Below, piece after piece: positions 1 to 64,000 of a stretch of DNA of 64,000 bases. A program made the translations under genes and the position numbers. Origin of the DNA: Candidatus Kuenenia hertensis. Lineage in GTDB: Bacteria; Planctomycetota; Brocadiia; Brocadiales; Brocadiaceae. The notes beneath the pieces are model-generated. The model ran no database searches. It was not told where the DNA came from and saw only the letters and a program-made list of their open reading frames with translations. The DNA lies in contig SOET01000005.1 of assembly GCA_021646465.1 (NCBI GenBank), positions 1-64,000 on the forward strand, given 5' to 3'. The first letter of the stretch is position 1; the number at the start of each line of letters is the position of its first letter.

Positions 1-396
1 ACCCGCTGCATGCACCTGCGCCAGTCCTACCGCAGATAATCTTGATCCCTGATCTATTACCCGCGCCATTACCTGCCACAGCGCCAGCTTCCCCTCAAAG
101 TCCTTCCCCAATGCTTCATCTATTCCCAGTTCCTTTGCCACCCGGTACACACTCCAGACCGCACCCACCGATAACCCTTCATGGAGTTCCACCGATTCTG
201 ACAAGCCGCCTATCGCGCTCAGATCGTCTTTATGAGCAAGCGCAAGTTTTATCGCTGCTATCTCCTGCGGCGTACAATTCGACAGATTCGCGATGGTACG
301 TTTCTTGACCTTTCCCTCCTCCCGATACGATTCCCGCAAGAGGATGGAACGATAGATTTTTTTGCCGGATTTTGATTTGTTCTCTACAATATGCAT
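1..396 (-). CDS. IS1634-like transposase, N-terminal part (cut by window edge)
   Basis: An open frame without stops runs from an ATG at 396 off the left edge of the window, giving 132 residues. It starts MHIVENKSKSGKKIY and continues with REEGKVKKRTIANLS, the N-terminal signature of IS1634/IS4-group transposases (a short beta-rich domain that reads 'gly-lys, arg-ser-tyr-arg-glu-glu-gly-lys-v-k-r-t-i-a-n-l'). The catalytic DDE part would lie beyond the window. The protein differs clearly from the second IS1634-like transposase at 668-2365, so these are two distinct insertion sequences side by side. No terminal inverted repeat was identified for this one. Start choice: first ATG in the frame; the ribosome site is weak. 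Confidence 0.75.
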   Translation of the reverse strand, partial: MHIVENKSKSGKKIYRSILLRESYREEGKVKKRTIANLSNCTPQEIAAIKLALAHKDDLSAIGGLSESVELHEGLSVGAVWSVYRVAKELGIDEALGKDFEGKLALWQVMARVIDQGSRLSAVGLAQVHAAG

Positions 397-546
397 GTCC
401 ACTATAATATATTATGTTATTCGAATATATCAAGTATAGTATTAAATATATACAATATATTAGCGACTACATATTACTGGCAAAAAACAGCACCATCTTC
501 CAATATATAAACCACTTGTGTGTTTTAGAAGGGGTGAAGATCAGAT

Positions 547-2492
547 CTAACCCCAGTTTGCAAGATACAAAGGCAAAATAGACGTAAGCCATTATGAATG
601 TGATGCTTATGGCACGAGTAGATGTATTACCCTCTTTTCGTGTTGATGTAATGGGGGGAGAAGTGTTTTACGTTGATACTGAAGGATTTACTTTTGTATA
701 TTGACTCAAATTTAAAGATTTAAATAATTGTCTTTGAATTTTGTCCTGGCGTACCAGACAATAAGATACTTGCGGCGGTGCTGCTTTTTCCTGAGAATAG
801 AGGAGAGTTGCTTCCTGCAGGTCATGGAGTTTTTCCAATAAAACATCGGGGGATAAAAGAATACCTTTTAAAGCGAGCCGTCGTCTCAGTACGCCGGTCA
901 TGAGCAAGCCTAAGTTGCAATAAAAGGCATGAACATGGAGTTTCTGGTCAGTCCAGTGATATGGTGGTTGAAAAGAAAGATGTTCATGGTCTTTGCTGTC
1001 CTGGAAGTATCTTTCGATTTCGGATTGTCCCCGGTATCCCAAAACGATCTCCGCATCACTCCAGCCATGTTGGTTGGTAAAGAGGAGAGTTCTGCCAAAA
1101 TGATAATCAATCAACTCCTGCAAGGCATCCTGATTGAGAAAATAAGTAAGAACCGGGCGATTGTCCTTAAGGGTGATATTGACAGAGATAATCTTTTTGA
1201 GATATTGCGGGGATAAAATGTGCGATACCTTTTCCCGGACGGATGAAAGGCTTGCATTTGGCAGTTCACCCCGTTTGAGCTTTTTGGACAGGGCTTCCAA
1301 TTTGACAATGGCTTTGGCCTGAGAGGTAACAACGGATTGAAGCTGTTTTGCGGCAAAACTTGCAGAGTGCTGCAAAACAGCAGTCCATTGATCGCCGAGG
1401 ATTTCTTTTTTGTCTCTGAAGGTCATAATGCCGGGCAGATTTGCATCATCTGCTTTTTGAAATTTTTTTAAATCAATCGCCGGCATTTCCGGGTAACGGA
1501 ACAAAGGTGCGGCGGCAATGCAGGAAATATTGCTGTCCTGCAAGGAGTATACTATTTCTTCGGAGGTGTTGCCCTTATCAAAGACAAGAGTAATATCGTT
1601 TGGATTTCCGGAAAGGTCTTTTATACGCTTTGTAAGGGGTGAATAAATATTTTTCAATTGAGCAATACCGTTTAAATTGCCGGAGTAAAGGGCGTGGAAA
1701 AGAGGTATATGAAAATCCGGTGTAACGGCAACGGCAAGTCCAAGCTGCCGGAGGTTGTGGCGTCCCAGTTTGTTACGTCCCCGCTGTGCTTCAGTGTTGC
1801 GGTCATTAAGCGTATCAATATAAATGAAATAATTTGTGCAATCATACAGGAGGGCCTTTGGAGATAAATTTTCTTCTTTCGCGATGTGTAATGAGATATC
1901 TTTTTCTAATTCGGTGAGTTTGTCCAAATCGATACGATCCATGGCGTTCCAGAAGTGTTGGCTGGTGAATAAATCAGAACGCAGCCCCCACTCTCGTTTA
2001 AGAGCGGTTTGTTCATACCACCCGTTGATTTGTGCTTTACTGCACGGATGAAAAGCCCTTGCAAAAGCGGCCAAAAGGAGATATCGGGCAATGGAAGCCC
2101 CCTGGTCTCTTTTGGGAAAAGCAGTGTCAATCATTTCCGGCAATTTCAGGGAACAGGCAACATCCCACAGAGCAAAAAGGCCTATGCGGGTAAGGGCAAC
2201 CTCTTTGGCAACGGGAGCGGATTTTTTTTTGCAGGTTTTAAAGATTTTATCAACAGTGCCAAGATAATGTTGTTCGACAATGCGGGGTTTTCCATTGATA
2301 CGCTTGCTTTCGACAACATAGTAATAAGGTATTCCTTTTTTTAGTTTTTTTATTAACGAAGCCATGGCTTTCTCCTGACCAAGGTATTGCAGTAGGGTAA
2401 TACATGCGGAGGATTGCACAACGTCCTGCAACACAAAAAGTTATGTAGGAAGGAAACTACATTTTAAGGCATAACTTGTAAACTGGGGCTAG
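547..2492 (-). mobile_element. Insertion sequence, IS1634 family
   Basis: About 1.95 kb bounded by an imperfect inverted repeat: CTAACCCCAGTTTGCAAG at 547-564 and its near-complement CTTGTAAACTGGGGCTAG at 2475-2492 (two mismatches over 18). The transposase fills most of the interval and reads on the - strand. The few bases on either side do not match each other, so I cannot show a target-site duplication. The exact ends may be off by a few bases. Confidence 0.75.
668..2365 (-). CDS. IS1634 family transposase
   Basis: A 565-residue transposase catalysing cut-and-paste movement of the surrounding insertion sequence. The frame is open upstream to 2434, but the ATG at 2365 (MASLIKKLKKGIPYYYV) is preceded by AGGAGA at good spacing and matches the usual family start, so it is preferred. 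Visible landmarks: the N-terminal 'GKPRIVEQHYLGT' segment, a first acidic motif in LLYDCTNYFIYID, a second around VFDKGNTSEE, and the C-terminal IS4-type Y-R-E-K signature YRGQSEIERYFQDSK followed by a helix with HVHAFYCNLGLLM. The length is normal for the family and no frameshift is seen, so the element is potentially active. Neighbours are unrelated. Confidence 0.88.
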   Translation of the reverse strand: MASLIKKLKKGIPYYYVVESKRINGKPRIVEQHYLGTVDKIFKTCKKKSAPVAKEVALTRIGLFALWDVACSLKLPEMIDTAFPKRDQGASIARYLLLAAFARAFHPCSKAQINGWYEQTALKREWGLRSDLFTSQHFWNAMDRIDLDKLTELEKDISLHIAKEENLSPKALLYDCTNYFIYIDTLNDRNTEAQRGRNKLGRHNLRQLGLAVAVTPDFHIPLFHALYSGNLNGIAQLKNIYSPLTKRIKDLSGNPNDITLVFDKGNTSEEIVYSLQDSNISCIAAAPLFRYPEMPAIDLKKFQKADDANLPGIMTFRDKKEILGDQWTAVLQHSASFAAKQLQSVVTSQAKAIVKLEALSKKLKRGELPNASLSSVREKVSHILSPQYLKKIISVNITLKDNRPVLTYFLNQDALQELIDYHFGRTLLFTNQHGWSDAEIVLGYRGQSEIERYFQDSKDHEHLSFQPPYHWTDQKLHVHAFYCNLGLLMTGVLRRRLALKGILLSPDVLLEKLHDLQEATLLYSQEKAAPPQVSYCLVRQDKIQRQLFKSLNLSQYTKVNPSVST

Positions 2493-2641
2493 CCCTTAGT
2501 TTTTTTGCTTGATATTAAAAATCTATAATTGTACTATTATTTAATAAATAGAGCGATAAGACCGTTGTGGGTTGTCCATGGTGTTCCCTTCCGGAGGTTG
2601 GCAAAGCCATGGCGAACCAAGCCTGCAAGGCACGCTCTTTT

Positions 2642-3280
2642 TTATTTTTCAGGCAAATATATCGTATCGTATTTTACATTACCCTTGAATACATCGAACC
2701 ACTCATAATCTTTTTTCTCGTATTTCCTGAATATTCCCCAAGAAAATGTATCTACCGCCTGTAATCCCATATTTTCGTGTGATGTCCAGTGATGTATATC
2801 GAGAGGAATACGTGGGTCGATGCGACCCTTGATGTGGCGAATGATGTACTCGTTAAACTCTCTTATCTCATTCTTGCTTTTGCTCTTATCTATTACCACC
2901 TCTATCCGTAACGAAGCATTTTCTACCGGTATCCTCTCAAGCGCATTTCGTGCAATGAAATTATAAACTCTGTCCTTTTGCTTTGTTAGGTTGTCATAAA
3001 CACGCTGCTTGTTCAGGGTAAGTGAGTATATGTCAAACGGAATAGTAGAGGCTAACTTGTAGAAATAGTTCTTTATCCTTATCGAATCCTTAGCGCCCTT
3101 CATTTCCAATTGTCTGTTTGGAAGCTTCCTTTTAATGGTCTTTTTTACAGCATTAATCAATCGTCTGTTATTCTCTATTCCGCTCACAGCCAGGATAGTA
3201 ACAGTAAAGAATTTCGATGGTTTCTTTGCAAAAAAATCAAAACCTAAATCGCCGCTTTCGTCAAGATATAGATAAAGCAT
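2642..3280 (-). CDS. DUF3800 domain protein
   Basis: A 212-residue protein that opens with MLYLYLDESGDLGF, the hallmark of DUF3800, a family with a predicted RNase H-like fold that is often found with mobile or defence genes. The conserved acidic residues of the fold can be seen in YLDESGD (start), in VVIDKSKSK (middle) and in the C-terminal GLQAVDTFSWGIFRKYE block, where the last Asp is typical. Its biochemical activity is not established in general. It lies directly beside the IS1634-family element, with an unrelated + strand gene on the other side. The length is within the usual 200-250 residues. Confidence 0.82.
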   Translation of the reverse strand: MLYLYLDESGDLGFDFFAKKPSKFFTVTILAVSGIENNRRLINAVKKTIKRKLPNRQLEMKGAKDSIRIKNYFYKLASTIPFDIYSLTLNKQRVYDNLTKQKDRVYNFIARNALERIPVENASLRIEVVIDKSKSKNEIREFNEYIIRHIKGRIDPRIPLDIHHWTSHENMGLQAVDTFSWGIFRKYEKKDYEWFDVFKGNVKYDTIYLPEK

Positions 3281-3812
3281 TTAACGTATGACCGGAAAAG
3301 ATATCTTTCATACAATCCCCCTTTCATTCCACATTTTTTCCAATATGAATTAGAGAATTTAAAAAGCCAGTTCGTAGTCCTTATTGTAGCTAACGCAAAA
3401 GCGTTTCATGGAAGGCATATAATATCTTTTGTGTTTTCATCGTCAACTAAAATTATTCCTGATGCAATTTCCAAAAAATTGCGTGCGTCCAGGAAATCGA
3501 TGATCAACCTAGCCCTTAATGCTTTTATACGATAATTGAGAGAGAGAGGGATATATATTAAGAGGGTTTTTGGTTTTAAGACCCCCTACCCCCCCCTTAA
3601 ATTTTTACTCCGTACTTTCTCCGTACCTATACACGAAAGTATATCAAAACAGATAAAAGAATGCAAACAAATACAGCTTGGCAAACGCTTGATAATGCTA
3701 AAGAAACTACACTGTATGAAAAGTTACAAAAACATGTTAAACTAAGCAAAAAAGCCGATTTAATTATATATTAAAATTACATAAAAAAGAAATTTTGTAT
3801 CATATAATAAAT
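3281..3812. other. Intergenic region without a recognised gene
   Basis: About 530 bases between the divergently placed DUF3800 gene and the bioF-like gene. It contains low-complexity stretches such as a run of C at about 3585-3597 but no open frame that looks like protein and no palindromic repeat. It should hold the promoter of the bioF-alr pair; I see no confident -35/-10. Confidence 0.5.
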
Positions 3813-4982
3813 ATGGAATTCATCTCCGAAATATTACAGGAATTAAAAGATAAAGATTTACTGCGCGATTGCACGGCTATTGAAAGCGCTCAGGAACCAA
3901 TTGTCCGGATAAAGGGGAAAGAATATATCTCTTTCTGCTCAAATAATTATCTCGGGCTGGCAAACCATCCCTTACTAAAACAGGCTGCCATAGAAGCAAT
4001 ACATCAGTACGGCTGCGGAACCGGAGCGTCACGCCTTGTATCCGGCACCATGACGCTGCACGCAGCATTGGAAAAGAAAATTGCGGAATTCAAAGGTACA
4101 GAGGCCGCACTGCTTTTCCCTACCGGTTATATGGCAAATCTTGGCGCGCTATGCGCAATTGTTACAAAAGAGGACATTGTTATCGGCGACAAGCTTAACC
4201 ATGCAAGCATCATTGACGGATGCCGTTATTCAGGAGCAACATTCCGTGTATACCCTCACAAAGACATAACTAAATTGGAATCGTTGCTGCACAAATCCTT
4301 ATCATACCGAAGAAGATTAGTGGTAACAGACAGTGTGTTCAGTATGGACGGCGATACCGCCCCATTAGCGGAAATTGCCAGTGTTGTAAAAAAGTATAAC
4401 GCTCTCCTTATGGTGGACGATGCACATGCAACCGGCGTATTTGGGAAAAACGGCAAAGGATTGATTGAACACTATGGCCTTGAGGGACAAATCGAAATCG
4501 TCATGGGTTCTTTAAGCAAGGCGGTTGGCAGTATTGGAGGATTTATCGCCGGCAGTCAGCAGCTCATTGATTTCTTAAAAAACAAAGCCAGGCATTTTAT
4601 TTATACTACCGCTCTGCCGCCAGCCGTTTGCGCTGCGTCTTTAGCAGGGCTTAACCTGATCCTTGAAAATGCAACACACATGAATAACTTATGGGAAAAT
4701 ATTCATTATCTTAACTCCAGTTTATCTCGTTTTACTCCCGCAATTGCCGGAGAAAGCCCTATTTTCCCATTTGTTATTGGAACATCCAAAGACGCTTTAG
4801 AGCTTTCAATGAAACTATTCCAAAACGGGATATTGATTCCTGCAATCAGGCCGCCTACTGTTCCTCCCGGAACCAGCCGTTTGCGTGTTTCCATCATGGC
4901 CAATCATGAAAAACATCATCTTGACAGACTCATTGAGGTATTGTGTAACATTGGTTTTTTAAAAGAAAAATCTTCTTTATAA
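3813..4982 (+). CDS. bioF: 8-amino-7-oxononanoate synthase / glycine C-acetyltransferase family (BioF-like)
   Basis: A pyridoxal-phosphate alpha-oxoamine synthase, about 389 residues from the ATG at 3813; the frame extends a little upstream from a TTG at 3795. The family condenses an acyl-CoA or acyl-ACP with an amino acid and releases CO2; BioF makes the first committed biotin intermediate, and close relatives (Kbl) make 2-amino-3-oxobutyrate. Visible marks: SFCSNNYLGLANHP near the N-terminus, the Asp-His of DDAHATGVFGKNGKG and the PLP lysine in GSLSKAVGSIGGF. The C-terminal RPPTVPPGTSRLRVS motif is typical of BioF. Alanine is the BioF co-substrate, and the next gene, 14 bases downstream, is alanine racemase, so the two are probably cotranscribed. 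BioF versus Kbl cannot be settled from sequence alone. Confidence 0.8.
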   Translation: MEFISEILQELKDKDLLRDCTAIESAQEPIVRIKGKEYISFCSNNYLGLANHPLLKQAAIEAIHQYGCGTGASRLVSGTMTLHAALEKKIAEFKGTEAALLFPTGYMANLGALCAIVTKEDIVIGDKLNHASIIDGCRYSGATFRVYPHKDITKLESLLHKSLSYRRRLVVTDSVFSMDGDTAPLAEIASVVKKYNALLMVDDAHATGVFGKNGKGLIEHYGLEGQIEIVMGSLSKAVGSIGGFIAGSQQLIDFLKNKARHFIYTTALPPAVCAASLAGLNLILENATHMNNLWENIHYLNSSLSRFTPAIAGESPIFPFVIGTSKDALELSMKLFQNGILIPAIRPPTVPPGTSRLRVSIMANHEKHHLDRLIEVLCNIGFLKEKSSL

Positions 4983-4996
4983 GGAAAAACTCTTTT

Positions 4997-6142
4997 ATGC
5001 ACCGACCTACATGGGCAGAAATTAACCTTTCCGCCCTGAGACATAATCTGTTGGAAATAAAAAAACACATAGGGCCAAAGGTAAAAATCCTCGGCGTAGT
5101 AAAGGCAAATGCGTACGGACATGGAGATTATGAAGTAAGTACGCTATTGGTAAAAAATGGTGTTGAAATGCTTGGCATCGCCCTTGTTGAAGAAGGCATT
5201 CGCCTCAGAGAAAAAGGAATCACCTCTCCATTACTCCTTTTTGGCGGATTCTTTGAGGAACAAATTGACGCAATTATCCGCTATAACCTCACGCCAACCA
5301 TTTATGATCTGAAGCTGGCGGAAAAGCTTGCAAACCAGGCCCATTGCTTGGGAAAAATCGTGAAAGTTCATATTTATGTTGATACGGGCATGGGCGGTAT
5401 AGGCGTAAAATATGACAACACTTTCGAGTTTACAAAATGTTTAGCGGAAATGAACAACCTCATTATCGAGGGAATTTACACCCATTGTTCTTCCTCGGAT
5501 GATAATAATCCTGCTCACACGACACTGCAAATAAGGAAATTCAAGAATATTCTGGCAACCATTGATAAGGCAGGAATAATAATTCCACTGAAACATATGG
5601 CAAATACCGGATCAATACTACGCTATAATGACTCTTACTTTACCATGGCAAGGCCGGGGCTTTCACTGTACGGTTTATATGCCACAGACGAGGAGTCACA
5701 TAATTTACCTATTAAACCGGTTATGAGTTTAAAAACACGGATCATACATATTAAAACAATGGAACCGGGAGAGACGCTGGGATACGGAGGATCATGTAAA
5801 ATTACTCGATCTACCCGCGTAGCAACGTTGCCATTTGGTTACGATGACGGATATAATCGATTATTATCAAATCAGGGAATGGTTCTTGTAAGGGGAAACA
5901 AAGTCCCTGTCATCGGCAGAATTTGTATGGATCAATGTTTTATTGACGTAACCAGTTTAAAGAACGTATCTGTAGGAGACGAAGTCGTGGTGTATGGCCG
6001 CCAGGGAAAAGAAACTATTTCGATAGAATCCGTCGCAAAACAACGAAAAACCATTCCTTACGAAATCACCTGCAATGTGAGTAACCGTGTGCCAAGAATA
6101 TACATTGACGAGGATTATCTATCAAAAAGCATGTCATCATGA
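4997..6142 (+). CDS. alr: Alanine racemase
   Basis: A 381-residue fold-type III PLP enzyme that interconverts L- and D-alanine for peptidoglycan synthesis. The PLP lysine is K36 in the signature VVKANAYGHG; GIYTHCSSSDD, PGLSLYG and the C-terminal GRICMDQCFIDVT block are all standard for Alr. The second catalytic tyrosine lies in the LPFGYDDGYNR region. Start: ATG at 4997, with AAGGAAAA upstream and a gap of only 14 bases from the bioF-like stop, which indicates one transcript. Length and motifs are complete. Confidence 0.93.
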   Translation: MHRPTWAEINLSALRHNLLEIKKHIGPKVKILGVVKANAYGHGDYEVSTLLVKNGVEMLGIALVEEGIRLREKGITSPLLLFGGFFEEQIDAIIRYNLTPTIYDLKLAEKLANQAHCLGKIVKVHIYVDTGMGGIGVKYDNTFEFTKCLAEMNNLIIEGIYTHCSSSDDNNPAHTTLQIRKFKNILATIDKAGIIIPLKHMANTGSILRYNDSYFTMARPGLSLYGLYATDEESHNLPIKPVMSLKTRIIHIKTMEPGETLGYGGSCKITRSTRVATLPFGYDDGYNRLLSNQGMVLVRGNKVPVIGRICMDQCFIDVTSLKNVSVGDEVVVYGRQGKETISIESVAKQRKTIPYEITCNVSNRVPRIYIDEDYLSKSMSS

Positions 6143-6223
6143 GCAAAGCCGAAGGATTCGGAAAACTAAAGTGTTACAAAAACAGATATATTTGACCACG
6201 ACCTTAATTACAATAATTATCTA

Positions 6224-9202
6224 TTACTTTTCAAGAATTGACTGAATACGGTCTAATACATCCTCTAAATCAAAAGGTTTATTGACAACAAAATTTGCTT
6301 TTATTTCCTTATCAGGGAAAGAGTCTGCAGTATTCAGAAATCCTGTAATTACGCCGACTTTTGGTTTTTCATCCAATGTTTCTATTGCCTGCATTATATC
6401 CCACCCGGAAACTTCCGGCATTCCAAGATCACAGAGAACGAGGTCATATTTTTCTACTTTTAATCTGTCTAAAGCCTCTTTGCCATCATCAATATGTTCG
6501 ACAGCATACCCTTCCTCCGAAAGAAAATTGTACAATACTTTTCCTATAACTACTTCATCCTCAACTACCAATATTTTATTTCCCCTCATTCCTTTTTTCC
6601 CTTCTGTTTTTTCTACCGTTTCTTCTTCACAATCATCTTTTGACGATGGAAATGACAAGAGAAAAGTGCTGCCCATTCCCACCGTGCTGGAAACATTGAT
6701 TCGTCCCCCATGCCTTTTGATAATCCCGTAAGCAACGCTCAAACCCAAACCGGTACCCCTCTTCTTGTTCGTGAAAAAAGGATCAAAGATTTTTAACTTA
6801 ACATCTTCAGACATGCCGGTTCCCGTGTCTGAAATACTCAAATATATGGTATCTTCATCCTCCCATGTAAGAATGCAAAGGGTGCCTCCTTTGGGCATGG
6901 CGTCCAATGCATTATTGACAATGTTCATTACCACTTCCCGTAATTCCGAAGGATTGCCTTTTATTTTCCCGACCTTTTTAAGCCCGTCAGTATTTATGTT
7001 AAACTTTATTCCCCCCCCCTGAGCCATATCCAGCCATTTTGGTTTCAAAAATTCCACAACATGATTTGTCAATTCCGCCAGATCAACCATTACATATTGT
7101 GTAACATCTTTCTTCTCTTTTGTAAATTCATTCAACCTTCGGACAATCTCAGCCCCGTCCTTTACATATTTGTGAACCAAATGAAGAGTCCCCAGTAATT
7201 TGTCCCTGCCTTTATTCTGCCTTATTAATATTTGTATATTCCCATCAATAGCCGCAAGGATATTATTTATCTCATGCGCAACCCCTGAAGTAATAACTCC
7301 AAGGGCCTGCATTTTTTTTGAATGCAAAAGTTCTTCCTCCATGCGCTTTCGTTCAGTAATATCCTGAAAAGTAATTACCGCACCGAGAATTTCATTATTT
7401 TTTTTAATCGGGTATGACATATACTCGGCGGGAAAATACGTTCCATTGGCACGCCAGACAATATCATCAACTACATGAATACCCTCGCCTTTTTGGAGTG
7501 CCAGTAAAATTTTGCACTCTTCAATGGGAAAAGGAGTGCCATCCCGATAGCTGTGGTGTATCAGATTATGCATTTGTTTCCCTATAAGTTGATCTGCGCT
7601 CTCATAACCCAGCATTTTCATACATGCAGCATTAACAAACGTACACACGCCAACTGCATCCACGCCATAAATACCTTCTCCGGTAGAATTAAGCAAAAGT
7701 TGAATTTTTTCATTACTTTCCAACAGGGACTCTATTGCCCTTTTGCGCTCCGTAATATCTTCCACAATTGCCAGATAAAAATCAGGATATTCCCCTATCT
7801 TCCATATTGGCGACACTGTCAAATTCACCCACACAATATACCCGTTCTTATGAAAATATCTCTTTTCCATGGTAAATTCATGTATTTCGCCGTCTATTAA
7901 TTTTTGCTTATTATCCAATTCAAGGCGCAAATCATCCGGATGGACAATCTGAATAAGTGTTTTCTTTGTTATTTCATTCATGGTGTAACCAACAATATCG
8001 CAATATTTTTTATTGGCCAAAACGAATTTGTCCGTCTTTATTTCCCGAAGCGCAACACCAACGGCAGCCTGTTCAAACATCACACGGAAACGCTTCTCGC
8101 TTTCCCTCAGGGCCGACTCCATCTTTCTTCGTTCTTTCGATTCCTTTACCAGTTTAAGATTCTGCTCTTCCAGTTTTCTCGTACGGTCTGCAATACACTG
8201 TTCAAGCAACTCATTGCTTTTTTCCAGTTTTGCTTCTATCTGTTTTCGTTTAATAATTTCTTCTTCCAGGTTTTTATTTGATCTTTTCAAATCCTCTGCC
8301 AGTGCTATCATATGGTCATTTACTATCTCTAGTTCAGCGCGAATGGCAGCAGACATTTCTTTTTCAATAAGATATTTTTTGTGATTATCAACGACTTTTT
8401 CATTGAATCTTTTGATGTTTATTAATGATTCCTCTTTACTGTTTTTTTCTGCTGAAAGAGGTTTATGTACACCATTCGTAAAACTTCTCCCTTCAATTTT
8501 ATATGGCAGCGTAATTTGCTTTACCGCAGGATTGAGGCTGAGAAATACAGAGGAATTTTCTTTGCTGATTTTTTCCTTCGAAAAAATAATCATTACATAT
8601 GCACTGCCTGCCGGATAAATCCCTCCGAAACCAAATACGGATTGAATAGCAAACGGTTTTACAAATTCGGATTGTTTGGGGATAAACTTGCTTTCAACAG
8701 CATCTTCCACACAAAAAGAACTTAATCGCTTGTGTTGTTCCTTTACCAAAATGCCCGTATCTAATTGCGGCCCGGAAATTCTCTCAATGCCTATTTGCCT
8801 GAAGACAGCAGAAAGCATGGGAAATTTACTATAAAAATGCGGATCGGAGAGGGAGAATGCCTGACAATCTTTAGAGTCTTTTCTGCTCCTCCATTCTTCC
8901 CTGTCACCATATGTCCCCAGAAGGGTTAAATAGCGGTCTTCTGATGATTGTATCTTTCTCTGCTCTTTATACTGTATATATGTTTGAATATCTTCCGGCA
9001 GCGTATTGTAAGAATCTGTACTGAAAAAGCGAACAAGCGCAAAAGGGCGTTTACCGCTATCGGTTGTAAATGATTCATAGAGGATTTTCGTGATTTCCTG
9101 CGCAGCATTTTCAAGACATGAAAGCGCACAGCATTTTTCTTTAATAAATTCGGATAGTTTCAATATTTCAATTACCGATAACTGATTAAGATTTATTTGC
9201 AT
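6224..9202 (-). CDS. Hybrid sensor histidine kinase with two PAS domains and C-terminal receiver
   Basis: A 992-residue soluble hybrid kinase. Order as read: an N-terminal region of about 280 residues that I do not recognise, a long coiled coil rich in Glu/Lys (about 285-370), a PAS domain with FEQAAVGVALREI and a PAC tail VEDITERKRA, a second PAS with FQDITERKRM, a phosphoacceptor segment GVAHEINNILAAIDG (the His), an ATPase domain with NALDAMPKGG, DTGTGMSE and GTGLGLSVAYG, and a receiver KILVVEDEVVIGK whose phosphorylatable Asp lies in LVLCDLGMPEVSG. The VAHEINN motif is typical of NtrB-like kinases. No transmembrane segment is evident, so the input is cytoplasmic. The gene stands alone and converges with alr. 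Its output partner is not in the window. Confidence 0.9.
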   Translation of the reverse strand: MQINLNQLSVIEILKLSEFIKEKCCALSCLENAAQEITKILYESFTTDSGKRPFALVRFFSTDSYNTLPEDIQTYIQYKEQRKIQSSEDRYLTLLGTYGDREEWRSRKDSKDCQAFSLSDPHFYSKFPMLSAVFRQIGIERISGPQLDTGILVKEQHKRLSSFCVEDAVESKFIPKQSEFVKPFAIQSVFGFGGIYPAGSAYVMIIFSKEKISKENSSVFLSLNPAVKQITLPYKIEGRSFTNGVHKPLSAEKNSKEESLINIKRFNEKVVDNHKKYLIEKEMSAAIRAELEIVNDHMIALAEDLKRSNKNLEEEIIKRKQIEAKLEKSNELLEQCIADRTRKLEEQNLKLVKESKERRKMESALRESEKRFRVMFEQAAVGVALREIKTDKFVLANKKYCDIVGYTMNEITKKTLIQIVHPDDLRLELDNKQKLIDGEIHEFTMEKRYFHKNGYIVWVNLTVSPIWKIGEYPDFYLAIVEDITERKRAIESLLESNEKIQLLLNSTGEGIYGVDAVGVCTFVNAACMKMLGYESADQLIGKQMHNLIHHSYRDGTPFPIEECKILLALQKGEGIHVVDDIVWRANGTYFPAEYMSYPIKKNNEILGAVITFQDITERKRMEEELLHSKKMQALGVITSGVAHEINNILAAIDGNIQILIRQNKGRDKLLGTLHLVHKYVKDGAEIVRRLNEFTKEKKDVTQYVMVDLAELTNHVVEFLKPKWLDMAQGGGIKFNINTDGLKKVGKIKGNPSELREVVMNIVNNALDAMPKGGTLCILTWEDEDTIYLSISDTGTGMSEDVKLKIFDPFFTNKKRGTGLGLSVAYGIIKRHGGRINVSSTVGMGSTFLLSFPSSKDDCEEETVEKTEGKKGMRGNKILVVEDEVVIGKVLYNFLSEEGYAVEHIDDGKEALDRLKVEKYDLVLCDLGMPEVSGWDIMQAIETLDEKPKVGVITGFLNTADSFPDKEIKANFVVNKPFDLEDVLDRIQSILEK

Positions 9203-9267
9203 AATATACTCAATGGATTCACAATTTGTGATTTATAGGCAATGTTGTACAAGTTCAACACGAACAA

Positions 9268-9299
9268 CTGTAGAGACGCATAGCAATGCGTCTCTACAG
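9268..9299. repeat. Perfect palindrome in the kinase-lipB gap
   Basis: CTGTAGAGACGCATAG and its near-complement make a 32-base hairpin in the roughly 300-base gap upstream of the hybrid kinase. A close relative occurs at about 55036-55066. Part of a family of short dispersed palindromes in this window (compare 46265-46300, 53749-53777, 55122-55151). Apart from AT-rich sequence the rest of 9203-9498 shows nothing. Confidence 0.7.
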
Positions 9300-9498
9300 T
9301 CCGTGCCGCCCTGTTATCAATTTAAAATTCATATTTTACGTGCATTTTGAATATAATGCCCGCTTCCAACATATATATTTAATAATTTATTAAAAATAAA
9401 TACGGTCATTATATACAGATGCACCTGAAAAATCTATGCTATTATAATCAAAAGCTCCTGTTTTTCGAAATCTTTCGAGAATTTTTTTTATTTTACTA

Positions 9499-10197
9499 CT
9501 ATACTTTACCCGTACCCTTCCATTCCATGAATATTGATGCATTTTCAATGGAAAGCATTTCGGTCTGAAAGATAGTTGAATAATACGTTGTAATCTTCTG
9601 ATATATTTCCTGCAGATTAACCGGGGTATTCAGTAATTTCTGAAGAGATGAAACCTTTAGCCTATCAATTCCGCATGGGGTGATATATTCAAATGGAGAC
9701 ACATCATTATTTATGTTGAGCGAGAAACCATGCATCGTATAGCCCAGGGCTATCCTGACACCAATAAAGCCTATCTTGGCATTGCCTGCCCAAACACCGG
9801 TATATTCTTTTTTCCTCTTTGCAGATATCCCGTAATCTAATAATACTTTTATCATAACCTCTTCAAGCATCCGCAAATATTCATAAAAATCATTGGTGTA
9901 AGAACGCATGTTGATGATGGGATATCCTACTATCTGGCCCGGACCATGATACGTAGCAAGTCCACCTCTGTCCGTTTTGTAAACTGAGATACCCATATCC
10001 TCATAGAAATTCTTATTAGAAATGAGATTTGATTCTTTATATCTGCGGCCATACGTAAAGGTGGGAGGATGCTGAAGAAGAATCAGACAATCCTCTATTT
10101 TCCCTGTAGACCGCAACTCCAGCAGCGTTTTTTGCAGCTCCCAGGCCTCACCATATTCCACCATATCCGCCTGGAAGATCAGACTTTTTCTGTTCAT
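9499..10197 (-). CDS. lipB: Octanoyltransferase LipB
   Basis: A 232-residue lipoyl(octanoyl) transferase, which moves an octanoyl group from acyl carrier protein to the lipoyl domain lysine, the first step of protein lipoylation. Seen: FTYGRRYKESNL, the strongly conserved DRGGLATYHGPGQIVGYPI, the conserved GFSLNINND and the catalytic cysteine in EYITPCGIDRLK. It is the last gene of the pyruvate dehydrogenase operon and overlaps the E2 end by 50 bases, which places the enzyme that modifies E2 in the same transcript as its substrate. A lipoyl synthase (lipA) is not in the window. The start at 10197 gives the expected N-terminus. Confidence 0.93.
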   Translation of the reverse strand: MNRKSLIFQADMVEYGEAWELQKTLLELRSTGKIEDCLILLQHPPTFTYGRRYKESNLISNKNFYEDMGISVYKTDRGGLATYHGPGQIVGYPIINMRSYTNDFYEYLRMLEEVMIKVLLDYGISAKRKKEYTGVWAGNAKIGFIGVRIALGYTMHGFSLNINNDVSPFEYITPCGIDRLKVSSLQKLLNTPVNLQEIYQKITTYYSTIFQTEMLSIENASIFMEWKGTGKV

Positions 10198-11392
10198 AGA
10201 GAGACACCCCCCATGTCTCCAATATATCCTTTACCTTATGAAGGAATGCATCGGCCTGGGCGCCATCCATTACCCTGTGGTCAAAAGAAAGACTTAAATA
10301 TACCATTGACCGGATGGCAATTGCGTCATCGATAATAACCGGCCTTTTTACCACCGCGCCAACTCCCAATATTGCGGCCTGAGGCTGCAATATTACCGGA
10401 GTTCCGAGCAGACTGCCATTGATGCCGTAATTTGTAATGGTAAATGTCCCCCCCTGGACATCTTCCGGTTTTAATCTTTTTGAACGGGCATTTATTGCAA
10501 TTTCCTGAATTTCCCGCGCCAATTGAACCAAATCTTTTTTATCAGCATCTTTAATAACGGGAACAATCAGGCCGTCTTCAAGAGCAACGGCAATACCAAT
10601 GTTAATATAATTCTTCCGTAAAATACCATTATCCGTCCACGATGAATTCAAGACGGGATGTTCTTTTAAAGCTTGTATAGTTGCAAATGCTATAAAAGGA
10701 AGATAGGTAAGATGTATTCCATTTTTTTTCATAGCCTCTTTATTCAATTCGCGGTATTTTGCCACTTGCGTCATATCAACTTCGAATACGGTAGTTACCT
10801 GCGCTGCCGTTTGTTTGCTGAGCACCATCCTTTCTGCGGTAATTTTGCGTCTTGGATGCAGCGGAACAAGCGTCTCCCTCTCCGCTTCTTTCGTAATTTC
10901 TTCTTTCGGGGCCGTAATCGCCTGCCTTGAAGAAATGTATCCCATTATATCTTTTTTCGTTACCCGGCCAAATTCTCCCGTCCCTTTTACTTCTGATAAA
11001 TTGACGCTATACTCTTCTGCCAGTTTTCTCACTAAGGGGGAATATCTTCTTTCATGTACCTCTCCCTTGTCGACGGGAGCTGCCGCTTCGGATATTTCAG
11101 GCCGTTTTTCCTCTTTTTGCTCTTTAATTTCCGTTTTCGCCGGCCCTTTCCTTTCACCTTCTTCAATTTGAGCAATGACGGTCTGAACCGCCAGAGTAAC
11201 ACCTTCTTCGTAAAGAATTTTCTTTATCACACCGGCTGCCGGAGAAGGTATTTCCGTATCAATTTTATCAGTACTGATTTCCGCCAGAGGCTGTTCTTTC
11301 TCAACATAATCACCTTCATGAACCAGCCATTTAAGAATAGTTCCTTCCGCCACACTTTCTCCCATTTGCGGCATAATGATATCGATAAGCAT
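10148..11392 (-). CDS. pdhC: Dihydrolipoamide acyltransferase (E2 of pyruvate dehydrogenase)
   Basis: A 414-residue E2 subunit. Lipoyl domain at about 1-78 with the modified lysine K43 in EISTDKIDTEI; a Glu/Lys-rich linker; a peripheral subunit-binding domain at about 113-155 (YSPLVRKLAEEY...GRVTKKDI); a catalytic domain ending with the active-site motif SFDHRVMDG (H372, D376). One lipoyl domain only. The ATG at 11392 follows GGAGAAAAG. The protein forms the core that accepts acetyl groups from E1 and passes them to CoA. The order is E1alpha, S24 regulator, E1beta, E2, lipB. The E3 dihydrolipoamide dehydrogenase is missing from this operon. Pyruvate is the likeliest substrate given the E1 sequences, but a branched-chain or acetoin complex cannot be fully excluded. 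Confidence 0.92.
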   Translation of the reverse strand: MLIDIIMPQMGESVAEGTILKWLVHEGDYVEKEQPLAEISTDKIDTEIPSPAAGVIKKILYEEGVTLAVQTVIAQIEEGERKGPAKTEIKEQKEEKRPEISEAAAPVDKGEVHERRYSPLVRKLAEEYSVNLSEVKGTGEFGRVTKKDIMGYISSRQAITAPKEEITKEAERETLVPLHPRRKITAERMVLSKQTAAQVTTVFEVDMTQVAKYRELNKEAMKKNGIHLTYLPFIAFATIQALKEHPVLNSSWTDNGILRKNYINIGIAVALEDGLIVPVIKDADKKDLVQLAREIQEIAINARSKRLKPEDVQGGTFTITNYGINGSLLGTPVILQPQAAILGVGAVVKRPVIIDDAIAIRSMVYLSLSFDHRVMDGAQADAFLHKVKDILETWGVSLYEQKKSDLPGGYGGIW

Positions 11393-11407
11393 ATACTTTT
11401 CTCCGGA

Positions 11408-12382
11408 TTAATAACGTATCATTTTATCTATCGCGTTTACCACGTCTTTTGTTTGAGGAATGAAATGTTCCTCCAGGAGAGGGCTATACGGCACAGGCGT
11501 ATCAGGCGCTGCAATGCGAATAATAGGTCCGTCCAGATACTCAAAACAATATTCGGCAATCAAGGCGGAAACCTCTCCGCCAACACCGCCCGTCCTTGTT
11601 TGTTCATGCAAAATGATTACCTTGCTGGTCTTCCTAACAGAATCAAAAATTGTTTTTTTGTCCAACGGCAATAGTGTTCTCAAATCGACAATTTCAACAG
11701 AAATACCCTTTGCTTGCACTTCGTTTGCCGCTTCAATAGCAGTATGCACCATCGCTCCATAGGTAATAATCGACACATCCGTACCTTCCTGAACAATCCT
11801 TGCCATTCCAATTGGTACAATGTAATCATCTTCCGGAAGAGTGTCTTTTATTCGGCGGTAAAGATATTTATGTTCACAATAGATCACGGGATCGTTGTCG
11901 CGAATGGCCGCCTTCAATAAACCCTTTGCGTCGTAAACAGTCGATGGCGCCACAATTTTTAATCCCGGCACATTAAAAAAATATCCTTCGATACACTGGG
12001 AGTGAAATGCGCCTCCATGTATGTTGCCGCCACAGGGAGCGCGAATAACAATTGGTACTGCCGTACCCATACGGTAATGGAATTTTGCCGCCACATTTAT
12101 CAATTGATCGAAAGCACAGGAAATAAAATCAGCAAACTGCATTTCAACAACCGGACGCATACCAACCAGGGACGCCCCTATTGCTGCACCGGTAAACCCT
12201 GATTCCGATAAAGGGGTATCTAACACCCTCCATTCGCCATACTTCTCATAAAACCCTTCCGTTACCCGAAATGCGCCGCCGTATACCCCGACATCTTCAC
12301 CCAATATAAACACGCCCGGATCACGAGACATTTCTTCATCCAGGGCTTCTCTTATTGCTTCAAGATAAGTAATCTGCCCCAT
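11408..12382 (-). CDS. pdhB: Pyruvate dehydrogenase E1 component, beta subunit
   Basis: About 324 residues from the ATG at 12382 (MGQITYLEAIREALDEEM), which is preceded by AAGGAGACGCGG; the frame is open further upstream to 12445 but that would run into the preceding gene. Family marks: GEDVGVYGGAFRVTEG, the FADFISCAFDQLINVAAK helix, APCGGNIHGGAFHSQ, and the C-terminal PDTPVPYSPLLEEHFIP. With the alpha subunit it forms the thiamine-diphosphate-dependent E1 that decarboxylates pyruvate. Only 15 bases separate it from E2. It follows the S24 regulator by 37 bases. Confidence 0.93.
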   Translation of the reverse strand: MGQITYLEAIREALDEEMSRDPGVFILGEDVGVYGGAFRVTEGFYEKYGEWRVLDTPLSESGFTGAAIGASLVGMRPVVEMQFADFISCAFDQLINVAAKFHYRMGTAVPIVIRAPCGGNIHGGAFHSQCIEGYFFNVPGLKIVAPSTVYDAKGLLKAAIRDNDPVIYCEHKYLYRRIKDTLPEDDYIVPIGMARIVQEGTDVSIITYGAMVHTAIEAANEVQAKGISVEIVDLRTLLPLDKKTIFDSVRKTSKVIILHEQTRTGGVGGEVSALIAEYCFEYLDGPIIRIAAPDTPVPYSPLLEEHFIPQTKDVVNAIDKMIRY

Positions 12383-12419
12383 CCGCGTCTCCTTCTCATA
12401 CCAAAATAAATGTGATTCT

Positions 12420-13058
12420 TCATAATTTCCTTCCCGACCATACAATCCGTCCGATAATCAGAATTTCACCGCTGACTATCTGATCTGTTTTCACTTCGAT
12501 TGTCTGATATGCAGAATTATCGCATAACATACGAATACTGCTGCCGGGAAGACGTTGTATTCTTTTGATGAACGATGCCCCTGCAACACGCAGGAGATAT
12601 AACCCATCACGGTCCAGCACATTATCTTTTTTGTCAACAATAACCACATCACCGTTTTTTAACGTGGGTTCCATTGAATCATCTTCTATATAAAATAAGT
12701 AGAGATTCGCTTTATTTGCACTAAATTCGGACTTTAACCATTCGCTTTTAAACGCGATGAACTCAGCAGTATGTTCCGGTTCATTCACTCTTTCATCGGT
12801 AAATATTTTTGGATTATATATCGGGATATTCACATAATCACTTGTCTTTTCCTGCTCACCTTTAACAAGCCAGTCGATTGATATTTGATGTAGCAGACAG
12901 AAACGAACAAGCAATTCGGAGGGAATTTCATTTTGTTTTTTGAAAGAAAAAAATGCCTGTGGGGTTATTTCAAGGCTTTTTGCGATATCATCATCCGATT
13001 TCGTATTCAGAACTTCTCTCAGCCGCCCTGTAACCTCTGAAAATTTAATATTGTACAT
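12420..13058 (-). CDS. S24-family (LexA/CI-type) repressor inside the pyruvate dehydrogenase operon
   Basis: A 212-residue regulator. The N-terminal 65 residues form a helix-turn-helix of the CI/Bet type (SDDDIAKSLEITPQAFFSFKKQ). The C-terminal half is a LexA-like S24 peptidase domain: the nucleophile serine in IEDDSMEPTLKNGDVVIVD and the general-base lysine in VAGASFIKRIQR, with the expected spacing. Such proteins usually dimerise on DNA and are inactivated by RecA-stimulated self-cleavage; some have lost cleavage and sense other signals. It lies in the same direction between E1alpha (33-base gap) and E1beta (37-base gap), so it is almost certainly cotranscribed with them, which is unusual. 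It may control the operon itself or may be a phage-derived gene domesticated there. I cannot identify its operator. Confidence 0.87.
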   Translation of the reverse strand: MYNIKFSEVTGRLREVLNTKSDDDIAKSLEITPQAFFSFKKQNEIPSELLVRFCLLHQISIDWLVKGEQEKTSDYVNIPIYNPKIFTDERVNEPEHTAEFIAFKSEWLKSEFSANKANLYLFYIEDDSMEPTLKNGDVVIVDKKDNVLDRDGLYLLRVAGASFIKRIQRLPGSSIRMLCDNSAYQTIEVKTDQIVSGEILIIGRIVWSGRKL

Positions 13059-13091
13059 TTCTGTTTCCTAAAAAAAGCTTGTGGCAGTTTG

Positions 13092-14072
13092 TCATGTTCT
13101 TGTTTCAATCGGAGTTGCGTAAAGACCTTTCAGACCATCTTCGGGGTCAGGATACGGACTCTCTTCTGCAAATGCCTCTGCTTCTTCTATTTCCTTTTTT
13201 ACTTTACTATCAATGCCATCGAGTTCCTCTTTACCCGCAATATTCTTTTCTGTCAAATACCTTTCCATGTTAACAATAGGATCCTTTTTCTTCCATTCCT
13301 CTAACAATTCCCTGGGAACATATTTAGCGCTGTCGTGTTCCGAATGCCCATGCATACGCATGGTCTTGCATTCGATAAACGTTGGCCCCCCGCCATTCCT
13401 CGCGATCTCATACGCTTCCTTTGCGGCCTTATATACTTCAACAACATTGTTGCCATCCACAATCTTACCGGGTATACCATAAGCACGCGCACGTTCCACA
13501 ATGTCTTTAATATTCATTTGCAGGCTCAATGGAGTCGAATACGCATATTGATTATTATTGCAAATAAAAACGATGGGTAATTTTCTCACCGAGGCAAAGT
13601 TCATTCCCTCATGAAAATCACCACGGCTTGTTCCTCCATCACCGGTACACGCAACCGCAATTTTTTTCTCTCCGCGCATTTTAAAGGCAAGGGCTACACC
13701 CGCACCAACAGGATAATTATCCGCCAAATGACTGGGAAATCCGACAACACCATACTTCATATCACCGATATGCACATTGCCTTCTTTTCCGCCAGTAACG
13801 CCTGTCTTCTTCCCCAAATACTGAGCTATAATGCGTTTTGCAGAAATACCCCGTATCAGGAATACCCCCATATCCCTGAAATATGGGGCGGCAATATCTT
13901 CCCTTTCAAGGGCGTACCCGTATCCGACAGAAACGGCTTCCGTACCGTTACTCGTCCATGCCCCCCCCATAATTTTCCCCTGATGGTAGAGCGACGTCAC
14001 ACGGTCCTCCAGCCTTCTCGTTAATTTGAGGTAATAGTACATTTGCAATAAGTCGTCTTTTTTTATTTCCAT
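13092..14072 (-). CDS. pdhA: Pyruvate dehydrogenase E1 component, alpha subunit
   Basis: A 326-residue thiamine-diphosphate-binding subunit. The diphosphate-binding motif is seen as GDGGTSRGDFHEGMNFASV followed by CNNNQYAYST, as in single-subunit alpha chains of the Gram-positive/mitochondrial type. TNGTEAVSVG, LADNYPVGAGVALAFK and TMRMHGHSEHD, which carries the phosphorylation-loop equivalent, are also present. First gene of the operon with E1beta, E2 and lipB; the ferritin-like gene lies 59 bases upstream. Start ATG at 14072. Confidence 0.92.
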   Translation of the reverse strand: MEIKKDDLLQMYYYLKLTRRLEDRVTSLYHQGKIMGGAWTSNGTEAVSVGYGYALEREDIAAPYFRDMGVFLIRGISAKRIIAQYLGKKTGVTGGKEGNVHIGDMKYGVVGFPSHLADNYPVGAGVALAFKMRGEKKIAVACTGDGGTSRGDFHEGMNFASVRKLPIVFICNNNQYAYSTPLSLQMNIKDIVERARAYGIPGKIVDGNNVVEVYKAAKEAYEIARNGGGPTFIECKTMRMHGHSEHDSAKYVPRELLEEWKKKDPIVNMERYLTEKNIAGKEELDGIDSKVKKEIEEAEAFAEESPYPDPEDGLKGLYATPIETRT

Positions 14073-14131
14073 ATATATTTCTGCCTTACATGATAAAGAA
14101 TGAACTGTTTTGAAATCTGCGTTAAAATGTA

Positions 14132-14377
14132 TTATATCCCGCCGGTAATAGCTCTATCAATTTCCATTTGCGCCTTCAGTTCCGCCACATGATGTTCCAG
14201 TTCTTCAATATGTGATTTTTCCCATTCCGCAAGGTCGAGTAGTAATTTTTTGGTCGCAGGTTTCGTTGCTTTTAATGAAGCGTTATAGTAATAATCGTAC
14301 GACTCCTGTTCTTTTTTTATTGCTTCCACCAGGATATTCATAATCGAAACAGCCTCCGATGGTTGTTTAATTTCCAC
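14132..14377 (-). CDS. Small ferritin-like / rubrerythrin-type protein
   Basis: An 81-residue helical protein. It reads as one half of a ferritin-like four-helix bundle: AIKKEQESYDYYYNASLKAT then LLLDLAEWEKSHIEELEHHV, i.e. an ExxxxxY helix followed by the E-x-x-H motif (EKSHIEELEHH). This is the typical short rubrerythrin/'ferritin family' arrangement that would dimerise to bind a di-iron site. The N-terminal PSEAVSIMNILVEAIKKE fits the same family. Role uncertain: metal or oxidative-stress related. It precedes pdhA in the same direction, with RBS AGGAGTGG at 14383-14390. Confidence 0.75.
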   Translation of the reverse strand: MEIKQPSEAVSIMNILVEAIKKEQESYDYYYNASLKATKPATKKLLLDLAEWEKSHIEELEHHVAELKAQMEIDRAITGGI

Positions 14378-14428
14378 AAGCCACTCCTTTCTATTGAAAA
14401 AGTATTGTTGTCGGGTAAGAAACCCGAC

Positions 14429-15583
14429 CTACGCAAACTTTATCGTATTTAACGGTTTCAGACCGGACAGGGATGGGTTTTTCACGTTCTTATGCTGAAT
14501 CAGCACCTTGAATATATCTCCCATTCCTTCGGGCAGGAAGAGATTTTTCACCTTCAAAACAGTTTCAAGATTGTTTCTCAATCTATTTAACTTTTCCAGA
14601 ACCCCTAAAGCAATCAAATAATGAGATTGTTTCACAAATCCGGCCACTTCTAATCCTAATCCCTTTCCCACGTTCATCAGGTGAGAAAAATCCACGGAGG
14701 CGGTAATGTCCTGCTCTCCCAGGCGTTTGTAATACTCACGATTAACGCTATGCTGATAATAGCACCTCACGGTACCCTCCGCACCATTATTCCTGCAGAG
14801 CCGATGTGCGGTATCTCCATAATCAATTGTTAATACAAAACCACGGTGTAGTTTCCTGGCGACATGATTCAGGTAGTTACGAACGGCAAGGCTTATTTCA
14901 AATATTTGGTTTTCTCTTAAAGTTAGTTCCGTTCCAATGTAATAGTCTTTTAGTTCCTGGTTACATACCTCATCAACAATTTCATACAAATCAACGCCAC
15001 TGTATCCTACGTATATCTCTTTTAGTGCACCTTCTTTTACAATTAGCCGATGAACAGGCAGCGCATCTACAAATTCGTTTGACAAAAAACAACCTTGAAC
15101 GGCGTCAAATGAGAATCCATCCTTTATGGTATATGAATGCCATGATAGTTTCTCATTAAAAACATCCTTGCCGCATAAAAGTTCCTGCTGTTTTTTCCGC
15201 ATATAAGGATTCGACTCAACAATAATATACTGAATTTTTTCATAAAATTCCGGATATTCATTTTTTATATACCGCATGGCATCATAACATAACCAGCCGG
15301 CATTGGCACCCATTTCCACAACTGTAAACTCATTGCTCCCCAACGTTCTCCACATTTCTTCCAATTGTACCGCAACAAGTTCTCCAAATATTTGGTGAAC
15401 AGCCGGGCTTGTATAAAAATCTCCTGATTTGCCTATTGACGTGATATTTGAGTTGTAGTAACCGTGTTCAGGGTAATACAATGCCATTTGCATAAAATCG
15501 GCAAAGGTAATTTTCCCTTTATTTTTTATCCGACTAATTATCAACTCCTTAAGGATATCCATACAATTCAGACTTATTCGCAA
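14429..15583 (-). CDS. MidA/NDUFAF7-family SAM-dependent methyltransferase
   Basis: A protein of up to 384 residues (an internal ATG at 15562, MDILKELI, is an equally good start). It matches the DUF185/MidA family: an N-terminal HGYY motif in YYPEHGYYNSN followed by GDFYTSPAVHQIFGELVA, a nucleotide-binding loop VVEMGANAGWLCYDAMRYI and the acidic end VESNPYMRKKQQE. FLSNEFVDALPVHR and LTIDYGDTAH are characteristic. The mitochondrial homologue methylates an arginine of complex I subunit NDUFS2; bacterial targets are mostly unknown. The gene is a single unit between the ferritin-like gene and an epimerase. Confidence 0.85.
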   Translation of the reverse strand: MRISLNCMDILKELIISRIKNKGKITFADFMQMALYYPEHGYYNSNITSIGKSGDFYTSPAVHQIFGELVAVQLEEMWRTLGSNEFTVVEMGANAGWLCYDAMRYIKNEYPEFYEKIQYIIVESNPYMRKKQQELLCGKDVFNEKLSWHSYTIKDGFSFDAVQGCFLSNEFVDALPVHRLIVKEGALKEIYVGYSGVDLYEIVDEVCNQELKDYYIGTELTLRENQIFEISLAVRNYLNHVARKLHRGFVLTIDYGDTAHRLCRNNGAEGTVRCYYQHSVNREYYKRLGEQDITASVDFSHLMNVGKGLGLEVAGFVKQSHYLIALGVLEKLNRLRNNLETVLKVKNLFLPEGMGDIFKVLIQHKNVKNPSLSGLKPLNTIKFA

Positions 15584-15660
15584 AGATACATTACAAGTAT
15601 ACTATCCCATTATAATAAATAACGCCATACGGCAGGCCTGGAGGTAAACCAATCCGTTCA

Positions 15661-15691
15661 ACCCGGACAGGGTTCTAAACCCTGTCCGGGT
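15661..15691. repeat. Palindromic dispersed repeat
   Basis: ACCCGGACAGGGTT, a 3-base loop and the exact complement. A variant with one-base differences (ACCCTGACAGGGTT) occurs twice elsewhere, at about 31318-31352 and 45049-45073. There is no T-run after the stem on the - strand, so it is more likely a dispersed palindrome than a terminator. Confidence 0.7.
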
Positions 15692-15736
15692 CAAATATTT
15701 TTGCAGCGTTATTTATGCAAAGATATATGACGTTTT

Positions 15737-16636
15737 TTAAATACGGCCAACCAAATCCCGGATATATTGTTTTACCCCTTCGATACCGGAATAACGCACC
15801 CCCAGCCCCTTTGATTCCGTATTGTCGATCGTATTAATTGGTTTTTTTTGTGTGCCGCTGATAATTGATCGTGTACCGCAAATTTCCCTGGCGATTTGAG
15901 CAATGCTCATATTGTCAATATACATATCCGACAGGTTATAAATCTTTCCGGAGGCATTTTTATTACCAATCGTCAATTCAATTGCCCGTACAACTTCTTC
16001 AACGGAAACTATTTTTCCTCCGCCGGATACTTCCACGTCACGAGAATGCTTAATGTCTTTTACAATGTTATACCACGCAGAATGAGCGAGATGAGGAGCA
16101 ATGCCGTAAATACCAACAGGCCTGAATATCGTCATGTCAAAATGTTTTGAAAGAAAATATGAATGGCAAAATGCTTCCACAGAAGCCTTGTAAGCGCCAT
16201 AATGTGAATCAGGCAATAAGGGGTGCAACTCGTCAAGGCGGATATGAGGAAAAATAAATCCATAAACCGCACAGGAACTGATAAAGATAAATTGTTTAAC
16301 GCCTGCATATTTCGCGGCATCGAGCAACTCTACACTCCCTAAAAGATTTGTCTCCACAAATCGCTTAATATCCTTATCGCCCGCTTCATGAAAGGACGCT
16401 CCGTTTCTTTCGTACGCCATGTGTACAACAATCTCCGCACCCTGCACAAATTTTTTCAACGTCTCCTTATCGTCTAAATTCCCTTGCACGTATTTAATAT
16501 TTTTTTGAAAATCCTGAAGATGCAACACATTACTTGTATTTCGAATAAGCGCCTGGATTTGAATATCTTTCTCAAAGAATCTCTTTGCTACATAATGCCC
16601 CAAAAACCCTGTTAAACCTGTTACTGCAATTTTCAT
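15737..16636 (-). CDS. NAD-dependent epimerase/dehydratase family protein
   Basis: A 299-residue extended SDR. The NAD-binding glycine motif is at the start (MKIAVTGLTGFLGHYVAKRF). The middle contains the SSCAVYG strand with the catalytic serine region, and HYGAYKASVEAFCHSYF provides the Y-x-x-x-K pair. The substrate is not deducible; the family includes UDP-sugar epimerases, dihydroflavonol reductase-like and sterol dehydrogenase-like enzymes. The C-terminal KPINTIDNTESKGLGVRYSGI segment resembles UDP-glucose epimerase-like members. Isolated gene with its own start at 16636. Confidence 0.85.
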   Translation of the reverse strand: MKIAVTGLTGFLGHYVAKRFFEKDIQIQALIRNTSNVLHLQDFQKNIKYVQGNLDDKETLKKFVQGAEIVVHMAYERNGASFHEAGDKDIKRFVETNLLGSVELLDAAKYAGVKQFIFISSCAVYGFIFPHIRLDELHPLLPDSHYGAYKASVEAFCHSYFLSKHFDMTIFRPVGIYGIAPHLAHSAWYNIVKDIKHSRDVEVSGGGKIVSVEEVVRAIELTIGNKNASGKIYNLSDMYIDNMSIAQIAREICGTRSIISGTQKKPINTIDNTESKGLGVRYSGIEGVKQYIRDLVGRI

Positions 16637-17178
16637 ACTATAACCCTTTTCTTTCCATATTGTTATTAACCTACATTATCACTCCTTACTACTTTATCAT
16701 TATATTCAATATGAATTTCATGCCAATATAAAAATGTATGACAGTGCAAAACCGTTATTTCCTTCGAAAATACTTTTTTCCGGCAGGCAATGCCATGCCC
16801 TACATTGTGCTAATCTGTGGATTATTTTCATCCCTTTTTCTGATTGCTAAATCATGGATGTTTCATTATTTTACCTATTTCGCTTGTTAACGTAAGATTT
16901 GTTGTCAACCAATCATTTTTTGGATTTTCAGCAAACCCTGACCATAAGATGGACACACTGCGGGAGACGTGTATTAAAAAGGCAGCAAATTTTTAAAAAA
17001 GGTAACGGCAATAAAAAGCAATGATCTGAGAGTGCGATTTGAAGGGAAGTAAGTGGTTTGTTACATTTGCAATTAGACAGGACAATCTTTAGAAAACAGC
17101 ATCTCATTTGCCGAAAAACTGCGGAATACCATAAACAGAATAAAGTTTGAAATTCTTCCTTGATGGTACAAAAACAAC
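16637..17178. other. Intergenic region, nothing recognised
   Basis: About 540 bases between the epimerase promoter side and the end of the kinase gene. The only long frame (16928-17209, - strand) is Cys/Leu-rich, has no plausible ribosome site and overlaps the kinase end, so it is not called. No palindrome or RNA gene stands out. Confidence 0.5.
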
Positions 17179-18093
17179 TTAACTGCTGGTATAGGCATGG
17201 GGAATACACAGAGTAACCGTTGTACCCTTGCCCAAATCAGAATCAATCCACATCCTTCCTTTAAATTGTTTACAGACATAGTACGCCTTGGTTAAGCCGA
17301 AACCGCCTCCATGTGTTTCTCTCTCCAGGGTATTTGTCCCACGTCTACCGTAATCAACAACGTTTGCAATTTCATTTGCAGGGATACCCCTTCCGGTATC
17401 GGATACCATAATCACAATTTGGCTGCCATCATCAATCAGGCTTGCCTTGATTTTTCCCCCAGGGAGAGTGTATTTTCTGGCATTAGCGATAATATCCCTG
17501 AAACAATCCTGTAGAATAGCAGGCATCAAAATTGTTTCAACATCATGACTTTCGATACACAGTTCCACCAAATAATCGTTAGAACCCTGCTGTTGCGCAT
17601 CATAAACAATACCATAACGTCCCATACTATTTTTAGCGATCGCAGCAAGGACGTTTCGTATATTTTTTTTTAAGTCTTTTATGGAAAAAAGAAACCACGA
17701 ATCATGAGCAGTAAGTCTTGCCAGAATCTCCCTTACACGAACATCAAGTACATTAAAAACATTATCAAGATTTCCCAAAAGTTCATGAATCAATTTTTGT
17801 TGTAAAACATGAGGAGAATCCCCTATTGCCTCTTTAACGTCATCTCTGATAATGTTTTTATAGTTCTCCATGTTTTTTATAGTACCCAAAGTACGTTCTG
17901 CATCTCCAAACGAATACAAAATAGAATTACACAAGGAGACACTCTTTTCCAAACATCGTTTATCTTCTAAAATACCCCGTAAAAATTCAAGTATTGTAAT
18001 TATTACCCCTGTAACGTTATACAGGCTATGCATTGCAAGTTTATTTTCTTCCTCATGAGAAACCTCGAGGGGTTTATCAATTTCTATTTTCAT
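17179..18093 (-). CDS. Sensor histidine kinase (cytoplasmic, no sensor domain seen)
   Basis: A 304-residue kinase with a complete ATP-binding domain: the N-box in DCFRDIIANARKYTLPGGK, the G1 box VSDTGRGIPANE and the G2 region ETHGGGFGLTKAYYV. The N-terminal half is helical with a candidate phosphoacceptor in LAMHSLYNVTGVII (a histidine in a helix starting near residue 22). No transmembrane segment, PAS or GAF is visible, so it probably acts with another sensing protein, or as a partner of a hybrid kinase. No response regulator is adjacent. Confidence 0.82.
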   Translation of the reverse strand: MKIEIDKPLEVSHEEENKLAMHSLYNVTGVIITILEFLRGILEDKRCLEKSVSLCNSILYSFGDAERTLGTIKNMENYKNIIRDDVKEAIGDSPHVLQQKLIHELLGNLDNVFNVLDVRVREILARLTAHDSWFLFSIKDLKKNIRNVLAAIAKNSMGRYGIVYDAQQQGSNDYLVELCIESHDVETILMPAILQDCFRDIIANARKYTLPGGKIKASLIDDGSQIVIMVSDTGRGIPANEIANVVDYGRRGTNTLERETHGGGFGLTKAYYVCKQFKGRMWIDSDLGKGTTVTLCIPHAYTSS

Positions 18094-18579
18094 AATTCAG
18101 TACTCAAAAAGGCCATAACCGTTATTAAAAAAAACATTTCTTCCAGCAAAGAATGCGAAAAACATTCCAAAATATTTATTAAAATAACAAAGGGATTCTC
18201 CACTTGTGCTATCCAATTATCATCTCTGGAGATAAGGTTATGTTTTATTTAATTTTCGTCTCTTTCCATAAAAATAGAAAATATGCATTGGGTTGATAAA
18301 AACTTATGATATGGCATGAACACATTAAAAGCATACGTGGGAATTGGTGCTATGGCATTTGTACCATATAGAATGGCTGCGATATACGACCAATAGCGTC
18401 TGTTTTTCGAAAGGTTTACCATTACATTAAAACCTTTTAATGCTTCGGCAAAAGAGTTTACGCTGATGGAATGAGGTTAGAGAAAAGGTAGGTATTAACA
18501 AATCAATCGATTATATGATGCGACAAGACACAGCGTAGTAAGTCAATTACTAACTATATTTTTATATATCAACAACTTA
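18094..18579. other. Intergenic region at the element boundary
   Basis: AT-rich, about 485 bases, between the kinase start and the att-like sequence at 18580. No gene with coding character. This is chromosomal flank outside the integrated element if the att assignment is right. Confidence 0.5.
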
Positions 18580-18613
18580 TGGTGGAGGCGGCGGGAATTG
18601 AACCCGCGGACTA
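18580..18613 (-). other. 3' end of a tmRNA/tRNA-like gene: probable attachment site of the integrated element
   Basis: Read on the - strand, this stretch ends with the T-arm and acceptor of a tRNA-like molecule: GTCCGCGGGTTCAATTCCC, then GCCGCCTCCACCA including the CCA end. The form GGAC/GTCC-GCGGGTTCAA-CCCGCC-xCTCCACCA is that of tmRNA (ssrA) 3' ends. Upstream on the - strand there is no body of a tmRNA or tRNA; instead the integrase stop codon lies 29 bases away. So this is a duplicated 3' end left by integration into ssrA (or a tRNA). The intact gene should sit at the other end of the element; I did not find it in the window. Confidence 0.65.
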
Positions 18614-18641
18614 CAATCACAAATAATTGTTATTATATGAC

Positions 18642-19925
18642 TTACAAACCCGCATTTGCAATTGGGGACACATTGGGGACGGTCATTATTTTTCTTAAGC
18701 TTAAATTTTCCACGTCAATTTTTAGCTTTTCCAAATCAGCATGGGTGTATCTTTCCGTCATCTTTACGCTGGAATGTCCCAATAATCTTGATACATTTAT
18801 TAGTGATACCCCACGACTCACCAGTTGCGAAGCAAAAGAATGCCTTGTTGCATCATAAAGCCTAACACCTTCCGGCAAATTGTTTTTTTTCTTTGTAATT
18901 TGCCAAATTTTTTTAAGTGTATTCTCAGAATAATATTTCCCAGTACGTGGGTTTAAAAATACATAATTGCTTGGCAAGCAATTTTCAATATGATTTTTGA
19001 TATATCCAAGCATCTCTGGGTGAATAGGAATCGTAGCATTTCTCGACCCTCTGCCTTTACGCGTTTCCCTATAAACTCTTCCGGAAAAGGTTGCGGATAT
19101 TGTAATTATTTGCAGATCAAGATTAATGTCCTTGCATCGCAATGCCCTTGCCTCTCCCGGCCTGCAACCGCTCAAAATTAAAAAAGCAAATATTGGTTTA
19201 TCTTCATCGGGAATACTTTCATAAAGGCGTTGCTGCACTTCAGGCGTTAACCAAGTAGTCTTAGGCGGTTGTTGCTCTATCTTGGGAAAACCGGGAACAA
19301 CACTGATAATCTCCAAATCATCCTTTACGTAACGCAAAAAAGTTTTAAAAATATCTATAATATTCTTTATTGTTTTATTACTAAGTTGGAATTTTTTTTC
19401 CAGATGATCCTTATAATTTAAAATGTCAAGTTTTCGCAACTCACGAACATCCTTAGCACCAAAAAAGTTTTTCGCATGCCTGATATGCCTTTCGAAATCC
19501 TTTTTATAACTTGGCGCAAGAGAATCGATTTTAAACATACGGAACCGGTCCAACAAATTACTGGTGTAAAATCGCTCCTGTTCCTGCTTAACATATTTAG
19601 CCGGATCAAATGTATGATTTTTTATTTCGGAATTGATTTGGTGCAAAAGGGTTTGCGCTCTTTGGTAAGTGTCCAGACAAATTCCTTGTCTATCTGAGTA
19701 TAGTTTTAGGCGTTTTCCTTTGTAAAATAAATCAACAAAAAAACGCTTTGGAAGCGTCTTATGATTTGGACAAATATAACCGAGCTTCTTGACTTCGGCA
19801 AACTTGCCTTCACAGACAGGACAACTGCCTTTGGCTCTGATAACACCTTTCATTTTTTCGTCTCCATTCTTTTGAAGAAGATACGAAATCAGTTCTGTGT
19901 CTGTCAAGTTCTTTTCGTCAATCAT
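18642..19925 (-). CDS. Tyrosine-family site-specific integrase
   Basis: A 427-residue phage-type integrase. The N-terminus carries a small zinc-ribbon-like segment (CPVCEGKFAEVKKLGYICP), then the arm/core-binding domain, then the catalytic domain with Arg I in LSGCRPGEARALR, the second box ATRHSFASQLVSRGVS (H-x-x-R as RH-S) and LGHSSVKMTERYTHAD with the nucleophile Tyr. Its 3' end lies 28 bases from the tmRNA-like att sequence, the classical layout for an element inserted in a tRNA/tmRNA gene. This gene defines the left end of the mobile region. Confidence 0.93.
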   Translation of the reverse strand: MIDEKNLTDTELISYLLQKNGDEKMKGVIRAKGSCPVCEGKFAEVKKLGYICPNHKTLPKRFFVDLFYKGKRLKLYSDRQGICLDTYQRAQTLLHQINSEIKNHTFDPAKYVKQEQERFYTSNLLDRFRMFKIDSLAPSYKKDFERHIRHAKNFFGAKDVRELRKLDILNYKDHLEKKFQLSNKTIKNIIDIFKTFLRYVKDDLEIISVVPGFPKIEQQPPKTTWLTPEVQQRLYESIPDEDKPIFAFLILSGCRPGEARALRCKDINLDLQIITISATFSGRVYRETRKGRGSRNATIPIHPEMLGYIKNHIENCLPSNYVFLNPRTGKYYSENTLKKIWQITKKKNNLPEGVRLYDATRHSFASQLVSRGVSLINVSRLLGHSSVKMTERYTHADLEKLKIDVENLSLRKIMTVPNVSPIANAGL

Positions 19926-20419
19926 AAGAAAAATAAAATACTTAGCGGAGGGAATAATAATTAGTCGGTATTAAATTAAAATCTTTGCAAAGCCAATTCT
20001 TTTCACACTTGGATAGGGTTGACATCAAAGGCATTTTCAGCCATATTTCCATTTCCTGTATTTATCATGGTAATTACAATATCATTTTCCCAATAAACAA
20101 CATCGACATACTTCTTTATTTCTGATTAACTATATTTCTCTGACATTCAAATGATGCACTCTATTCTAAAACGATATTCTTAATGCTTTAACTACCATTC
20201 CACCTGTGGTAACGTTTTGCAGGTAAAAATAGTATAACTTTGCACCTTAAGACGATAATGTATGGGCAATAACTTTTTCTTACCTACTTTTGCCAACCAG
20301 TCTGCTGAATTCTTAATAATTTTAAAACCTTCCCTTTTCAGAACTCTTTTAAACTGCTGTTATGCCATTACAGGTTGCATGAAAATTCAATTTTTTGCGA
20401 TTTTTCAAGTCATAAGTCT
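19926..20419. other. Intergenic region within the integrated element
   Basis: About 490 AT-rich bases upstream of the integrase gene and downstream of the primase gene. No gene or clear repeat is seen; it must hold the integrase promoter and possibly arm sites, which I cannot identify. Confidence 0.45.
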
Positions 20420-22795
20420 TTATAAATCAATATCCGAATTATCTACATTGAAAATATTAGGATTAGAAAGTCTATTATCCGGTGAGACTTCCACTTTCTC
20501 AACATCTTCAACTCTGCCTTTTTCTTCAATAGTTGAAGAAGTTGAAGAAGTGGTGTTTACTTTAAGCATTTTTTTCAATTTCTGTTCTTCCCACATCAAA
20601 AAAGAACGTCCCCCGGTACTGATATTGGTGGTAAGTCCCAACTCTTTCGTTATGACTCTGCTAATTTTTTCTGATGTTAGATGCATGGCTTCAGGTAGTA
20701 AGTGGTTGTATTTATTCAATATTTTTTGCAATTCTAACTTTCCATTCATGACCTCACTTTGAAGGCTATGGATTGCTTGTATTATTCTGGTATGGTATTC
20801 TTTGCTGTTGCCCCTTTTTTGGTAGTGTTTTAGAAGTTTGCCTACTTGCCCGAAGAAATATTTTGTGAGTTCGATTGCTTCACTAGTAGTTTTTTCATCC
20901 ACCACATCTGAAATATGTTTATCGTTAAAACTTTTAACGATGTGTAGAATTCCTGCAAACTTTAGCGAAAACAGATATAATTTTGGTATAAAACCTTTGA
21001 TTTTCGTTGGAAGTATAGTCGTCAACTCTGCATAATCACTGTAAAATGATTCCCACGATTTTAAAGCTTCTTCGTCTAGTGAAATTCTCCTTGGTTTAAT
21101 GAAACCAACTTCATCAATCAACAATGGAATGTCATAGCACCAACGAAGAAGATTATCCCAATATATGCAATCTTCCTGCTTAAGGTAGTCACGGTTGAAA
21201 CTCATCGGACGATCATTCGGGCAAACAAAAATGAATCTTTGTATGAATCCGTCGAGAAAACTACTCTCTTTAAATACCAGTGGCACTACATCAGGTTGTA
21301 TTCCCCCTATAATTGACATACCTGTGTTGGGAATAAATTTCGTTCCAGTCTTTCTGTTGATTTTCCAAGATTTGCAATTGAAAAGCTGAAGATAGTGTTG
21401 TCGGTCATTTCCATTGTTCTTATATTGATTCATTCCGAATATCAGTGATGACAACTCATCCTGATAATTCAACACTCCCCTTGGCTGGTGCTCAAATACT
21501 TCCGCAAGCGCTTCAACTGTCGTATCTGAAATATAATATTGTTCAAGAACTGGCTCTTCTGGTTCTTCGGTATTGTTCACTTCTTTTTTAAACTTCCGAA
21601 GAGCTGTTTTATATTCTTTCATTTTCTGTTTGTATTTTTGGTATGCCTCCGATTGTTTCCTCATAATAGGTTTCGCCAAGAAATCAAACACAGGTGACTT
21701 ACCACTTCCAGATGGTAGTACCACGCCAATCCATAGAAAAGGTGCAACTTCATATCCTGGTTTTGGTGACATTATTGTGCTATTTCCAATACTTGCACTG
21801 ATAATGCACATTGCAATACCCGCGACTACCTCCTGATCAATATCCATCGAAATAGAAACCTTATGAAAGAATTCTTTTAGGTCGGAAGGAAAAATATCAA
21901 CAGGAAATATTTCTTCAGGAAAAACATCAACTTCCTCAACTACTTCTACTTTTCCCATTTCATTAATTTCAGACGGCACCCAGTTCGGTGCGGATTCTAT
22001 TAACTCAATTAATTTCAAATTGTCGTTACCTGGTATTTTGGCCCAATCAATAATGTCTTCTTTTTCTTGTAACCCAGGAAGCTCTACAACTTTCACTACC
22101 TTTACCTTACCATGAAGAGTATTTGCTATTTTTGCGGCATATTGTTTACCAGGCATGTCATTATCAGGCACAATAACCACCTCATTTTTACCTTCTAAGA
22201 CTTTTGTATATTCATACTTCCATGGTGAATTTGCTCCACCATCTAGACATGTTCCTGTGAACCCCCACTTCACCAAAAGATCAGCCTTAGCTTCACCTTC
22301 CGTCATTATGATAGATGTTGATTTGTTAATTTGTGGTAAATTATATAGCAAGGGATCGCAGCCTCTTCCCCATACCTGCTTATTTCCATCATGGTGCTTA
22401 AACCAGAATTCTTTTTTTCTCCCTTCACGTCCAGGTTCGACACGCTCTTTGAAATACAGAACTATCCCATTGATATCTTTATATTCGAACTTCGCTACAA
22501 CTTTAGGTTTGGTTTGTGTGGTAATCATTCCTGACATTTCTCCTATATCCTGCAATGCTGTTTGAAAATCTACACAGTGTAACTCCTGATAAAATGTAAA
22601 TATGTCTCCTTTTTTCCCGCAACTAAAACAATTGAAAAGTCCCGTTTCAACATCAACAGATAAACTGGGATTACGATCATTGTGAAAAACACATAATCCC
22701 AATGCATTCGGTTTTCCATTAATTCTCAAGAAGGGTATTTGTGTTTTATAAAAATTAGCGATGTCTAGATTTGCAAGGATTCGTTCTTTGTTCAT
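20420..22795 (-). CDS. CHC2 zinc-finger primase with DUF3987 helicase-like domain
   Basis: A 791-residue replication protein. It begins with a CHC2-type zinc finger (C-V-F-H...FNCFSCGKKGDIFTF at about 33-68), followed by a Toprim-like region (MTEGEAKADLLVKWGF, then VVIVPDNDMPGKQYAAK with the acidic residues) and a DUF3987 ATPase domain with the P-loop in VVLPSGSGKSPVFDF. Such proteins prime and unwind DNA for plasmids, phages and satellites. It overlaps the upstream HTH gene by 4 bases (ATGA), so they are one transcript. The presence of a self-contained primase-helicase plus a clamp homologue on the same element suggests that it can replicate. Confidence 0.88.
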   Translation of the reverse strand: MNKERILANLDIANFYKTQIPFLRINGKPNALGLCVFHNDRNPSLSVDVETGLFNCFSCGKKGDIFTFYQELHCVDFQTALQDIGEMSGMITTQTKPKVVAKFEYKDINGIVLYFKERVEPGREGRKKEFWFKHHDGNKQVWGRGCDPLLYNLPQINKSTSIIMTEGEAKADLLVKWGFTGTCLDGGANSPWKYEYTKVLEGKNEVVIVPDNDMPGKQYAAKIANTLHGKVKVVKVVELPGLQEKEDIIDWAKIPGNDNLKLIELIESAPNWVPSEINEMGKVEVVEEVDVFPEEIFPVDIFPSDLKEFFHKVSISMDIDQEVVAGIAMCIISASIGNSTIMSPKPGYEVAPFLWIGVVLPSGSGKSPVFDFLAKPIMRKQSEAYQKYKQKMKEYKTALRKFKKEVNNTEEPEEPVLEQYYISDTTVEALAEVFEHQPRGVLNYQDELSSLIFGMNQYKNNGNDRQHYLQLFNCKSWKINRKTGTKFIPNTGMSIIGGIQPDVVPLVFKESSFLDGFIQRFIFVCPNDRPMSFNRDYLKQEDCIYWDNLLRWCYDIPLLIDEVGFIKPRRISLDEEALKSWESFYSDYAELTTILPTKIKGFIPKLYLFSLKFAGILHIVKSFNDKHISDVVDEKTTSEAIELTKYFFGQVGKLLKHYQKRGNSKEYHTRIIQAIHSLQSEVMNGKLELQKILNKYNHLLPEAMHLTSEKISRVITKELGLTTNISTGGRSFLMWEEQKLKKMLKVNTTSSTSSTIEEKGRVEDVEKVEVSPDNRLSNPNIFNVDNSDIDL

Positions 22796-22992
22796 TTATT
22801 ATTAATCTCCCATAAGGCTTTTTTTATTTTTTCGATATCAGATGCACGGAATACTTTGTGCCCGTTTGGTAATTTTTGGAATTCTTCAACTTGTAATTTT
22901 CTTGAATCGAAAAGATATGTCAGTCGATGCCTTGAAATGTTCAACAATTTTAGGATTTCTGATACCGTGTATAATCTTTCATGGTTCAACAA
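22792..22992 (-). CDS. Helix-turn-helix (excisionase/MerR-like) protein
   Basis: A 66-residue protein with a winged-helix of the AlpA/excisionase type: YTVSEILKLLNISRHRLTYL followed by the 'wing' and KVFRASDIEKIKKAL. These small proteins act as recombination directionality factors or regulators of integrase. Directly upstream of the primase gene with a 4-base overlap. Confidence 0.75.
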   Translation of the reverse strand: MLNHERLYTVSEILKLLNISRHRLTYLFDSRKLQVEEFQKLPNGHKVFRASDIEKIKKALWEINNK

Positions 22993-23229
22993 TTCTTGAC
23001 CCTCCTATTCGTTGATGAATGAGAAAATTAGCCCGTCACCAAATAATAGAGGAATTCCTTTAGGATGAAGTTTTTCATTTTACATAATGTTGCTGTAATA
23101 AGTTGTTAATTGGAAGGTTACAGGATGGAAAATTTTTTACAAAATTTTTGGCTACAACGTGGGAATTCCTCTTACAAAACGGAATTCTCTTGATAGTGGG
23201 GGTTACGGGGAAATTATAAGGTAAGTTTG

Positions 23230-24402
23230 CTAATTATCCTCAGAGATGTCGAAAAAGGAATTACCATGTTCTTCTATATTGTAATCTAATCTAGTTTTAT
23301 AATTCCTTGTATCTTCAGTAGCATCGCTTATTTTGAATTGTGTTTTATATGCTGTGTTTTTTTTATCATAATATATTAGCTTTTCTTTTTTATTAAAACC
23401 AAAGCAATTGCAGAGTATTTTATTTAGTCTCTTGACATCATCTTGCGTTACAAGTTTTTCTGATGTACTTGATGTTTCTTTTCCTTTTTTGATAATAAAT
23501 TTTTGGAAGGTAACGGTTCCGTCTCTTGCTGCAAAAATTCTAAGTGTATCCCATAACTTTATACGTTTATTACCATTCTTGTGTTTAAATCCAATTTGTG
23601 CATAATGTACCGTTTCAGCAGTTTCTCTCACTTTTATTTTGACATGGTCATTATCTATAAAAGTTATATCAATTTCGTTTGGTGTAACTCCGTAAGGTAT
23701 GGGAAAAAGAACATGTTTGCTCGATTTTTGAACTTTTATTTTACTCTGGATTTGTAACGATTCTTTATTATCGTTGATTGCCATCTCCAGAGCACTCAGC
23801 GAAGCTTGAAGTGCACCAGTTATATACAAATGGTCTTCTTTCAATTCTTGAATTAATAAGAAGCGGAGGGTATACCATGCACTAATAATTACAATAAAAG
23901 CGTAAATCTCAGCATCAGTAATATCGTCATTTATTTTGGAGAGTATTTTTAATCTGTTTTTGGCTTTTTTTAAAACGGACACCTTTGCCCCCCAAACCAG
24001 ATTATGCTCAAGCATAGCAACATTCCAAAAGGCTCTGGCTGCTATTATTTTCTGTGATGGATAATTTGTTATTTCTTCAGATTTTGGCCAGTTTGTTTCA
24101 AATTCAACTGAAGGGCATTTCCAAATCTTTCGTGCTTCCTTGATGAAATCAATACACCGTGCAATTTTTCTTGAACGCGTTATTAGTACGTTTCGTGGAA
24201 TCTTAATAAGGCTTAATTTACCGAATAAAGGACACCATTGAGAGCTAAAGAATCCACCATATTTATTATCCGATGGTGGATTTGCTGAGATCATTATTTG
24301 TTCGGAAGTTCCGTTTTTCGGACAATCTTCATCCTCACTTTGCAATTTTTTTGTTGAAGTCTTTTTATTTTTTGGCTTGTTCTGTTTGAAATTTGCTCCC
24401 AT
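23230..24402 (-). CDS. Hypothetical protein of the integrated element
   Basis: About 390 residues from the ATG at 24402 (RBS GGGAGAAA); the frame extends to 24420 with non-ATG codons. I do not recognise a domain. The first 35 residues are very rich in Lys, Asn and Thr and are probably disordered (NKPKNKKTSTKKLQ). The middle is helical with a possible hydrophobic helix around YAFIVIISAWYTLRFLLIQ; the C-terminal part is mixed. Codon use looks like that of the primase gene. It is codirectional with the primase-HTH pair but separated by about 240 bases, so may have its own promoter. Confidence 0.65.
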   Translation of the reverse strand: MGANFKQNKPKNKKTSTKKLQSEDEDCPKNGTSEQIMISANPPSDNKYGGFFSSQWCPLFGKLSLIKIPRNVLITRSRKIARCIDFIKEARKIWKCPSVEFETNWPKSEEITNYPSQKIIAARAFWNVAMLEHNLVWGAKVSVLKKAKNRLKILSKINDDITDAEIYAFIVIISAWYTLRFLLIQELKEDHLYITGALQASLSALEMAINDNKESLQIQSKIKVQKSSKHVLFPIPYGVTPNEIDITFIDNDHVKIKVRETAETVHYAQIGFKHKNGNKRIKLWDTLRIFAARDGTVTFQKFIIKKGKETSSTSEKLVTQDDVKRLNKILCNCFGFNKKEKLIYYDKKNTAYKTQFKISDATEDTRNYKTRLDYNIEEHGNSFFDISEDN

Positions 24403-24420
24403 TGTTATTTCTCCCAACAA

Positions 24421-25078
24421 AACTTTTTAAAGCGATTATTTGAAAACGATTCAGCAACAGGCAGGAAAATACGCTATGAAGTGAAGGCTAATGTACCAGA
24501 AATTAAAATGGCTATCAAGGAGATAGCAGAAGCATATGGTAAGGTATTTAGAATCGGATGATGCTTTACATAAGGGGACATTTCAACAGGAATTTTCTTA
24601 AACAAGAATCAAGAGTTACCAAGACCATGTGGCAAAGAGTGTATTTTCGAAACATAAGAAAAAAGTAACAGATCATCTGAAGTTTGTTTTTTATGAACCA
24701 TCGATAGTTATTATAATCAGTCTGGGGGTATCTACTTAACTCATGTAAAATTATCGTAAGGAGTTTTAATAATAAACTTTAAGGAAACAAATGTACGTTG
24801 TTTTGAGAAATCCATTAAGTTCATAATTAATAATTAGTTGCGATTTAAGTACATGATTAAAATGGATACCCCCTAAATCAGTCAATTCGTCAAAACCCCC
24901 TTTTTCCTGTAATAATCTACTCAGAAAGGAAATGTACTCACTGACATTTCTCAGCACAAGCACACAGCTTAAAAGAAATTGGAATTAACAATATTTATTT
25001 TCGAAAGGGGGTGATAAATTAAACATACGTGAGAGTATTAATAGGTTATTTTATTAAAAACATTTTTCTGAAAGGACA
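24421..25078. other. Divergent intergenic region with a possible gene remnant
   Basis: About 660 bases where transcription switches strand inside the element. On the + strand a short open stretch at about 24442-24561 (FENDSATGRKIRYEVK then MAIKEIAEAYGKVFRIG, ending in TGA) has protein-like composition but no start and looks like the tail of a decayed gene. The remainder shows no coding signal. Likely place for the promoters of both the - strand replication genes and the + strand block. Confidence 0.4.
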
Positions 25079-25351
25079 ATGAATATGTCAAAAAATGCAG
25101 ATTTTGAACTTGGAAATGATACGAATATAGTCAGTTTGTTGATACTTGGCGCTGCAACACTCGGCGGCATGGCGATAGGCTGGTTCTCGAAGCAGTTTCT
25201 TGGAAGAAAACAGATCAGACAGGAAGTTATTGAAACAATAAAGACAATGACACGCAATGAAATTGATCAAATTTTTTCTGGCGCTGAAAAGCCGAATGGG
25301 ACCACCGGAAAACAGGCCAAAACAAAGGAAATTATACCGGTACAGTCTTAG
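25079..25351 (+). CDS. Small single-pass membrane protein, unknown function
   Basis: A 90-residue protein with one clear transmembrane helix at about residues 20-40 (IVSLLILGAATLGGMAIGWF), followed by a basic stretch (RKQIRQEV) and a short helical tail with a Lys/Thr-rich end. A ribosome site (GAAAGGA) precedes ATG 25079. A hairpin terminator follows at 25385. I do not recognise a family. It starts the + strand block of the element. Confidence 0.6.
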   Translation: MNMSKNADFELGNDTNIVSLLILGAATLGGMAIGWFSKQFLGRKQIRQEVIETIKTMTRNEIDQIFSGAEKPNGTTGKQAKTKEIIPVQS

Positions 25352-25384
25352 TATTTATCAGCAATTATTCCCACTGCGCTGGAT

Positions 25385-25424
25385 AAGCCCTGTATGCCTA
25401 TTGATGACATACAGGGCTTTTTTA
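25385..25424 (+). terminator. Rho-independent terminator
   Basis: AAGCCCTGTATG, an 11-base loop and CATACAGGGCTT followed by a T-run (TTTTTTAT). Stem of 12 perfect pairs with U-tail; ends the small membrane-protein gene. Confidence 0.85.
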
Positions 25425-25457
25425 TTTCCACTAACTCTGATAAGGAAAGGCTCTTGT

Positions 25458-25526
25458 ATGAATTTTCATGAAGTAATTCCCAAAAGAACCGTCAGGGAGA
25501 AATTGGAGAACAACGGCTATGTTTAA
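25458..25526 (+). CDS. Possible 22-residue small ORF overlapping the next gene
   Basis: ATG 25458 reads MNFHEVIPKRTVREKLENNGYV and stops at 25526, overlapping the start of the next gene (ATG 25519) by 8 bases. AAGGAAAGG stands at a workable distance upstream. Translational coupling with the next frame is likely whether or not the peptide has a role of its own. Confidence 0.4.
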   Translation: MNFHEVIPKRTVREKLENNGYV

Positions 25527-25833
25527 ACTGAAATTTCAAAAAAAGCATCAACAATTTAATCCGTATTATTCTCATGAATTTCCGGACAATGAATCATTAG
25601 ACCCTGATTACGCGGATGAATACTATTCCGTTCCTCACGACGTACCATACCAGCAAGGTCTTGAATGTCTTTTTTGCAACAGTCCAATAGCAGGCGCACA
25701 TCTTGTGGTAATAACCAAAAATAACGAGTATTACTTGCACCCAAGCTGTATTTTGTCTGGTTTTGCTCTAATCGTGAACGGATTCAATTTGCTCATACAA
25801 TTACTTTTTTCCAGAAAATCCAGGGAGGAATGA
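25519..25833 (+). CDS. Small zinc-binding-like membrane protein, unknown function
   Basis: A 104-residue protein. A C-x-x-C pair in LECLFCNSPI and a His-Pro-Ser-Cys (HPSC) pattern about 30 residues later could bind one zinc. The tail has a hydrophobic segment (FALIVNGFNLLIQLLF) followed by a basic end. N-terminus rich in Asp/Tyr/Pro. Not recognised. Its stop overlaps the ATG of the next gene by 4 bases (ATGA), so the two are cotranslated. Confidence 0.55.
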   Translation: MFKLKFQKKHQQFNPYYSHEFPDNESLDPDYADEYYSVPHDVPYQQGLECLFCNSPIAGAHLVVITKNNEYYLHPSCILSGFALIVNGFNLLIQLLFSRKSREE

Positions 25834-26033
25834 ACATGGGTAATTATAGAGATTCAGTGGCGCACATAAAACAGAAAAGCATCTCCGTTGGATATTGCAG
25901 GTGCTGTGGCAAAAAGTATGAATACAATGGTTCAGAATGTATTCCTCTCTGTTTTTGTAATCAATATTCATACCTTTGTAAATACTGCGGATTTTGCCGT
26001 TCCCATTGTTGTTGTGGCAGCAGAAACACTTAA
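25830..26033 (+). CDS. Cysteine-rich small protein (zinc ribbon-like)
   Basis: A 67-residue protein with ten cysteines arranged as GYCRCCGKKYEYNGSECIP and then CFCNQYSYLCKYCGFCRSH-CCC. The pattern suggests one or two small zinc sites. No family recognised. The start at 25830 overlaps the previous stop; a second ATG at 25836 has slightly better spacing from GGAGG. It is 15 bases upstream of the clamp gene. Confidence 0.55.
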   Translation: MNMGNYRDSVAHIKQKSISVGYCRCCGKKYEYNGSECIPLCFCNQYSYLCKYCGFCRSHCCCGSRNT

Positions 26034-26048
26034 AGGAGGTAAAATACA

Positions 26049-27356
26049 ATGAAATTCCCAAAATTTTTCCTGAGAACAAACATCCCCATCATTGGCGCGG
26101 ATAAACAATGCATAGGAAAAATCCCTTCCCGAGTAGCAAGAGAACTGATCAAATCAAACCATGCACGGATAGTACGCAACCATCCGCCTGTCATCGGATT
26201 GGAACATACAAAAAGCAAAAGACCTCCGCCTGAGAGGACTGTTGCAAAAAACCCGCTTAAAAATATCATAAGCGCCGCCTGCCTGTTTATTCCCGGCAAA
26301 TCTTACAAGCGGATTCTCAATACAATTCTGTTTCAGACGGTAAATAAAAGACTGTGCATAACCGCAACAGACCTTGAGTCATGTTTTACCGGTTATCTGG
26401 AACTAGAAAATCTGTTTACTTTTGCATGTGACGGCGCCGATGCCATATGTATTAATGCAGATAGTCTGAAAAAAATACTTTTCCGTTGTGATAAAATAAA
26501 CCATTTGACCATTTCTGGTGGCAATAAACCAGGTTTGCAGATTGATTCTTTTTTCATTGAAGGCACACCTGCCGATGAATTTCCGGAAATACCTCTTCCA
26601 AATGGAAAACAGTATGCGTGTGCCATAGACGATATTGCGAAAAAACTCGCCTTTGTAAGCCTCGCATTATCTTCCAGCAGGTACAATGGTCCATTTTCGG
26701 GGATATACTTTGATGGGAAACACGGACAAATGGTCTGTACCGATGGAAACCGGCTGCATATGGCGCCTCTCGGCGGAAAAGGGAATTTAGGTGCATCCGT
26801 AATAGTTCCACCAACGCTTCTCAAGGTGGCGAAATTTTTAAATGGCTATGTTACGTTTGCAGAACATAAGGATAATAATGAAATACAAACCGATTCAATC
26901 TTCGGTTTAAATATTCCCGGCTGTGCTCACGCTACTGTACGATATCGTTCCATTGAGGGTAGATTCCCTGACTATAGTGAAGTTATTCCCAAAGATTTTG
27001 CAAGTGCGTTTAAGGCTAATACAAAGGAATTGCTTCGGATATTAATTAACGCACAGATGGCAGCTAAGATAAATAATGACCTGGAATCTGTAATTTGCGA
27101 ATTTCGTGATGATCTATTGAAAGTAACCCTGAAACATCATGACACTATTGTCTATTATGGCATGGTGAAAGGGGAATATACCGGCCATAATTACCTTGGG
27201 CAAATGAATATACATTACATTGCTGACTCAATTAAGGACATGCCCTGCGATTCCGTTGAAATAGGATTGCAGAAGATGGCAACCGAGGGATGGGTCATAC
27301 GATGCGCAGGATACGTTGCCATGATAATGCCAATGGATACAGGCAGCAAAAATTAA
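26049..27356 (+). CDS. Sliding-clamp (DnaN-like) protein with N-terminal RRXRR/PLMP-like extension
   Basis: A 435-residue protein. From about residue 65 it reads as a bacterial beta clamp: SLALSSSRYNGPFSGIYFDG, MVCTDGNRLHMAPL, VIVPPTLLKVAKFL and RYRSIEGRFPDYSEVIPKDF followed by KANTKELLRILINAQ are DnaN signatures. The clamp forms a ring around DNA and tethers polymerase. The first 60 residues are not part of a clamp: residues 11-51 read I-P-I-I...K-I-P...V-A-R-E-L-I-K...A-R-I-V-R...P-P-V-I-G-L, which follows the RRXRR/PLMP pattern seen at the start of IscB-like proteins and some HNH proteins. A strong ribosome site (AAAGGAGGT) precedes ATG 26049. The clamp part is probably a mobile-element replicase accessory for the primase on the same element. 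Confidence 0.82.
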   Translation: MKFPKFFLRTNIPIIGADKQCIGKIPSRVARELIKSNHARIVRNHPPVIGLEHTKSKRPPPERTVAKNPLKNIISAACLFIPGKSYKRILNTILFQTVNKRLCITATDLESCFTGYLELENLFTFACDGADAICINADSLKKILFRCDKINHLTISGGNKPGLQIDSFFIEGTPADEFPEIPLPNGKQYACAIDDIAKKLAFVSLALSSSRYNGPFSGIYFDGKHGQMVCTDGNRLHMAPLGGKGNLGASVIVPPTLLKVAKFLNGYVTFAEHKDNNEIQTDSIFGLNIPGCAHATVRYRSIEGRFPDYSEVIPKDFASAFKANTKELLRILINAQMAAKINNDLESVICEFRDDLLKVTLKHHDTIVYYGMVKGEYTGHNYLGQMNIHYIADSIKDMPCDSVEIGLQKMATEGWVIRCAGYVAMIMPMDTGSKN

Positions 27357-27691
27357 TTACTCTTAAATAGTGCTTTCGCATACTCACTTTTGACAAACAA
27401 AGCCATTACACACTTCGTGCCTCTTATCTTTGACCGGTTTTTACCGATTTGCTACTTTCTCTTAACATCCCCTTACTTATTTTTATAAAAATATAAACCC
27501 CAAATTCCAAACCTCAAGCTCCAAATAAATTCCAATGACCGAAATTTCAATATACAGACATAATTAAACATTCTGCAACATTCTAAATAAATCGGAATTT
27601 GGATATTGATGACTGAAATTTATTTGAGATTGTGTGCCTGGGTATTGGAATTTTCATCTACCATTACATTCTATGAAGAAAGGAGAATGCT
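27357..27691. repeat. Intergenic region with AT-rich imperfect inverted repeat
   Basis: Holds an imperfect, long inverted repeat of the 'AAATTCCAA...TTGGAATTT' type: AAATTCCAAACCTCAAG and AAATAAATTCCAATGACCG (27513-27545) face CGGAATTTGGATATTGATG and TATTGGAATTT (27593-27654). Similar dispersed repeats are common in genomes of this kind. No gene. Confidence 0.5.
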
Positions 27692-28759
27692 ATGTCTACC
27701 AATTTATTAACCGCCTCACTCCAGTGGAGAACGCGTACGCCAGATGAACGGTTTGCGAACATAGAAGCATTAAAAAATGCAGTCCTTAACCGCCGGAACG
27801 TTTCATTTGAGGGTATTGTTGATACAGAGGATTTAAGGATAGCCCCTGATGATACTACCATTACCCTTGATTATGACGGTCAAAGTCTTGATATGACCCA
27901 CTGGTCATTCGGCCAATTGTGCAATCTTGCAGGTGCACCCGCATCATATCTGAGAACATTGCCTTCAGACCTTGTCTCAGAAAACCTCAACCATGCCTTG
28001 CCAAAAACGCAAGACTCGGTAAAACTCCTGCTGACGTCAAACGGAACTTCAACTGTTCGGGCATTTACCTCTGAAAGATATGGGCGAATCTGGGATATTG
28101 ATATTGTCCGGGCAGTGGAAGGTCTCTGTGAGAGAAACACAAGCTGGCATAATCCGCCTGCCTATAAGAGCACCGTTTCTGATGGTGTGGAAATTGAAAA
28201 TGCAGGGTTATACGCCTCCGATCGTGATATTTTCATGTTTTTTATAGATGAAGACCATCCGATAGAGGTGAACGGGGAAAGACTTTCCCGCGGGTTCTTT
28301 GTCTGGAACAGTGAAACAGGAAAATCAAGTTTCGGGCTTACCACGTTTATCTACCGGTATGTATGCCACAATCACATTGTATGGGGTGCGCAGGAAATAA
28401 GAGAGATACGCATAAAACATTCCCTGAACGCACCGGCAAGGGCTTTTTCGGAGATCATGCCTGCCTTGAAGAGATATGTCGAGTCGTCATCAGGGTATGA
28501 GAAACAAACAATAAAGAGGGCAATGGAATACCGTCCTTCCGTAAACAAAGCAGATACCATTGAATGGCTACAGAAAAACGGTTTTACAAAGGCAGTTTCA
28601 GAAAAGGCTTTTGATTATGCAATATCTGAAGAAGGAAACAGCACAAGTCTCTGGAATATCATTCAGGGACTTTCTGCTCTGGCGAGGGACAGAAAACACA
28701 TTGACACAAGGGTTGATCTTGAACGTCAGGCTGGCCGGTTGCTTAATTACGTTCACTAA
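27692..28759 (+). CDS. DUF932 (plasmid/phage-type) protein
   Basis: A 355-residue member of the DUF932 family, which is found on plasmids, phages and conjugative elements and whose activity is unknown. Family features: an N-terminal TDDTTITLDYDGQSLDMTHW-like segment, WSFGQLCNLAGAPASYLRTLP, VRAFTSERYGRIWDIDIVRAV, DRDIFMFFIDEDHPIEV and RGFFVWNSETGKSSFGLTTF then YRYVCHNHIVWGA. Strong ribosome site AAAGGAGAATGCT. In the same direction as the clamp and the ATPase, so part of the element's replication/establishment block. Confidence 0.87.
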   Translation: MSTNLLTASLQWRTRTPDERFANIEALKNAVLNRRNVSFEGIVDTEDLRIAPDDTTITLDYDGQSLDMTHWSFGQLCNLAGAPASYLRTLPSDLVSENLNHALPKTQDSVKLLLTSNGTSTVRAFTSERYGRIWDIDIVRAVEGLCERNTSWHNPPAYKSTVSDGVEIENAGLYASDRDIFMFFIDEDHPIEVNGERLSRGFFVWNSETGKSSFGLTTFIYRYVCHNHIVWGAQEIREIRIKHSLNAPARAFSEIMPALKRYVESSSGYEKQTIKRAMEYRPSVNKADTIEWLQKNGFTKAVSEKAFDYAISEEGNSTSLWNIIQGLSALARDRKHIDTRVDLERQAGRLLNYVH

Positions 28760-28773
28760 CTATGGAGGATCGT

Positions 28774-28962
28774 ATGGGATATCGCAGATATGCATGGGTG
28801 GGCAACATGATTTCAGAAGAGGATATGGCATCACTCTACAAATTAAAGCCCATTACAAAGAAACCTATCACAAAAATGGTTGCCGAGGCGGTGGGATTAT
28901 ATGTTTCTAAATTAACCATGGGTGACAATCGTGAAAAAGGAATGAAAAGCGAAATATTTTAG
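28774..28962 (+). CDS. Small protein, possible ribbon-helix-helix
   Basis: A 62-residue protein starting at ATG 28774 (MGYRRYAWVGNMIS), which has GGAGG six bases upstream; the frame also has an ATG at 28762. The middle reads EDMASLYKLKPITKKPITKM then VAEAVGLYVSKL, compatible with a ribbon-helix-helix DNA-binding fold, but this is a weak call. It follows the DUF932 gene by 14 bases. Confidence 0.5.
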   Translation: MGYRRYAWVGNMISEEDMASLYKLKPITKKPITKMVAEAVGLYVSKLTMGDNREKGMKSEIF

Positions 28963-29048
28963 AGACAAATTAAAAGACACATGACAATACATCCGTATAG
29001 TTCATACACGAAACAATTAGTGTAATACAATAGAAAGGAGCAATTATT

Positions 29049-29864
29049 ATGTTCAGAAAAGCGCAAAAATCACTCAGTAAGGCACGAATTTGTTTGGCAG
29101 GTCCGGCAGGTTCCGGTAAAACTTTTTCTGCGCTGCTTATCGCATCGGGATTAGGGGGAAGAATCGCTATGATTGATACGGAGCATGGCAGCGGAGATTT
29201 GTATTCGGATTCGTTTGATTATGATATCCTCAGATTAAGTCCGCCTTTTGAATGCAAAAAGTACATTGAGGGAATCAAAGAAGCAGAAAATCGTGGGTAT
29301 GACGTGATCATTGTCGATTCACTCACCCATGCATGGGCAGGAGAGGGTGGGTTGCTGGATATGAAAGACAAAATCGTGGAATCGGGCAAGGGGAACGACT
29401 GGACTTCATGGCGATATGTTACCCCGCTTCATAACCAGTTCGTGGAATCAATTCTGCAATCAAGATGTCATATCATCGCAACCGCAAGGTCAAAGATGAA
29501 GTATGCGGCAGAAGAAAATGACGGCAAGATTAAAAAGGTGCGGAAAATCGGGCTTGATCCGGTTCTACGGGAAGGAATGGAATATGAGTTTACTATCGTC
29601 TTTGACCTTTCGAATGAACACGTTGCAACATCTACAAAAGACCGTACAGGTCTGTTTGATGGTCAGTTCTTTACACCCAGTCGCGAAACTGGCCAAAAGA
29701 TTCTTGCATGGCTGAAGCAGGGTTCAAAGAGTCACTATGAACCCCCTGTGCATATGAAGCAGGTGTCAGGTACACAAAATGATGTGAAAGAATTGGGGGA
29801 ATTTTTCGATGCGTCTTTCTCAGGGACAAAGAGAGTAAGGCCTGTTTCCATATCCAACAAGTAA
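29049..29864 (+). CDS. RecA-like AAA ATPase (phage-type, Sak4-like)
   Basis: A 271-residue ATPase. Walker A is ICLAGPAGSGKTFSAL; Walker B is YDVIIVDSLTHAWAG; the strand after Walker A with IAMIDTEHGSGDLYSD is typical of the AAA_24/Sak4-like RecA-fold family encoded by phages and plasmids, where it helps single-strand annealing or homologous recombination. ATARSKMKYAAE is the sensor region. The C-terminal third (from residue 148) is duplicated 1.3 kb downstream. Strong ribosome site GAAAGGAGC. A terminator follows at 29884. Confidence 0.8.
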   Translation: MFRKAQKSLSKARICLAGPAGSGKTFSALLIASGLGGRIAMIDTEHGSGDLYSDSFDYDILRLSPPFECKKYIEGIKEAENRGYDVIIVDSLTHAWAGEGGLLDMKDKIVESGKGNDWTSWRYVTPLHNQFVESILQSRCHIIATARSKMKYAAEENDGKIKKVRKIGLDPVLREGMEYEFTIVFDLSNEHVATSTKDRTGLFDGQFFTPSRETGQKILAWLKQGSKSHYEPPVHMKQVSGTQNDVKELGEFFDASFSGTKRVRPVSISNK

Positions 29865-29883
29865 GGAATTGAAAAGAGAATAA

Positions 29884-29920
29884 GGCGACCCATAAGTAAC
29901 CTATGGGTCGCCTATTTTTA
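29884..29920 (+). terminator. Rho-independent terminator
   Basis: GGCGACCCATA, a short loop and TATGGGTCGCC, then TATTTTTA. Closes the ATPase gene and the + strand block of the element. Confidence 0.85.
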
Positions 29921-29957
29921 TGTATAGGAATTTCAAAGTTGACTGTTAATTTAATAT

Positions 29958-30347
29958 TCAGTCTTTCAATTTTCTCAATATACTGGCAAACTCGCCTTTG
30001 TTAAGCTTTCTAGTTGAAAGTTTCAGCATGGCATCATAGAGTTTCCCCTGAGGGTCCGAAATGCTGATTCCATTAAGTTCGAGAAAGACCAACGCAGATG
30101 CCAGGGCGGTACGTTTATTACCATCAATAAAAGGATGATTTTTACCAATGTGGAATGCATAAGCCGCTGCCATTTCATAAATATCGTTATGTAAGTACTC
30201 ACCGCAAAACGATGCGTGGGGCATTGCGATAGCTGAAGACAAAAGGTTTGTATCCCTTATTCCCGGAAACCCTCCGTACCATTCAATCTGATTGCTGTGT
30301 ATCTCAACAACTTCGGCAAGGGTCAGAAAAAGGATATCTCTCATCAT
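29958..30347 (-). CDS. doc: Death-on-curing (Doc) family toxin
   Basis: A 129-residue Fic/Doc protein. The signature is HPFIDGNKRTALASALVFL (H-x-F-x-D-G-N-K-R), which in Doc phosphorylates elongation factor Tu and stops translation. IDE-type upstream helix in LTLAEVVEIHSNQIEWYGG also fits Doc. It is preceded by its antitoxin with a 4-base overlap. The pair lies on the opposite strand between the ATPase gene and a copy of that gene's 3' third. Confidence 0.88.
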   Translation of the reverse strand: MMRDILFLTLAEVVEIHSNQIEWYGGFPGIRDTNLLSSAIAMPHASFCGEYLHNDIYEMAAAYAFHIGKNHPFIDGNKRTALASALVFLELNGISISDPQGKLYDAMLKLSTRKLNKGEFASILRKLKD

Positions 30348-30571
30348 TTAGCCAGTTTCTTCAGCGTTTTTTCGTGTTTTTTGTTCACTTTTTCTAAAGC
30401 CGCTCTAAATTTTTTTCCTCTAGCCATGTCATGAACAGGAGAAATAATGAGATTTTTACCGTCCGTAGTGACTTCAAGTGGTGTATTCATATCAACCCCG
30501 AGGAGTTCCAAGATGGGTTTATCAATAATTAATGCTGCGCTGTTACCGTGCGAAACCAAAGTTTTACGCAT
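30344..30571 (-). CDS. AbrB/MazE-type antitoxin of the Doc pair
   Basis: A 75-residue protein with an AbrB-like swapped-hairpin N-terminus (LVSHGNSAALIIDKPILELLG then MNTPLEVTTDGKNLIISP) and a basic C-terminal helix that should neutralise the toxin. ATG 30571 follows CAGGAGG. Stop overlaps the toxin start by 4 bases. The family combination (AbrB-like antitoxin with Doc) is common. Confidence 0.82.
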   Translation of the reverse strand: MRKTLVSHGNSAALIIDKPILELLGVDMNTPLEVTTDGKNLIISPVHDMARGKKFRAALEKVNKKHEKTLKKLAK

Positions 30572-30820
30572 ATAACCTCCTGAAATTTGGCATTTTATAA
30601 ATTTTAAACGCTACCAGGATGCCAGGCTTTGAAGGAAGCCCAGACGACATAGCAACTGTATAGCACCATGAATTTTCTTAATGTAAATTTAGGTATATAC
30701 ATTGTACTACCACAGTATACTTCGTTCAATACATTTTCCCATTTCAGTGTTTCCAAATTATTTTTAACAGGATAGGCAGAATAAGTAGATATTTTTTTAT
30801 CCTGTCCATCCCTCCCTGAC

Positions 30821-31200
30821 GGTCAAAGATGAAGTATGCGGCAGAAGAAAATGACGGCAAGATTAAAAAGGTGCGGAAAATCGGGCTTGATCCGGTTCTA
30901 CGGGAAGGAATGGAATATGAGTTTACTATCGTCTTTGACCTTTCGAATGAACACGTTGCAACATCTACAAAAGACCGTACAGGTCTGTTTGACTGTCAGT
31001 TCTTTACCCCCAGCCGTGATACTGGCCAGAAGATCCTTGCATGGCTGAAGCAGGGTTCAAAGAGTCACTATGAACCACCCGTGCATATGAATCAGGTATC
31101 AGGTACACAGAATGCTGTGAAAGAATTGGGGGAATTTTTCGATGCGTCTTTCTCTGGAACGAAGAAGATGCGGCCTGTTTCTGCAATTAATAAGTAAGGG
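30821..31200 (+). pseudogene. Duplicated 3' third of the RecA-like ATPase gene
   Basis: Sequence from 30821 (GGTCAAAGATGAAGTATG) to about 31200 repeats 29488-29867 nearly perfectly; the encoded 122 residues differ at only about ten positions. It lacks the Walker A half and its own ribosome site, so it is a fragment. The Doc toxin pair lies between the two copies. Small differences (e.g. FDCQFFTPS against FDGQFFTPS) show that the copy is not brand new. Confidence 0.88.
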
Positions 31201-31214
31201 TGGGAATACATAAC

Positions 31215-31252
31215 AAGGCGCTCCAAAATGGAACTTTTGGATCGCCTTGTTT
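31215..31252 (+). terminator. Hairpin downstream of the duplicated ATPase fragment
   Basis: AAGGCGCTCCAAAA and TTTTGGATCGCCTT pair with one mismatch around a 5-base loop and are followed by GTTTT. Same position relative to its copy as the terminator at 29884. Confidence 0.65.
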
Positions 31253-31406
31253 TACTGGTATCACTTTAGTTTTTTGAAAAACTGTGACAACATAAGGTAA
31301 ATCTTGCTTACCGGTTTAACCCTGACAGGGTTTCAGAACCCTGTCAGGGTTGCAAAATAGCTGAGAAATCATGTTTTTTCAAAAAACTAAAGTGATACTT
31401 TTACTG
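31250..31406. mobile_element. MITE-like element with 8-bp target duplication
   Basis: A non-coding insertion of about 141 bases (31258-31398). It begins with GTATCACTTTAGTTTTTTGA and ends with the exact inverse, TC-AAAAAACTAAAGTGATAC (about 23 bp of terminal inverted repeat). It is flanked on both sides by the same octamer TTTTACTG (31250-31257 and 31399-31406). In its centre is the palindrome AACCCTGACAGGGTT...AACCCTGTCAGGGTT, a known dispersed repeat of this window. The 8-bp duplication shows true transposition by a transposase supplied in trans. Confidence 0.85.
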
Positions 31407-31630
31407 AAATTTGTCAATACTTCTTGATTTTAACCGGGAACAGCGTTACTTTAACAATCGTTTTTTATGCTTTTTGCGTAAAACGATAATAAAAAAATAA
31501 AATAACAATACATCAACATAATACATGTTGTAACTGCAATGGATTCCATGACTGGTTGGTGTTTTGTTATCACAGCATACAAACCAGATTTAGCACATTT
31601 TGAATCAGATTATAAGACAAGGAGATTAAG

Positions 31631-31873
31631 ATGAGGATGAATACGACTCCTACTACATGTCCTCTTTGCGGAGGGGAAAAGCAAGCAGGGAAGACCACAT
31701 TTACTGTTGAACTCGGTTTTGGTGTGGTTGTGGTAAGAGAGGTACCTGCAACGGTATGTTCTCAATGTGGCGCGGATTGGATTGATGATGCTATTGCAGA
31801 GAAATTAGAAAAAATCGTAGAAGATGCAAAACAAAAACACAATCTGGTTGAAATCACTACTTTAGCCAGATAG
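31631..31873 (+). CDS. YgiT-type zinc-finger protein (MqsA-like antitoxin fragment family)
   Basis: An 80-residue protein with two C-x-x-C pairs: TTCPLCGGEK and TVCSQCGADWIDD, followed by the helix AIAEKLEKIVEDAKQK. This is the N-terminal zinc domain of MqsA/YgiT antitoxins, often encoded downstream of a DUF4258/MqsR-type toxin. No toxin frame is seen in the 430 bases upstream. RBS AAGGAG six bases before ATG 31631. Confidence 0.8.
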   Translation: MRMNTTPTTCPLCGGEKQAGKTTFTVELGFGVVVVREVPATVCSQCGADWIDDAIAEKLEKIVEDAKQKHNLVEITTLAR

Positions 31874-31893
31874 TTTTCTCTCTCCTTCAAACT

Positions 31894-32126
31894 CTACCTC
31901 CAGCATCTTATTCGGATGTAACCATCTTCTTCTTCCACCTCACGCTTTAACACTTTAAAAGAAGAAACAACATGGTTTACAACAAGATCATGGATTATGC
32001 CATCGAGATAATTTTCAAGCAGCACTTTTTACCTTCAAGTGCAACCTTTTTCCCCAGAATACGATTATACATCTGATATAAGGATGACCATTCGACATTT
32101 TTGACCTTTGACAATGTTCGCTTCAT
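31894..32126 (-). pseudogene. Small gene broken by a frameshift, unknown function
   Basis: A very good ribosome site (AGGAGGTGAATATAC) precedes ATG 32126. The first frame reads MKRTLSKVKNVEWSSLYQMY, then NRILGKKVALEGKK and stops after CCLKIISMA. The +1 frame continues without a break from the same place as LLENYLDGIIHDLVVNHVV then SSFKVLKREVEEEDGYIRI and ends at 31894. The joined product of about 76 residues looks like one small protein split by a single-base change near 32022. Not recognised. Confidence 0.6.
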
Positions 32127-32217
32127 TGTATATTCACCTCCTATCGGATTTCCTATTTCCGTGACACGCACTTTACATAAAAACTTTGTCTCAATATCTT
32201 TGTTTTTCCTTCAAATA

Positions 32218-32517
32218 TTATCTGGCATAAATGCCTAAAATACAATGCAAATAACAGGCAAAATCGCCTATTATTTTTCTGTCATCGCCAAGTGTTTTTC
32301 TCCATGTTATATCTTCATCATTATTCGCCATATTTCTGCTTAAAATATTGCAAGAGTCGGTAAAGGCATTATGGGCAATTGTTCTGACTAAATCTATTTC
32401 ATTCTTTGATTCACCCTGTGCAAGTTCCCTATCAACTCTTACCCTGGCATACCTTACTGTTTTTTGAATCAAATCATTTTTCAAATCTACCAGTTTTGTT
32501 GAAACGAGTTGTTTCAA
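32218..32517 (-). CDS. Small helical protein, unknown (four-helix-bundle-like)
   Basis: A 99-residue, largely helical protein beginning with a TTG (KQLVSTKLVDLKNDLIQKTV) and ending with DDRKIIGDFACYLHCILGIYA. The ORF starts exactly at the junction with the duplicated barrel-gene tail, so its true N-terminus may have been lost or fused. No motif recognised. Confidence 0.45.
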   Translation of the reverse strand: MKQLVSTKLVDLKNDLIQKTVRYARVRVDRELAQGESKNEIDLVRTIAHNAFTDSCNILSRNMANNDEDITWRKTLGDDRKIIGDFACYLHCILGIYAR

Positions 32518-33020
32518 TAAAAGGGCTTTTGTAAAATGACCTGTAGTATTAAAAGGATTACAGCACTTGTTGTGCCTCGCTAAAACTGGTACGTCATGGT
32601 AATAAAGAACCGGTCGTTTTGGCTATATCCGCCAAAAAAGGTATCACGATGGCCGGACATAATATTAGCACCGGCCTCTATATTGAAATTGAATTTGTTC
32701 CAGTTAACTGCCGGTTCAATATAGCTGTCATGGTCGCTTGTGTTATAAACCCCCGTTAGTTTCACCTTCCAGGTATTCCTGGCATCAATGCTGTAGACCA
32801 CTTTACCGAGGATGGCATTATTAAAAATACGCCGGAAATCTATTGTTTCAAAACCAACGGGGTTGTCACCCTGTGTTTTAACCTCATTCGCATATTGCAA
32901 CAAGATGTAAAGGCTATCTATATACTGAAAGATACCGCCCCATTCACGGTCTATTCCAACTACACCCTGAACGAAATCGTCGTCTTTGTCCTGACTTAGC
33001 TGTCTATTATAACTTTTCAT
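32518..33020 (-). pseudogene. Duplicate of the 3' end of the outer-membrane barrel gene
   Basis: The sequence matches 35303-35790 at roughly 90 percent by eye. It encodes the last ~135 residues of the barrel at 35368-36627 (DKDDDFVQGVVGIDREW ... FFGGYSQNDRFFITMTYQF) with scattered substitutions. An apparent start (MKSYNRQLSQ) has no signal peptide. The homology breaks just before QDKDDDF. A non-functional copy 2.8 kb from its parent, separated by the TPR gene. Confidence 0.88.
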
Positions 33021-33165
33021 TTTATATGTCTTGATAATAGAAATATGATGCTCTATAATAAGGGTTGTTCAAAACTCAAATTATTCGGGATAAATTTCAT
33101 CCCGTATAACAACTATATTTGCAATTATTGATACAATAACTTGTATATTTCATAAAAAACTCTTA

Positions 33166-34638
33166 TCATATCCTTTCAAGTTTGTTTAAAATATCTTGCA
33201 AACGTTCTATTGAAGACTTGATGCCAACTATTGCTGGTGATGTTTTGTTACCCTCTGACTTAATGGTGTGGCATTTAATTAAATAAGTTGCAACCGTAAT
33301 TATAATACCAAATAGAGCTGTTCCAAATATTGCAATAGCCATTATATACACACCCTCCTCCTCCATAGTTCTGTCTGGAAATAAGTTAGCTCCTATAATA
33401 GCCCCGACAAAACTAAGTAGAAATATTGAAACAGGAATTCCTATTTTCAGAACCAAACCTGTTTTTTCAAGTGACTTATTAACTTGACAATTACCTTCGG
33501 ATTTGATTCTATCTATTCTAAGATTGTAATCTTTTATTGATTTTCCTAACCGAGTTTTAGTGTCATCACAAAGCTTTTGAATCATAACTATTAATTTATC
33601 CAGAAGGGTACTTCCCTCTAAGTAATCACGATAACTGTTTCTTTGTATAAGTTCAGTAATTCTCATCATACAATCCTTAACCTCATCATCGTGAACCTCG
33701 ATATCCCCTTCCTTTACTAAATTATTAAAATCCTCAAGCCTCTTGGCCAAAGTTGTATACCAATTTCGAACCATATTTCCTTGATTATCTCTAAGTTCAA
33801 TAAACATTTGTTCTATATGGGACTGAATCTTCTTAAAATCCTTTTCATTTTGAATCTTTTCACAATAATTTACATCCATCTCTATTGCTTTTTTCAGGAA
33901 GGGGATTGCTTTTGCCGGATTATTTAAAAGCGCATTGTACAGGGCATTTTGATAAAGAGCTTCTGCAAAATCAGGGCAAAGTGTAACTGCTTCATCTGTG
34001 TATTTTTCTGCTTCCTCAATAACATTAAAATCACGTTTTACTAATGCCTTATATATTAAAGCATAACTTGCATGATATGGAGATTTAGGTTTTGCATACT
34101 TTATTGCTTTCTCAAAATACTCTAAGGACTTTTCTTTATCTATTTTCTGAAAAAGATAAATCATTCCGATACTTATGTGAACTAAAAAGTCATATTTATT
34201 CTTTTTTTCCGATTCTAAAAAATCTCCTAACGCATCTTCAAACCATCCGTTAGCATATGCATCTTCTGCCCTTCTCCGGAGCTCCTTCGCCTGTGTATCA
34301 AGCGGGGCCATGAGTACTGACAAAATGTCTTTTAAAACCTGCCTGTTTTGCTCTATCTGCCATACTACTTCAGAAATGCCCCACTCAAATGCGGCTTTTA
34401 AACCATATATTCCTTCCTCAACCCTTTCAATTCCATAACCCACATTGTCTATTCCTTCCGAAATCCTCTCGTGGCTTGAGATAATTTCACTTGTTGATTC
34501 AATTTGCGCCGCAACTAATTCCTGTGTCTGCTTGCTAATTGTTTTTGTTTGTGTCTTTACATCTGTACCAAGCTGAATTATTGAGTAGTATACACTTTTT
34601 CCTTCCCATGGAGCTAATTCTCTTGAATAAGGAGACAT
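33166..34638 (-). CDS. TPR-repeat protein with two C-terminal transmembrane helices
   Basis: A 490-residue protein. The N-terminal 120 residues are coiled coil (QTKTISKQTQELVAAQIES, EGIDNVGYGIERVEEGIY). Tetratricopeptide repeats follow from about 125 to 265 (DFLVHISIGMIYLFQKIDKEKSLEYFEKAIKYAK; YALIYKALVKRDFNVIEEAEKYTDEAVTL; ALYQNALYNALLNNPAKAIPFLKKAIEMD). A helical region follows, then two hydrophobic helices near the C-terminus (VLKIGIPVSIFLLSFVGAII and YIMAIAIFGTALFGIIITVA). It is a membrane-anchored scaffold with unknown partner. It lies between the barrel gene and its duplicated tail. Confidence 0.72.
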   Translation of the reverse strand: MSPYSRELAPWEGKSVYYSIIQLGTDVKTQTKTISKQTQELVAAQIESTSEIISSHERISEGIDNVGYGIERVEEGIYGLKAAFEWGISEVVWQIEQNRQVLKDILSVLMAPLDTQAKELRRRAEDAYANGWFEDALGDFLESEKKNKYDFLVHISIGMIYLFQKIDKEKSLEYFEKAIKYAKPKSPYHASYALIYKALVKRDFNVIEEAEKYTDEAVTLCPDFAEALYQNALYNALLNNPAKAIPFLKKAIEMDVNYCEKIQNEKDFKKIQSHIEQMFIELRDNQGNMVRNWYTTLAKRLEDFNNLVKEGDIEVHDDEVKDCMMRITELIQRNSYRDYLEGSTLLDKLIVMIQKLCDDTKTRLGKSIKDYNLRIDRIKSEGNCQVNKSLEKTGLVLKIGIPVSIFLLSFVGAIIGANLFPDRTMEEEGVYIMAIAIFGTALFGIIITVATYLIKCHTIKSEGNKTSPAIVGIKSSIERLQDILNKLERI

Positions 34639-35367
34639 TGTTTATCCTTTCTTTTGTTTCAGATTTCTTTTCAGAAATTCCAACTGTATTGGGGAATTAT
34701 AATAACCAGTCAGTAACACCAGTTAAAATACTTCAGACTAGCTTTTGTCTCTCTCCGCAACGTCGCTTGAGTATTAACACAGGAGCCACACACTTGAGAA
34801 GCTTAATTTTTAAAGGTTATCCGCAACCTGGAATTGTTTTTGAGTTAGTTAAAAATCGTATGAGAAATCTCTCATTGTTCATTCCGCCATAACTTTGATG
34901 AGGATTGTTACCTATGTATGATAGTTGATTTTTTGAATTAAGTAACAGATTTAGGTTTGCCTTTTAAACATATTTTCTGCGTACTGTCAATAGATTTTTT
35001 ATATGAGATTGAGGAAATATAACATTCCTGTCTTCACCATTGTCCGGTTAGGAATTTGCGTATACCGGTTTTTTTCATATCCGAATGCTTTTATCGGGTA
35101 TCCAGAGGTTCGTTTATCATGGATTCCCGCTAAAAACATGCGGGAATGACAGCTTTAGATCAAGGAAATAAAATATGCAAATTCCTAACCGGACAATACT
35201 GACTTTTATTCATCTTTTTCCCAAAACAGTACTTGTTGGGGCATTTTGCGCAGCAACAGGCACATAATCGCATCGGGAGGATATCATATTTCCTCATTTC
35301 AACAATAAAAGGGCTTTTGTAAAATGGCCTGTAGCATTGAGAGGATCACAGCACTTGCTGTACCACG
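34639..35367. other. Intergenic region with dispersed repeat, no gene
   Basis: About 730 bases. Contains a palindromic element near 35119-35152 (GGATTCCCGC ... GCGGGAATGAC). 35303-35367 is the start of the segment duplicated at 32518. No coding frame of substance; the 117-codon + frame overlapping 34539-34892 has no ribosome site and is a shadow in its first part. Confidence 0.5.
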
Positions 35368-36627
35368 CTAAAATTGGTACGTCATGGTAACAAAGAACCG
35401 GTCGTTTTGACTATATCCGCCAAAAAAGGTATCACGATGGCCGGACATAACATTAACACCAGCCTCTATATTGAAATTGAATTTGTTCCAGTTAACCGCC
35501 GGTTCAATATAACTGTCACGGTCGCTTATGTTATAAACCCCCGTCAGTTTTACCTGCCGGGTATTACTGTCATCAAAGCTGTAGGCCACTTTGCCGAAAA
35601 TGGCGTTATTAAAGATGCGCCGGAAATCTATTGTTTCAAAACCAACGGGGTTGTCACCCTGAGTTTTTACCTCATTCGCATATTGCAACAAGATGTAAAG
35701 GCTATCTGTATACTGAAAGATATCAACCCATTCACGGTCTATTCCAACTACACCCTGAACAAAATCGTCGTCTTTGTCCTGGTTAAAATACCCGATTTCT
35801 GACCGCAGTGTATAACCGGAGATTTCTTTTGCAAGCGATGCGGCAAATACTTCTTCGCTCCGGTAAACAGGGACTAAGCCGGTTTCTGTTGTTGAAACGG
35901 CCTCCAGCTTAAACGAAGGACTGTAGCCGTACCCTTTAAAGAAGCTCACACCAAGATCAAATCCGTTCCATGTGTGACCTGCACGGACTGCAAACTGTCC
36001 GCTGTCGCTGCTTACTCTTTCCTGTTCTTCATTGACAAGTCCCGGAGGCAGACTTCTTTCCCATCTGCTCCCAGCAACGGGGAGTTTAGAAGGTGAAAAT
36101 AACGGTATATAAACGATTTGTATGTAACTGTCGTACCCCAGACGAACGTCCAGGGAAGGCACACCGATACGCTCACTTCTTATGATATCTGTCCAGTCAC
36201 GCGGGCTAATGTTATCGGATGGAGAAATAGCGTCGGTTACCGACCAATCATACACTTGTTTGCCTGCCCTGATCCTCAACCATTTTTCATTCAATTCCCA
36301 ATACCCCTCTCTGAGAGTAACCGTCAGGCGTTCACCAGTGTTTTCTGTAAAGTCGTTTATATAACCATGAGCAAAGCCCGCCGTATCCTGGCGGATATCC
36401 CCTTCAAGATAAAACAAATATTTGTCCGCACAAAACCAGGTAAGTGTGGGAAGCAAACGGATTTCAGTGAACAACTGCCCCTCCTTACTATCAGTTGCTT
36501 CCCTGGAATATACCGTGCTGAAAGATTCAATGGTACCGCCTACCTTTACTTCGTTTGCATAACAGAAGGCAAGTCCATAAAGGGTTGAAAGGTAAAACAT
36601 AAACGTAAGCGATGAGGTAGTTTTCAT
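35368..36627 (-). CDS. Outer-membrane beta-barrel protein (DUF1302/alginate-export-like)
   Basis: A 419-residue protein with a signal peptide (MKTTSSLTFMFYLSTLYGL...AFCYA) and an overall alternation of polar/hydrophobic strands ending in a terminal Phe (VTMTYQF), the mark of outer-membrane barrels. REGYWELNEKWLRIRAGKQV resembles the DUF1302-type 'GKQ' strand that shares operons with RND exporters and LolA-like proteins. Last gene of the four-gene set SDR, MMPL, LolA-like, barrel. Its 3' part is duplicated at 32518. Likely exports a lipid or hydrophobic product at the outer membrane; substrate unknown. Confidence 0.78.
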   Translation of the reverse strand: MKTTSSLTFMFYLSTLYGLAFCYANEVKVGGTIESFSTVYSREATDSKEGQLFTEIRLLPTLTWFCADKYLFYLEGDIRQDTAGFAHGYINDFTENTGERLTVTLREGYWELNEKWLRIRAGKQVYDWSVTDAISPSDNISPRDWTDIIRSERIGVPSLDVRLGYDSYIQIVYIPLFSPSKLPVAGSRWERSLPPGLVNEEQERVSSDSGQFAVRAGHTWNGFDLGVSFFKGYGYSPSFKLEAVSTTETGLVPVYRSEEVFAASLAKEISGYTLRSEIGYFNQDKDDDFVQGVVGIDREWVDIFQYTDSLYILLQYANEVKTQGDNPVGFETIDFRRIFNNAIFGKVAYSFDDSNTRQVKLTGVYNISDRDSYIEPAVNWNKFNFNIEAGVNVMSGHRDTFFGGYSQNDRFFVTMTYQF

Positions 36628-36983
36628 TTTACGTAAAAAAAGAGCTGGAAAATGACTATTAAATTAGGTCGGGTTTTAAAAGACAAAAACCCAACTACTT
36701 TTCTTTTTACCCACCCCTAAATCCCCTCCCAGGAGGGGAATTTGATAAGTCCCCTCCTGGGAGGGGATTTAGGGGTGGGTAAAATACATAATGAGAAACT
36801 TTGAAATTCCTAAACGCTTAATCCGGCCTTCGGCGACTTTCAGTAATGTAGTAGCAAGGCGCGCCTTGCCACTACATGAACAGTTTGAAATTCCTTAACA
36901 TTAAAATATCCTGAAGAAGCGTCTTATCTCCCCTTTTTAAGGGAAACTTGATTGCGGCTTCGTTGTGCTATATATTTTCGTCT
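36628..36983. repeat. Intergenic palindromes between the LolA-like and barrel genes
   Basis: 36709-36781 is a long near-perfect palindrome: ACCCACCCCTAAATCCCC / TCCCAGGAGGGGA then TCCCCTCCTGGGA / GGGGATTTAGGGGTGGGT. 36800-36897 carries GAAATTCCTAAAC, a small GTAG...CTAC palindrome (GGCGCGCC centre) and TTGAAATTCCTTAAC. These are modular dispersed repeats that recur at 41570-41700 and 42400-42505. They interrupt an otherwise compact operon. Confidence 0.7.
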
Positions 36984-37763
36984 TTACCTTCGTTTCGTTT
37001 CCAGAAACCTCACGCTAAAAATCTCCGCAGGCGGATTGCTGTTAAGCTGGCGGTCTATAACCCGCAGTGACGTCCGGCGGTTAAGCAGCAGGTTATTGAC
37101 CTCTATGCAGTCTGTTCGCCACAGACCATTATCTGACTGTGTAATGCCATTATTTGTTTGTACTTTTAATAATTTGCCATTTTTGCCGTAATACTCCATT
37201 TTATGAAGAACAAACCCGTTACCGATCCAGGCTACACGCCGGCTATATCCTGTTTTAATGCAGGTATTCGGCAATATTTCTATAACCGACTGTTCTCCTT
37301 CCCGCCGTATTAATTGGTAAGTAAAATCCCTTGTCCGCTCACCGGTTAACTGGCGCAGGTCTTCATAAGTAAGGTCTGTGCCTGCAAAATATTTATCCTG
37401 TTCTCCCGGTGATACGCGGCGCACTCTCTTAAGCGAAGGCAATTTAAGCCACTGATCGTCGTTTTTTTGAGCGCGCCGCCACGTTAACAGCCCCAGTCCT
37501 TCATCCATTGCCGGTTTGTGGAACTTGACGGCAATCTTATCTTCTTCGCCGTCCGGGTCATACTTAATCCAGCGTGTTAATGTCTTTACATCCTTGCGGC
37601 CATCATAATATGAGACCACCATCTCAATCGCTTCTTGTTCATCGGGCGTTTGCCGGTAAAGCTGCCAGCTTTTGGCAATAATCTGCTCCGGCTTTAATTC
37701 TTCAGATAAGGCAAAATTGCCGTTCAGGCATATAAAAGTAAAAATCGCATAAATAATTTTCAT
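36984..37763 (-). CDS. Outer-membrane lipoprotein-sorting (LolA-like) protein
   Basis: A 259-residue periplasmic protein with signal peptide (MKIIYAIFTFICLNGNFALS). It reads as the LolA-like family that accompanies MMPL exporters: WIKYDPDGEEDKIAVKFHKPA, MDEGLGLLTWRRAQKNDDQW, LPSLKRVRRVSPGEQDKYF and GTDLTYEDLRQL are characteristic. It probably carries the exported lipid-like compound through the periplasm. Overlaps the MMPL stop by 4 bases. Confidence 0.85.
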   Translation of the reverse strand: MKIIYAIFTFICLNGNFALSEELKPEQIIAKSWQLYRQTPDEQEAIEMVVSYYDGRKDVKTLTRWIKYDPDGEEDKIAVKFHKPAMDEGLGLLTWRRAQKNDDQWLKLPSLKRVRRVSPGEQDKYFAGTDLTYEDLRQLTGERTRDFTYQLIRREGEQSVIEILPNTCIKTGYSRRVAWIGNGFVLHKMEYYGKNGKLLKVQTNNGITQSDNGLWRTDCIEVNNLLLNRRTSLRVIDRQLNSNPPAEIFSVRFLETKRR

Positions 37764-40249
37764 AATAATCTCCTGTTTTTAACATCCGCAACACACCACG
37801 GCAGTAGAGAAGGCATTATGACAAGCGCGCCGAAACCGCTTGCCAGCAGCATGACCATCATAATCCAGCCCAGCCGCATTACCGGGATAAAGCTTGACGC
37901 AAGCAACGGGGCAAAGCACAGCACATTCAGGATAATATCAACAAGGATAATCTTCCCCTTATCCGCCAGCGCATACCGGAGAGCATCGCGGACATCCTTG
38001 CCGCGCAGCAAGGCAGTCTGGTAGTCATAAATGAGATATAAGCTAAAATCAATGGCGGCATTAATGGTCAATGCCGTGATGCAGGCAGTTGCCTGATCAA
38101 GCGGCACTCTTAGTATTACCATGAGAAGCGCAATGGCGGATGAGGCAAATACGAATGGCACACTCATGACAAGGCCGGTGCGCCATCCCGTCAGCCGGTA
38201 CCGTTGAATGTTATTGCGGTTTCGCCGGAACACCCAGAACGCGCAGATGACAATAATAATCCACTGCGAATTTACCATATTCCACGGTTTTCCCTCACGG
38301 ATGTACTTATCGGTCTGCGGGTACAATGCCAGTTTATTAAAAGGCAATATGTCCAGATCGGAAAACTCTTTCCTTCCTAACTCTATAACGTCACTGCAGA
38401 GCTTTCCCGTTTTATTTGAATCTTCCATTGCCGCTGAGATAAAAAACACTAATCCGTTGTCAAACCATAATTGTTCCTTTATCAACGGTCCTAAATCCCA
38501 TGCTATTGTTTGAAAAATGTCATGTGCCTGCCGTTTGTCTGACGGAATACTGTTCTTATATGATTCACGGGAGATGACCTTGACGGTATCAAGGGCTGAA
38601 TTGACCTCACGCACGTTATCAAGTTCAGCCACCTTTTGCCCGAACTGATTTGCCCGTGACAGGAAAAGGGGGTCAGTGATACATGCGCTGCCCAGCTCAG
38701 GATGTTTGGGAACAACCGCGACAGATATGCGGTCGAAGCCGCAATTTGTCGGCTCATTTAAGAACCGGCTTGCACGATGCACAATGGTTCCCTGAATATA
38801 TTCAAGCGAATTAGTCTTTACTTCCAGGACGTTGAAATCCTTTTTTATAAAGGGCATATAGTCCAGGCCAATGATCCCGGCAGCCCCCACAGCCAGCAAT
38901 ACGGTAATACAGAGGAAAAAACGCCCTCTCTTTTTGCAGCCTGATGTTTGCTCCGGGTAAGGGTTCACTATTTTGTAACACCCCTTTACGGCTGTCTCCA
39001 TAACGTTGTTCCATGCATGTCCATATCTATCCGCCCGCGACAGGGATTTGTTTCCTGCTTCACCGCCAATCAACGTATGCAGGGCGGGAAGAAACCATAA
39101 AACTAAAATCAACAGGAACAGGATGCCGAGTGCTGAAAAAACACCCACCTCCAGTATGCCTCTGATGTTTATTTGATAGAGTGTCGCAAAGTTGAGCATA
39201 GCTATGGCCGCAGTGATTAGTATAGGATAATGAACGGGGCTTGTCTGTTGCCATGCCTGCCTTACAGATATATGAGGGAATTCCCGGCGGATGCTGTTAT
39301 AAAAATTAAATTTGCGTTCGGTGAATGAAATCCCTGAAACAATAATTGCGGTATTAACCAGAAGGAAATACACCCTTTCATACAAATTAATACCAAGCCA
39401 TTGGGCAATACCGATAGAACCTCTTACCCAAATAAAGCAGATAAGAACAACGGAGGTGGCCATTATTGCCTGACGCAGAGAGATGAAAGAAAAGAAAAAT
39501 GCAGCGCCTACGATAATCAATCCGAGAGAGGACAACTTTATAACGTCAGAAAGCAGCGCAGCGTCAAGGAGTCCTCTGGCTACCACATAGCCCGCCGGCA
39601 TGATATCCCTGAACTGTTGCGCGGGATAAATATCGGTCTTAAAATACCACTGCCATGCCGGAATATGCCTTTGTTCCAGAAACCCACCCACCTGGCGAAA
39701 GGTACCGATTTCATCATAGTGGGATGGCAACAGGAGATTTATCACCGCATAATTAAAATCCCTGCCGATTAGCAGGCCATAAACCCCCTCATCTGCTTTT
39801 ACTTTGCGCTTCCATTCCTGTATATCCCAATGAGGGTCTTCGGTAATCTTTTGCAGTAACTCCTCGTTTATATGCGGTTCGTTTATGAGTTCCGTTCCAG
39901 TGTCCTGATAATGTGCGGCTACCGAAAGGCTTAAAACTCCATATCCTTCAAATTCCTGCTTTACCTGATCGGTAAACCATTTGATGTATGAAAGGCTTTC
40001 TTTCGTAATCCCGTTTTTGAACGGAACCACAAAGGATACAGCATCGCCTGTGTTAAGGCCCTGCGATGAAAATCCTTTTACCCTTTGGTCAGACACATAA
40101 TAAGGATCTTTCCTGTTCAAAATAGGGTCGTCCAGGATGCCGCCTTTTTTCGCAATGATGTTGCCAAAAACCATTGGCAATGCGGTGATAAGCAATACCG
40201 TGATGACGATTATCCACGCACGGGTATGCCCACAGTGTTTCGTATTCAT
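37760..40249 (-). CDS. RND/MMPL family exporter
   Basis: An 829-residue inner-membrane protein with the RND layout: first helix (AWIIVITVLLITALPMVFG), a large periplasmic loop (about 40-250), five helices (about 255-420, e.g. LGLIIVGAAFFFSFISL), a second pair with the sixth at GRFFLCITVLLAVGAAGIIG, a second loop and a final five-helix bundle (about 665-820). The helix pairs VPFVFASSAIALLMVILRV and NAAIDFSLYLIYDYQ are typical. MMPL members export lipids or hopanoids. Overlaps both neighbours by 4 bases (ATGA-type), so SDR-MMPL-LolA is tightly coupled. Confidence 0.87.
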   Translation of the reverse strand: MNTKHCGHTRAWIIVITVLLITALPMVFGNIIAKKGGILDDPILNRKDPYYVSDQRVKGFSSQGLNTGDAVSFVVPFKNGITKESLSYIKWFTDQVKQEFEGYGVLSLSVAAHYQDTGTELINEPHINEELLQKITEDPHWDIQEWKRKVKADEGVYGLLIGRDFNYAVINLLLPSHYDEIGTFRQVGGFLEQRHIPAWQWYFKTDIYPAQQFRDIMPAGYVVARGLLDAALLSDVIKLSSLGLIIVGAAFFFSFISLRQAIMATSVVLICFIWVRGSIGIAQWLGINLYERVYFLLVNTAIIVSGISFTERKFNFYNSIRREFPHISVRQAWQQTSPVHYPILITAAIAMLNFATLYQINIRGILEVGVFSALGILFLLILVLWFLPALHTLIGGEAGNKSLSRADRYGHAWNNVMETAVKGCYKIVNPYPEQTSGCKKRGRFFLCITVLLAVGAAGIIGLDYMPFIKKDFNVLEVKTNSLEYIQGTIVHRASRFLNEPTNCGFDRISVAVVPKHPELGSACITDPLFLSRANQFGQKVAELDNVREVNSALDTVKVISRESYKNSIPSDKRQAHDIFQTIAWDLGPLIKEQLWFDNGLVFFISAAMEDSNKTGKLCSDVIELGRKEFSDLDILPFNKLALYPQTDKYIREGKPWNMVNSQWIIIVICAFWVFRRNRNNIQRYRLTGWRTGLVMSVPFVFASSAIALLMVILRVPLDQATACITALTINAAIDFSLYLIYDYQTALLRGKDVRDALRYALADKGKIILVDIILNVLCFAPLLASSFIPVMRLGWIMMVMLLASGFGALVIMPSLLPWCVADVKNRRLL

Positions 40250-41430
40250 ACTGATTGCGGGCGCTCCTTCCCGAAATTTACCTTCATAGCATAACTCAGA
40301 AGCCGTTCGATAAGCGCCTCATCTACTTTTGGATGTGCCGGAACGGCGCCAAGAATTTTTTTGACATTGCTATTATCAAAGACGGGTTCCCCGCACGTAT
40401 AATCCAGGTACTGCTTAATCATCCGGCTTATTCTTTCCTCCAGTTTCGTTACCGGGAAATGCTTATATTCACAGGCAAGGGCGTCACTATCCATAATCTG
40501 AATCCCCTCCAACTGAATGATTTTCAAGCTGGTATCCAATAACCAGTTAAATTTCGGTGGATTGGGATTAACGATGTGGAACGTCTTTCCTGTACTACCA
40601 GGATTTTCTGCAAGACGCACAACGATATCAACGATGTAGTCTATGCATCCCACATTCAACGTTGCATTTACTGACCCACAAATTCTCAGGGGGATATTGA
40701 GAACACCATTTTTCAGTGAAATCCTGTCGTCACCGTATAGGGAAAGATTGTTTGATATTTTATCCCGCAAGGCTTTAAAACCCATCATATAGTTGTAATA
40801 GCCGGTGAATGCCGTAGCAGCGCCCGTGTCAGACCTGCCCACGGCAATTCCAATCCGGTAAATGTTCGTCTTTAGCCCCAGCTTTATGGTTATATCGCGC
40901 ACCAGCATTTCTGCCTGAAGCTTTGATTTTTCGTATGGATTACGGAATCTCTGGCCAACGTCTGCCTCTTCTTCTAATGCCGTCTGCAGGCTTCCGTTTA
41001 ACAGTCTCGTGCGGTCGCCTGCCACGTAGGCGGTGCTCATGTAATGGAATTGTTTTACTGAAAGATACTTAACGAACTGAAGCACATTTCCGGTACCATG
41101 CAAATTTACCTGGTAAATCTCCGATGCCTCTTCACCTGAAAACTTTATATTGCCGGCAACATGCCAGACTTCGAGGTCGTAGTGTCCCAGCGTTTTTCTG
41201 TCCTCATTGCCAATCCCAAGTCCTGGAAGGCAAATATCCCCTTCGATTACCTTCCCTGAAAAATCCGGAATAAGTTCTTTCACCCGCTGTACGGCAGTTT
41301 TTTGCCCTTTTTTTCGTGCAAGCACAAACACCGGCAGTTTCCGGTATACAGGAGACGTAGAAAATCGCTGCAAAAGATTGCTGCCAACAAATCCGGTAAC
41401 GCCAGTAAGAAACAGGGCTTTATTCGGCAT
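40246..41430 (-). CDS. Thioester reductase-like extended SDR (NAD-binding 4)
   Basis: A 394-residue NAD(P)-binding protein. Start motif KALFLTGVTGFVGSNLLQRF (TGxTGFxG), middle VAGNIKFSGEEASEIYQVNL and NPYEKSKLQAEMLV with Y-x-x-x-K. This is the male-sterility/thioester reductase type, which reduces or modifies acyl-thioesters. The operon with an RND exporter and LolA-like protein points to lipid or acyl-chain modification before export. Stop overlaps the MMPL start by 4 bases. Confidence 0.83.
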   Translation of the reverse strand: MPNKALFLTGVTGFVGSNLLQRFSTSPVYRKLPVFVLARKKGQKTAVQRVKELIPDFSGKVIEGDICLPGLGIGNEDRKTLGHYDLEVWHVAGNIKFSGEEASEIYQVNLHGTGNVLQFVKYLSVKQFHYMSTAYVAGDRTRLLNGSLQTALEEEADVGQRFRNPYEKSKLQAEMLVRDITIKLGLKTNIYRIGIAVGRSDTGAATAFTGYYNYMMGFKALRDKISNNLSLYGDDRISLKNGVLNIPLRICGSVNATLNVGCIDYIVDIVVRLAENPGSTGKTFHIVNPNPPKFNWLLDTSLKIIQLEGIQIMDSDALACEYKHFPVTKLEERISRMIKQYLDYTCGEPVFDNSNVKKILGAVPAHPKVDEALIERLLSYAMKVNFGKERPQSV

Positions 41431-41796
41431 AAAATATCCTTCTTTGTATTTTAATAATATTTTTCATGTGTAAATTATGTCGTCTACGGCGACAGATTTT
41501 GTGTAGTGCTGGCCTTCATGGCCGGCAATGGCATTGGGTATGCATACCCAGCGGAGGATGAACCCCCGTGTTACATCATTGAAATTCCTAAACGTTTTTA
41601 TACGTAGGGCAAGACTTCAGCCTTGCTACTGTTTGAACACTTACCAGGGGTGGCAACCCTAAAGGGTCGCCCTACAACGGCATTGAAATTCCTGTACATT
41701 GAATTAGCCTGGTAGGTTGGGTTGAGTGAAGCGAAACCCAACATTTTCAAATGCCACAAACGGCTATATCAAATTTTGCTTTGCCCAACCTAGTAA
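41431..41796. repeat. Intergenic dispersed repeats
   Basis: No gene. Contains modular palindromes: GAAATTCCTAAACG at about 41580, GTAGGGCAAG...CTTGCTAC at 41605-41631, AGGGGTGGCAACCC...GGGTCGCCCT at 41645-41673, TTGAAATTCCTGTAC at 41684, then TAGGTTGGGTTGAGTGAAGC against CTTTGCCCAACCTA (41714-41790). Confidence 0.6.
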
Positions 41797-42226
41797 TTAA
41801 TCCTTACGTGTCACCACGCAAAACACACAAATCCCAAGCGGTTCCTGTTCAAAACTCACACATTCCAGAGGGATTCCGGCTTCTTCACACAACATTTTCA
41901 TGTCCTCTTTGGTGCGATAGTTGAGAAACCATTCAAGGCACCATTCCATAATATTACGGTTCGGATTGCCGGGATGATAATTGCCGAAGACTATACGTCC
42001 CCCTTCCGCAGTCCAGTCCCACATCCTTTTCAGCAAAATCTTTGCGCAACGGTTATCGAGATAATCAAAAAGCCCCGCAGCCCATACAAGGTCATAACGC
42101 CTATGTGTTCTCAACCGGAGCGAGTTAGCAACCTCCCATTGAAATGATACATGAGGAAGTTCATATCCCTTCAGCATCTCCCTTGCATATTCTACGGCTT
42201 TTTCCTCAACATCTACGCAGCCTTGT
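41797..42226 (-). pseudogene. SAM-dependent methyltransferase, 5' end lost
   Basis: The C-terminal 140 residues of a class I methyltransferase: GCVDVEEKAVEYAREMLKGY, SLRLRTHRRYDLVWAAGLFD, YLDNRCAKILLKRMWDWT, GGRIVFGNYHPGNPNRNI. The frame begins inside a dispersed repeat at about 42226, and the usual SAM-binding glycine loop (VLDLGCGxG) that should precede 'VDVEEKAV' is absent. So the gene has been truncated by repeat insertion or deletion. A restart at ATG 42177 exists but has no complete SAM site. Confidence 0.75.
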
Positions 42227-42510
42227 AGGGTAGATTAAGCGGAGCGAATCCACCATTCATGCGATAATCGTTGGTGGATACGGCGCAAAAACCAGCGCCT
42301 TTATCCACCCTATCCACACCGATCCCATAAACGGTTACAAAAAATCGGGAATGCACCCATATTGATGATAGTTGCAGACATCCCCTATTCTCCTTTAATT
42401 AGACCTTCGGCAACTTTTAACAGAGTAGGGTGGGCATTGCCCACCAAAAAAGGCAAGCAACGTGATACGGTGGGCAATGCCCACCCTACCAAGATTGAAA
42501 TTCCTAAACA
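42227..42510. repeat. Dispersed palindromes replacing a methyltransferase 5' end
   Basis: Two repeats: GTAGGGTAGATTAAGCGG then GGTGGATACGGCGC...ATCCACCCTATCC (42227-42315) and GTAGGGTGGGCATTGCCC with its complement GGGCAATGCCCACCCTAC (42425-42489), ended by TTGAAATTCCTAAACATT. No gene. Confidence 0.65.
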
Positions 42511-43425
42511 TTAAATTAATCTTTTCACAATAACCCGCATATCCTCAGATATACGGGCGGCGCAACATGGGATTCCGCCGGTATACGCATTCGGAAAGGA
42601 AGGATACGCCTTTCCTTCTATTCCCACAATGTGATAAACCGCACAACCTTTTGCCTTTATCATCTCCAGTTCTTCCTTATGCGGTTCGGGATACACCTCA
42701 TTTAACACAACCAAACCGGGCCAAAACAGACTCGTGTAATCGGACAATGCATAACTTTTGGAGATATTTATCAGAATCGCGCAACTTTCTTTTAGGTGGC
42801 CTGGCCATGATGCCGTATTCGCCTTTCCGTTGGTGGAATCCACGCAATAGACCTCGCGCCCATTCAGTCTCTTTATTAGCCTTCGTCCAACAAAACCATT
42901 GCCGCCCAAAACGATAAGGGGCGTATTTTTGCCGTGTCTTTCAATGGTTCTCACGTGTCCCTCTGCCCTTACAATAGCTTCTACCGCCACGTCCATCTCC
43001 ACGGTTTCTCTGACAAACCTGTTTTTAAAAAGTATGCCTGGCAAGATGCCGGCAAATGTCTTTTGTGTCGCCCCGATAAGCCGGCGAACATGCTCGGCCC
43101 TCCCGGCCAATGCCTGTAAATTGCCGCTATTATCGGTATTTCTAAAATCATCATCCGTACCGGTAATTCCTAAAATCAATCCCCATTTGCCATTTTGCCG
43201 GAACACACCGCCAATCCATGGCGACCACTTTAAAGCATGCCAATGTCTTTTATAGAGGTATGCAGACGTGTAATCCTTTGTTGCAGGGTACATGACAAAC
43301 ACGGAGCGCAGAAAATTCCATCGCCGGTTTATCGCGCCAATAACCCGAAAAACAAGGTTGTGATTGAAGAGGGCATTCACGAAAAGTATGAGTATCTTTC
43401 GCAGATGTCCGGCCATACAATGCAT
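42511..43425 (-). CDS. Rossmann-fold NAD(P)-binding protein, unknown substrate
   Basis: A 304-residue protein with a Rossmann glycine motif at about residue 165-180 (TPLIVLGGNGFVGRRLIKRL). The first 160 residues carry an unrecognised helical region (AGRAEHVRRLIGATQKTFAG). TASWPGHLKESCAILINIS resembles the second half of a nucleotide-binding domain of 'shikimate/hydroxyacid' type. The role is not known. It lies upstream of the lipid-exporter operon on the same strand but separated by repeats. Confidence 0.6.
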   Translation of the reverse strand: MHCMAGHLRKILILFVNALFNHNLVFRVIGAINRRWNFLRSVFVMYPATKDYTSAYLYKRHWHALKWSPWIGGVFRQNGKWGLILGITGTDDDFRNTDNSGNLQALAGRAEHVRRLIGATQKTFAGILPGILFKNRFVRETVEMDVAVEAIVRAEGHVRTIERHGKNTPLIVLGGNGFVGRRLIKRLNGREVYCVDSTNGKANTASWPGHLKESCAILINISKSYALSDYTSLFWPGLVVLNEVYPEPHKEELEMIKAKGCAVYHIVGIEGKAYPSFPNAYTGGIPCCAARISEDMRVIVKRLI

Positions 43426-43461
43426 GTTGTGTCCTTTTCTTCTTATATAAAAAACTCCAGC

Positions 43462-43594
43462 GGTTCAAGTTTGCAACTCAATGTCATTAAGTTAAGCAAC
43501 CGGCAGCAGAAGTCCCCCTTAAAAAAGGGGGATTCAGGGGGTTGTTTTGATAAATCAACCCTTAACTTAATGGCATTAGTTTGCAACTTGAACC
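43462..43594. repeat. Nested palindromic repeat, copy A
   Basis: Outer arms GGTTCAAGTTTGCAACT / AGTTTGCAACTTGAACC, inner arms CAATGTCATTAAGTTAAG / CTTAACTTAATGGCATT, and a core with AGTCCCCCTTAAAAAAGGGG then GATTCAGGGGGTTGTTTTG. Nearly identical copies at 48033-48131 (opposite orientation) and 52568-52665; a variant with a different core at 44961-45131. Confidence 0.85.
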
Positions 43595-44281
43595 ACACAT
43601 TTTATGTCGTTAATTACACCGTGTGATTACACACAGCACTATTTCTATATAAACTTACGAAACTGATAACCCGCTGGAAAGGGTAAATATCACAAGCAAG
43701 ATGCTTGTGTTACATTGCGCAGGTAACTGCAAAAAATCGGGCATGTTCCCTGACAACGTGTTATTAGTTTAAAATTTAATTTCGTCTCTATACTTATCGC
43801 CGTTAAATTCATTTTTGGTGCATATAATTTTGAATAAATTTGATGTGCAGTTTTCATCCTGAGTTTTTTGTGTGGGTTCATGTTTGTCACATGAACCCAC
43901 CACGGGAAAGAAATAATGCAAATTTCATGAAGGAATTAAGAGAGGGGTTTTGTAAATATCATGTGCTTTACGATATTTTAAGGGGGCAACGTAGTACACG
44001 CAATTTGTATTGAAAAACACTTTATTTTTATATGGTTATTTACGTTAGACACCGCATATCATTTTGCCTGAGTTATTTTGAACTTAACGTAGGGCAAACC
44101 CTTCAGGTTTGCTTCGCTGTCTGTATTAGGTATACAGCCTAAATTGGAGAAAAAGTTAGTAACTATGCAACAAAACCTTGAAATTTCATTGTATTCTCTG
44201 CATACTAAGTTATTAACTTTTTCTCCAATTTAGGATACAGACAGCAAGGCTAAAGCCTTGCCCTACATTAATCTTTCTTAA
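43595..44281. repeat. Intergenic region with a MITE-like inverted repeat
   Basis: No gene. 44138-44164 (CCTAAATTGGAGAAAAAGTTA-GTAACT) is inversely repeated at 44207-44234; the pair is flanked by GCTGTCTGTAT and ATACAGACAGC and then by CAAACC...CTTGCCCTAC modules. 43683-43735 carries the 'CAAGATGCTTGTGTTACATT' repeat also seen at 46321 and just before RT-cas1 at 48336. 43862-43901 is a GGGTTCATGTTTGTC/ACATGAACCC hairpin. Confidence 0.7.
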
Positions 44282-44779
44282 TCAATCAATCCTTTTTACC
44301 ACCACTGTCCCGGCTATTTTATCGTGCCATGCCTGGTGATCCTTATCCCAAATAGCCCATAGATAACCCAGCCCAAAAATCAGACTGCTTACAAATTTCC
44401 CAATAACTTCCCTGAGAACCATGCGCCAGAAACCGGGATAATCACCGCTCAGTTTTTCCACTACCTTTTCTCTCAGTATCCACTTCCCGGGAGTCATCCC
44501 CTTGCTTAACAACCAAAAGTAAAATCCGCCATAGGGAATAACGGCAATGAATATCGCCGCCAGTGCGCCGCCTTCACCAAAGGCGCTGCCTATACCTCCA
44601 AAGATAGCCTGCAAGATTAAAAATATTACAACGCCAATTGCCGGGTCAATAACTGTAGCCATCCACCGTCTGAAAAGACTTGATTTTTTTCCTGTACGTT
44701 TATTTGGTATAAAAACCTCACACCAGTTGCAAAAAAGCCTGTCTGCCAAAATTTCCCTGCTACATCCCGGACAATTCAT
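44282..44779 (-). CDS. RDD-family membrane protein with N-terminal zinc ribbon
   Basis: A 165-residue protein. N-terminal short zinc ribbon MNCPGCSREILADRLFCNWC (four Cys), then the RDD domain: FRRWMATVIDPAIGVVIFLI, SKGMTPGKWILREKVV and FVSSLIFGLGYLWAIWDKDH, with three hydrophobic helices. The motif R-x-x-A-x-x-I-D (RRWMATVID) is the RDD signature. Function in most bacteria is unknown; some members are Na+/H+ antiporters. Confidence 0.85.
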   Translation of the reverse strand: MNCPGCSREILADRLFCNWCEVFIPNKRTGKKSSLFRRWMATVIDPAIGVVIFLILQAIFGGIGSAFGEGGALAAIFIAVIPYGGFYFWLLSKGMTPGKWILREKVVEKLSGDYPGFWRMVLREVIGKFVSSLIFGLGYLWAIWDKDHQAWHDKIAGTVVVKRID

Positions 44780-44960
44780 ACTATTCCTCCCTTACTTAAT
44801 AATGTTTGGTTTAACGTTACAGAAACATACATTGTTTTTTTCAAGAATGCAGATGGTATAGGAAATGAGGAGACGAATCAATCGGGGTTTCACCTACAAT
44901 ATTGTAAAAAATTCCACTACAGGCAACACAAACCTTTTTTGCGGGTTCGGATTTGCAACC

Positions 44961-45131
44961 CAATGTCATTAGGTTAAGGATGCATTTCTGATTTTTTTCC
45001 GGCTTCCGCCAGGTTTTAATTAAACATTACAGTAGTGTTAACCCTGACAGGGTTCTGAACCCTGTCAGGGTTGTTTCGTCCTGACCCCATTAACGGTTAC
45101 AAAAGACAGGTGGCTTAACTTAATGACATTG
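44961..45131. repeat. Nested palindromic repeat, variant copy D
   Basis: Same arms as copies A-C (CAATGTCATTAGGTTAAG / CTTAACTTAATGACATTG, with GGTTCGGATTTGCAACC / GAGTTGCAAATTTGAACC outside) but a different core that holds the AACCCTGACAGGGTT...AACCCTGTCAGGGTT palindrome (45049-45073). The region 44780-45420 otherwise holds a GCGGGTTCAGGTTTG/TAACCTGAACCCGC hairpin at 45316-45345 and no gene. Confidence 0.75.
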
Positions 45132-45432
45132 AGTTGCAAATTTGAACCCACCGGAGAAGGAAAAAAATATTTATAGTTTTTTCCGCACCGGAAACCAACT
45201 ACGTGATGATAATAAAGTGTAGCAAGAGGCAAGGACTGCAAGCGATGATTCGTAACAGTTCGGACGGTATTTAATGAAAGCCGGAAATACCACCCCCTTA
45301 TTTATTAATGGGGACTCCAGCGGGTTCAGGTTTGTAACCTGAACCCGCCGGAGGGAAAACCGGGATGCTCTTTTGACTATACGTGAACTGTTATGATGAT
45401 TTTATGCGGAAGATTTTATAGTGTTTAAACCG

Positions 45433-46116
45433 ATGGCAGACAAAAAAAACAGTAATAAAAAATGCAGAAAGAAAAGGGTGCTTGTTATTGAACGGTATCC
45501 TATTATCCGTGAGGCTTTAACATGCCTCATTAACAAACAACAAGACCTCATTATCTGCGGAATGCCTGCCCCTGATACTATAAACATGCAATGCATAAAA
45601 GAACACTCACCCGACATTTTATTAGCAGGCCTTTCGGTCAGGGAAATTGCCAGCCTTAAACAAATCAAAGATATAAATGCAAAAATTCCACCGCTTCCAA
45701 TTCTTATATTTTCTATGCTGGAAGGGCCAATCTATGCAGCACGAGCTTTTGATGCGGGCGCTAAGGGATACATTATGAAGCACGAGCTGGTAGAAAATAT
45801 CTTAAAAGCGGTAAGAGCGGTACTGGAAGGAAAAGTATATGTGAGCGAAGCAATTGCGGCTCAGTTGTTAGGCAGTCTTGCCGCCGGACGACAAATACAT
45901 GGCAAGCATAAAAAGGAGGTACTAACCAATCAGGAACTTAGTGTATTTACAATGATAGGGTATGGAATGACCACTCGTATCATAGCAGAGAAATTATGCT
46001 TGAGCGTCAAGACTATCGAAACATACCGTGCCCGTATAAAGGAAAAATTGGGATTAAAAAACGCCGTTGAATTGGTATATACAGCAGTGCAATGGGTGGT
46101 TGAGGGCAGTCACTGA
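45433..46116 (+). CDS. LuxR/NarL-type response regulator with degenerate receiver
   Basis: About 227 residues from ATG 45433 (an in-frame GTG at 45421 gives 231). N-terminal receiver: RVLVIERYPIIREALTCLI, PILIFSMLEGPIYAARAFDA and AGAKGYIMKHELVENILKAV. The usual phosphorylation Asp in 'DxxLLDL' is a glycine here (SPDILLAGLSVREI), while the Ser of FSM and the Lys of YIMK remain. The C-terminal LuxR helix-turn-helix is complete: LTNQELSVFTMIGYGMTTRI, IAEKLCLSVKTIETYRARIK, EKLGLKNAVELV. So DNA binding is expected but phosphorylation control is unlikely. It precedes the peptide/radical-SAM pair by 257 bases with a palindrome in between. Confidence 0.85.
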   Translation: MADKKNSNKKCRKKRVLVIERYPIIREALTCLINKQQDLIICGMPAPDTINMQCIKEHSPDILLAGLSVREIASLKQIKDINAKIPPLPILIFSMLEGPIYAARAFDAGAKGYIMKHELVENILKAVRAVLEGKVYVSEAIAAQLLGSLAAGRQIHGKHKKEVLTNQELSVFTMIGYGMTTRIIAEKLCLSVKTIETYRARIKEKLGLKNAVELVYTAVQWVVEGSH

Positions 46117-46264
46117 TTTTTTCAGCTACGTGTTTAATAACTGTTAAATGTTTAAAAAGGAAAGTAAAAATATTTGACACTAAAAAATAATTATTTATAA
46201 TTGCCACTAACCTGACGGCAAGGAAATGTATGGCATTCATAAAAACAATTCGTAAGTGATTAAT

Positions 46265-46349
46265 AGCAACGTAGAGACAGGTTTCAAACCTGTCTCTACG
46301 TCTTGAGGGTGAATAACACGAGCAAGATGCTTGTGCTACAATGTGCGAA
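46265..46349. repeat. Dispersed palindromes before the peptide gene
   Basis: GTAGAGACAGGTTTCAAACC then TGTCTCTAC (46272-46300) and CAAGATGCTTGTGCTACA at 46321. Same families as at 53749, 55122 and 43690, 48336. Confidence 0.6.
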
Positions 46350-46373
46350 GATTTACAAAAAAGGAGGTATATT

Positions 46374-46550
46374 ATGTTAGTAAAAAATGAAGAGAAACAA
46401 GCTGTCACGTTAAATACGCCTGATTACCACAAGAATGAAACTGTTTCTGTTGTAACAAACAGGTTTGAGGTGAGAGAAATAATTATTAAACCTATATCGG
46501 GATGTAATACATATGAGAGTAGGGGAACTGGAATAGGTTGCCGTTGTTAA
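46374..46550 (+). CDS. Candidate RiPP precursor peptide
   Basis: A 58-residue peptide starting at ATG 46374, preceded by the strongest ribosome site in the region (AAAAAAGGAGGTATATT). The first 40 residues are charged and look like a leader (MLVKNEEKQAVTLNTPDYHK, then VTNRFEVREIIIKP). The C-terminus is a Gly/Cys/Ser/Thr-rich core: ISGCNTYESRGTGIGCRC, with Cys at 44, 56 and 58. The frame extends upstream to 46341, but the upstream part comes from a dispersed repeat. The radical SAM/SPASM protein starts 75 bases downstream on the same strand. This is the usual layout of a precursor and its maturase. I do not recognise a named RiPP family. Confidence 0.65.
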   Translation: MLVKNEEKQAVTLNTPDYHKNETVSVVTNRFEVREIIIKPISGCNTYESRGTGIGCRC

Positions 46551-46625
46551 CACCCTTTACATCTCTAAAGTCTTATTTGTTTTACTATAATCTTAAACGG
46601 TAAAATTCCCCTTTGATTTAGATAT

Positions 46626-47894
46626 TTGAAAGAACTCATATACATATCAGAAAATGCTGAAATAGTCGTTGGCTATCGATATGCAGTTGCATATAATTTC
46701 GCTAATACACGTGCCTGTGAATTTGACAAAAGCATCGGCGCATTCCTCATAAAATCATTACCCCGAACAAAAGAAATCCTCATCTACATTGCAAAAAAAG
46801 AGATGCTGATAACACACCAGGAAGAACAGCCATTCAAAACCCTCCTGTACCATCTCATCAATAACAGCATTCTGGATACTGGCAAGGAATACTCGTTTAG
46901 GCAGAGCGCACGATCAACTCCATACATTCCTTTTACTCTTGTACTCGAAATTCTGACACAATGTAATTTCCATTGTCGCCACTGTTATCTTGGAGACAGA
47001 TTAAACGTTCAACATCGCCTGGAAATATCACAGATTAGCAAAATATTGTATGACGCAAAAGGCATTGGCATACAGCAAGTGCAAATTACCGGAGGGAACC
47101 CATCTCTTCATCCAGATATACACGAGCTTATAGAATTACTTCGTTACCACACATTCAAGATATTCTACTTTTCGAACGGAATGTATTTAGATGAGAGCCT
47201 GCTGCTCGCATTAAAGGATGCTGATGCTGTTCTTCATATTTCAATATACGGTATGAGTAACAAATCGGGTAAATGGCTTACAGGTTATAGCAATTATTAT
47301 GATTCCATGATGAATGCCCTCTCTTTAATTGAAAAGTACGGGGTAAAAATACGTTCACTGGATTATATGGCAGTAGAGGAAAACGAACATGAAATCAGCA
47401 GATTTATAGAATTCTGCAAGGAAAAGAAATACCCATACCGCTTCGATTCCCCTGCAACCATAGGCAATGCAGCCGCTACCAGGATTAAGAACATCACAGA
47501 AAAAATTGTTGAATTTGAACCCGGGATCGAACCTCAAAATGCTTCACCATCTTTTCGTCTGTGCAGTTGTGAGTTTGACCAGCCAACGATCCTGGCAAAC
47601 GGAGATGTTACCTTTTGCATTTTGAGTAACAATAATTTTCATGAACATCTCCTGGGGAACATTTATTCCCACACGTTGAAGGAAATATGGTTCAACAGCA
47701 GAACACAGCAGCTTTTCAGGGAAACACACGTAAACGAACAGAATGTATGCCGGAACTGCGAGTACAAGTATCTCTGCGGGGGGATATGCCCATTTTCAAA
47801 GCAATTCCACGCTATACAACTCACACAAGACGGGACGCCCGATTGCAGGAGATACAAGGATAAAAAATTCAGGTCATGGAAGATTACGTGCTGA
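46626..47894 (+). CDS. Radical SAM/SPASM peptide maturase
   Basis: A 422-residue radical SAM protein. The 4Fe-4S motif is LTQCNFHCRHCYLGD (C-x3-C-x2-C). ITGGNPSLHPDIHELI is the GGEP-like SAM motif. The C-terminal SPASM domain has clustered cysteines (FRLCSCEF, DVTFCIL, VCRNCEYKYLCGGICPFSK, PDCRRYKD). The first 85 residues, before the catalytic domain (PYIPFTLVLEILTQC), are consistent with a PqqD-like peptide-binding domain. Start codon is TTG at 46626, the first possible start after a stop; no clear ribosome site is visible. It is expected to install thioether or C-C crosslinks in the adjacent Cys-rich peptide. No transporter or peptidase is adjacent. Confidence 0.85.
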   Translation: MKELIYISENAEIVVGYRYAVAYNFANTRACEFDKSIGAFLIKSLPRTKEILIYIAKKEMLITHQEEQPFKTLLYHLINNSILDTGKEYSFRQSARSTPYIPFTLVLEILTQCNFHCRHCYLGDRLNVQHRLEISQISKILYDAKGIGIQQVQITGGNPSLHPDIHELIELLRYHTFKIFYFSNGMYLDESLLLALKDADAVLHISIYGMSNKSGKWLTGYSNYYDSMMNALSLIEKYGVKIRSLDYMAVEENEHEISRFIEFCKEKKYPYRFDSPATIGNAAATRIKNITEKIVEFEPGIEPQNASPSFRLCSCEFDQPTILANGDVTFCILSNNNFHEHLLGNIYSHTLKEIWFNSRTQQLFRETHVNEQNVCRNCEYKYLCGGICPFSKQFHAIQLTQDGTPDCRRYKDKKFRSWKITC

Positions 47895-48032
47895 TACTAC
47901 ATCTTCCGCGCAATTAATACCTTCTGCGGGTTCTTGTTACAATCCTGAGCAAATATAAAACCCGCAAAGGAGCCGCTTTTTCGTAGGGCAAACCATTTAG
48001 GTTTGCCTCTGGGTAGGTTTCGGTTTGCAACC

Positions 48033-48131
48033 CAATGTCATTAAGTTCAGGATTGATTTATCAAAACAACCCCCTGAATCCCCCTTTTTTAAGGGGGACT
48101 TTTGCTGCCGGTAGCTTAACTTAATGACATT
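48033..48131. repeat. Nested palindromic repeat, copy B
   Basis: CAATGTCATTAAGTTCAG ... CTTAACTTAATGACATTG around a core with CAACCCCCTGAATCCCCC then TTTTTTAAGGGGGAC. Opposite orientation to copies A (43479) and C (52568). The gap 47895-48253 has no gene; it also holds the outer inverted-repeat arm GCTTTTTCGTAGGGCAAACC at 47975-47994. Confidence 0.85.
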
Positions 48132-48253
48132 GGGTTGTACCTGAACCCGAAATTTTATTTGGCGAATAGCGCCCTGTATATTTAATAGCTGAATTTTCCC
48201 TAATGGCTTATGAGTACAATATAAAAGGTTTTAATTAGTACTTTTTAAATAGG

Positions 48254-48386
48254 GAGCATTCCCGATTTTTTGTAAAAAGCCATTAACAAGGCTAATGGTA
48301 ACTCAAGCTTCCAGCCTGAGGGTAAATATCACAAGCAAGATGCTTGCGTTACATTGTGCAGGTAGTTACAAAAATTGGGAATGCTC
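48254..48386. repeat. Inverted repeat overlapping the 5' end of RT-cas1
   Basis: GAGCATTCCCGATTTTTTG (48254-48272) is inversely repeated as ACAAAAATTGGGAATGCTC (48368-48386). Between lies the CAAGATGCTTGCGTTACATT repeat found at two other sites. The repeat covers the annotated first 14 codons of RT-cas1. A third arm, GCGCATTCCCGTTTTTTTTC, lies just after cas2 at 50963-50982. Confidence 0.75.
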
Positions 48387-50680
48387 ACATTAATTCATCA
48401 TTAAAGAAATTGACTGATAACCTCTACCACAAACTTTACGACTCTCGTCTACTCCTCGAATCATGGAATAAAATCAGGAAAAAGGGGTCGATGGGAGGAA
48501 TTGATAATGTCAGCATCGATGAGTTTGAAAGGCATCTCGATACGAACATCGAAAATCTTATTCGGGAATTAAAATCGGAAACGTACATCCCTGAGGCATA
48601 TCAGGAAATAAAAAAACGTAAAAAGAACACAGAATTCAGATTTCTGGGACTTCCGGCGATAAGAGACAAAATCGTTCAACAGGCAGTGTTGTTCATCATA
48701 GAACCCCTCTTTCTTTCCACATTCTTTGATATTAGTTATGCTTACAGGCCAGGCAAAGGGCCTCTCAAGGCAGCACACAGGGTAAGGCATATTATTGTGA
48801 ACCAAAAATGTAAATGGGTGGCGCCCTGTGATATCGATAATTTCTTCGATTCCATTGATCAAACAATACTCATGGAACAATTGAGAGAACAAATCCACGA
48901 TGAAAAACTCCTTTCTATAATTTCATTATGGATAAAGATGGGAAGGGTGGGTCCGGCGCTGGACTGGAAGGATTCCTTGAAGGGCATTCCGCAAGGGGCG
49001 GTAGTTTCTCCGTTATTATCCAATATTTACCTTCATCCCCTTGATGCATACATGGTAAATATGAATTGTGGATACGTTCGTTATGCGGATAATTTTGTTG
49101 TGTTATGCGCTCATAAAAATGCCGCGCAGGATGCGCTTGAAGTTGTGAAAATCTTTTTAGGTGAAAAATTGAAGCTGCAATTAAATCAGGGAAACAGGGT
49201 GCAAAACGTTTGCGAAGGTTTTATTTTTCTCGGCGTCACTTTTCAGGGGCAAACTCTGACAGTTTCGGATTCAAAGATTTCAGAAATAAGAAAAGGTATA
49301 GAAAATACAATAACCCGCAGTAAAGATAACCTGAAAGGGCTTGCAGATATTTTACAGGGTTTAAAACGTTATTACGGGCAATTTCTTTCAGAGGATATTT
49401 TGAGAGAAATTGATATGTTTATAAAGGGCCGTCTGAAAGAGTATTTCAAAGAACGCTATCAAAGCGGGGTATTAAAAACAAAAAGGGAAATAATAAACAT
49501 CCTGCAGCCGGTCTATTTTCTTTCACAGGAGTTTACCCTTTACAGAGGAAAGGTTTTTAAGGAGATACAGGCATATTGCAAAAGGGAAAAACGAAGTGAG
49601 AAGATAAAAAAGAAACCGACAGGCGATCCGGTACAAAATAAGAGGAAATATTATGAAATACTTCAGACACAAAGTTCCGTTCTTATGGTAAACAAGGCAG
49701 GCACTTTTTTAGGGATAAATAAAAATAGCGTAGTAGTGAAGGAAAAGGGGAAAAAGATTCACCAGTCACCGATAAACCATTTGAAGACGATTATATTGAA
49801 ATCGAAAGGGATTGGGGTCTCTTCGCATCTTATTCACACATGTGCTGATAAGGGTATCGATTTAGAGTTTCTGGCGTATGAAAAACATGTGGCAAGAATA
49901 GTTCCTTTCAGAGAGCATCGGGCAGAACTCTGGATTGCACAGATGGAGTCGTTACATGACCACCGTGGAGTTCATCTCGCCAGGGCATTTGTGAAAGGGA
50001 AAATAAAGAATCAGAGATCCCTCATTTTGTATTTCAGCAAATATCATTCTAAGAAAGACCCGGCATTTGCGGAAATGCTTAGGGTGGGTATTTCCTGCCT
50101 GGATAATTTGATCAAAGAGGTGTCTCATTATACGGATATATCCCTTGATACACTCAGAGGAAAACTCTTTTCTGTCGAGGGAAGGGCTTCCTCCACGTAT
50201 TGGAATTTGGTGAAAACACTTCTCGGCGATGAAATATCTTTTGTGGGCAGGGTAAGAAAGGGGGCTGAAGACCTTGTCAATGCCCTTTTAAATTACGGTT
50301 ATGGCATCCTGTACGGAAGGGTTTCGCAAGCCCTTATGGCAGAGGGATTGAATCAGTATATTGGTTATCTGCACAAGACGGGAAATGGCAGACCGGTGCT
50401 GGTCTTTGATTTTATTGAGGAATTCCGCCAGCAAATTGTTGACCGGGTAGTGCTGGGTCTGCTCAGAAAAGGCGCTCATCTGAGTGTGAAAGACGGTGTG
50501 CTTTCCGATGAAACCAGAAACAAGCTTGCAAGAAAAGTACTGGAGCGGATATACACTCATGAAAACTTCAGAGGGAAACGGATACGGGGGGATGAAATCA
50601 TGAGATATCAGGCGAAAAATATTGTCTGTTATCTTACCGGAAAAACGAAGAGATATCGTTCGTATATAAGGAAATGGTAA
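48344..50680 (+). CDS. cas1: Reverse transcriptase-Cas1 fusion
   Basis: A 778-residue fusion. Residues about 22-300 are a group II intron-like reverse transcriptase: NFFDSIDQTI with the first acidic motif (DIDNFFDS, 163-170), IPQGAVVSPLLSNIYL (216-230) and the catalytic loop YVRYADN (244-250). The usual YADD is YADN here. A helical linker (300-440) leads to Cas1 (about 442-778), which keeps its catalytic set: E612 in VEGRASSTYW, H677 in GYLHK and the acidic cluster in VFDFIEEFRQQIVDRVV (687-703). Such fusions acquire spacers, in studied cases also from RNA. Start is uncertain: the first codons (TTG 48344) lie inside a dispersed repeat, and no ATG occurs until residue 50; TTG 48410 (LTDNLYHKL) fits family N-termini. 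It is followed at once by cas2. Confidence 0.93.
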   Translation: MRYIVQVVTKIGNAHINSSLKKLTDNLYHKLYDSRLLLESWNKIRKKGSMGGIDNVSIDEFERHLDTNIENLIRELKSETYIPEAYQEIKKRKKNTEFRFLGLPAIRDKIVQQAVLFIIEPLFLSTFFDISYAYRPGKGPLKAAHRVRHIIVNQKCKWVAPCDIDNFFDSIDQTILMEQLREQIHDEKLLSIISLWIKMGRVGPALDWKDSLKGIPQGAVVSPLLSNIYLHPLDAYMVNMNCGYVRYADNFVVLCAHKNAAQDALEVVKIFLGEKLKLQLNQGNRVQNVCEGFIFLGVTFQGQTLTVSDSKISEIRKGIENTITRSKDNLKGLADILQGLKRYYGQFLSEDILREIDMFIKGRLKEYFKERYQSGVLKTKREIINILQPVYFLSQEFTLYRGKVFKEIQAYCKREKRSEKIKKKPTGDPVQNKRKYYEILQTQSSVLMVNKAGTFLGINKNSVVVKEKGKKIHQSPINHLKTIILKSKGIGVSSHLIHTCADKGIDLEFLAYEKHVARIVPFREHRAELWIAQMESLHDHRGVHLARAFVKGKIKNQRSLILYFSKYHSKKDPAFAEMLRVGISCLDNLIKEVSHYTDISLDTLRGKLFSVEGRASSTYWNLVKTLLGDEISFVGRVRKGAEDLVNALLNYGYGILYGRVSQALMAEGLNQYIGYLHKTGNGRPVLVFDFIEEFRQQIVDRVVLGLLRKGAHLSVKDGVLSDETRNKLARKVLERIYTHENFRGKRIRGDEIMRYQAKNIVCYLTGKTKRYRSYIRKW

Positions 50681-50959
50681 ATGAAAAACTATACGGTAAT
50701 TGCCTATGATATTGCGGACGATAAGAGAAGACAACGGGTAGCTGAATTACTGGCCGGGCATGGGAAAAGGATTAATTACAGCGTATTTCAATGTCTTCTT
50801 ACAAAAAAAAGCCTTGAAAAGATACGGAATAAGATAAAGGCTATGATTGATAAAAAAACCGATACTGTTGTGTACTATATTCTTTGTAAGGATTGCTTTT
50901 CAAAAACGTTTATTGACGGTTTTTTTAATAATGATACTAACGTGGTAAATATGATTTAA
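50681..50959 (+). CDS. cas2: CRISPR-associated Cas2
   Basis: A 92-residue Cas2. N-terminal strand with the conserved Asp: MKNYTVIAYDIADDKRRQR, then LAGHGKRINYSVFQCLL, both family signatures. With Cas1 it forms the spacer-integration complex. The ATG follows the RT-cas1 stop directly (TAAATG), indicating a translationally coupled pair. Confidence 0.95.
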   Translation: MKNYTVIAYDIADDKRRQRVAELLAGHGKRINYSVFQCLLTKKSLEKIRNKIKAMIDKKTDTVVYYILCKDCFSKTFIDGFFNNDTNVVNMI

Positions 50960-51407
50960 TCAGGCGCATTCCCGTTTTTTTTCAGCACATCATTTCATAT
51001 AAGGGTGGATTAAGGCGTTGTTTTTTACGCCGAATTCACCAATAATATGCACAGGAAAGGTGGATGCGGTTCCCTTTCTCTTCGAGTCGCTGTCGCTTAA
51101 TCCACCCTTCTGTCAGGGTTGCTTAACTTAATGGTATTGGGTTACAAATCTGAACCCGCCTTGAACATAATAATCAGCCATGTAATATTCATCCTTTCTC
51201 TGCACGAAGCAAACCTAAAGGGTTTGCCCTACGAAAAAGCAGTCTTCCCTTTGCAGGTTTCTGCGGGTTCATGTTTATAACATGAACCCTGCGTTTTATA
51301 TTGTACCCGCCAGTCAGGGGAGCAGGCTCAGCCATTAAATACATAAAGCGTTATCAGCAGAATAAACTTCTGGGTTCAGGTACAAACCTGAACCCTCCTT
51401 GTGGGTC
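50960..51407. repeat. Repeat-filled gap between cas2 and the array
   Basis: No gene. 50963-50982 GCGCATTCCCGTTTTTTTTC; 51002-51112 AAGGGTGGATTAAGG ... CTTAATCCACCCTT; 51120-51163 half of the CTTAACTTAATGGTATT/TGAACCC element; 51210-51240 AAACCTAAAGGGTTTGCCC then TACGAAAAAGC (the inverted partner of 47974-48007); 51265-51297 and 51371-51396 hairpins of the GGGTTCAxGT/ACxTGAACCC type. Confidence 0.75.
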
Positions 51408-52024
51408 GTTTCAGTACCGCGAACGGCCTAATGTATCCCAAATGGCTTCAAGGCCATTCTCGCCGAGATCTTGGCAAAGGGTTTCAGTACCGCGAACGGC
51501 CTAATGTATCCCAAATATTGCCGAAGGCGTTTTTGATGAAAATGGCAGTATAAATAGTTTCAGTACCGCGAACGGCCTAATGTATCCCAAATAATAGTAG
51601 CAACTTCGCTCTTGCTGACGGGATTAGGTTTCAGTACCGCGAACGGCCTAATGTATCCCAAATATTATAGACAAAGAAAATACTATCGCGTGCGCTACGA
51701 TGTTTCAGTACCGCGAACGGCCTAATGTATCCCAAATACTATGTAGGATACATGCAAGACTGGGACGCAAAGGTTTCAGTACCGCGAACGGCCTAATGTA
51801 TCCCAAATAGGACACACTCACCGCGAAGGAGATGCGTAACGGGGTTTCAGTACCGCGAACGGCCTAATGTATCCCAAATAGCTGGCAATCGCCCTCACGA
51901 ACAAGACCCCTGACGAGTTTCAGTACCGCGAACGGCCTAATGTATCCCAAATAAGCGTTTCTGAGAAGCGATTATAAAATCCAAAAAGGTTTCAGTACCG
52001 CGAACGGCCTAATGTATCCCAAAT
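51408..52024 (-). CRISPR. CRISPR array: 9 repeats of 36 bp, 8 spacers
   Basis: Nine identical 36-base repeats start at 51408, 51481, 51557, 51628, 51702, 51773, 51844, 51917 and 51989 (+ strand form GTTTCAGTACCGCG...TAATGTATCCCAAAT). Spacers are 37, 40, 35, 38, 35, 35, 37 and 36 bases. Read on the - strand the repeat ends in GGTACTGAAAC, the ACTGAAAC-type 8-base handle of type III crRNAs, so transcription is most likely from the - strand with the leader at the high-coordinate side. A promoter at 52052-52083 supports this. No degenerate repeat is seen at either end. cas6 lies 650 bases to the right, cas2 450 bases to the left. Confidence 0.97.
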
Positions 52025-52051
52025 CCCGCTACCTTCAAGGGATATTGGTGT

Positions 52052-52083
52052 ATCATATAAACATCTCCAGCGTGAAAAGTCAA
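52052..52083 (-). promoter_or_regulatory. Probable promoter of the CRISPR array
   Basis: On the - strand TTGACT (52083-52078) is followed after 18 bases by TATATG (52059-52054; an overlapping TATGAT is at 52057-52052). Transcription would start about 52045 and enter the first repeat at 52024 after a short leader. This is the only good sigma70-like pair next to the array on either side that I could find by eye. Confidence 0.6.
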
Positions 52084-52117
52084 GCCATATTTGTACTTAG
52101 CATTATTCATCAGTTTT

Positions 52118-52473
52118 TTCGCAAATCGATGCTTTTTTCATGCAAAAATCTAGCAAATGGACATTCCGTTTTCTGTAAGTTGTTTTCTGTCAACAATCTC
52201 CTGCTGAAAAAAACTTCGCAAATTCATTTCACCAATCGTGTGCAAAGTGGATTTGCGAAAAATGCCAATACGGCATCCTCATTTTATGCGGGTTTCATGG
52301 GCGGCAATGGTGCGTTTTTTCGCAAATTGTTTCTCTGTTTTTCAAAAAAAATGGCATTTGCGAACTTTTTTGCGATATGTTTTGCTCGCATATTCCGGTG
52401 AAATTCATCCTTAACACATTACTACATAATGGTTTTTAACCGTTAGTCATCGCCATACCATTTTTTCGCAAAT
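52118..52473. promoter_or_regulatory. Cluster of six TTCGCAAAT sites upstream of the array promoter
   Basis: The 9-mer TTCGCAAAT occurs at 52118-52126, 52215-52223, 52319-52327 and 52465-52473, and its complement ATTTGCGAA at 52251-52259 and 52356-52364. Three of the direct copies have a TTTTTTCGCAAAT context. Six copies in 356 bases cannot be chance in this base composition. The whole 52025-52567 stretch has no convincing gene; a 129-codon + frame there has no ribosome site. Sites lie 35 to 390 bases upstream of the array promoter. They could bind a regulator or be part of the leader used for spacer integration. Confidence 0.7.
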
Positions 52474-52567
52474 CATTTTTTATCACCTGTTTTAAAAATA
52501 CAAACGCAATCCCTTGTTATTTATTGACTTATCTTCTATGCTGAATCAACCGCATGGTGTTGCAAGG

Positions 52568-52665
52568 CAATGTCATTAAGTTAAGCTACCGGCGGCAAAA
52601 GTCCCCCTTAAAAAAGGGGGATTCAGGGGGTTGTTTTGATAAATCAATCCTTAACTTAATGACAT
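52568..52665. repeat. Nested palindromic repeat, copy C
   Basis: CAATGTCATTAAGTTAAG ... CTTAACTTAATGACAT around the same core as copy A (AGTCCCCCTTAAAAAAGGGG). Lies between the leader region and the 3' end of cas6. Confidence 0.85.
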
Positions 52666-52677
52666 GGTGTTGCAAGG

Positions 52678-53661
52678 CTAAAGACCTTGCCCTACATGAC
52701 TAATGTTTTTTACTATGCGGTATTTTCCCAAGCCGAAGGTTGCAGCCTTTCCCACGTGAAGATATTCGCCAACCCTCAGCAGCGGGAAATATTTTTGGAT
52801 GTTGCCTTTATAAATTATTATGCTTTGCCAGCCTCCCCATGTCATTTCCGCTTTGTGGCTGCCGGAGTATCTTTTCCAGTCGGCCCACTTGAGATTATCA
52901 GTTACGGTTTCCACGGTTCCGGCAGATTCGGTAAAAGCCATGTGATCTGCCATCTCCGCACCACAATAAAAATGGGCAAGCAGAAATGCCCTCTCCGCCA
53001 ATCTCTCTATGAGAAGCTGAAAAGGGACGTCCGGCGTAAGTTCATCATGCTGTTTTATTCTCACCTGAGTCTCAAAAAAAATGCCGATCTTATCGGGAGC
53101 GTGCATGGTATTTTCGAATGTCTCGTAACGGATTTCACTGGTTGTCTGCTTCAGCTCGCCGGTATGTCCGCAAAAAATCTGCTGCGCGGCACCGTCAGCA
53201 TCGATTGCTTCCACCGTAACTACGTCGAACCTCCCTCTGTTCTTTCCCAGCCCCATCCTGCCCATTTCGATAAAAGCTAAAATAAAGTAAGAGAGGTATT
53301 TATTGCTTAACCCGACAAGGGTAATATTAAAGGCAAAGGGTTCATCCGGAGAAAACTGTCTTTTTTTCGTAAGCGGCGGAACCATGATATAAGGGCGGGG
53401 CGGGGTTTTGTATTTTGCCGCGTGAGGGTAATCATCTGCTACAGGCGATCCCATAAGAAGTGAGTAGACGCATTGCAACCTGAGCCGGCAGCCATCACAC
53501 TCCGCATGCCTTGTCTGACAAACAATAGTCCTCAAAGCGCGCCCAAAAACACCCCGGAAAACGTTGCCCTTGTATGGCGGCAAGACGATCTCCTCCCTTG
53601 CGCAAAGGTTTATCCTGTACCGGCAGAAATAAAGATGTTTTAAGGGAGTATCATCACCCAT
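52678..53661 (-). CDS. cas6: CRISPR-associated endoribonuclease Cas6
   Basis: A 327-residue Cas6, which cuts the array transcript within repeats. The N-terminal ferredoxin half carries VLPPYKGNVFRGVFGRALRT and a Cys cluster CDGCRLRLQCVYSLLMGSP, as in type III Cas6 proteins. The C-terminal half ends with the family glycine-rich loop YLHVGKAATFGLGKYRIV. First gene rightwards of the array; transcribed towards it. Length normal. Confidence 0.9.
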   Translation of the reverse strand: MGDDTPLKHLYFCRYRINLCAREEIVLPPYKGNVFRGVFGRALRTIVCQTRHAECDGCRLRLQCVYSLLMGSPVADDYPHAAKYKTPPRPYIMVPPLTKKRQFSPDEPFAFNITLVGLSNKYLSYFILAFIEMGRMGLGKNRGRFDVVTVEAIDADGAAQQIFCGHTGELKQTTSEIRYETFENTMHAPDKIGIFFETQVRIKQHDELTPDVPFQLLIERLAERAFLLAHFYCGAEMADHMAFTESAGTVETVTDNLKWADWKRYSGSHKAEMTWGGWQSIIIYKGNIQKYFPLLRVGEYLHVGKAATFGLGKYRIVKNISHVGQGL

Positions 53662-53748
53662 GGTTACAGTATCGCCTTGTAAAATAGTTTTTTTCTAATT
53701 TTGCAACTATTCAGCGTAATTCATAACACACCCCTAAATCCCAATTTT

Positions 53749-53777
53749 GTAGAGACAGGTTTAAAACCTGTCTCTAC
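53749..53777. repeat. Palindrome in the cas6-csx3 gap
   Basis: GTAGAGACAGGTTT / AAACCTGTCTCTAC. Same family at 46272 and 55122. Nothing else is seen in 53662-54013 except a second hairpin (AAGTCCCCTCT...AGAGGGGTGG) near 53806-53832 and GAGAGCGAAGAGGCTCTTCG at 53959. Confidence 0.7.
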
Positions 53778-54013
53778 TTACACGTTTTTCTGAAACGTCA
53801 GCAAGATAAGTCCCCTCTAAAAAGAGGGGTGGCAGCGTAGCTGACGGGGTGTGTATTAACACGCTGAATAGATACCTAATTTTTACTGAAAATTCAATGA
53901 GCCGTTCTTCAAGGTCACATTCTCTATAATCCTTATTATTCTCCGGCAGCTTTTTTAATGGAGAGCGAAGAGGCTCTTCGCTCTACAACCAATCCATTAA
54001 TTTCCCCGGCATA

Positions 54014-54259
54014 TCAAAAGGGGCTATGGTCAAATATCAGGACGTCGCCCGTTACCGGCGAGCGGTATCTCAATGTCCGTGCCTTACCGTGCAGGGCATG
54101 GGCAATTTTGAGGTAGAGCCACACGGGGCCAGCGCCGGTAAGAATTACATCGTTTCCTTCACCTGCAAGGTCCTGAGCCTTTTGAAGGTAGGTATTCAGT
54201 TCTGAAAGTCTGGCGTTTACAGAAAAAAGTTGTGAGATATCAATAATATTTTCCGTCAC
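54014..54259 (-). CDS. csx3: CRISPR-associated Csx3 (Crn3 ring-nuclease family)
   Basis: An 81-residue Csx3. The signature is ILTGAGPVWLYLKIAHALHG (family consensus T-G-x-G-P-x-W-L-Y), then a short strand and GDVLIFDHSPF at the C-terminus. Csx3/Crn3 proteins degrade cyclic tetra-adenylate, the alarm signal made by type III Cas10, and so switch off CARF effectors. The presence next to a CARF effector fits that job. The Arg usual after the first Gly (TGRGP) is Ala here. Stand-alone short form (no fused domain). Confidence 0.85.
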   Translation of the reverse strand: MTENIIDISQLFSVNARLSELNTYLQKAQDLAGEGNDVILTGAGPVWLYLKIAHALHGKARTLRYRSPVTGDVLIFDHSPF

Positions 54260-54471
54260 TGGATAATTTACCTCCGGAGTAATAGTTTATGCCTGAAGAG
54301 AAGAACTCGCCGAAATATCTGGAGACATCAGAAGCCTCAGAAAAATCATGTATCTATTCAGCGAAATTTACCATATTCCCCATTATTAAAGGGGGTTAGG
54401 GGGTGTCTTGCATTTTACTGTTTTCTTACAACCCCCCTGAATCCCATACGTGTTAAGTTAAGAATCTATAA

Positions 54472-54936
54472 TTACCCATCAACCCCTTGTTCTGGTGCAG
54501 ACGTCCGGGTCATCTTTGCTTGTCCCCCGCTGGCGGGGGTTAGGGGGGTGGTCTTTTCTCTTTCTTCAACCACGCATTTTATTGCCTCTATCACGGCATT
54601 CATATTCCCGAGAATCTCTTCATCTGCAAACCTGACCACTTTAAATCCTGCCCGCTCCAGATCATAGGTCTTTTGCTTATCTTTTGCAGCGGTTTCCTCC
54701 CATTGATGTGTTAACCCATCTACTTCAATCACCAGTTTCAACTCTTTACACATAAAGTCAGCTATGTATTGCAACACAGGCCTTTGCCTTCTGAATTGAT
54801 ACCCTTTCATCTGACCGGCACGGAGGGCATATTTCCATAATCATGCTTCGGCTTTTGTCATTTCCTTGCGCAACTTATTTGCAAGCAGCTGTAATTTGCT
54901 GTTATAGGCGTAATAGTTTTTTGAGTCGGCTTCCAT
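54472..54936 (-). pseudogene. DUF559 (Vsr-like) endonuclease-domain gene with in-frame stop
   Basis: From ATG 54936 the frame reads MEADSKNYYAYNSKLQLLAN, KLRKEMTKAEA, then TGA (54841-54843), then LWKYALRAGQMKGYQFRRQR, FMCKELKLVIEVDGLTHQWE, AGFKVVRFADEEILGNM. Without the stop this is a complete DUF559 protein (very-short-patch-repair-like nuclease fold: E-V-D-G, then VVRF). The stop falls where relatives usually have Cys (TKAEACLWKYAL). Hence a nonsense change; a selenocysteine reading cannot be ruled out but there is no support. Inserted between csx3 and the CARF effector. Confidence 0.75.
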
Positions 54937-55035
54937 GTGTATTTTCCACCCCCTGCCCCCGCCAGCGGGGGACAGTTGCTGCTCATTCCCACAAGATTTT
55001 AAGCTGTTATAGTTTGCAAAAAGACACGGACAAAC

Positions 55036-55151
55036 ATAGAGACGCATTGCTATGCGTCTGTACAGTCCATGCCACTCCATAAATCGCTTATCTTAACACG
55101 CATGCCCTGAATCCCCCCTTTTGTAGAGACAGGTTTGAAACCTGTCTCTAC
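55036..55151. repeat. Two dispersed palindromes upstream of the DUF559 remnant
   Basis: CATAGAGACGCATTGC / GCATTGCTATGCGTCT near 55037-55060 (relative of 9268-9299), and GTAGAGACAGGTTT / GAAACCTGTCTCTAC at 55122-55151. Confidence 0.6.
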
Positions 55152-55215
55152 TTGATCGATGATTATTTCGCTGAATAGATACAAAATCATCCCTGAAACC
55201 TTTGCTCCAGCCAAA

Positions 55216-56788
55216 TTATAACCTGATAGTATCCGTCTCAAGATACTCGTTTATCACAAGGGAAAGTACCTGCCGTTCTACATGGTTTAGTAAAATATTT
55301 TTTTGCTGAAGGGATAAAAAGCTTGAAACAAATCCCTGTCTTATAAGTTTTAATATCTCCCATTTGCTTAATCCTCCTTCAGTCAACTGGCACGCCTTCA
55401 AGTATTCGTCTGTTAAATTTGTTCGGGAGATGCCACGATTATCAGTATTTATGGTTACTCCTACCCCTTCCTGCAAATAATGCTGCAAAGGGTATGTTTC
55501 TTTGTCCGTTGATTGATTCGCAGCAAGGGTTGTATTGCTAAAATCACGATACGTGCACGTTTTTACATTGGATGTCGGGCACATTTCCAGAGCAACATGA
55601 AAATCGCGAAGGTACTCGATCATTCTTTTGTTTTGGTACAACTTCAAACCATGTCCAATCCGTTTCGCGTGGAGACAATACAGCGCTTCCCATATGTTAT
55701 CACTGCTTTCCGTCTCTCCGGCATGGATCGTTATTTTTATAAAATGGTTCCGAAATATCCTCCCCGGATAAAAGACTTAACTGTACGGCATTTGTCGGGA
55801 AAACTGGCAGGTTTGGCGCTGTTTGCCGGTAATGTTCTCTTAAATGGCACAATGGATGGCCATTTGTCGCATCGCTCTTTTTTTTGAGCGCGTCGGGCAA
55901 TGGATTATTCCGGAGCGCATTCCGTACCGACGTCATCCCTTCTTTCCAACGTTCGGGCAAATGAGGGTCCGATGCTATTGTTTCTGCGATGGTTTTTAGA
56001 TCACGGGGGCCTGCTGCCCCGCCAAAATGACAGTGCAGATCTGTCTTGGGCAAGGAGCGCAGCCAGTCATAATCCCTTTGCGCAGAACTGTTATTTGCCC
56101 CGATCTTTTCCGACTTAAGACGTTGGATGAGCGAGAGCGGCAAGGAATACAGGGCGGAAAAGTTCCGGATTAATTCCGGTTGTTCAGGGTGTATTATATA
56201 AGAAACATTTCCTTGTTTTTCCGGTGAATCATCTTCAGGTAAACGGTATCGCCGCCTTAAAAAAGTGGAAAGCGGATACCAGTTCACCGTCAGATATTCC
56301 GGGTGGTTTCGGATAATCTGGTAATCCTTCAGTCCCGTATGGTTTTTTCTTAATTGGTAAAAATCCCGTGGCAGGGTAAGTGAGAGGTATCCCTGGAATC
56401 CAAAGATATAACCGGCTTCAACCATTCTCTGGGTAATATCCTTTCTGCCCGCCGATGATAAAATCAAATCTGCCTCCTGGTATTGCTCAAACGCGGCAAA
56501 GACCTTGTCACGAATGTTTTCTTCATCATCCCTGCTTCTGATATCACTGACCATAAGGTCAATGCACGACACCCTGATTTGAGGATATTCCCGGCAAATA
56601 ATTATTTTAAGGTCTTGAAAAACAGGGAATGTCTCTTTTGTGCAAAACAAAACGATTTCATCCAGGGATTTCGTAAATTGTTTTTTTGTGTTTTGTGCGC
56701 TTTCCGCGTAAGCATAGCTGCCACTCAGGAAATCAACCATTTCCATGATAACGTCATAATTTTCTCCAAGTGCGGTGAATAGTTTCAT
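55216..56788 (-). pseudogene. CARF-adenosine deaminase effector (Cad1-like), split by a one-base frameshift
   Basis: Two frames form one protein. Frame 1 (56788-55700) has an N-terminal CARF-like domain (MKLFTALGENYDVIMEMVDF...DLILSSAGRKDITQRM, about 1-200) and the start of an adenosine deaminase domain with the zinc motif H252-x-H254 in PKTDLHCHFGGAAG. It stops early. The other frame continues FYK-ITIHAGETESSD, RIGHGLKLY, LEMCPTSN and VTINTDNRGIS: all deaminase signatures (HAGE, RIGHG, CPTSN, NTD). Removing one A from the A5 run (T5 on + at 55734-55738) joins them in frame to about 523 residues. CARF-deaminases bind cyclic oligoadenylate and deaminate adenosine nucleotides. Between HxH and HAGE only about 100 residues lie, against nearly 200 in standard deaminases, so a deletion or compaction is also likely. 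Confidence 0.82.
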
Positions 56789-56791
56789 AGT

Positions 56792-59176
56792 CTATTGTTT
56801 TCGCAAAGAAGATTTCACTTCTGATGGTCTGGGCAATATCTTTCTCTCAGTGAATTCATTCTTTCCATGTTCATTCTTAATTTGCATATATTTGGTTTTT
56901 TCGTCATCCGGTTTATTTTGAAAATCGAGCATGGTCTTTAATTCCTTCATCCTGTCCACTTCCCATAATTTTTTTACCGGGTCATCCGTTTTTCCCTGAC
57001 CGGTTTTTCCCAATATATATTCTGCAAATTTCTTTTTAAAATGGAGGATATTTTCCCCTTCCGATGTTGATTCAGGTACTGATTCCTCCCACTCTGCAAA
57101 AAGGGTTTCGTACCGGTCCTTCCGTTTCGACAAAAAGAGTTTTGGGGTAATTTCTACAGATCCCAGACCAAGCGGTTTGCCCATGCCGAGCTTATGGCAA
57201 CAGCCATCGGGTAACTGTAAGGCAAAAAGGATCGCACCCAGTTCCACATCAGAGAGGTTTTCGAAGCGGATTTTTCCGGTAAAGGTATTATTTGCTTCTA
57301 CCGGCTTAATGCGGGTATGTTGTTTTTCATATTTGCCAACGGCCCTAACGATAGCATCCTTGAGATTTGACGGCAAATTAATAAGTGAAACGGCGATTTT
57401 GTTTCTTTGTCTTTCAATATGCGCCTGAAACAAATCTATGGTTATGGAATTGTCTCTGAGTACTGCATTGAAATCATTTTCCCAAAAGGTAAGTTTGTCT
57501 TCTTCCCATTGAGATTGTTCTCCGGTTTTATGCCAATAGAGTTTATTTCCTCGCAACAGGGTATCGTCATTATATTTCTGCAATCCCCTGTAACCCTCTT
57601 CTGGATAAGTTTCGTAAGTAATGGTCTGATTTTGTTCCAGATAATGCTGGAAAGTGGTGGGTTTGGGCGTAGACAAAATTTTAGGGACATATTCTGCTAA
57701 TCCTCTCTGATTTACATCCTTTAAACCGGCATCCTCAAAAAATACTCTGCCTGCAAATGTTTTCTCGTTACCAAATATGGTCTCTGCAATATCCGGATTA
57801 CTACAATTGCGGTGTGCTGGTGGTAAAAACTCTTCTACTGATTTTCTATAAGCCAAACGGAATAACCCTGTATGACCAAAGGATACCACCTTATTGTTTT
57901 CCTCAATATAAAAACAAGGAACGTCTGAACCATGTCTGCATTTTTTTAACAGTTCTGCATCCTTATCGACTTTGCGATCAGAGTCATTTCTGTAATTTTC
58001 TATAACACCGTCCATAAATTCTAATGGAGTTACCGTATTATCAGCCTCAGCAATAATCCAGTGCATATGTTTTCCACGCGGTCTGCCCTGCATTTTGCCG
58101 CTATGAACAAGGACTCCTTTTATAGGATTTGATAATGTCCCTTTACCGACATCGCTAATATCTGTAACTTTTGCATAATATAATGGTTTTGAGTGATTAT
58201 ATCTTTGGGGTAATACACATAAACATTCCACACTTTTATAACCCATTTTGTATCCATTATTATTCATTGAATTTGTCAAAACACCTTTACTAAGAACTAA
58301 TGATTCCTCTACCCGCGCATACTGTAAATTACTTTGTGGCGTAATTTCTTTTGCCGGTCTAATCTTGTAAGCAGTACCAACTTTAATCAGATAACCTGCT
58401 TTAACCTGCTGATGATGCCCAGTTGTGTCGTTTCCGGTCATCATGCGGGATGTATAATCATTACGCAAATCCAGAGATTTGTCCGCAAAGGAACGGAAAT
58501 GATACTTCTTTTTATGGTCTATAAACTGCATCCGGCTGTAGCTCACCATTTCAACCATTGTCCTCGTCATCCCTCGTAATGAACTCCCCGGTATGCAATG
58601 CTTGCGGCCGGGGGAAAAGAAATCAGGATTGATGTATTTATATTTCTTTTTTTCATCACGCTCCACTTCTTCTTTTTTCTTCATCTCTGCTTTTGTTAAG
58701 GTGTCTCTTATATAAAGCGGGGTTTTGGTTTCAATGGACAGGGAGATATAACCGGTATGCTTATTATGGTGATATACGTTAAAATCGGGAACAGATTCTG
58801 CTTCGACTACCTTGTCATTTAACGGCACAAAATTATAGGGGGCATTTGCAGGTTCTTGTTTATGCATTGTATGATTTCCCTGGATATGAACGTTTCGGGG
58901 CTGGTTAACATTTCTTGCCTGAAAATTTCTCCGTTGAGAATTTTGTACATGGGGTTGTGGAGGTATTTGTGATTTAGAAAATATAGTTTTGCCGTTATAA
59001 ACGACTTTTTCAATTTGCCCCTTTATTCTCTCAACTTCCACCTCTTTTCCATTGAGGGATGCGACGTCAGGATAGTCTCTTATTGAGACTGTCATTTGAC
59101 TATTATTAGCAAAAATTGCTTTAACAATAAAGTCTCCCTTTTTATTTTTCGAAATATCTAACCTCGCTTTTTCCAT
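56792..59176 (-). CDS. TIGR03986-type CRISPR RAMP protein, long paralogue
   Basis: A 794-residue RAMP protein of the TIGR03986 type (name from memory). The first ~70 residues form a small beta-rich domain absent from the paralogue. RAMP marks: GYISLSIETKTPLYIRDTLT, HCIPGSSLRGMTRTMVEMVS, DVPCFYIEENNKVVSFGHTG, ETIFGNEKTFAGRVFFEDAG, PKPTTFQHYLEQ, then CCHKLGMGKPLGLGSVEIT near 645. About 40 percent alike to the next paralogue by eye. It should be a backbone subunit (Cas7-type) of the type III complex. Only 3 bases separate its stop from the CARF effector start. Confidence 0.85.
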   Translation of the reverse strand: MEKARLDISKNKKGDFIVKAIFANNSQMTVSIRDYPDVASLNGKEVEVERIKGQIEKVVYNGKTIFSKSQIPPQPHVQNSQRRNFQARNVNQPRNVHIQGNHTMHKQEPANAPYNFVPLNDKVVEAESVPDFNVYHHNKHTGYISLSIETKTPLYIRDTLTKAEMKKKEEVERDEKKKYKYINPDFFSPGRKHCIPGSSLRGMTRTMVEMVSYSRMQFIDHKKKYHFRSFADKSLDLRNDYTSRMMTGNDTTGHHQQVKAGYLIKVGTAYKIRPAKEITPQSNLQYARVEESLVLSKGVLTNSMNNNGYKMGYKSVECLCVLPQRYNHSKPLYYAKVTDISDVGKGTLSNPIKGVLVHSGKMQGRPRGKHMHWIIAEADNTVTPLEFMDGVIENYRNDSDRKVDKDAELLKKCRHGSDVPCFYIEENNKVVSFGHTGLFRLAYRKSVEEFLPPAHRNCSNPDIAETIFGNEKTFAGRVFFEDAGLKDVNQRGLAEYVPKILSTPKPTTFQHYLEQNQTITYETYPEEGYRGLQKYNDDTLLRGNKLYWHKTGEQSQWEEDKLTFWENDFNAVLRDNSITIDLFQAHIERQRNKIAVSLINLPSNLKDAIVRAVGKYEKQHTRIKPVEANNTFTGKIRFENLSDVELGAILFALQLPDGCCHKLGMGKPLGLGSVEITPKLFLSKRKDRYETLFAEWEESVPESTSEGENILHFKKKFAEYILGKTGQGKTDDPVKKLWEVDRMKELKTMLDFQNKPDDEKTKYMQIKNEHGKNEFTERKILPRPSEVKSSLRKQ

Positions 59177-59179
59177 GGT

Positions 59180-59389
59180 TTATTTTTTATAGCGTAATTT
59201 TTTGGAAAACTCATCACCTTTCATGCAAATCTCTTCCAGAGATTTGTCTTCCCACAGATTTTTCCTCCACTGAGTGTAATCAAACTTATCCTGTTTTATC
59301 AAGGTAATGAATTTTTCTGCTTCAAGGATATCCATCTCGGAAAACAGGATTTTTAATCCATCATCACAAATTTCGTAGTCGCTTCTCAT
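59180..59389 (-). CDS. Small conserved-looking protein between the two RAMP genes
   Basis: A 69-residue acidic/basic helical protein: YEICDDGLKILFSEMDILEA, FITLIKQDKFDYTQWRKNLW, EDKSLEEICMKGDEF. No recognised domain. It is 3 bases from the long RAMP gene and 13 from the short one. The size and helical nature could suit a small Cas11-like subunit, but no sequence evidence supports that. Confidence 0.6.
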   Translation of the reverse strand: MRSDYEICDDGLKILFSEMDILEAEKFITLIKQDKFDYTQWRKNLWEDKSLEEICMKGDEFSKKLRYKK

Positions 59390-59402
59390 ATTGTTTCCTC
59401 CA

Positions 59403-61385
59403 CTATTCTGCCGGTAAAGGATGAACCACGGTAGGCCGTGGTAAAATATTTCTCACCCTAAATTCATTAGGCTCAATCGTCATATACCTGGTTTTTTCAT
59501 CATCACGTACCGTGTCAAAAACAAGCATGGACTTTAATTCCTTCATCCTGTCCACTTCCCATAATTTTGTTTTTGTTTCTTTTATTTCATTAAGGATGTG
59601 TTTCTCAAATTCTTTTTTGAAATATGCAATGTCTTTATTCGGAAAGGCGGATACTGTTAGAGGCCACTCTGCAAACAAATCCGTGTAACGTGTCTCCCGG
59701 TCAGATAGCATTAGCGTTGGAGTAATTTTAACGGAACCCAATCCAATTGGTTTCCCCATACCCAGTTTATGGCAGCAATTGCCTGGCAGTTCCAGGGAAA
59801 ACAAAAGCGCCCCAAGCTCAATATCGGAGAGGTTTTCAAAACGAACATTTCCAACAAAAGTTCTGCCTGATTTTATGGGCCTCATTTTTGTATCAATTTT
59901 TGGATTAAAATCTCCTTGATTATCCTTTTTCCATCGGGCAGACTTATGCCAATAAAGTTTATTACCTCTAATAGCGTTCGATGAATTGTAATGGGCTAAA
60001 TTCCTGGGATGGTTATTCAGGTTTTCTTCTGTCTGTACCAGATAATGTTGAAACGTGGTGGGTTTTGGGCCGAGCAAGGTTTTCGATATTTGTATTTCTT
60101 CATGGTCATCATCGGTAGGATTCTGTAAAAAGGCGTCTTCAAAAAAGACCCGTCCGGCAAATGTCTTTTCATTTCCAAAGATTGCTTCGGTAATATCTAC
60201 TTTCGTCCCATCTTGAAATTCCGGCGGGATGTGTTCACTTATTTTTTTCTCATAGGCAAGCCGAAACATACCTGTATGCCCGAAGGACGTAACCTCCTTC
60301 CGGTCATTGAGAATGTAAAAACAGGGAACACCTGAAGTATAAGCCTTTAATTTTTCAAGGAGGTCTGCCCTTTCATCACGGGAAGAGTCGTCTTTGTATT
60401 CTCTTATTACATTTTCATCAATTGAAATACATTTGTTATCTGGTTCATTAATAACCCAGTGTAAATGCTTCTTTGTGCCAAATTCACCGGATGCAACAAT
60501 AAAACCTTTCTGCGGGTGCGAGGTATCTTTTTTGTCACTTACCGAAGCAAGTTTTGCGTATCTCAGTTTATATGGAACATTAGTTTTTTTATAATTATCC
60601 CATCTATAATGCGTGTGGTCTGATGGTATTACCGGTTGGAAATAGATTTCTCTAAACTCAAAATCAGGCACCACAAAACCTGTTGTTCCGTCTACTACTT
60701 TTGTCGTTTTGTCAAAGTTTATCCTATATATTTGTGTTCCTTTAGAACCGGCAGGAAGGGTTTTCGAGGGGTATATTACATACGATTGATTGAGTTTTTT
60801 TAACACCCCTGCCTTGATGTTGGGGAAACAATTGTTTTTTTTATCCACCATGATATCCATATAATCTGAACCCAGCCTCGAACGGTCTGCGACTGCACGG
60901 AAACACAGCCTTTTATCATCAAAGAATCCGAACTTTCCAAAACTTAGCATCTCAACCATCGTCCTTATCATGCCCCGCAAAGAGCTTCCCGGGATGCGAA
61001 CCTTTTTGCCGGGAGAAAAGAAATCGGGATTTACGCGGTTCTTTTCCCCATTGTACTCAAGCATCTCTTTCCCGTCTAATGTATCTCTGATATAAAGTGG
61101 TGTTTTGGTTTCTATGGTTAGTTTGATGTATCCGGTATATTTAGATGTATGATATCGGTCGAAGGCACACTCACCTTTACCGGGTATCTCTTTAGAGATG
61201 ACTATTTTATTATTCAACGGAACAAAATTGTAAGGCGCTGTTGCCTGCCTTCCAGTGGGGATATGGGCTATATGGTTTATTTGTAAATCCTCTTGACTCA
61301 TTTGGGTAGAATGCTGGTTTGGGTCAAGCGTTACCCCGAAATTTTTCTTTGCAATCTTAGCAAGAGCTTCTTTCCAATCAGACAT
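59403..61385 (-). CDS. TIGR03986-type CRISPR RAMP protein, short paralogue
   Basis: A 660-residue paralogue of the 794-residue protein. Shared blocks in the same order: GYIKLTIETKTPLYIRDTLD, RIPGSSLRGMIRTMVEMLSF, GVPCFYILNDRKEVTSFGHT, TEAIFGNEKTFAGRVFFEDA, GPKPTTFQHYLVQ, CCHKLGMGKPIGLGSVKITP. It lacks the extra N-terminal beta domain, and the block before CCHKLGM is shorter. The pair arose by tandem duplication and has diverged widely, so the two probably occupy different positions in the complex. Confidence 0.85.
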   Translation of the reverse strand: MSDWKEALAKIAKKNFGVTLDPNQHSTQMSQEDLQINHIAHIPTGRQATAPYNFVPLNNKIVISKEIPGKGECAFDRYHTSKYTGYIKLTIETKTPLYIRDTLDGKEMLEYNGEKNRVNPDFFSPGKKVRIPGSSLRGMIRTMVEMLSFGKFGFFDDKRLCFRAVADRSRLGSDYMDIMVDKKNNCFPNIKAGVLKKLNQSYVIYPSKTLPAGSKGTQIYRINFDKTTKVVDGTTGFVVPDFEFREIYFQPVIPSDHTHYRWDNYKKTNVPYKLRYAKLASVSDKKDTSHPQKGFIVASGEFGTKKHLHWVINEPDNKCISIDENVIREYKDDSSRDERADLLEKLKAYTSGVPCFYILNDRKEVTSFGHTGMFRLAYEKKISEHIPPEFQDGTKVDITEAIFGNEKTFAGRVFFEDAFLQNPTDDDHEEIQISKTLLGPKPTTFQHYLVQTEENLNNHPRNLAHYNSSNAIRGNKLYWHKSARWKKDNQGDFNPKIDTKMRPIKSGRTFVGNVRFENLSDIELGALLFSLELPGNCCHKLGMGKPIGLGSVKITPTLMLSDRETRYTDLFAEWPLTVSAFPNKDIAYFKKEFEKHILNEIKETKTKLWEVDRMKELKSMLVFDTVRDDEKTRYMTIEPNEFRVRNILPRPTVVHPLPAE

Positions 61386-61461
61386 GAGGTATCTCCTCCA
61401 AATTAATTCTTCCTTTACCTATTGCCTCAATCACTCTCAGCAGAAAATAGGGTTACAGAGT

Positions 61462-61671
61462 TTAAGGCACGTTGTAAAAATAGCTGATACGTTTGAGAAT
61501 GTTTTCAACTCCACTATAAAATTGCGCCATAAAAGCGGAGGCGGCAGTTTTTTCACGGACAGTCGGCTCTCTATCTGCCATATCCTTTCGCAACAAAGAC
61601 AATTCCTGCAAAACTGTCTCTATCGATTCCAGCTCAATATTTATCTCCTCTTTAAGCTCATCAGATGTCAC
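61462..61671 (-). CDS. HEPN-type protein, truncated (partner of nucleotidyltransferase)
   Basis: A 69-residue helical protein: LKEEINIELESIETVLQELS, FMAQFYSGVENILKRIS. This is the N-terminal half of the HEPN family that pairs with minimal nucleotidyltransferases (usually 110-140 residues). The frame ends with YFYNVP then TAA, just where relatives continue with the second helix pair and the R-x4-6-H catalytic site, which is therefore missing. Start overlaps the nucleotidyltransferase stop by 4 bases. Probably non-toxic. Confidence 0.7.
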   Translation of the reverse strand: MTSDELKEEINIELESIETVLQELSLLRKDMADREPTVREKTAASAFMAQFYSGVENILKRISYFYNVP

Positions 61672-61937
61672 AGTAAAACCTTCCCCTTAGTTTTAATGTA
61701 TTCCGTAAACCTGGTTGTCGGGCTTAATGGAACTATATCCAGTGACCTTCCCAATTCATCTTCGAGCTTTGCCGCAAATTCAAATAGCTTCCAACCAGGG
61801 ATTCCATCACAGGCAATATCTATATCATTTGCCTCATCTGGTTTTTCCGCAGCGCTTCCAAAAAGGATCAGGCGTGTCGCGCCATAAGTCTTTGCGAGGG
61901 TACAGATCCTTTCTATTTGAGCCTTATGAATTGCCAT
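61668..61937 (-). CDS. Minimal nucleotidyltransferase (MNT antitoxin family)
   Basis: An 89-residue nucleotidyltransferase from ATG 61937 (RBS GGGAGA; an in-frame TTG lies at 61949). The catalytic signature is LILFGSAAEKPDEANDIDIA (G-S-x9-D-x-D), with the third acidic residue in SLDIVPLS. In HEPN/MNT pairs it AMPylates or otherwise neutralises the HEPN toxin. Here it sits inside the type III operon, between csx19 and a RAMP gene, all in the same direction. Confidence 0.85.
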   Translation of the reverse strand: MAIHKAQIERICTLAKTYGATRLILFGSAAEKPDEANDIDIACDGIPGWKLFEFAAKLEDELGRSLDIVPLSPTTRFTEYIKTKGKVLL

Positions 61938-61954
61938 AATTTCTCCCAAAATAT

Positions 61955-62527
61955 CTAAGTCAGTTCTTTACCATTATTCCAGAATCCCATAAACCTGCAA
62001 TCCACATACGTTGCCTGATTAACTTCATTATAATCAATGTAATTCCTGGTCTTGATAAAGACCCTGTTTCTTTTATCATCAACGCTTAGATTAGAAAAAG
62101 GCAGGGTCAATTCTGTCCCTCTGGTTTCGGTAATTTTTGTAAAACCGCTATCCGGTGGTTCTGCCTTTGTTCCGAATAGTACCTGTTCAGCATCAACAAC
62201 GAAGGTTTCTTTTCCTTCTTCGTCGGTACGATATCTTCCCCTCATTCCATCAGATGAACGCCACAAGTATAATTCCTGTGTCTGGTTAAATACACGGAGT
62301 TTCTGGATGTGTTTTGGGTCAAATTTTTCATCTTTATAAAAGTGAAATACCCCGTTTTCAAATGTTCCGATGAGTACCTTATAATCAAGGTATGCAACGA
62401 TATAAGATTTAACCGATATTCTGGCAGATATACATTTTTCGAAATCTTCGATGTCTTTGTTTTTCACAGGAAAGGGAATTGACTTAGATTTTATCTCGCG
62501 TAATTGCAGTCCGTTAGCTTCTCTCAT
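61955..62527 (-). CDS. csx19: CRISPR-associated Csx19 (TIGR03984-like)
   Basis: A 190-residue protein that matches Csx19 as I remember it: YIVAYLDYKVLIGTFENGVF, RVFNQTQELYLWRSSDGMRG and RYRTDEEGK, then FVDCRFMGFWNNGKELT. Csx19 is a marker of subtype III-D, where it is a subunit of the effector complex. The gene overlaps the Cas7-like gene by 14 bases; GAAGGAGGAAGC precedes its start. Identification rests on family memory, not on a search. Confidence 0.75.
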   Translation of the reverse strand: MREANGLQLREIKSKSIPFPVKNKDIEDFEKCISARISVKSYIVAYLDYKVLIGTFENGVFHFYKDEKFDPKHIQKLRVFNQTQELYLWRSSDGMRGRYRTDEEGKETFVVDAEQVLFGTKAEPPDSGFTKITETRGTELTLPFSNLSVDDKRNRVFIKTRNYIDYNEVNQATYVDCRFMGFWNNGKELT

Positions 62528-63875
62528 GTGCTTCCTCCTTAAAATCTTTCAGGGCAGTAATGAATTTTTCCAATTGCTCTTTATTCTCAGAAGAAAGCCC
62601 TGCAAACCCCTCTTCCAATGTTACCGTGGTATTATCCCACGTAATATCTGCCCTGACACCCTCAAACACACCCCTGCCAACAGCCTTTTCGCCGCCAACA
62701 GCAAGGTCACCCGTCCACAGGTCTTTCAAAACCAAAAGCATCAGGCCTGCCTCATGGTCTTCATAATCTCTAATGGTTATCTTGACGTCCTTAATTTGTT
62801 TATTTTTGTCATCATCCGCAAAAAGAGGCATAGTCTCAAACAGGGCGGTTTCAATTGTGCCGCCGGTAAAGCGGTCGATTTTGATTCGGGTTTGGAGTTC
62901 GGAAGAAAAGTTTGGCAAAAGGGTTTCATCTACACGAACTTTGCCCTTTACTGCTCTTTTTGAACTATTTTTTTCGTCTACATCCCCAAACAATCTGGTA
63001 AGAACCAGTTTTGATTTCTCTATCTTGTTATCAAATACGGTATTCAAAATCCGTTCTGCCCTTGAACGAATGACACCCTTAAGCGAAGCGCCTGTTAAAA
63101 CAAAATCATTCCCGGATTTAATGCTCACGGCATCGGGCGCCTTTGGGTCTGCCGAATATGAACGGCTGATAAAAGAATTTTTTAACCGGAATATTGTATT
63201 TATAGTAAAGACACCATTTGCAATGTTAAAAGGTACTTCTGTAAATGGATTTGGGGTAGAAAAATCCTTTTTAAGCCACTGTAGTACATCTGTCTTTTTG
63301 CTGAAATTAAATTCGCACACATGAGAATCTGAAAGCCTTATTTTCCCCAAACCGCTGTTTGTTTTAGCCCCTATTTGAATGCTTTCCATTTCAAGCGCCT
63401 TACGAATTGTTGCAATCATCTGCCTGGCAAAACTTTTGTTGCTATCTGTGAGGTTTACTCCCAAATTAAGCCTGAATTTTGCTCCACGCTCAACAACCTG
63501 GTAATCGTACTTTGCGCCCTTTGCGACAATGCCATTCTTGTTGTCGATTTCGATTCCATCGCGCACAACCGGTTTGTCACTACCGCTTATAAGTGTTAAA
63601 TCTGAGCAACAGAGGGAACTCTGCTGCTCAACTTCTTTTTCTGAAATTTTTTCTTCAGAAGTGAACCCCCAGAAACGTTTCAGATCGTCTTTATAGGAAT
63701 CATCTAACTTAATGAAATGTTTCAGTACACCAACAAGTGATGTTGCAGGGATAAAGGGTTTGCCATCTACATCGTGTAACACATCAACATCGGTATGATC
63801 ATCCCTTCCACTGCCGATCAGTGTTGGTGAAAGGAGTTCAATTGTCCCCTGTAATACGATTTTTCCACCTGCCAT
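62514..63875 (-). CDS. cas7: Double-RAMP Cas7-type protein (Csm3-like, Cas7-2x)
   Basis: A 453-residue protein with two RAMP domains in tandem. First: KIVLQGTIELLSPTLIGSGR, then FIPATSLVGVLKHFI (IPATSLVG is the Csm3-like loop) with an acidic cluster DDHTDVDVLHDVD in the region that cleaves target RNA. Second: FRLKNSFISRSYSA, then LTGASLKGVIRSRAERILN and IDRFTGGTIETALFE, the Csm3-type end. Fused Cas7 domains are typical of III-D complexes. Start ATG 63875. It follows an upstream gene whose stop is 7 bases away. Confidence 0.85.
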   Translation of the reverse strand: MAGGKIVLQGTIELLSPTLIGSGRDDHTDVDVLHDVDGKPFIPATSLVGVLKHFIKLDDSYKDDLKRFWGFTSEEKISEKEVEQQSSLCCSDLTLISGSDKPVVRDGIEIDNKNGIVAKGAKYDYQVVERGAKFRLNLGVNLTDSNKSFARQMIATIRKALEMESIQIGAKTNSGLGKIRLSDSHVCEFNFSKKTDVLQWLKKDFSTPNPFTEVPFNIANGVFTINTIFRLKNSFISRSYSADPKAPDAVSIKSGNDFVLTGASLKGVIRSRAERILNTVFDNKIEKSKLVLTRLFGDVDEKNSSKRAVKGKVRVDETLLPNFSSELQTRIKIDRFTGGTIETALFETMPLFADDDKNKQIKDVKITIRDYEDHEAGLMLLVLKDLWTGDLAVGGEKAVGRGVFEGVRADITWDNTTVTLEEGFAGLSSENKEQLEKFITALKDFKEEAHERS

Positions 63876-63881
63876 ATCAAT

Positions 63882-64000
63882 TTACTCCTTCTTCAGAATC
63901 CTTCTCATTTCTGAGAAGAACGATAAGAAATAGGTACGATAGAGTTCTTCTTCAAATTTCCTGACACCATCTTGATCAATACCGGCGTTATCCCAGAGAC
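63882..64000 (-). CDS. C-terminus of an upstream effector gene (runs off window)
   Basis: 38 codons and a TAA (63882-63884) are visible: LWDNAGIDQDGVRKFEEELY then RTYFLSFFSEMRRILKKE. The gene continues beyond the right edge. Position directly upstream of the Cas7-type gene with a 6-base gap suggests a core subunit; Cas10 would be expected somewhere here, but 38 residues do not prove which. Confidence 0.5.
   Translation of the reverse strand, partial: LWDNAGIDQDGVRKFEEELYRTYFLSFFSEMRRILKKE

What the first reader, a model, noticed from the sequence alone, without database searches (positions are those of the whole stretch)
52025..52480. Six-copy TTCGCAAAT cluster upstream of the CRISPR array promoter
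Six 9-mer sites (four direct, two inverted), three with a T6 prefix, occur in 356 bases just upstream of a TTGACT-18-TATATG promoter that faces the array. This is far more than chance and is not found elsewhere in the window as far as I saw. It could be the operator of a regulator of crRNA synthesis, or a leader element recognised during spacer acquisition. I know of no described leader with such iterons.
Basis: partly seen in the sequence, partly recalled or inferred. Interest (0 to 1): 0.65.

Follow-up and report, generated by a model that had tools for sequence, protein, structure and literature searches.

The report
Conserved multi-box CRISPR leader tracking Cas1
The six short repeated DNA sites before this CRISPR array are one example of a spaced set of landing sites found beside CRISPR arrays in at least seven bacterial phyla, always with one branch of the Cas1 enzyme that inserts new immune memories, so they probably help that enzyme find where to insert.

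Summary
Six TTCGCAAAT sites (four direct, two inverted) lie at 52118-52473 in the leader of a 9-repeat type III-D array. Outside the cluster the 9-mer is at background level (77 in the 4.17-Mb genome).

The same boxes (consensus AAAAwTTCGCAAAyC), with box 1 about 80-110 bp from the first repeat, a second direct box 95-99 bp further in RT-Cas1 leaders, and inverted pairs 35-38 bp apart, occur beside arrays in Planctomycetota, Bacteroidota, Acidobacteriota, Campylobacterota, Deinococcota, Chloroflexota and Actinomycetota. They occur with subtypes III-A, III-B, III-D, III-E and a cas3-type I system, and with unrelated repeats. One locus keeps the geometry with a different box (TTTTCGAAAATC).

Exact inverted pairs: 13 of 13 lie in leaders of one Cas1 clade; none occurs in 104 control array flanks. 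On a Cas1 tree the box needs one gain and one loss. RT-Cas1/Cas1 is the only gene shared. Two newly drawn clade members both had a pair.

Best explanation: a docking element for the (RT-)Cas1-Cas2 integrase during spacer acquisition. Who binds it is inferred, not shown. A 2025 leader-motif survey could not be read, so prior description is not excluded.

The parts
51408..52024 (-). CRISPR array, 9 identical 36-nt repeats (ATTTGGGATACATTAGGCCGTTCGCGGTACTGAAAC on the crRNA strand)
52025..52473 (-). Leader: promoter-proximal part plus box array
   Evidence: positions 52026-52137 also present as a 90% identical orphan copy
52054..52083 (-). Candidate promoter TTGACT-18-TATATG facing the array
   Evidence: weak match, not flagged by the scan
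52118..52126 (+). Box 1 (94 bp from the repeat edge)
   Evidence: kept in the orphan leader copy as TTCGCAAAC
52215..52223 (+). Box 2, 97 bp from box 1
52251..52259 (-). Box 2', inverted partner of box 2 (core spacing 37 bp)
52319..52327 (+). Box 3
52356..52364 (-). Box 4, inverted partner of box 3 (core spacing 38 bp); followed by CTTTTTT as in L085
52465..52473 (+). Box 5 (distal single box)
48344..50680 (+). RT-Cas1 fusion, 778 aa, the only gene shared by all eight boxed loci compared
50681..50959 (+). Cas2
52678..53661 (-). Cas6
61955..62527 (-). Csx19, marks the locus as type III-D
56792..59176 (-). Cas7-like RAMP protein (III-D model); relatives at 59403-61385 and 62514-63875

Best explanation
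The cluster is the distal part of a CRISPR leader that works as a multi-site docking platform for spacer acquisition. Its unit is a box, AAAAwTTCGCAAAyC, usually used as an inverted pair 35-38 bp apart. In RT-Cas1 leaders, box 1 sits about 80-110 bp from the leader-repeat junction and box 2 a further 95-99 bp out; one or two inverted pairs and a distal single box follow, over roughly 400 bp. I infer that the (RT-)Cas1-Cas2 integrase of one Cas1 clade, or a partner that comes with it, binds several boxes at once, folds the leader and is delivered to the first repeat. This resembles what arm-type sites do for phage integrases and what IHF plus an upstream motif do in type I-E/I-F. Shown: the boxes, the geometry, their conservation, the association with one Cas1 clade, and independence from effector and repeat. 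Inferred: which protein binds, that binding matters for integration, and the folding step.
For: Same boxes and geometry in other phyla and subtypes: III-E L084, L085; III-D L095; III-B L096/L178; III-A L176. Arcobacter plasmids L195 (III-A) and L196 (III-B) share 68%-identical RT-Cas1 and four boxes at 95-96/113/96 bp, while the effector operon and repeat are different. Non-RT Cas1 of the same clade also has inverted pairs 35-36 bp apart beside arrays: Deinococcus gobiensis, Herpetosiphon, Rubrobacter. L192 keeps the geometry (97, 193, 230, 326, 363, 469) with a different box, TTTTCGAAAATC. RT-Cas1 is the only protein found in 8 of 8 boxed loci. Exact pairs: 13 of 13 in clade array flanks, 0 elsewhere in 324 kb, 0 of 104 control flanks and 0 in 547 kb of controls. 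Cas1 tree: one gain and one loss against 10.0 changes for shuffled labels. A draw of clade Cas1 in other Planctomycetota gave two new loci and both had a pair beside the leader-repeat junction. Footprint: in L084/L085 the region beyond box 2 does not align apart from the boxes.
Against: No binding or integration assay. Purified MMB-1 and Thiomicrospira RT-Cas1 integrate in vitro with 20-163 bp of leader (PMC11014452, PMC8102632), so a long leader is not needed by every RT-Cas1; those two were not tested here for clade or boxes. One RT-Cas1 sub-clade (L189, L190, L191) lacks boxes. Geometry is not fully uniform: L085 has an extra ~100 bp, L093 fits only partly, L213 has a single pair with one mismatch. 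The first seven loci were found because they resemble the window, so the template is partly circular; L192, L195-L199 and L213-L214 were not used to set it.
Confidence: 0.72

Rival explanations
1. The boxes are operators: a transcription factor binds them cooperatively, by looping, and sets the rate of crRNA synthesis from the promoter between box 1 and the first repeat.
For: The boxes lie just upstream of a promoter-like sequence in the window. Multiple operators with inverted pairs are typical of looping regulators. In Sulfolobus, Csa3a binds a leader-distal motif and both activates CRISPR transcription and supports adaptation (PMC9456107).
Against: No regulator gene is shared among boxed loci, only RT-Cas1, Cas2 and Cas6 recur. 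The boxes follow a Cas1 clade across seven phyla and survive a switch of effector operon within Arcobacter. A host regulator would not be expected to track Cas1.
Confidence: 0.13
2. The boxes belong to acquisition but are read by a host DNA-bending or nucleoid protein (HU/IHF-like) or an unlinked accessory factor rather than by Cas1-Cas2.
For: IHF plays this part in types I-E/I-F (PMC12259127). Exact IHF-like sites lie between box 1 and box 2 in 3 of 10 RT-Cas1 leaders against about 1.3% of background segments.
Against: The box is not an IHF consensus and the window leader has no exact IHF site. A universal host protein would not explain restriction to one Cas1 clade or the changed box of L192.
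Confidence: 0.12
3. The repeats act as RNA hairpins or terminators in a leader transcript.
For: The 52205-52270 hairpin is stable on the plus strand (z = -4.2), and box 1 of the orphan leader sits in a perfect 9-bp stem.
Against: The other sites of the window do not fold significantly better than shuffles, the perfect stem of the orphan is broken in the window, Rfam has no match, and the stable hairpin is on the antisense strand. Direct boxes 95-99 bp apart cannot form such stems.
Confidence: 0.02
4. Chance, or debris of a mobile element such as TnsB-type or IS ends.
For: Five genomic 9-mers are one repeated sequence at contig starts, and a 118-bp dispersed element sits next to the cluster at 52560-52677.
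Against: The dispersed element does not contain the boxes, the contig-start sequence shares only the 9-mer, and the arrangement recurs beside unrelated arrays.
Confidence: 0.01

Closest known systems
IHF plus upstream-motif leaders of types I-E and I-F
   Same: Leader DNA upstream of the first repeat guides the Cas1-Cas2 integrase to the junction through bending (PMC12259127)
   Different: Here many copies of a clade-specific box, used as inverted pairs 35-38 bp apart over about 400 bp; the box is not an IHF site; different Cas1 clade
Csa3a leader-distal motif of Sulfolobus islandicus I-A
   Same: A distal leader motif (-143 to -94) needed for efficient acquisition (PMC9456107)
   Different: A single motif read by a CRISPR-specific regulator; no shared regulator gene was found in boxed loci
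Arm-type sites of lambda-type phage integrase (from general knowledge)
   Same: Several short sites at fixed spacing, some inverted, at a distance from the integration point
   Different: Serves a tyrosine recombinase, not Cas1; an analogy only
RT-Cas1 leaders of Marinomonas MMB-1 and Thiomicrospira
   Same: Leader of an RT-Cas1 type III array
   Different: Leaders of 20-163 bp work in vitro (PMC11014452, PMC8102632); no box array found described
CASP-sigma promoters of type III-E
   Same: DNA sites within CRISPR loci of III-E systems (PMC10028731)
   Different: Those are sigma-factor promoters of cas1 and other genes; the boxes also occur in III-A, III-B, III-D and type I loci without Csx30

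Membership tests
Type III-D CRISPR-Cas with RT-Cas1 adaptation | Csx19 and III-D Cas7-like RAMP proteins | tested here: met
   Csx19 E 2.5e-37; Cas7_IIId models E 1e-110 to 1e-169
Type III-D CRISPR-Cas with RT-Cas1 adaptation | RT fused to Cas1, with Cas2 | tested here: met
   RVT_1 + Cas_Cas1 in one 778-aa protein; Cas2 adjacent
Type III-D CRISPR-Cas with RT-Cas1 adaptation | Cas10 subunit | not tested
   The operon runs off the window end at 64000
Multi-box leader of the Cas1 clade defined here | Inverted TCGCAA pair 35-38 bp apart in the array flank | tested here: met
   52216/52253 and 52320/52358
Multi-box leader of the Cas1 clade defined here | Box 1 about 80-110 bp from the repeat and box 2 95-99 bp further (RT-Cas1 leaders) | tested here: met
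   95 and 192 in the window
Multi-box leader of the Cas1 clade defined here | Cas1 in the clade | tested here: met
   Cas1-domain tree, 98/94 support for the clade
IHF-dependent leader (I-E/I-F) | IHF consensus WATCAANNNNTTR in the leader | tested here: not met
   No exact site in the window leader; exact sites in some other boxed leaders
Csa3a-regulated leader | csa3a-like gene linked to the array | tested here: not met
   No shared regulator among boxed loci
CASP-sigma regulon | Csx30/CASP-sigma in the locus | tested here: inconclusive
   Csx30 found in L084/L085, not among the window proteins searched; other boxed loci are III-A, III-B, III-D or type I

The most novel reading that the evidence does not exclude
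A whole branch of Cas1 integrases, with or without a fused reverse transcriptase and serving type I and several type III subtypes, finds its array by reading a co-evolving array of inverted box pairs at fixed spacing. This would be a leader code separate from the IHF/upstream-motif system, and it would let one predict array-integrase pairing from DNA alone.
Probability: 0.55. Interest if true: 0.85.

Novelty: new variant of a known kind. Interest (0 to 1): 0.76.

Why it matters
How type III and RT-Cas1 integrases pick the right repeat is largely open. A conserved box code that moves with Cas1 gives direct, testable DNA targets, includes cultured hosts with known plasmid sequences (Arcobacter cloacae, Deinococcus gobiensis, Herpetosiphon, Rubrobacter), and would help orient arrays, assign orphan arrays to their integrase and build RNA-recording devices with a full leader instead of a truncated one.

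Tried and rejected
Whole leader DNA against 59 relatives: only the 118-bp dispersed element and a piece of leader matched, because box spacers do not align. Same-repeat arrays: none in 392 phylum genomes, genome contigs or viral contigs. Phages: no match to the leader or to Cas1. RNA structure and Rfam: nothing conserved. IMG/VR pattern scan: 33 three-box matches, none with a fourth box at 97-99 bp, taken as chance. A pair in G000:C62 turned out to lie in a stretch that reads like ordinary protein-coding sequence (my reading: trigger factor then clpP) with no array, so it is chance. L109 'boxes' are a 7-bp microsatellite. Pair spacing does not vary with repeat length. The four other genomic TTTTTTCGCAAA copies each fall within an open reading frame, with no array seen.

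Full report
WHAT IS THERE. The six TTCGCAAAT sites are exact and placed as reported. They are not explained by chance or composition, nor by a genome-wide excess (77 copies in 4.17 Mb). They lie 94-449 bp from the first repeat of a 9-repeat array whose crRNA strand is the minus strand. The array sits between an RT-Cas1/Cas2 operon on the plus strand and a Cas6, Csx3 and type III-D RAMP operon on the minus strand. The genome is a member of an anammox-type planctomycete family: the named relative fetched is a Candidatus Brocadiaceae genome, whose contig matches genome G025.

A COPY IN THE SAME GENOME. At contig position about 80,920-81,077 (L071:16920-17077) there is an orphan leader with one degenerate repeat, 90% identical to 52001-52137. 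It keeps box 1 as TTTTTTCGCAAAC and loses everything distal.

THE ARCHITECTURE IS CONSERVED. RT-Cas1 loci of two other genera of the family have five boxes each in leaders of arrays with a different repeat, and they are type III-E loci with a 1791-1812 aa gRAMP-like protein and Csx30. In L084 and L085 the DNA between the distal boxes cannot be aligned while the boxes remain. Measured from the array edge, sites are: window 95>, 192>, 229<, 296>, 334<, 442>; L176 108> (TCTCAA), 205>, 241<, 317>, 354<, 435>; L084 91>, 190>, 303>, 340<, 438>; L085 91>, 190>, 405>, 443<, 539>; L095 105>, 202>, 313>, 350<, 433>; L096 105>, 204>, 256>, 305>, 342<, 400>. The rigid parts are box 1 to box 2 (96-99 bp in these; 95-96 in Arcobacter) and the inverted pair (35-38 bp); the rest varies.

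A DIFFERENT BOX, SAME GEOMETRY. L192, whose RT-Cas1 is 49% identical to the Blastocatellia one (L093), has TTTTCGAAAATC at 97>, 193>, 230<, 326>, 363<, 469>. A motif-blind template search flags window, L176, L084, L095, L096 and L192 on the leader side and none of the roughly 58 other flanks tested; L085 falls just short because of its extra 100 bp and L093 does not pass. The template was taken from these loci, so this test is partly circular except for the L192 motif and the negatives.

NOT THE EFFECTOR, NOT THE REPEAT, NOT THE RT. Boxed loci carry III-A (L176, L195), III-B (L096, L196), III-D (window, L095) and III-E (L084, L085) effectors. The two Arcobacter plasmids are a natural experiment: 68% identical RT-Cas1, Csm in one and Cmr in the other, different repeats, the same four boxes TTGCGAACTTTT at 95-96/113/96 bp. 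Non-RT Cas1 proteins of the same clade in Deinococcus gobiensis (cas3 type I), Herpetosiphon (cas3 type I) and Rubrobacter (effector not seen) also sit next to leaders with inverted pairs 35-36 bp apart. Of all proteins in eight boxed loci, only RT-Cas1 is in all eight; Cas2 is in six and Cas6 in five.

STATISTICS. Exact pair TCGCAA...TTGCGA at 35-38 bp: 13 in fifteen clade loci, all 13 inside 500-bp array flanks, none elsewhere in 324 kb; none in 104 control flanks or 547 kb of control loci. With one mismatch allowed: 20 of 20 inside clade flanks, against 1 of 104 control flanks where 1.08 is expected. On a tree of 33 Cas1 domains the box needs two changes, one gain and one loss (the L189/L190/L191 sub-clade), against 10.0 for shuffled labels and 0 of 500 shuffles as low. 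The near copies in the set make shuffles easy to beat, so the weight lies on the seven phyla involved.

A PROSPECTIVE TEST. A search for this Cas1 clade in 392 Planctomycetota genomes gave two new loci. L214 has an exact 36-bp pair, and L213 a 36-bp pair with one mismatch; both sit next to the leader-repeat junction, and in L214 only one repeat-like unit remains. L213 and L214 also entered the count.

MECHANISM. The boxes track the integrase, keep spacing, and co-vary in sequence with a Cas1 lineage. The most economical reading is that the Cas1-Cas2 complex, or a factor travelling with it, docks on them and folds the leader to reach the first repeat. Exact IHF-like sites between box 1 and box 2 in 3 of 10 RT-Cas1 leaders (background about 1.3%) hint at assisted bending, but the window has none and this was noticed after the fact. 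Binding, folding and effect on acquisition are inferred.

WHAT IS KNOWN. Leader motifs that guide acquisition are known in types I-E/I-F (IHF; PMC12259127), and I-A (Csa3a; PMC9456107). RT-Cas1 enzymes of MMB-1 and Thiomicrospira work in vitro with short leaders (PMC11014452, PMC8102632). No paper found describes this box array. A 2025 survey of leader motifs (doi 10.1089/crispr.2024.0093) is not held, so it may list this motif.

Noticed in passing
window 55216-56788 (-): A CARF-adenosine deaminase (Cad1-like) gene split into two reading frames (362 aa CARF part, 143 aa deaminase part), apparently frameshifted.
   Followed up: partly
window 52560-52677: A 118-bp dispersed MITE-like element with near copies across this genome and most genomes of the family; it lies between Cas6 and the box cluster and carries no box.
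   Followed up: partly
L071:16920-17077 (contig position 80920-81077): Orphan leader plus one degenerate repeat, a relic or seed of a second array of the same system.
   Followed up: partly
L073:1653-3959 (G000 contig C31): A second RT-Cas1, 63% identical to the III-E type of L084, with no array or boxes found in the 26 kb examined around it.
   Followed up: partly
L084, L085: Two type III-E loci with RT-Cas1 but no Cas2 detected within the roughly 20 kb fetched; L084 has a zinc-finger anti-sigma domain fused to a Csx30 C-terminal part next to a sigma factor.
   Followed up: partly
window 61462-61949 (-): Two small adjacent ORFs that look like a HEPN/MNT (nucleotidyltransferase) pair within the type III operon; judged by eye from the translations.
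   Followed up: no
L085 149, L192 154, L095 174 (distance from array): Exact IHF-like sites between box 1 and box 2 in three leaders from different phyla.
   Followed up: partly
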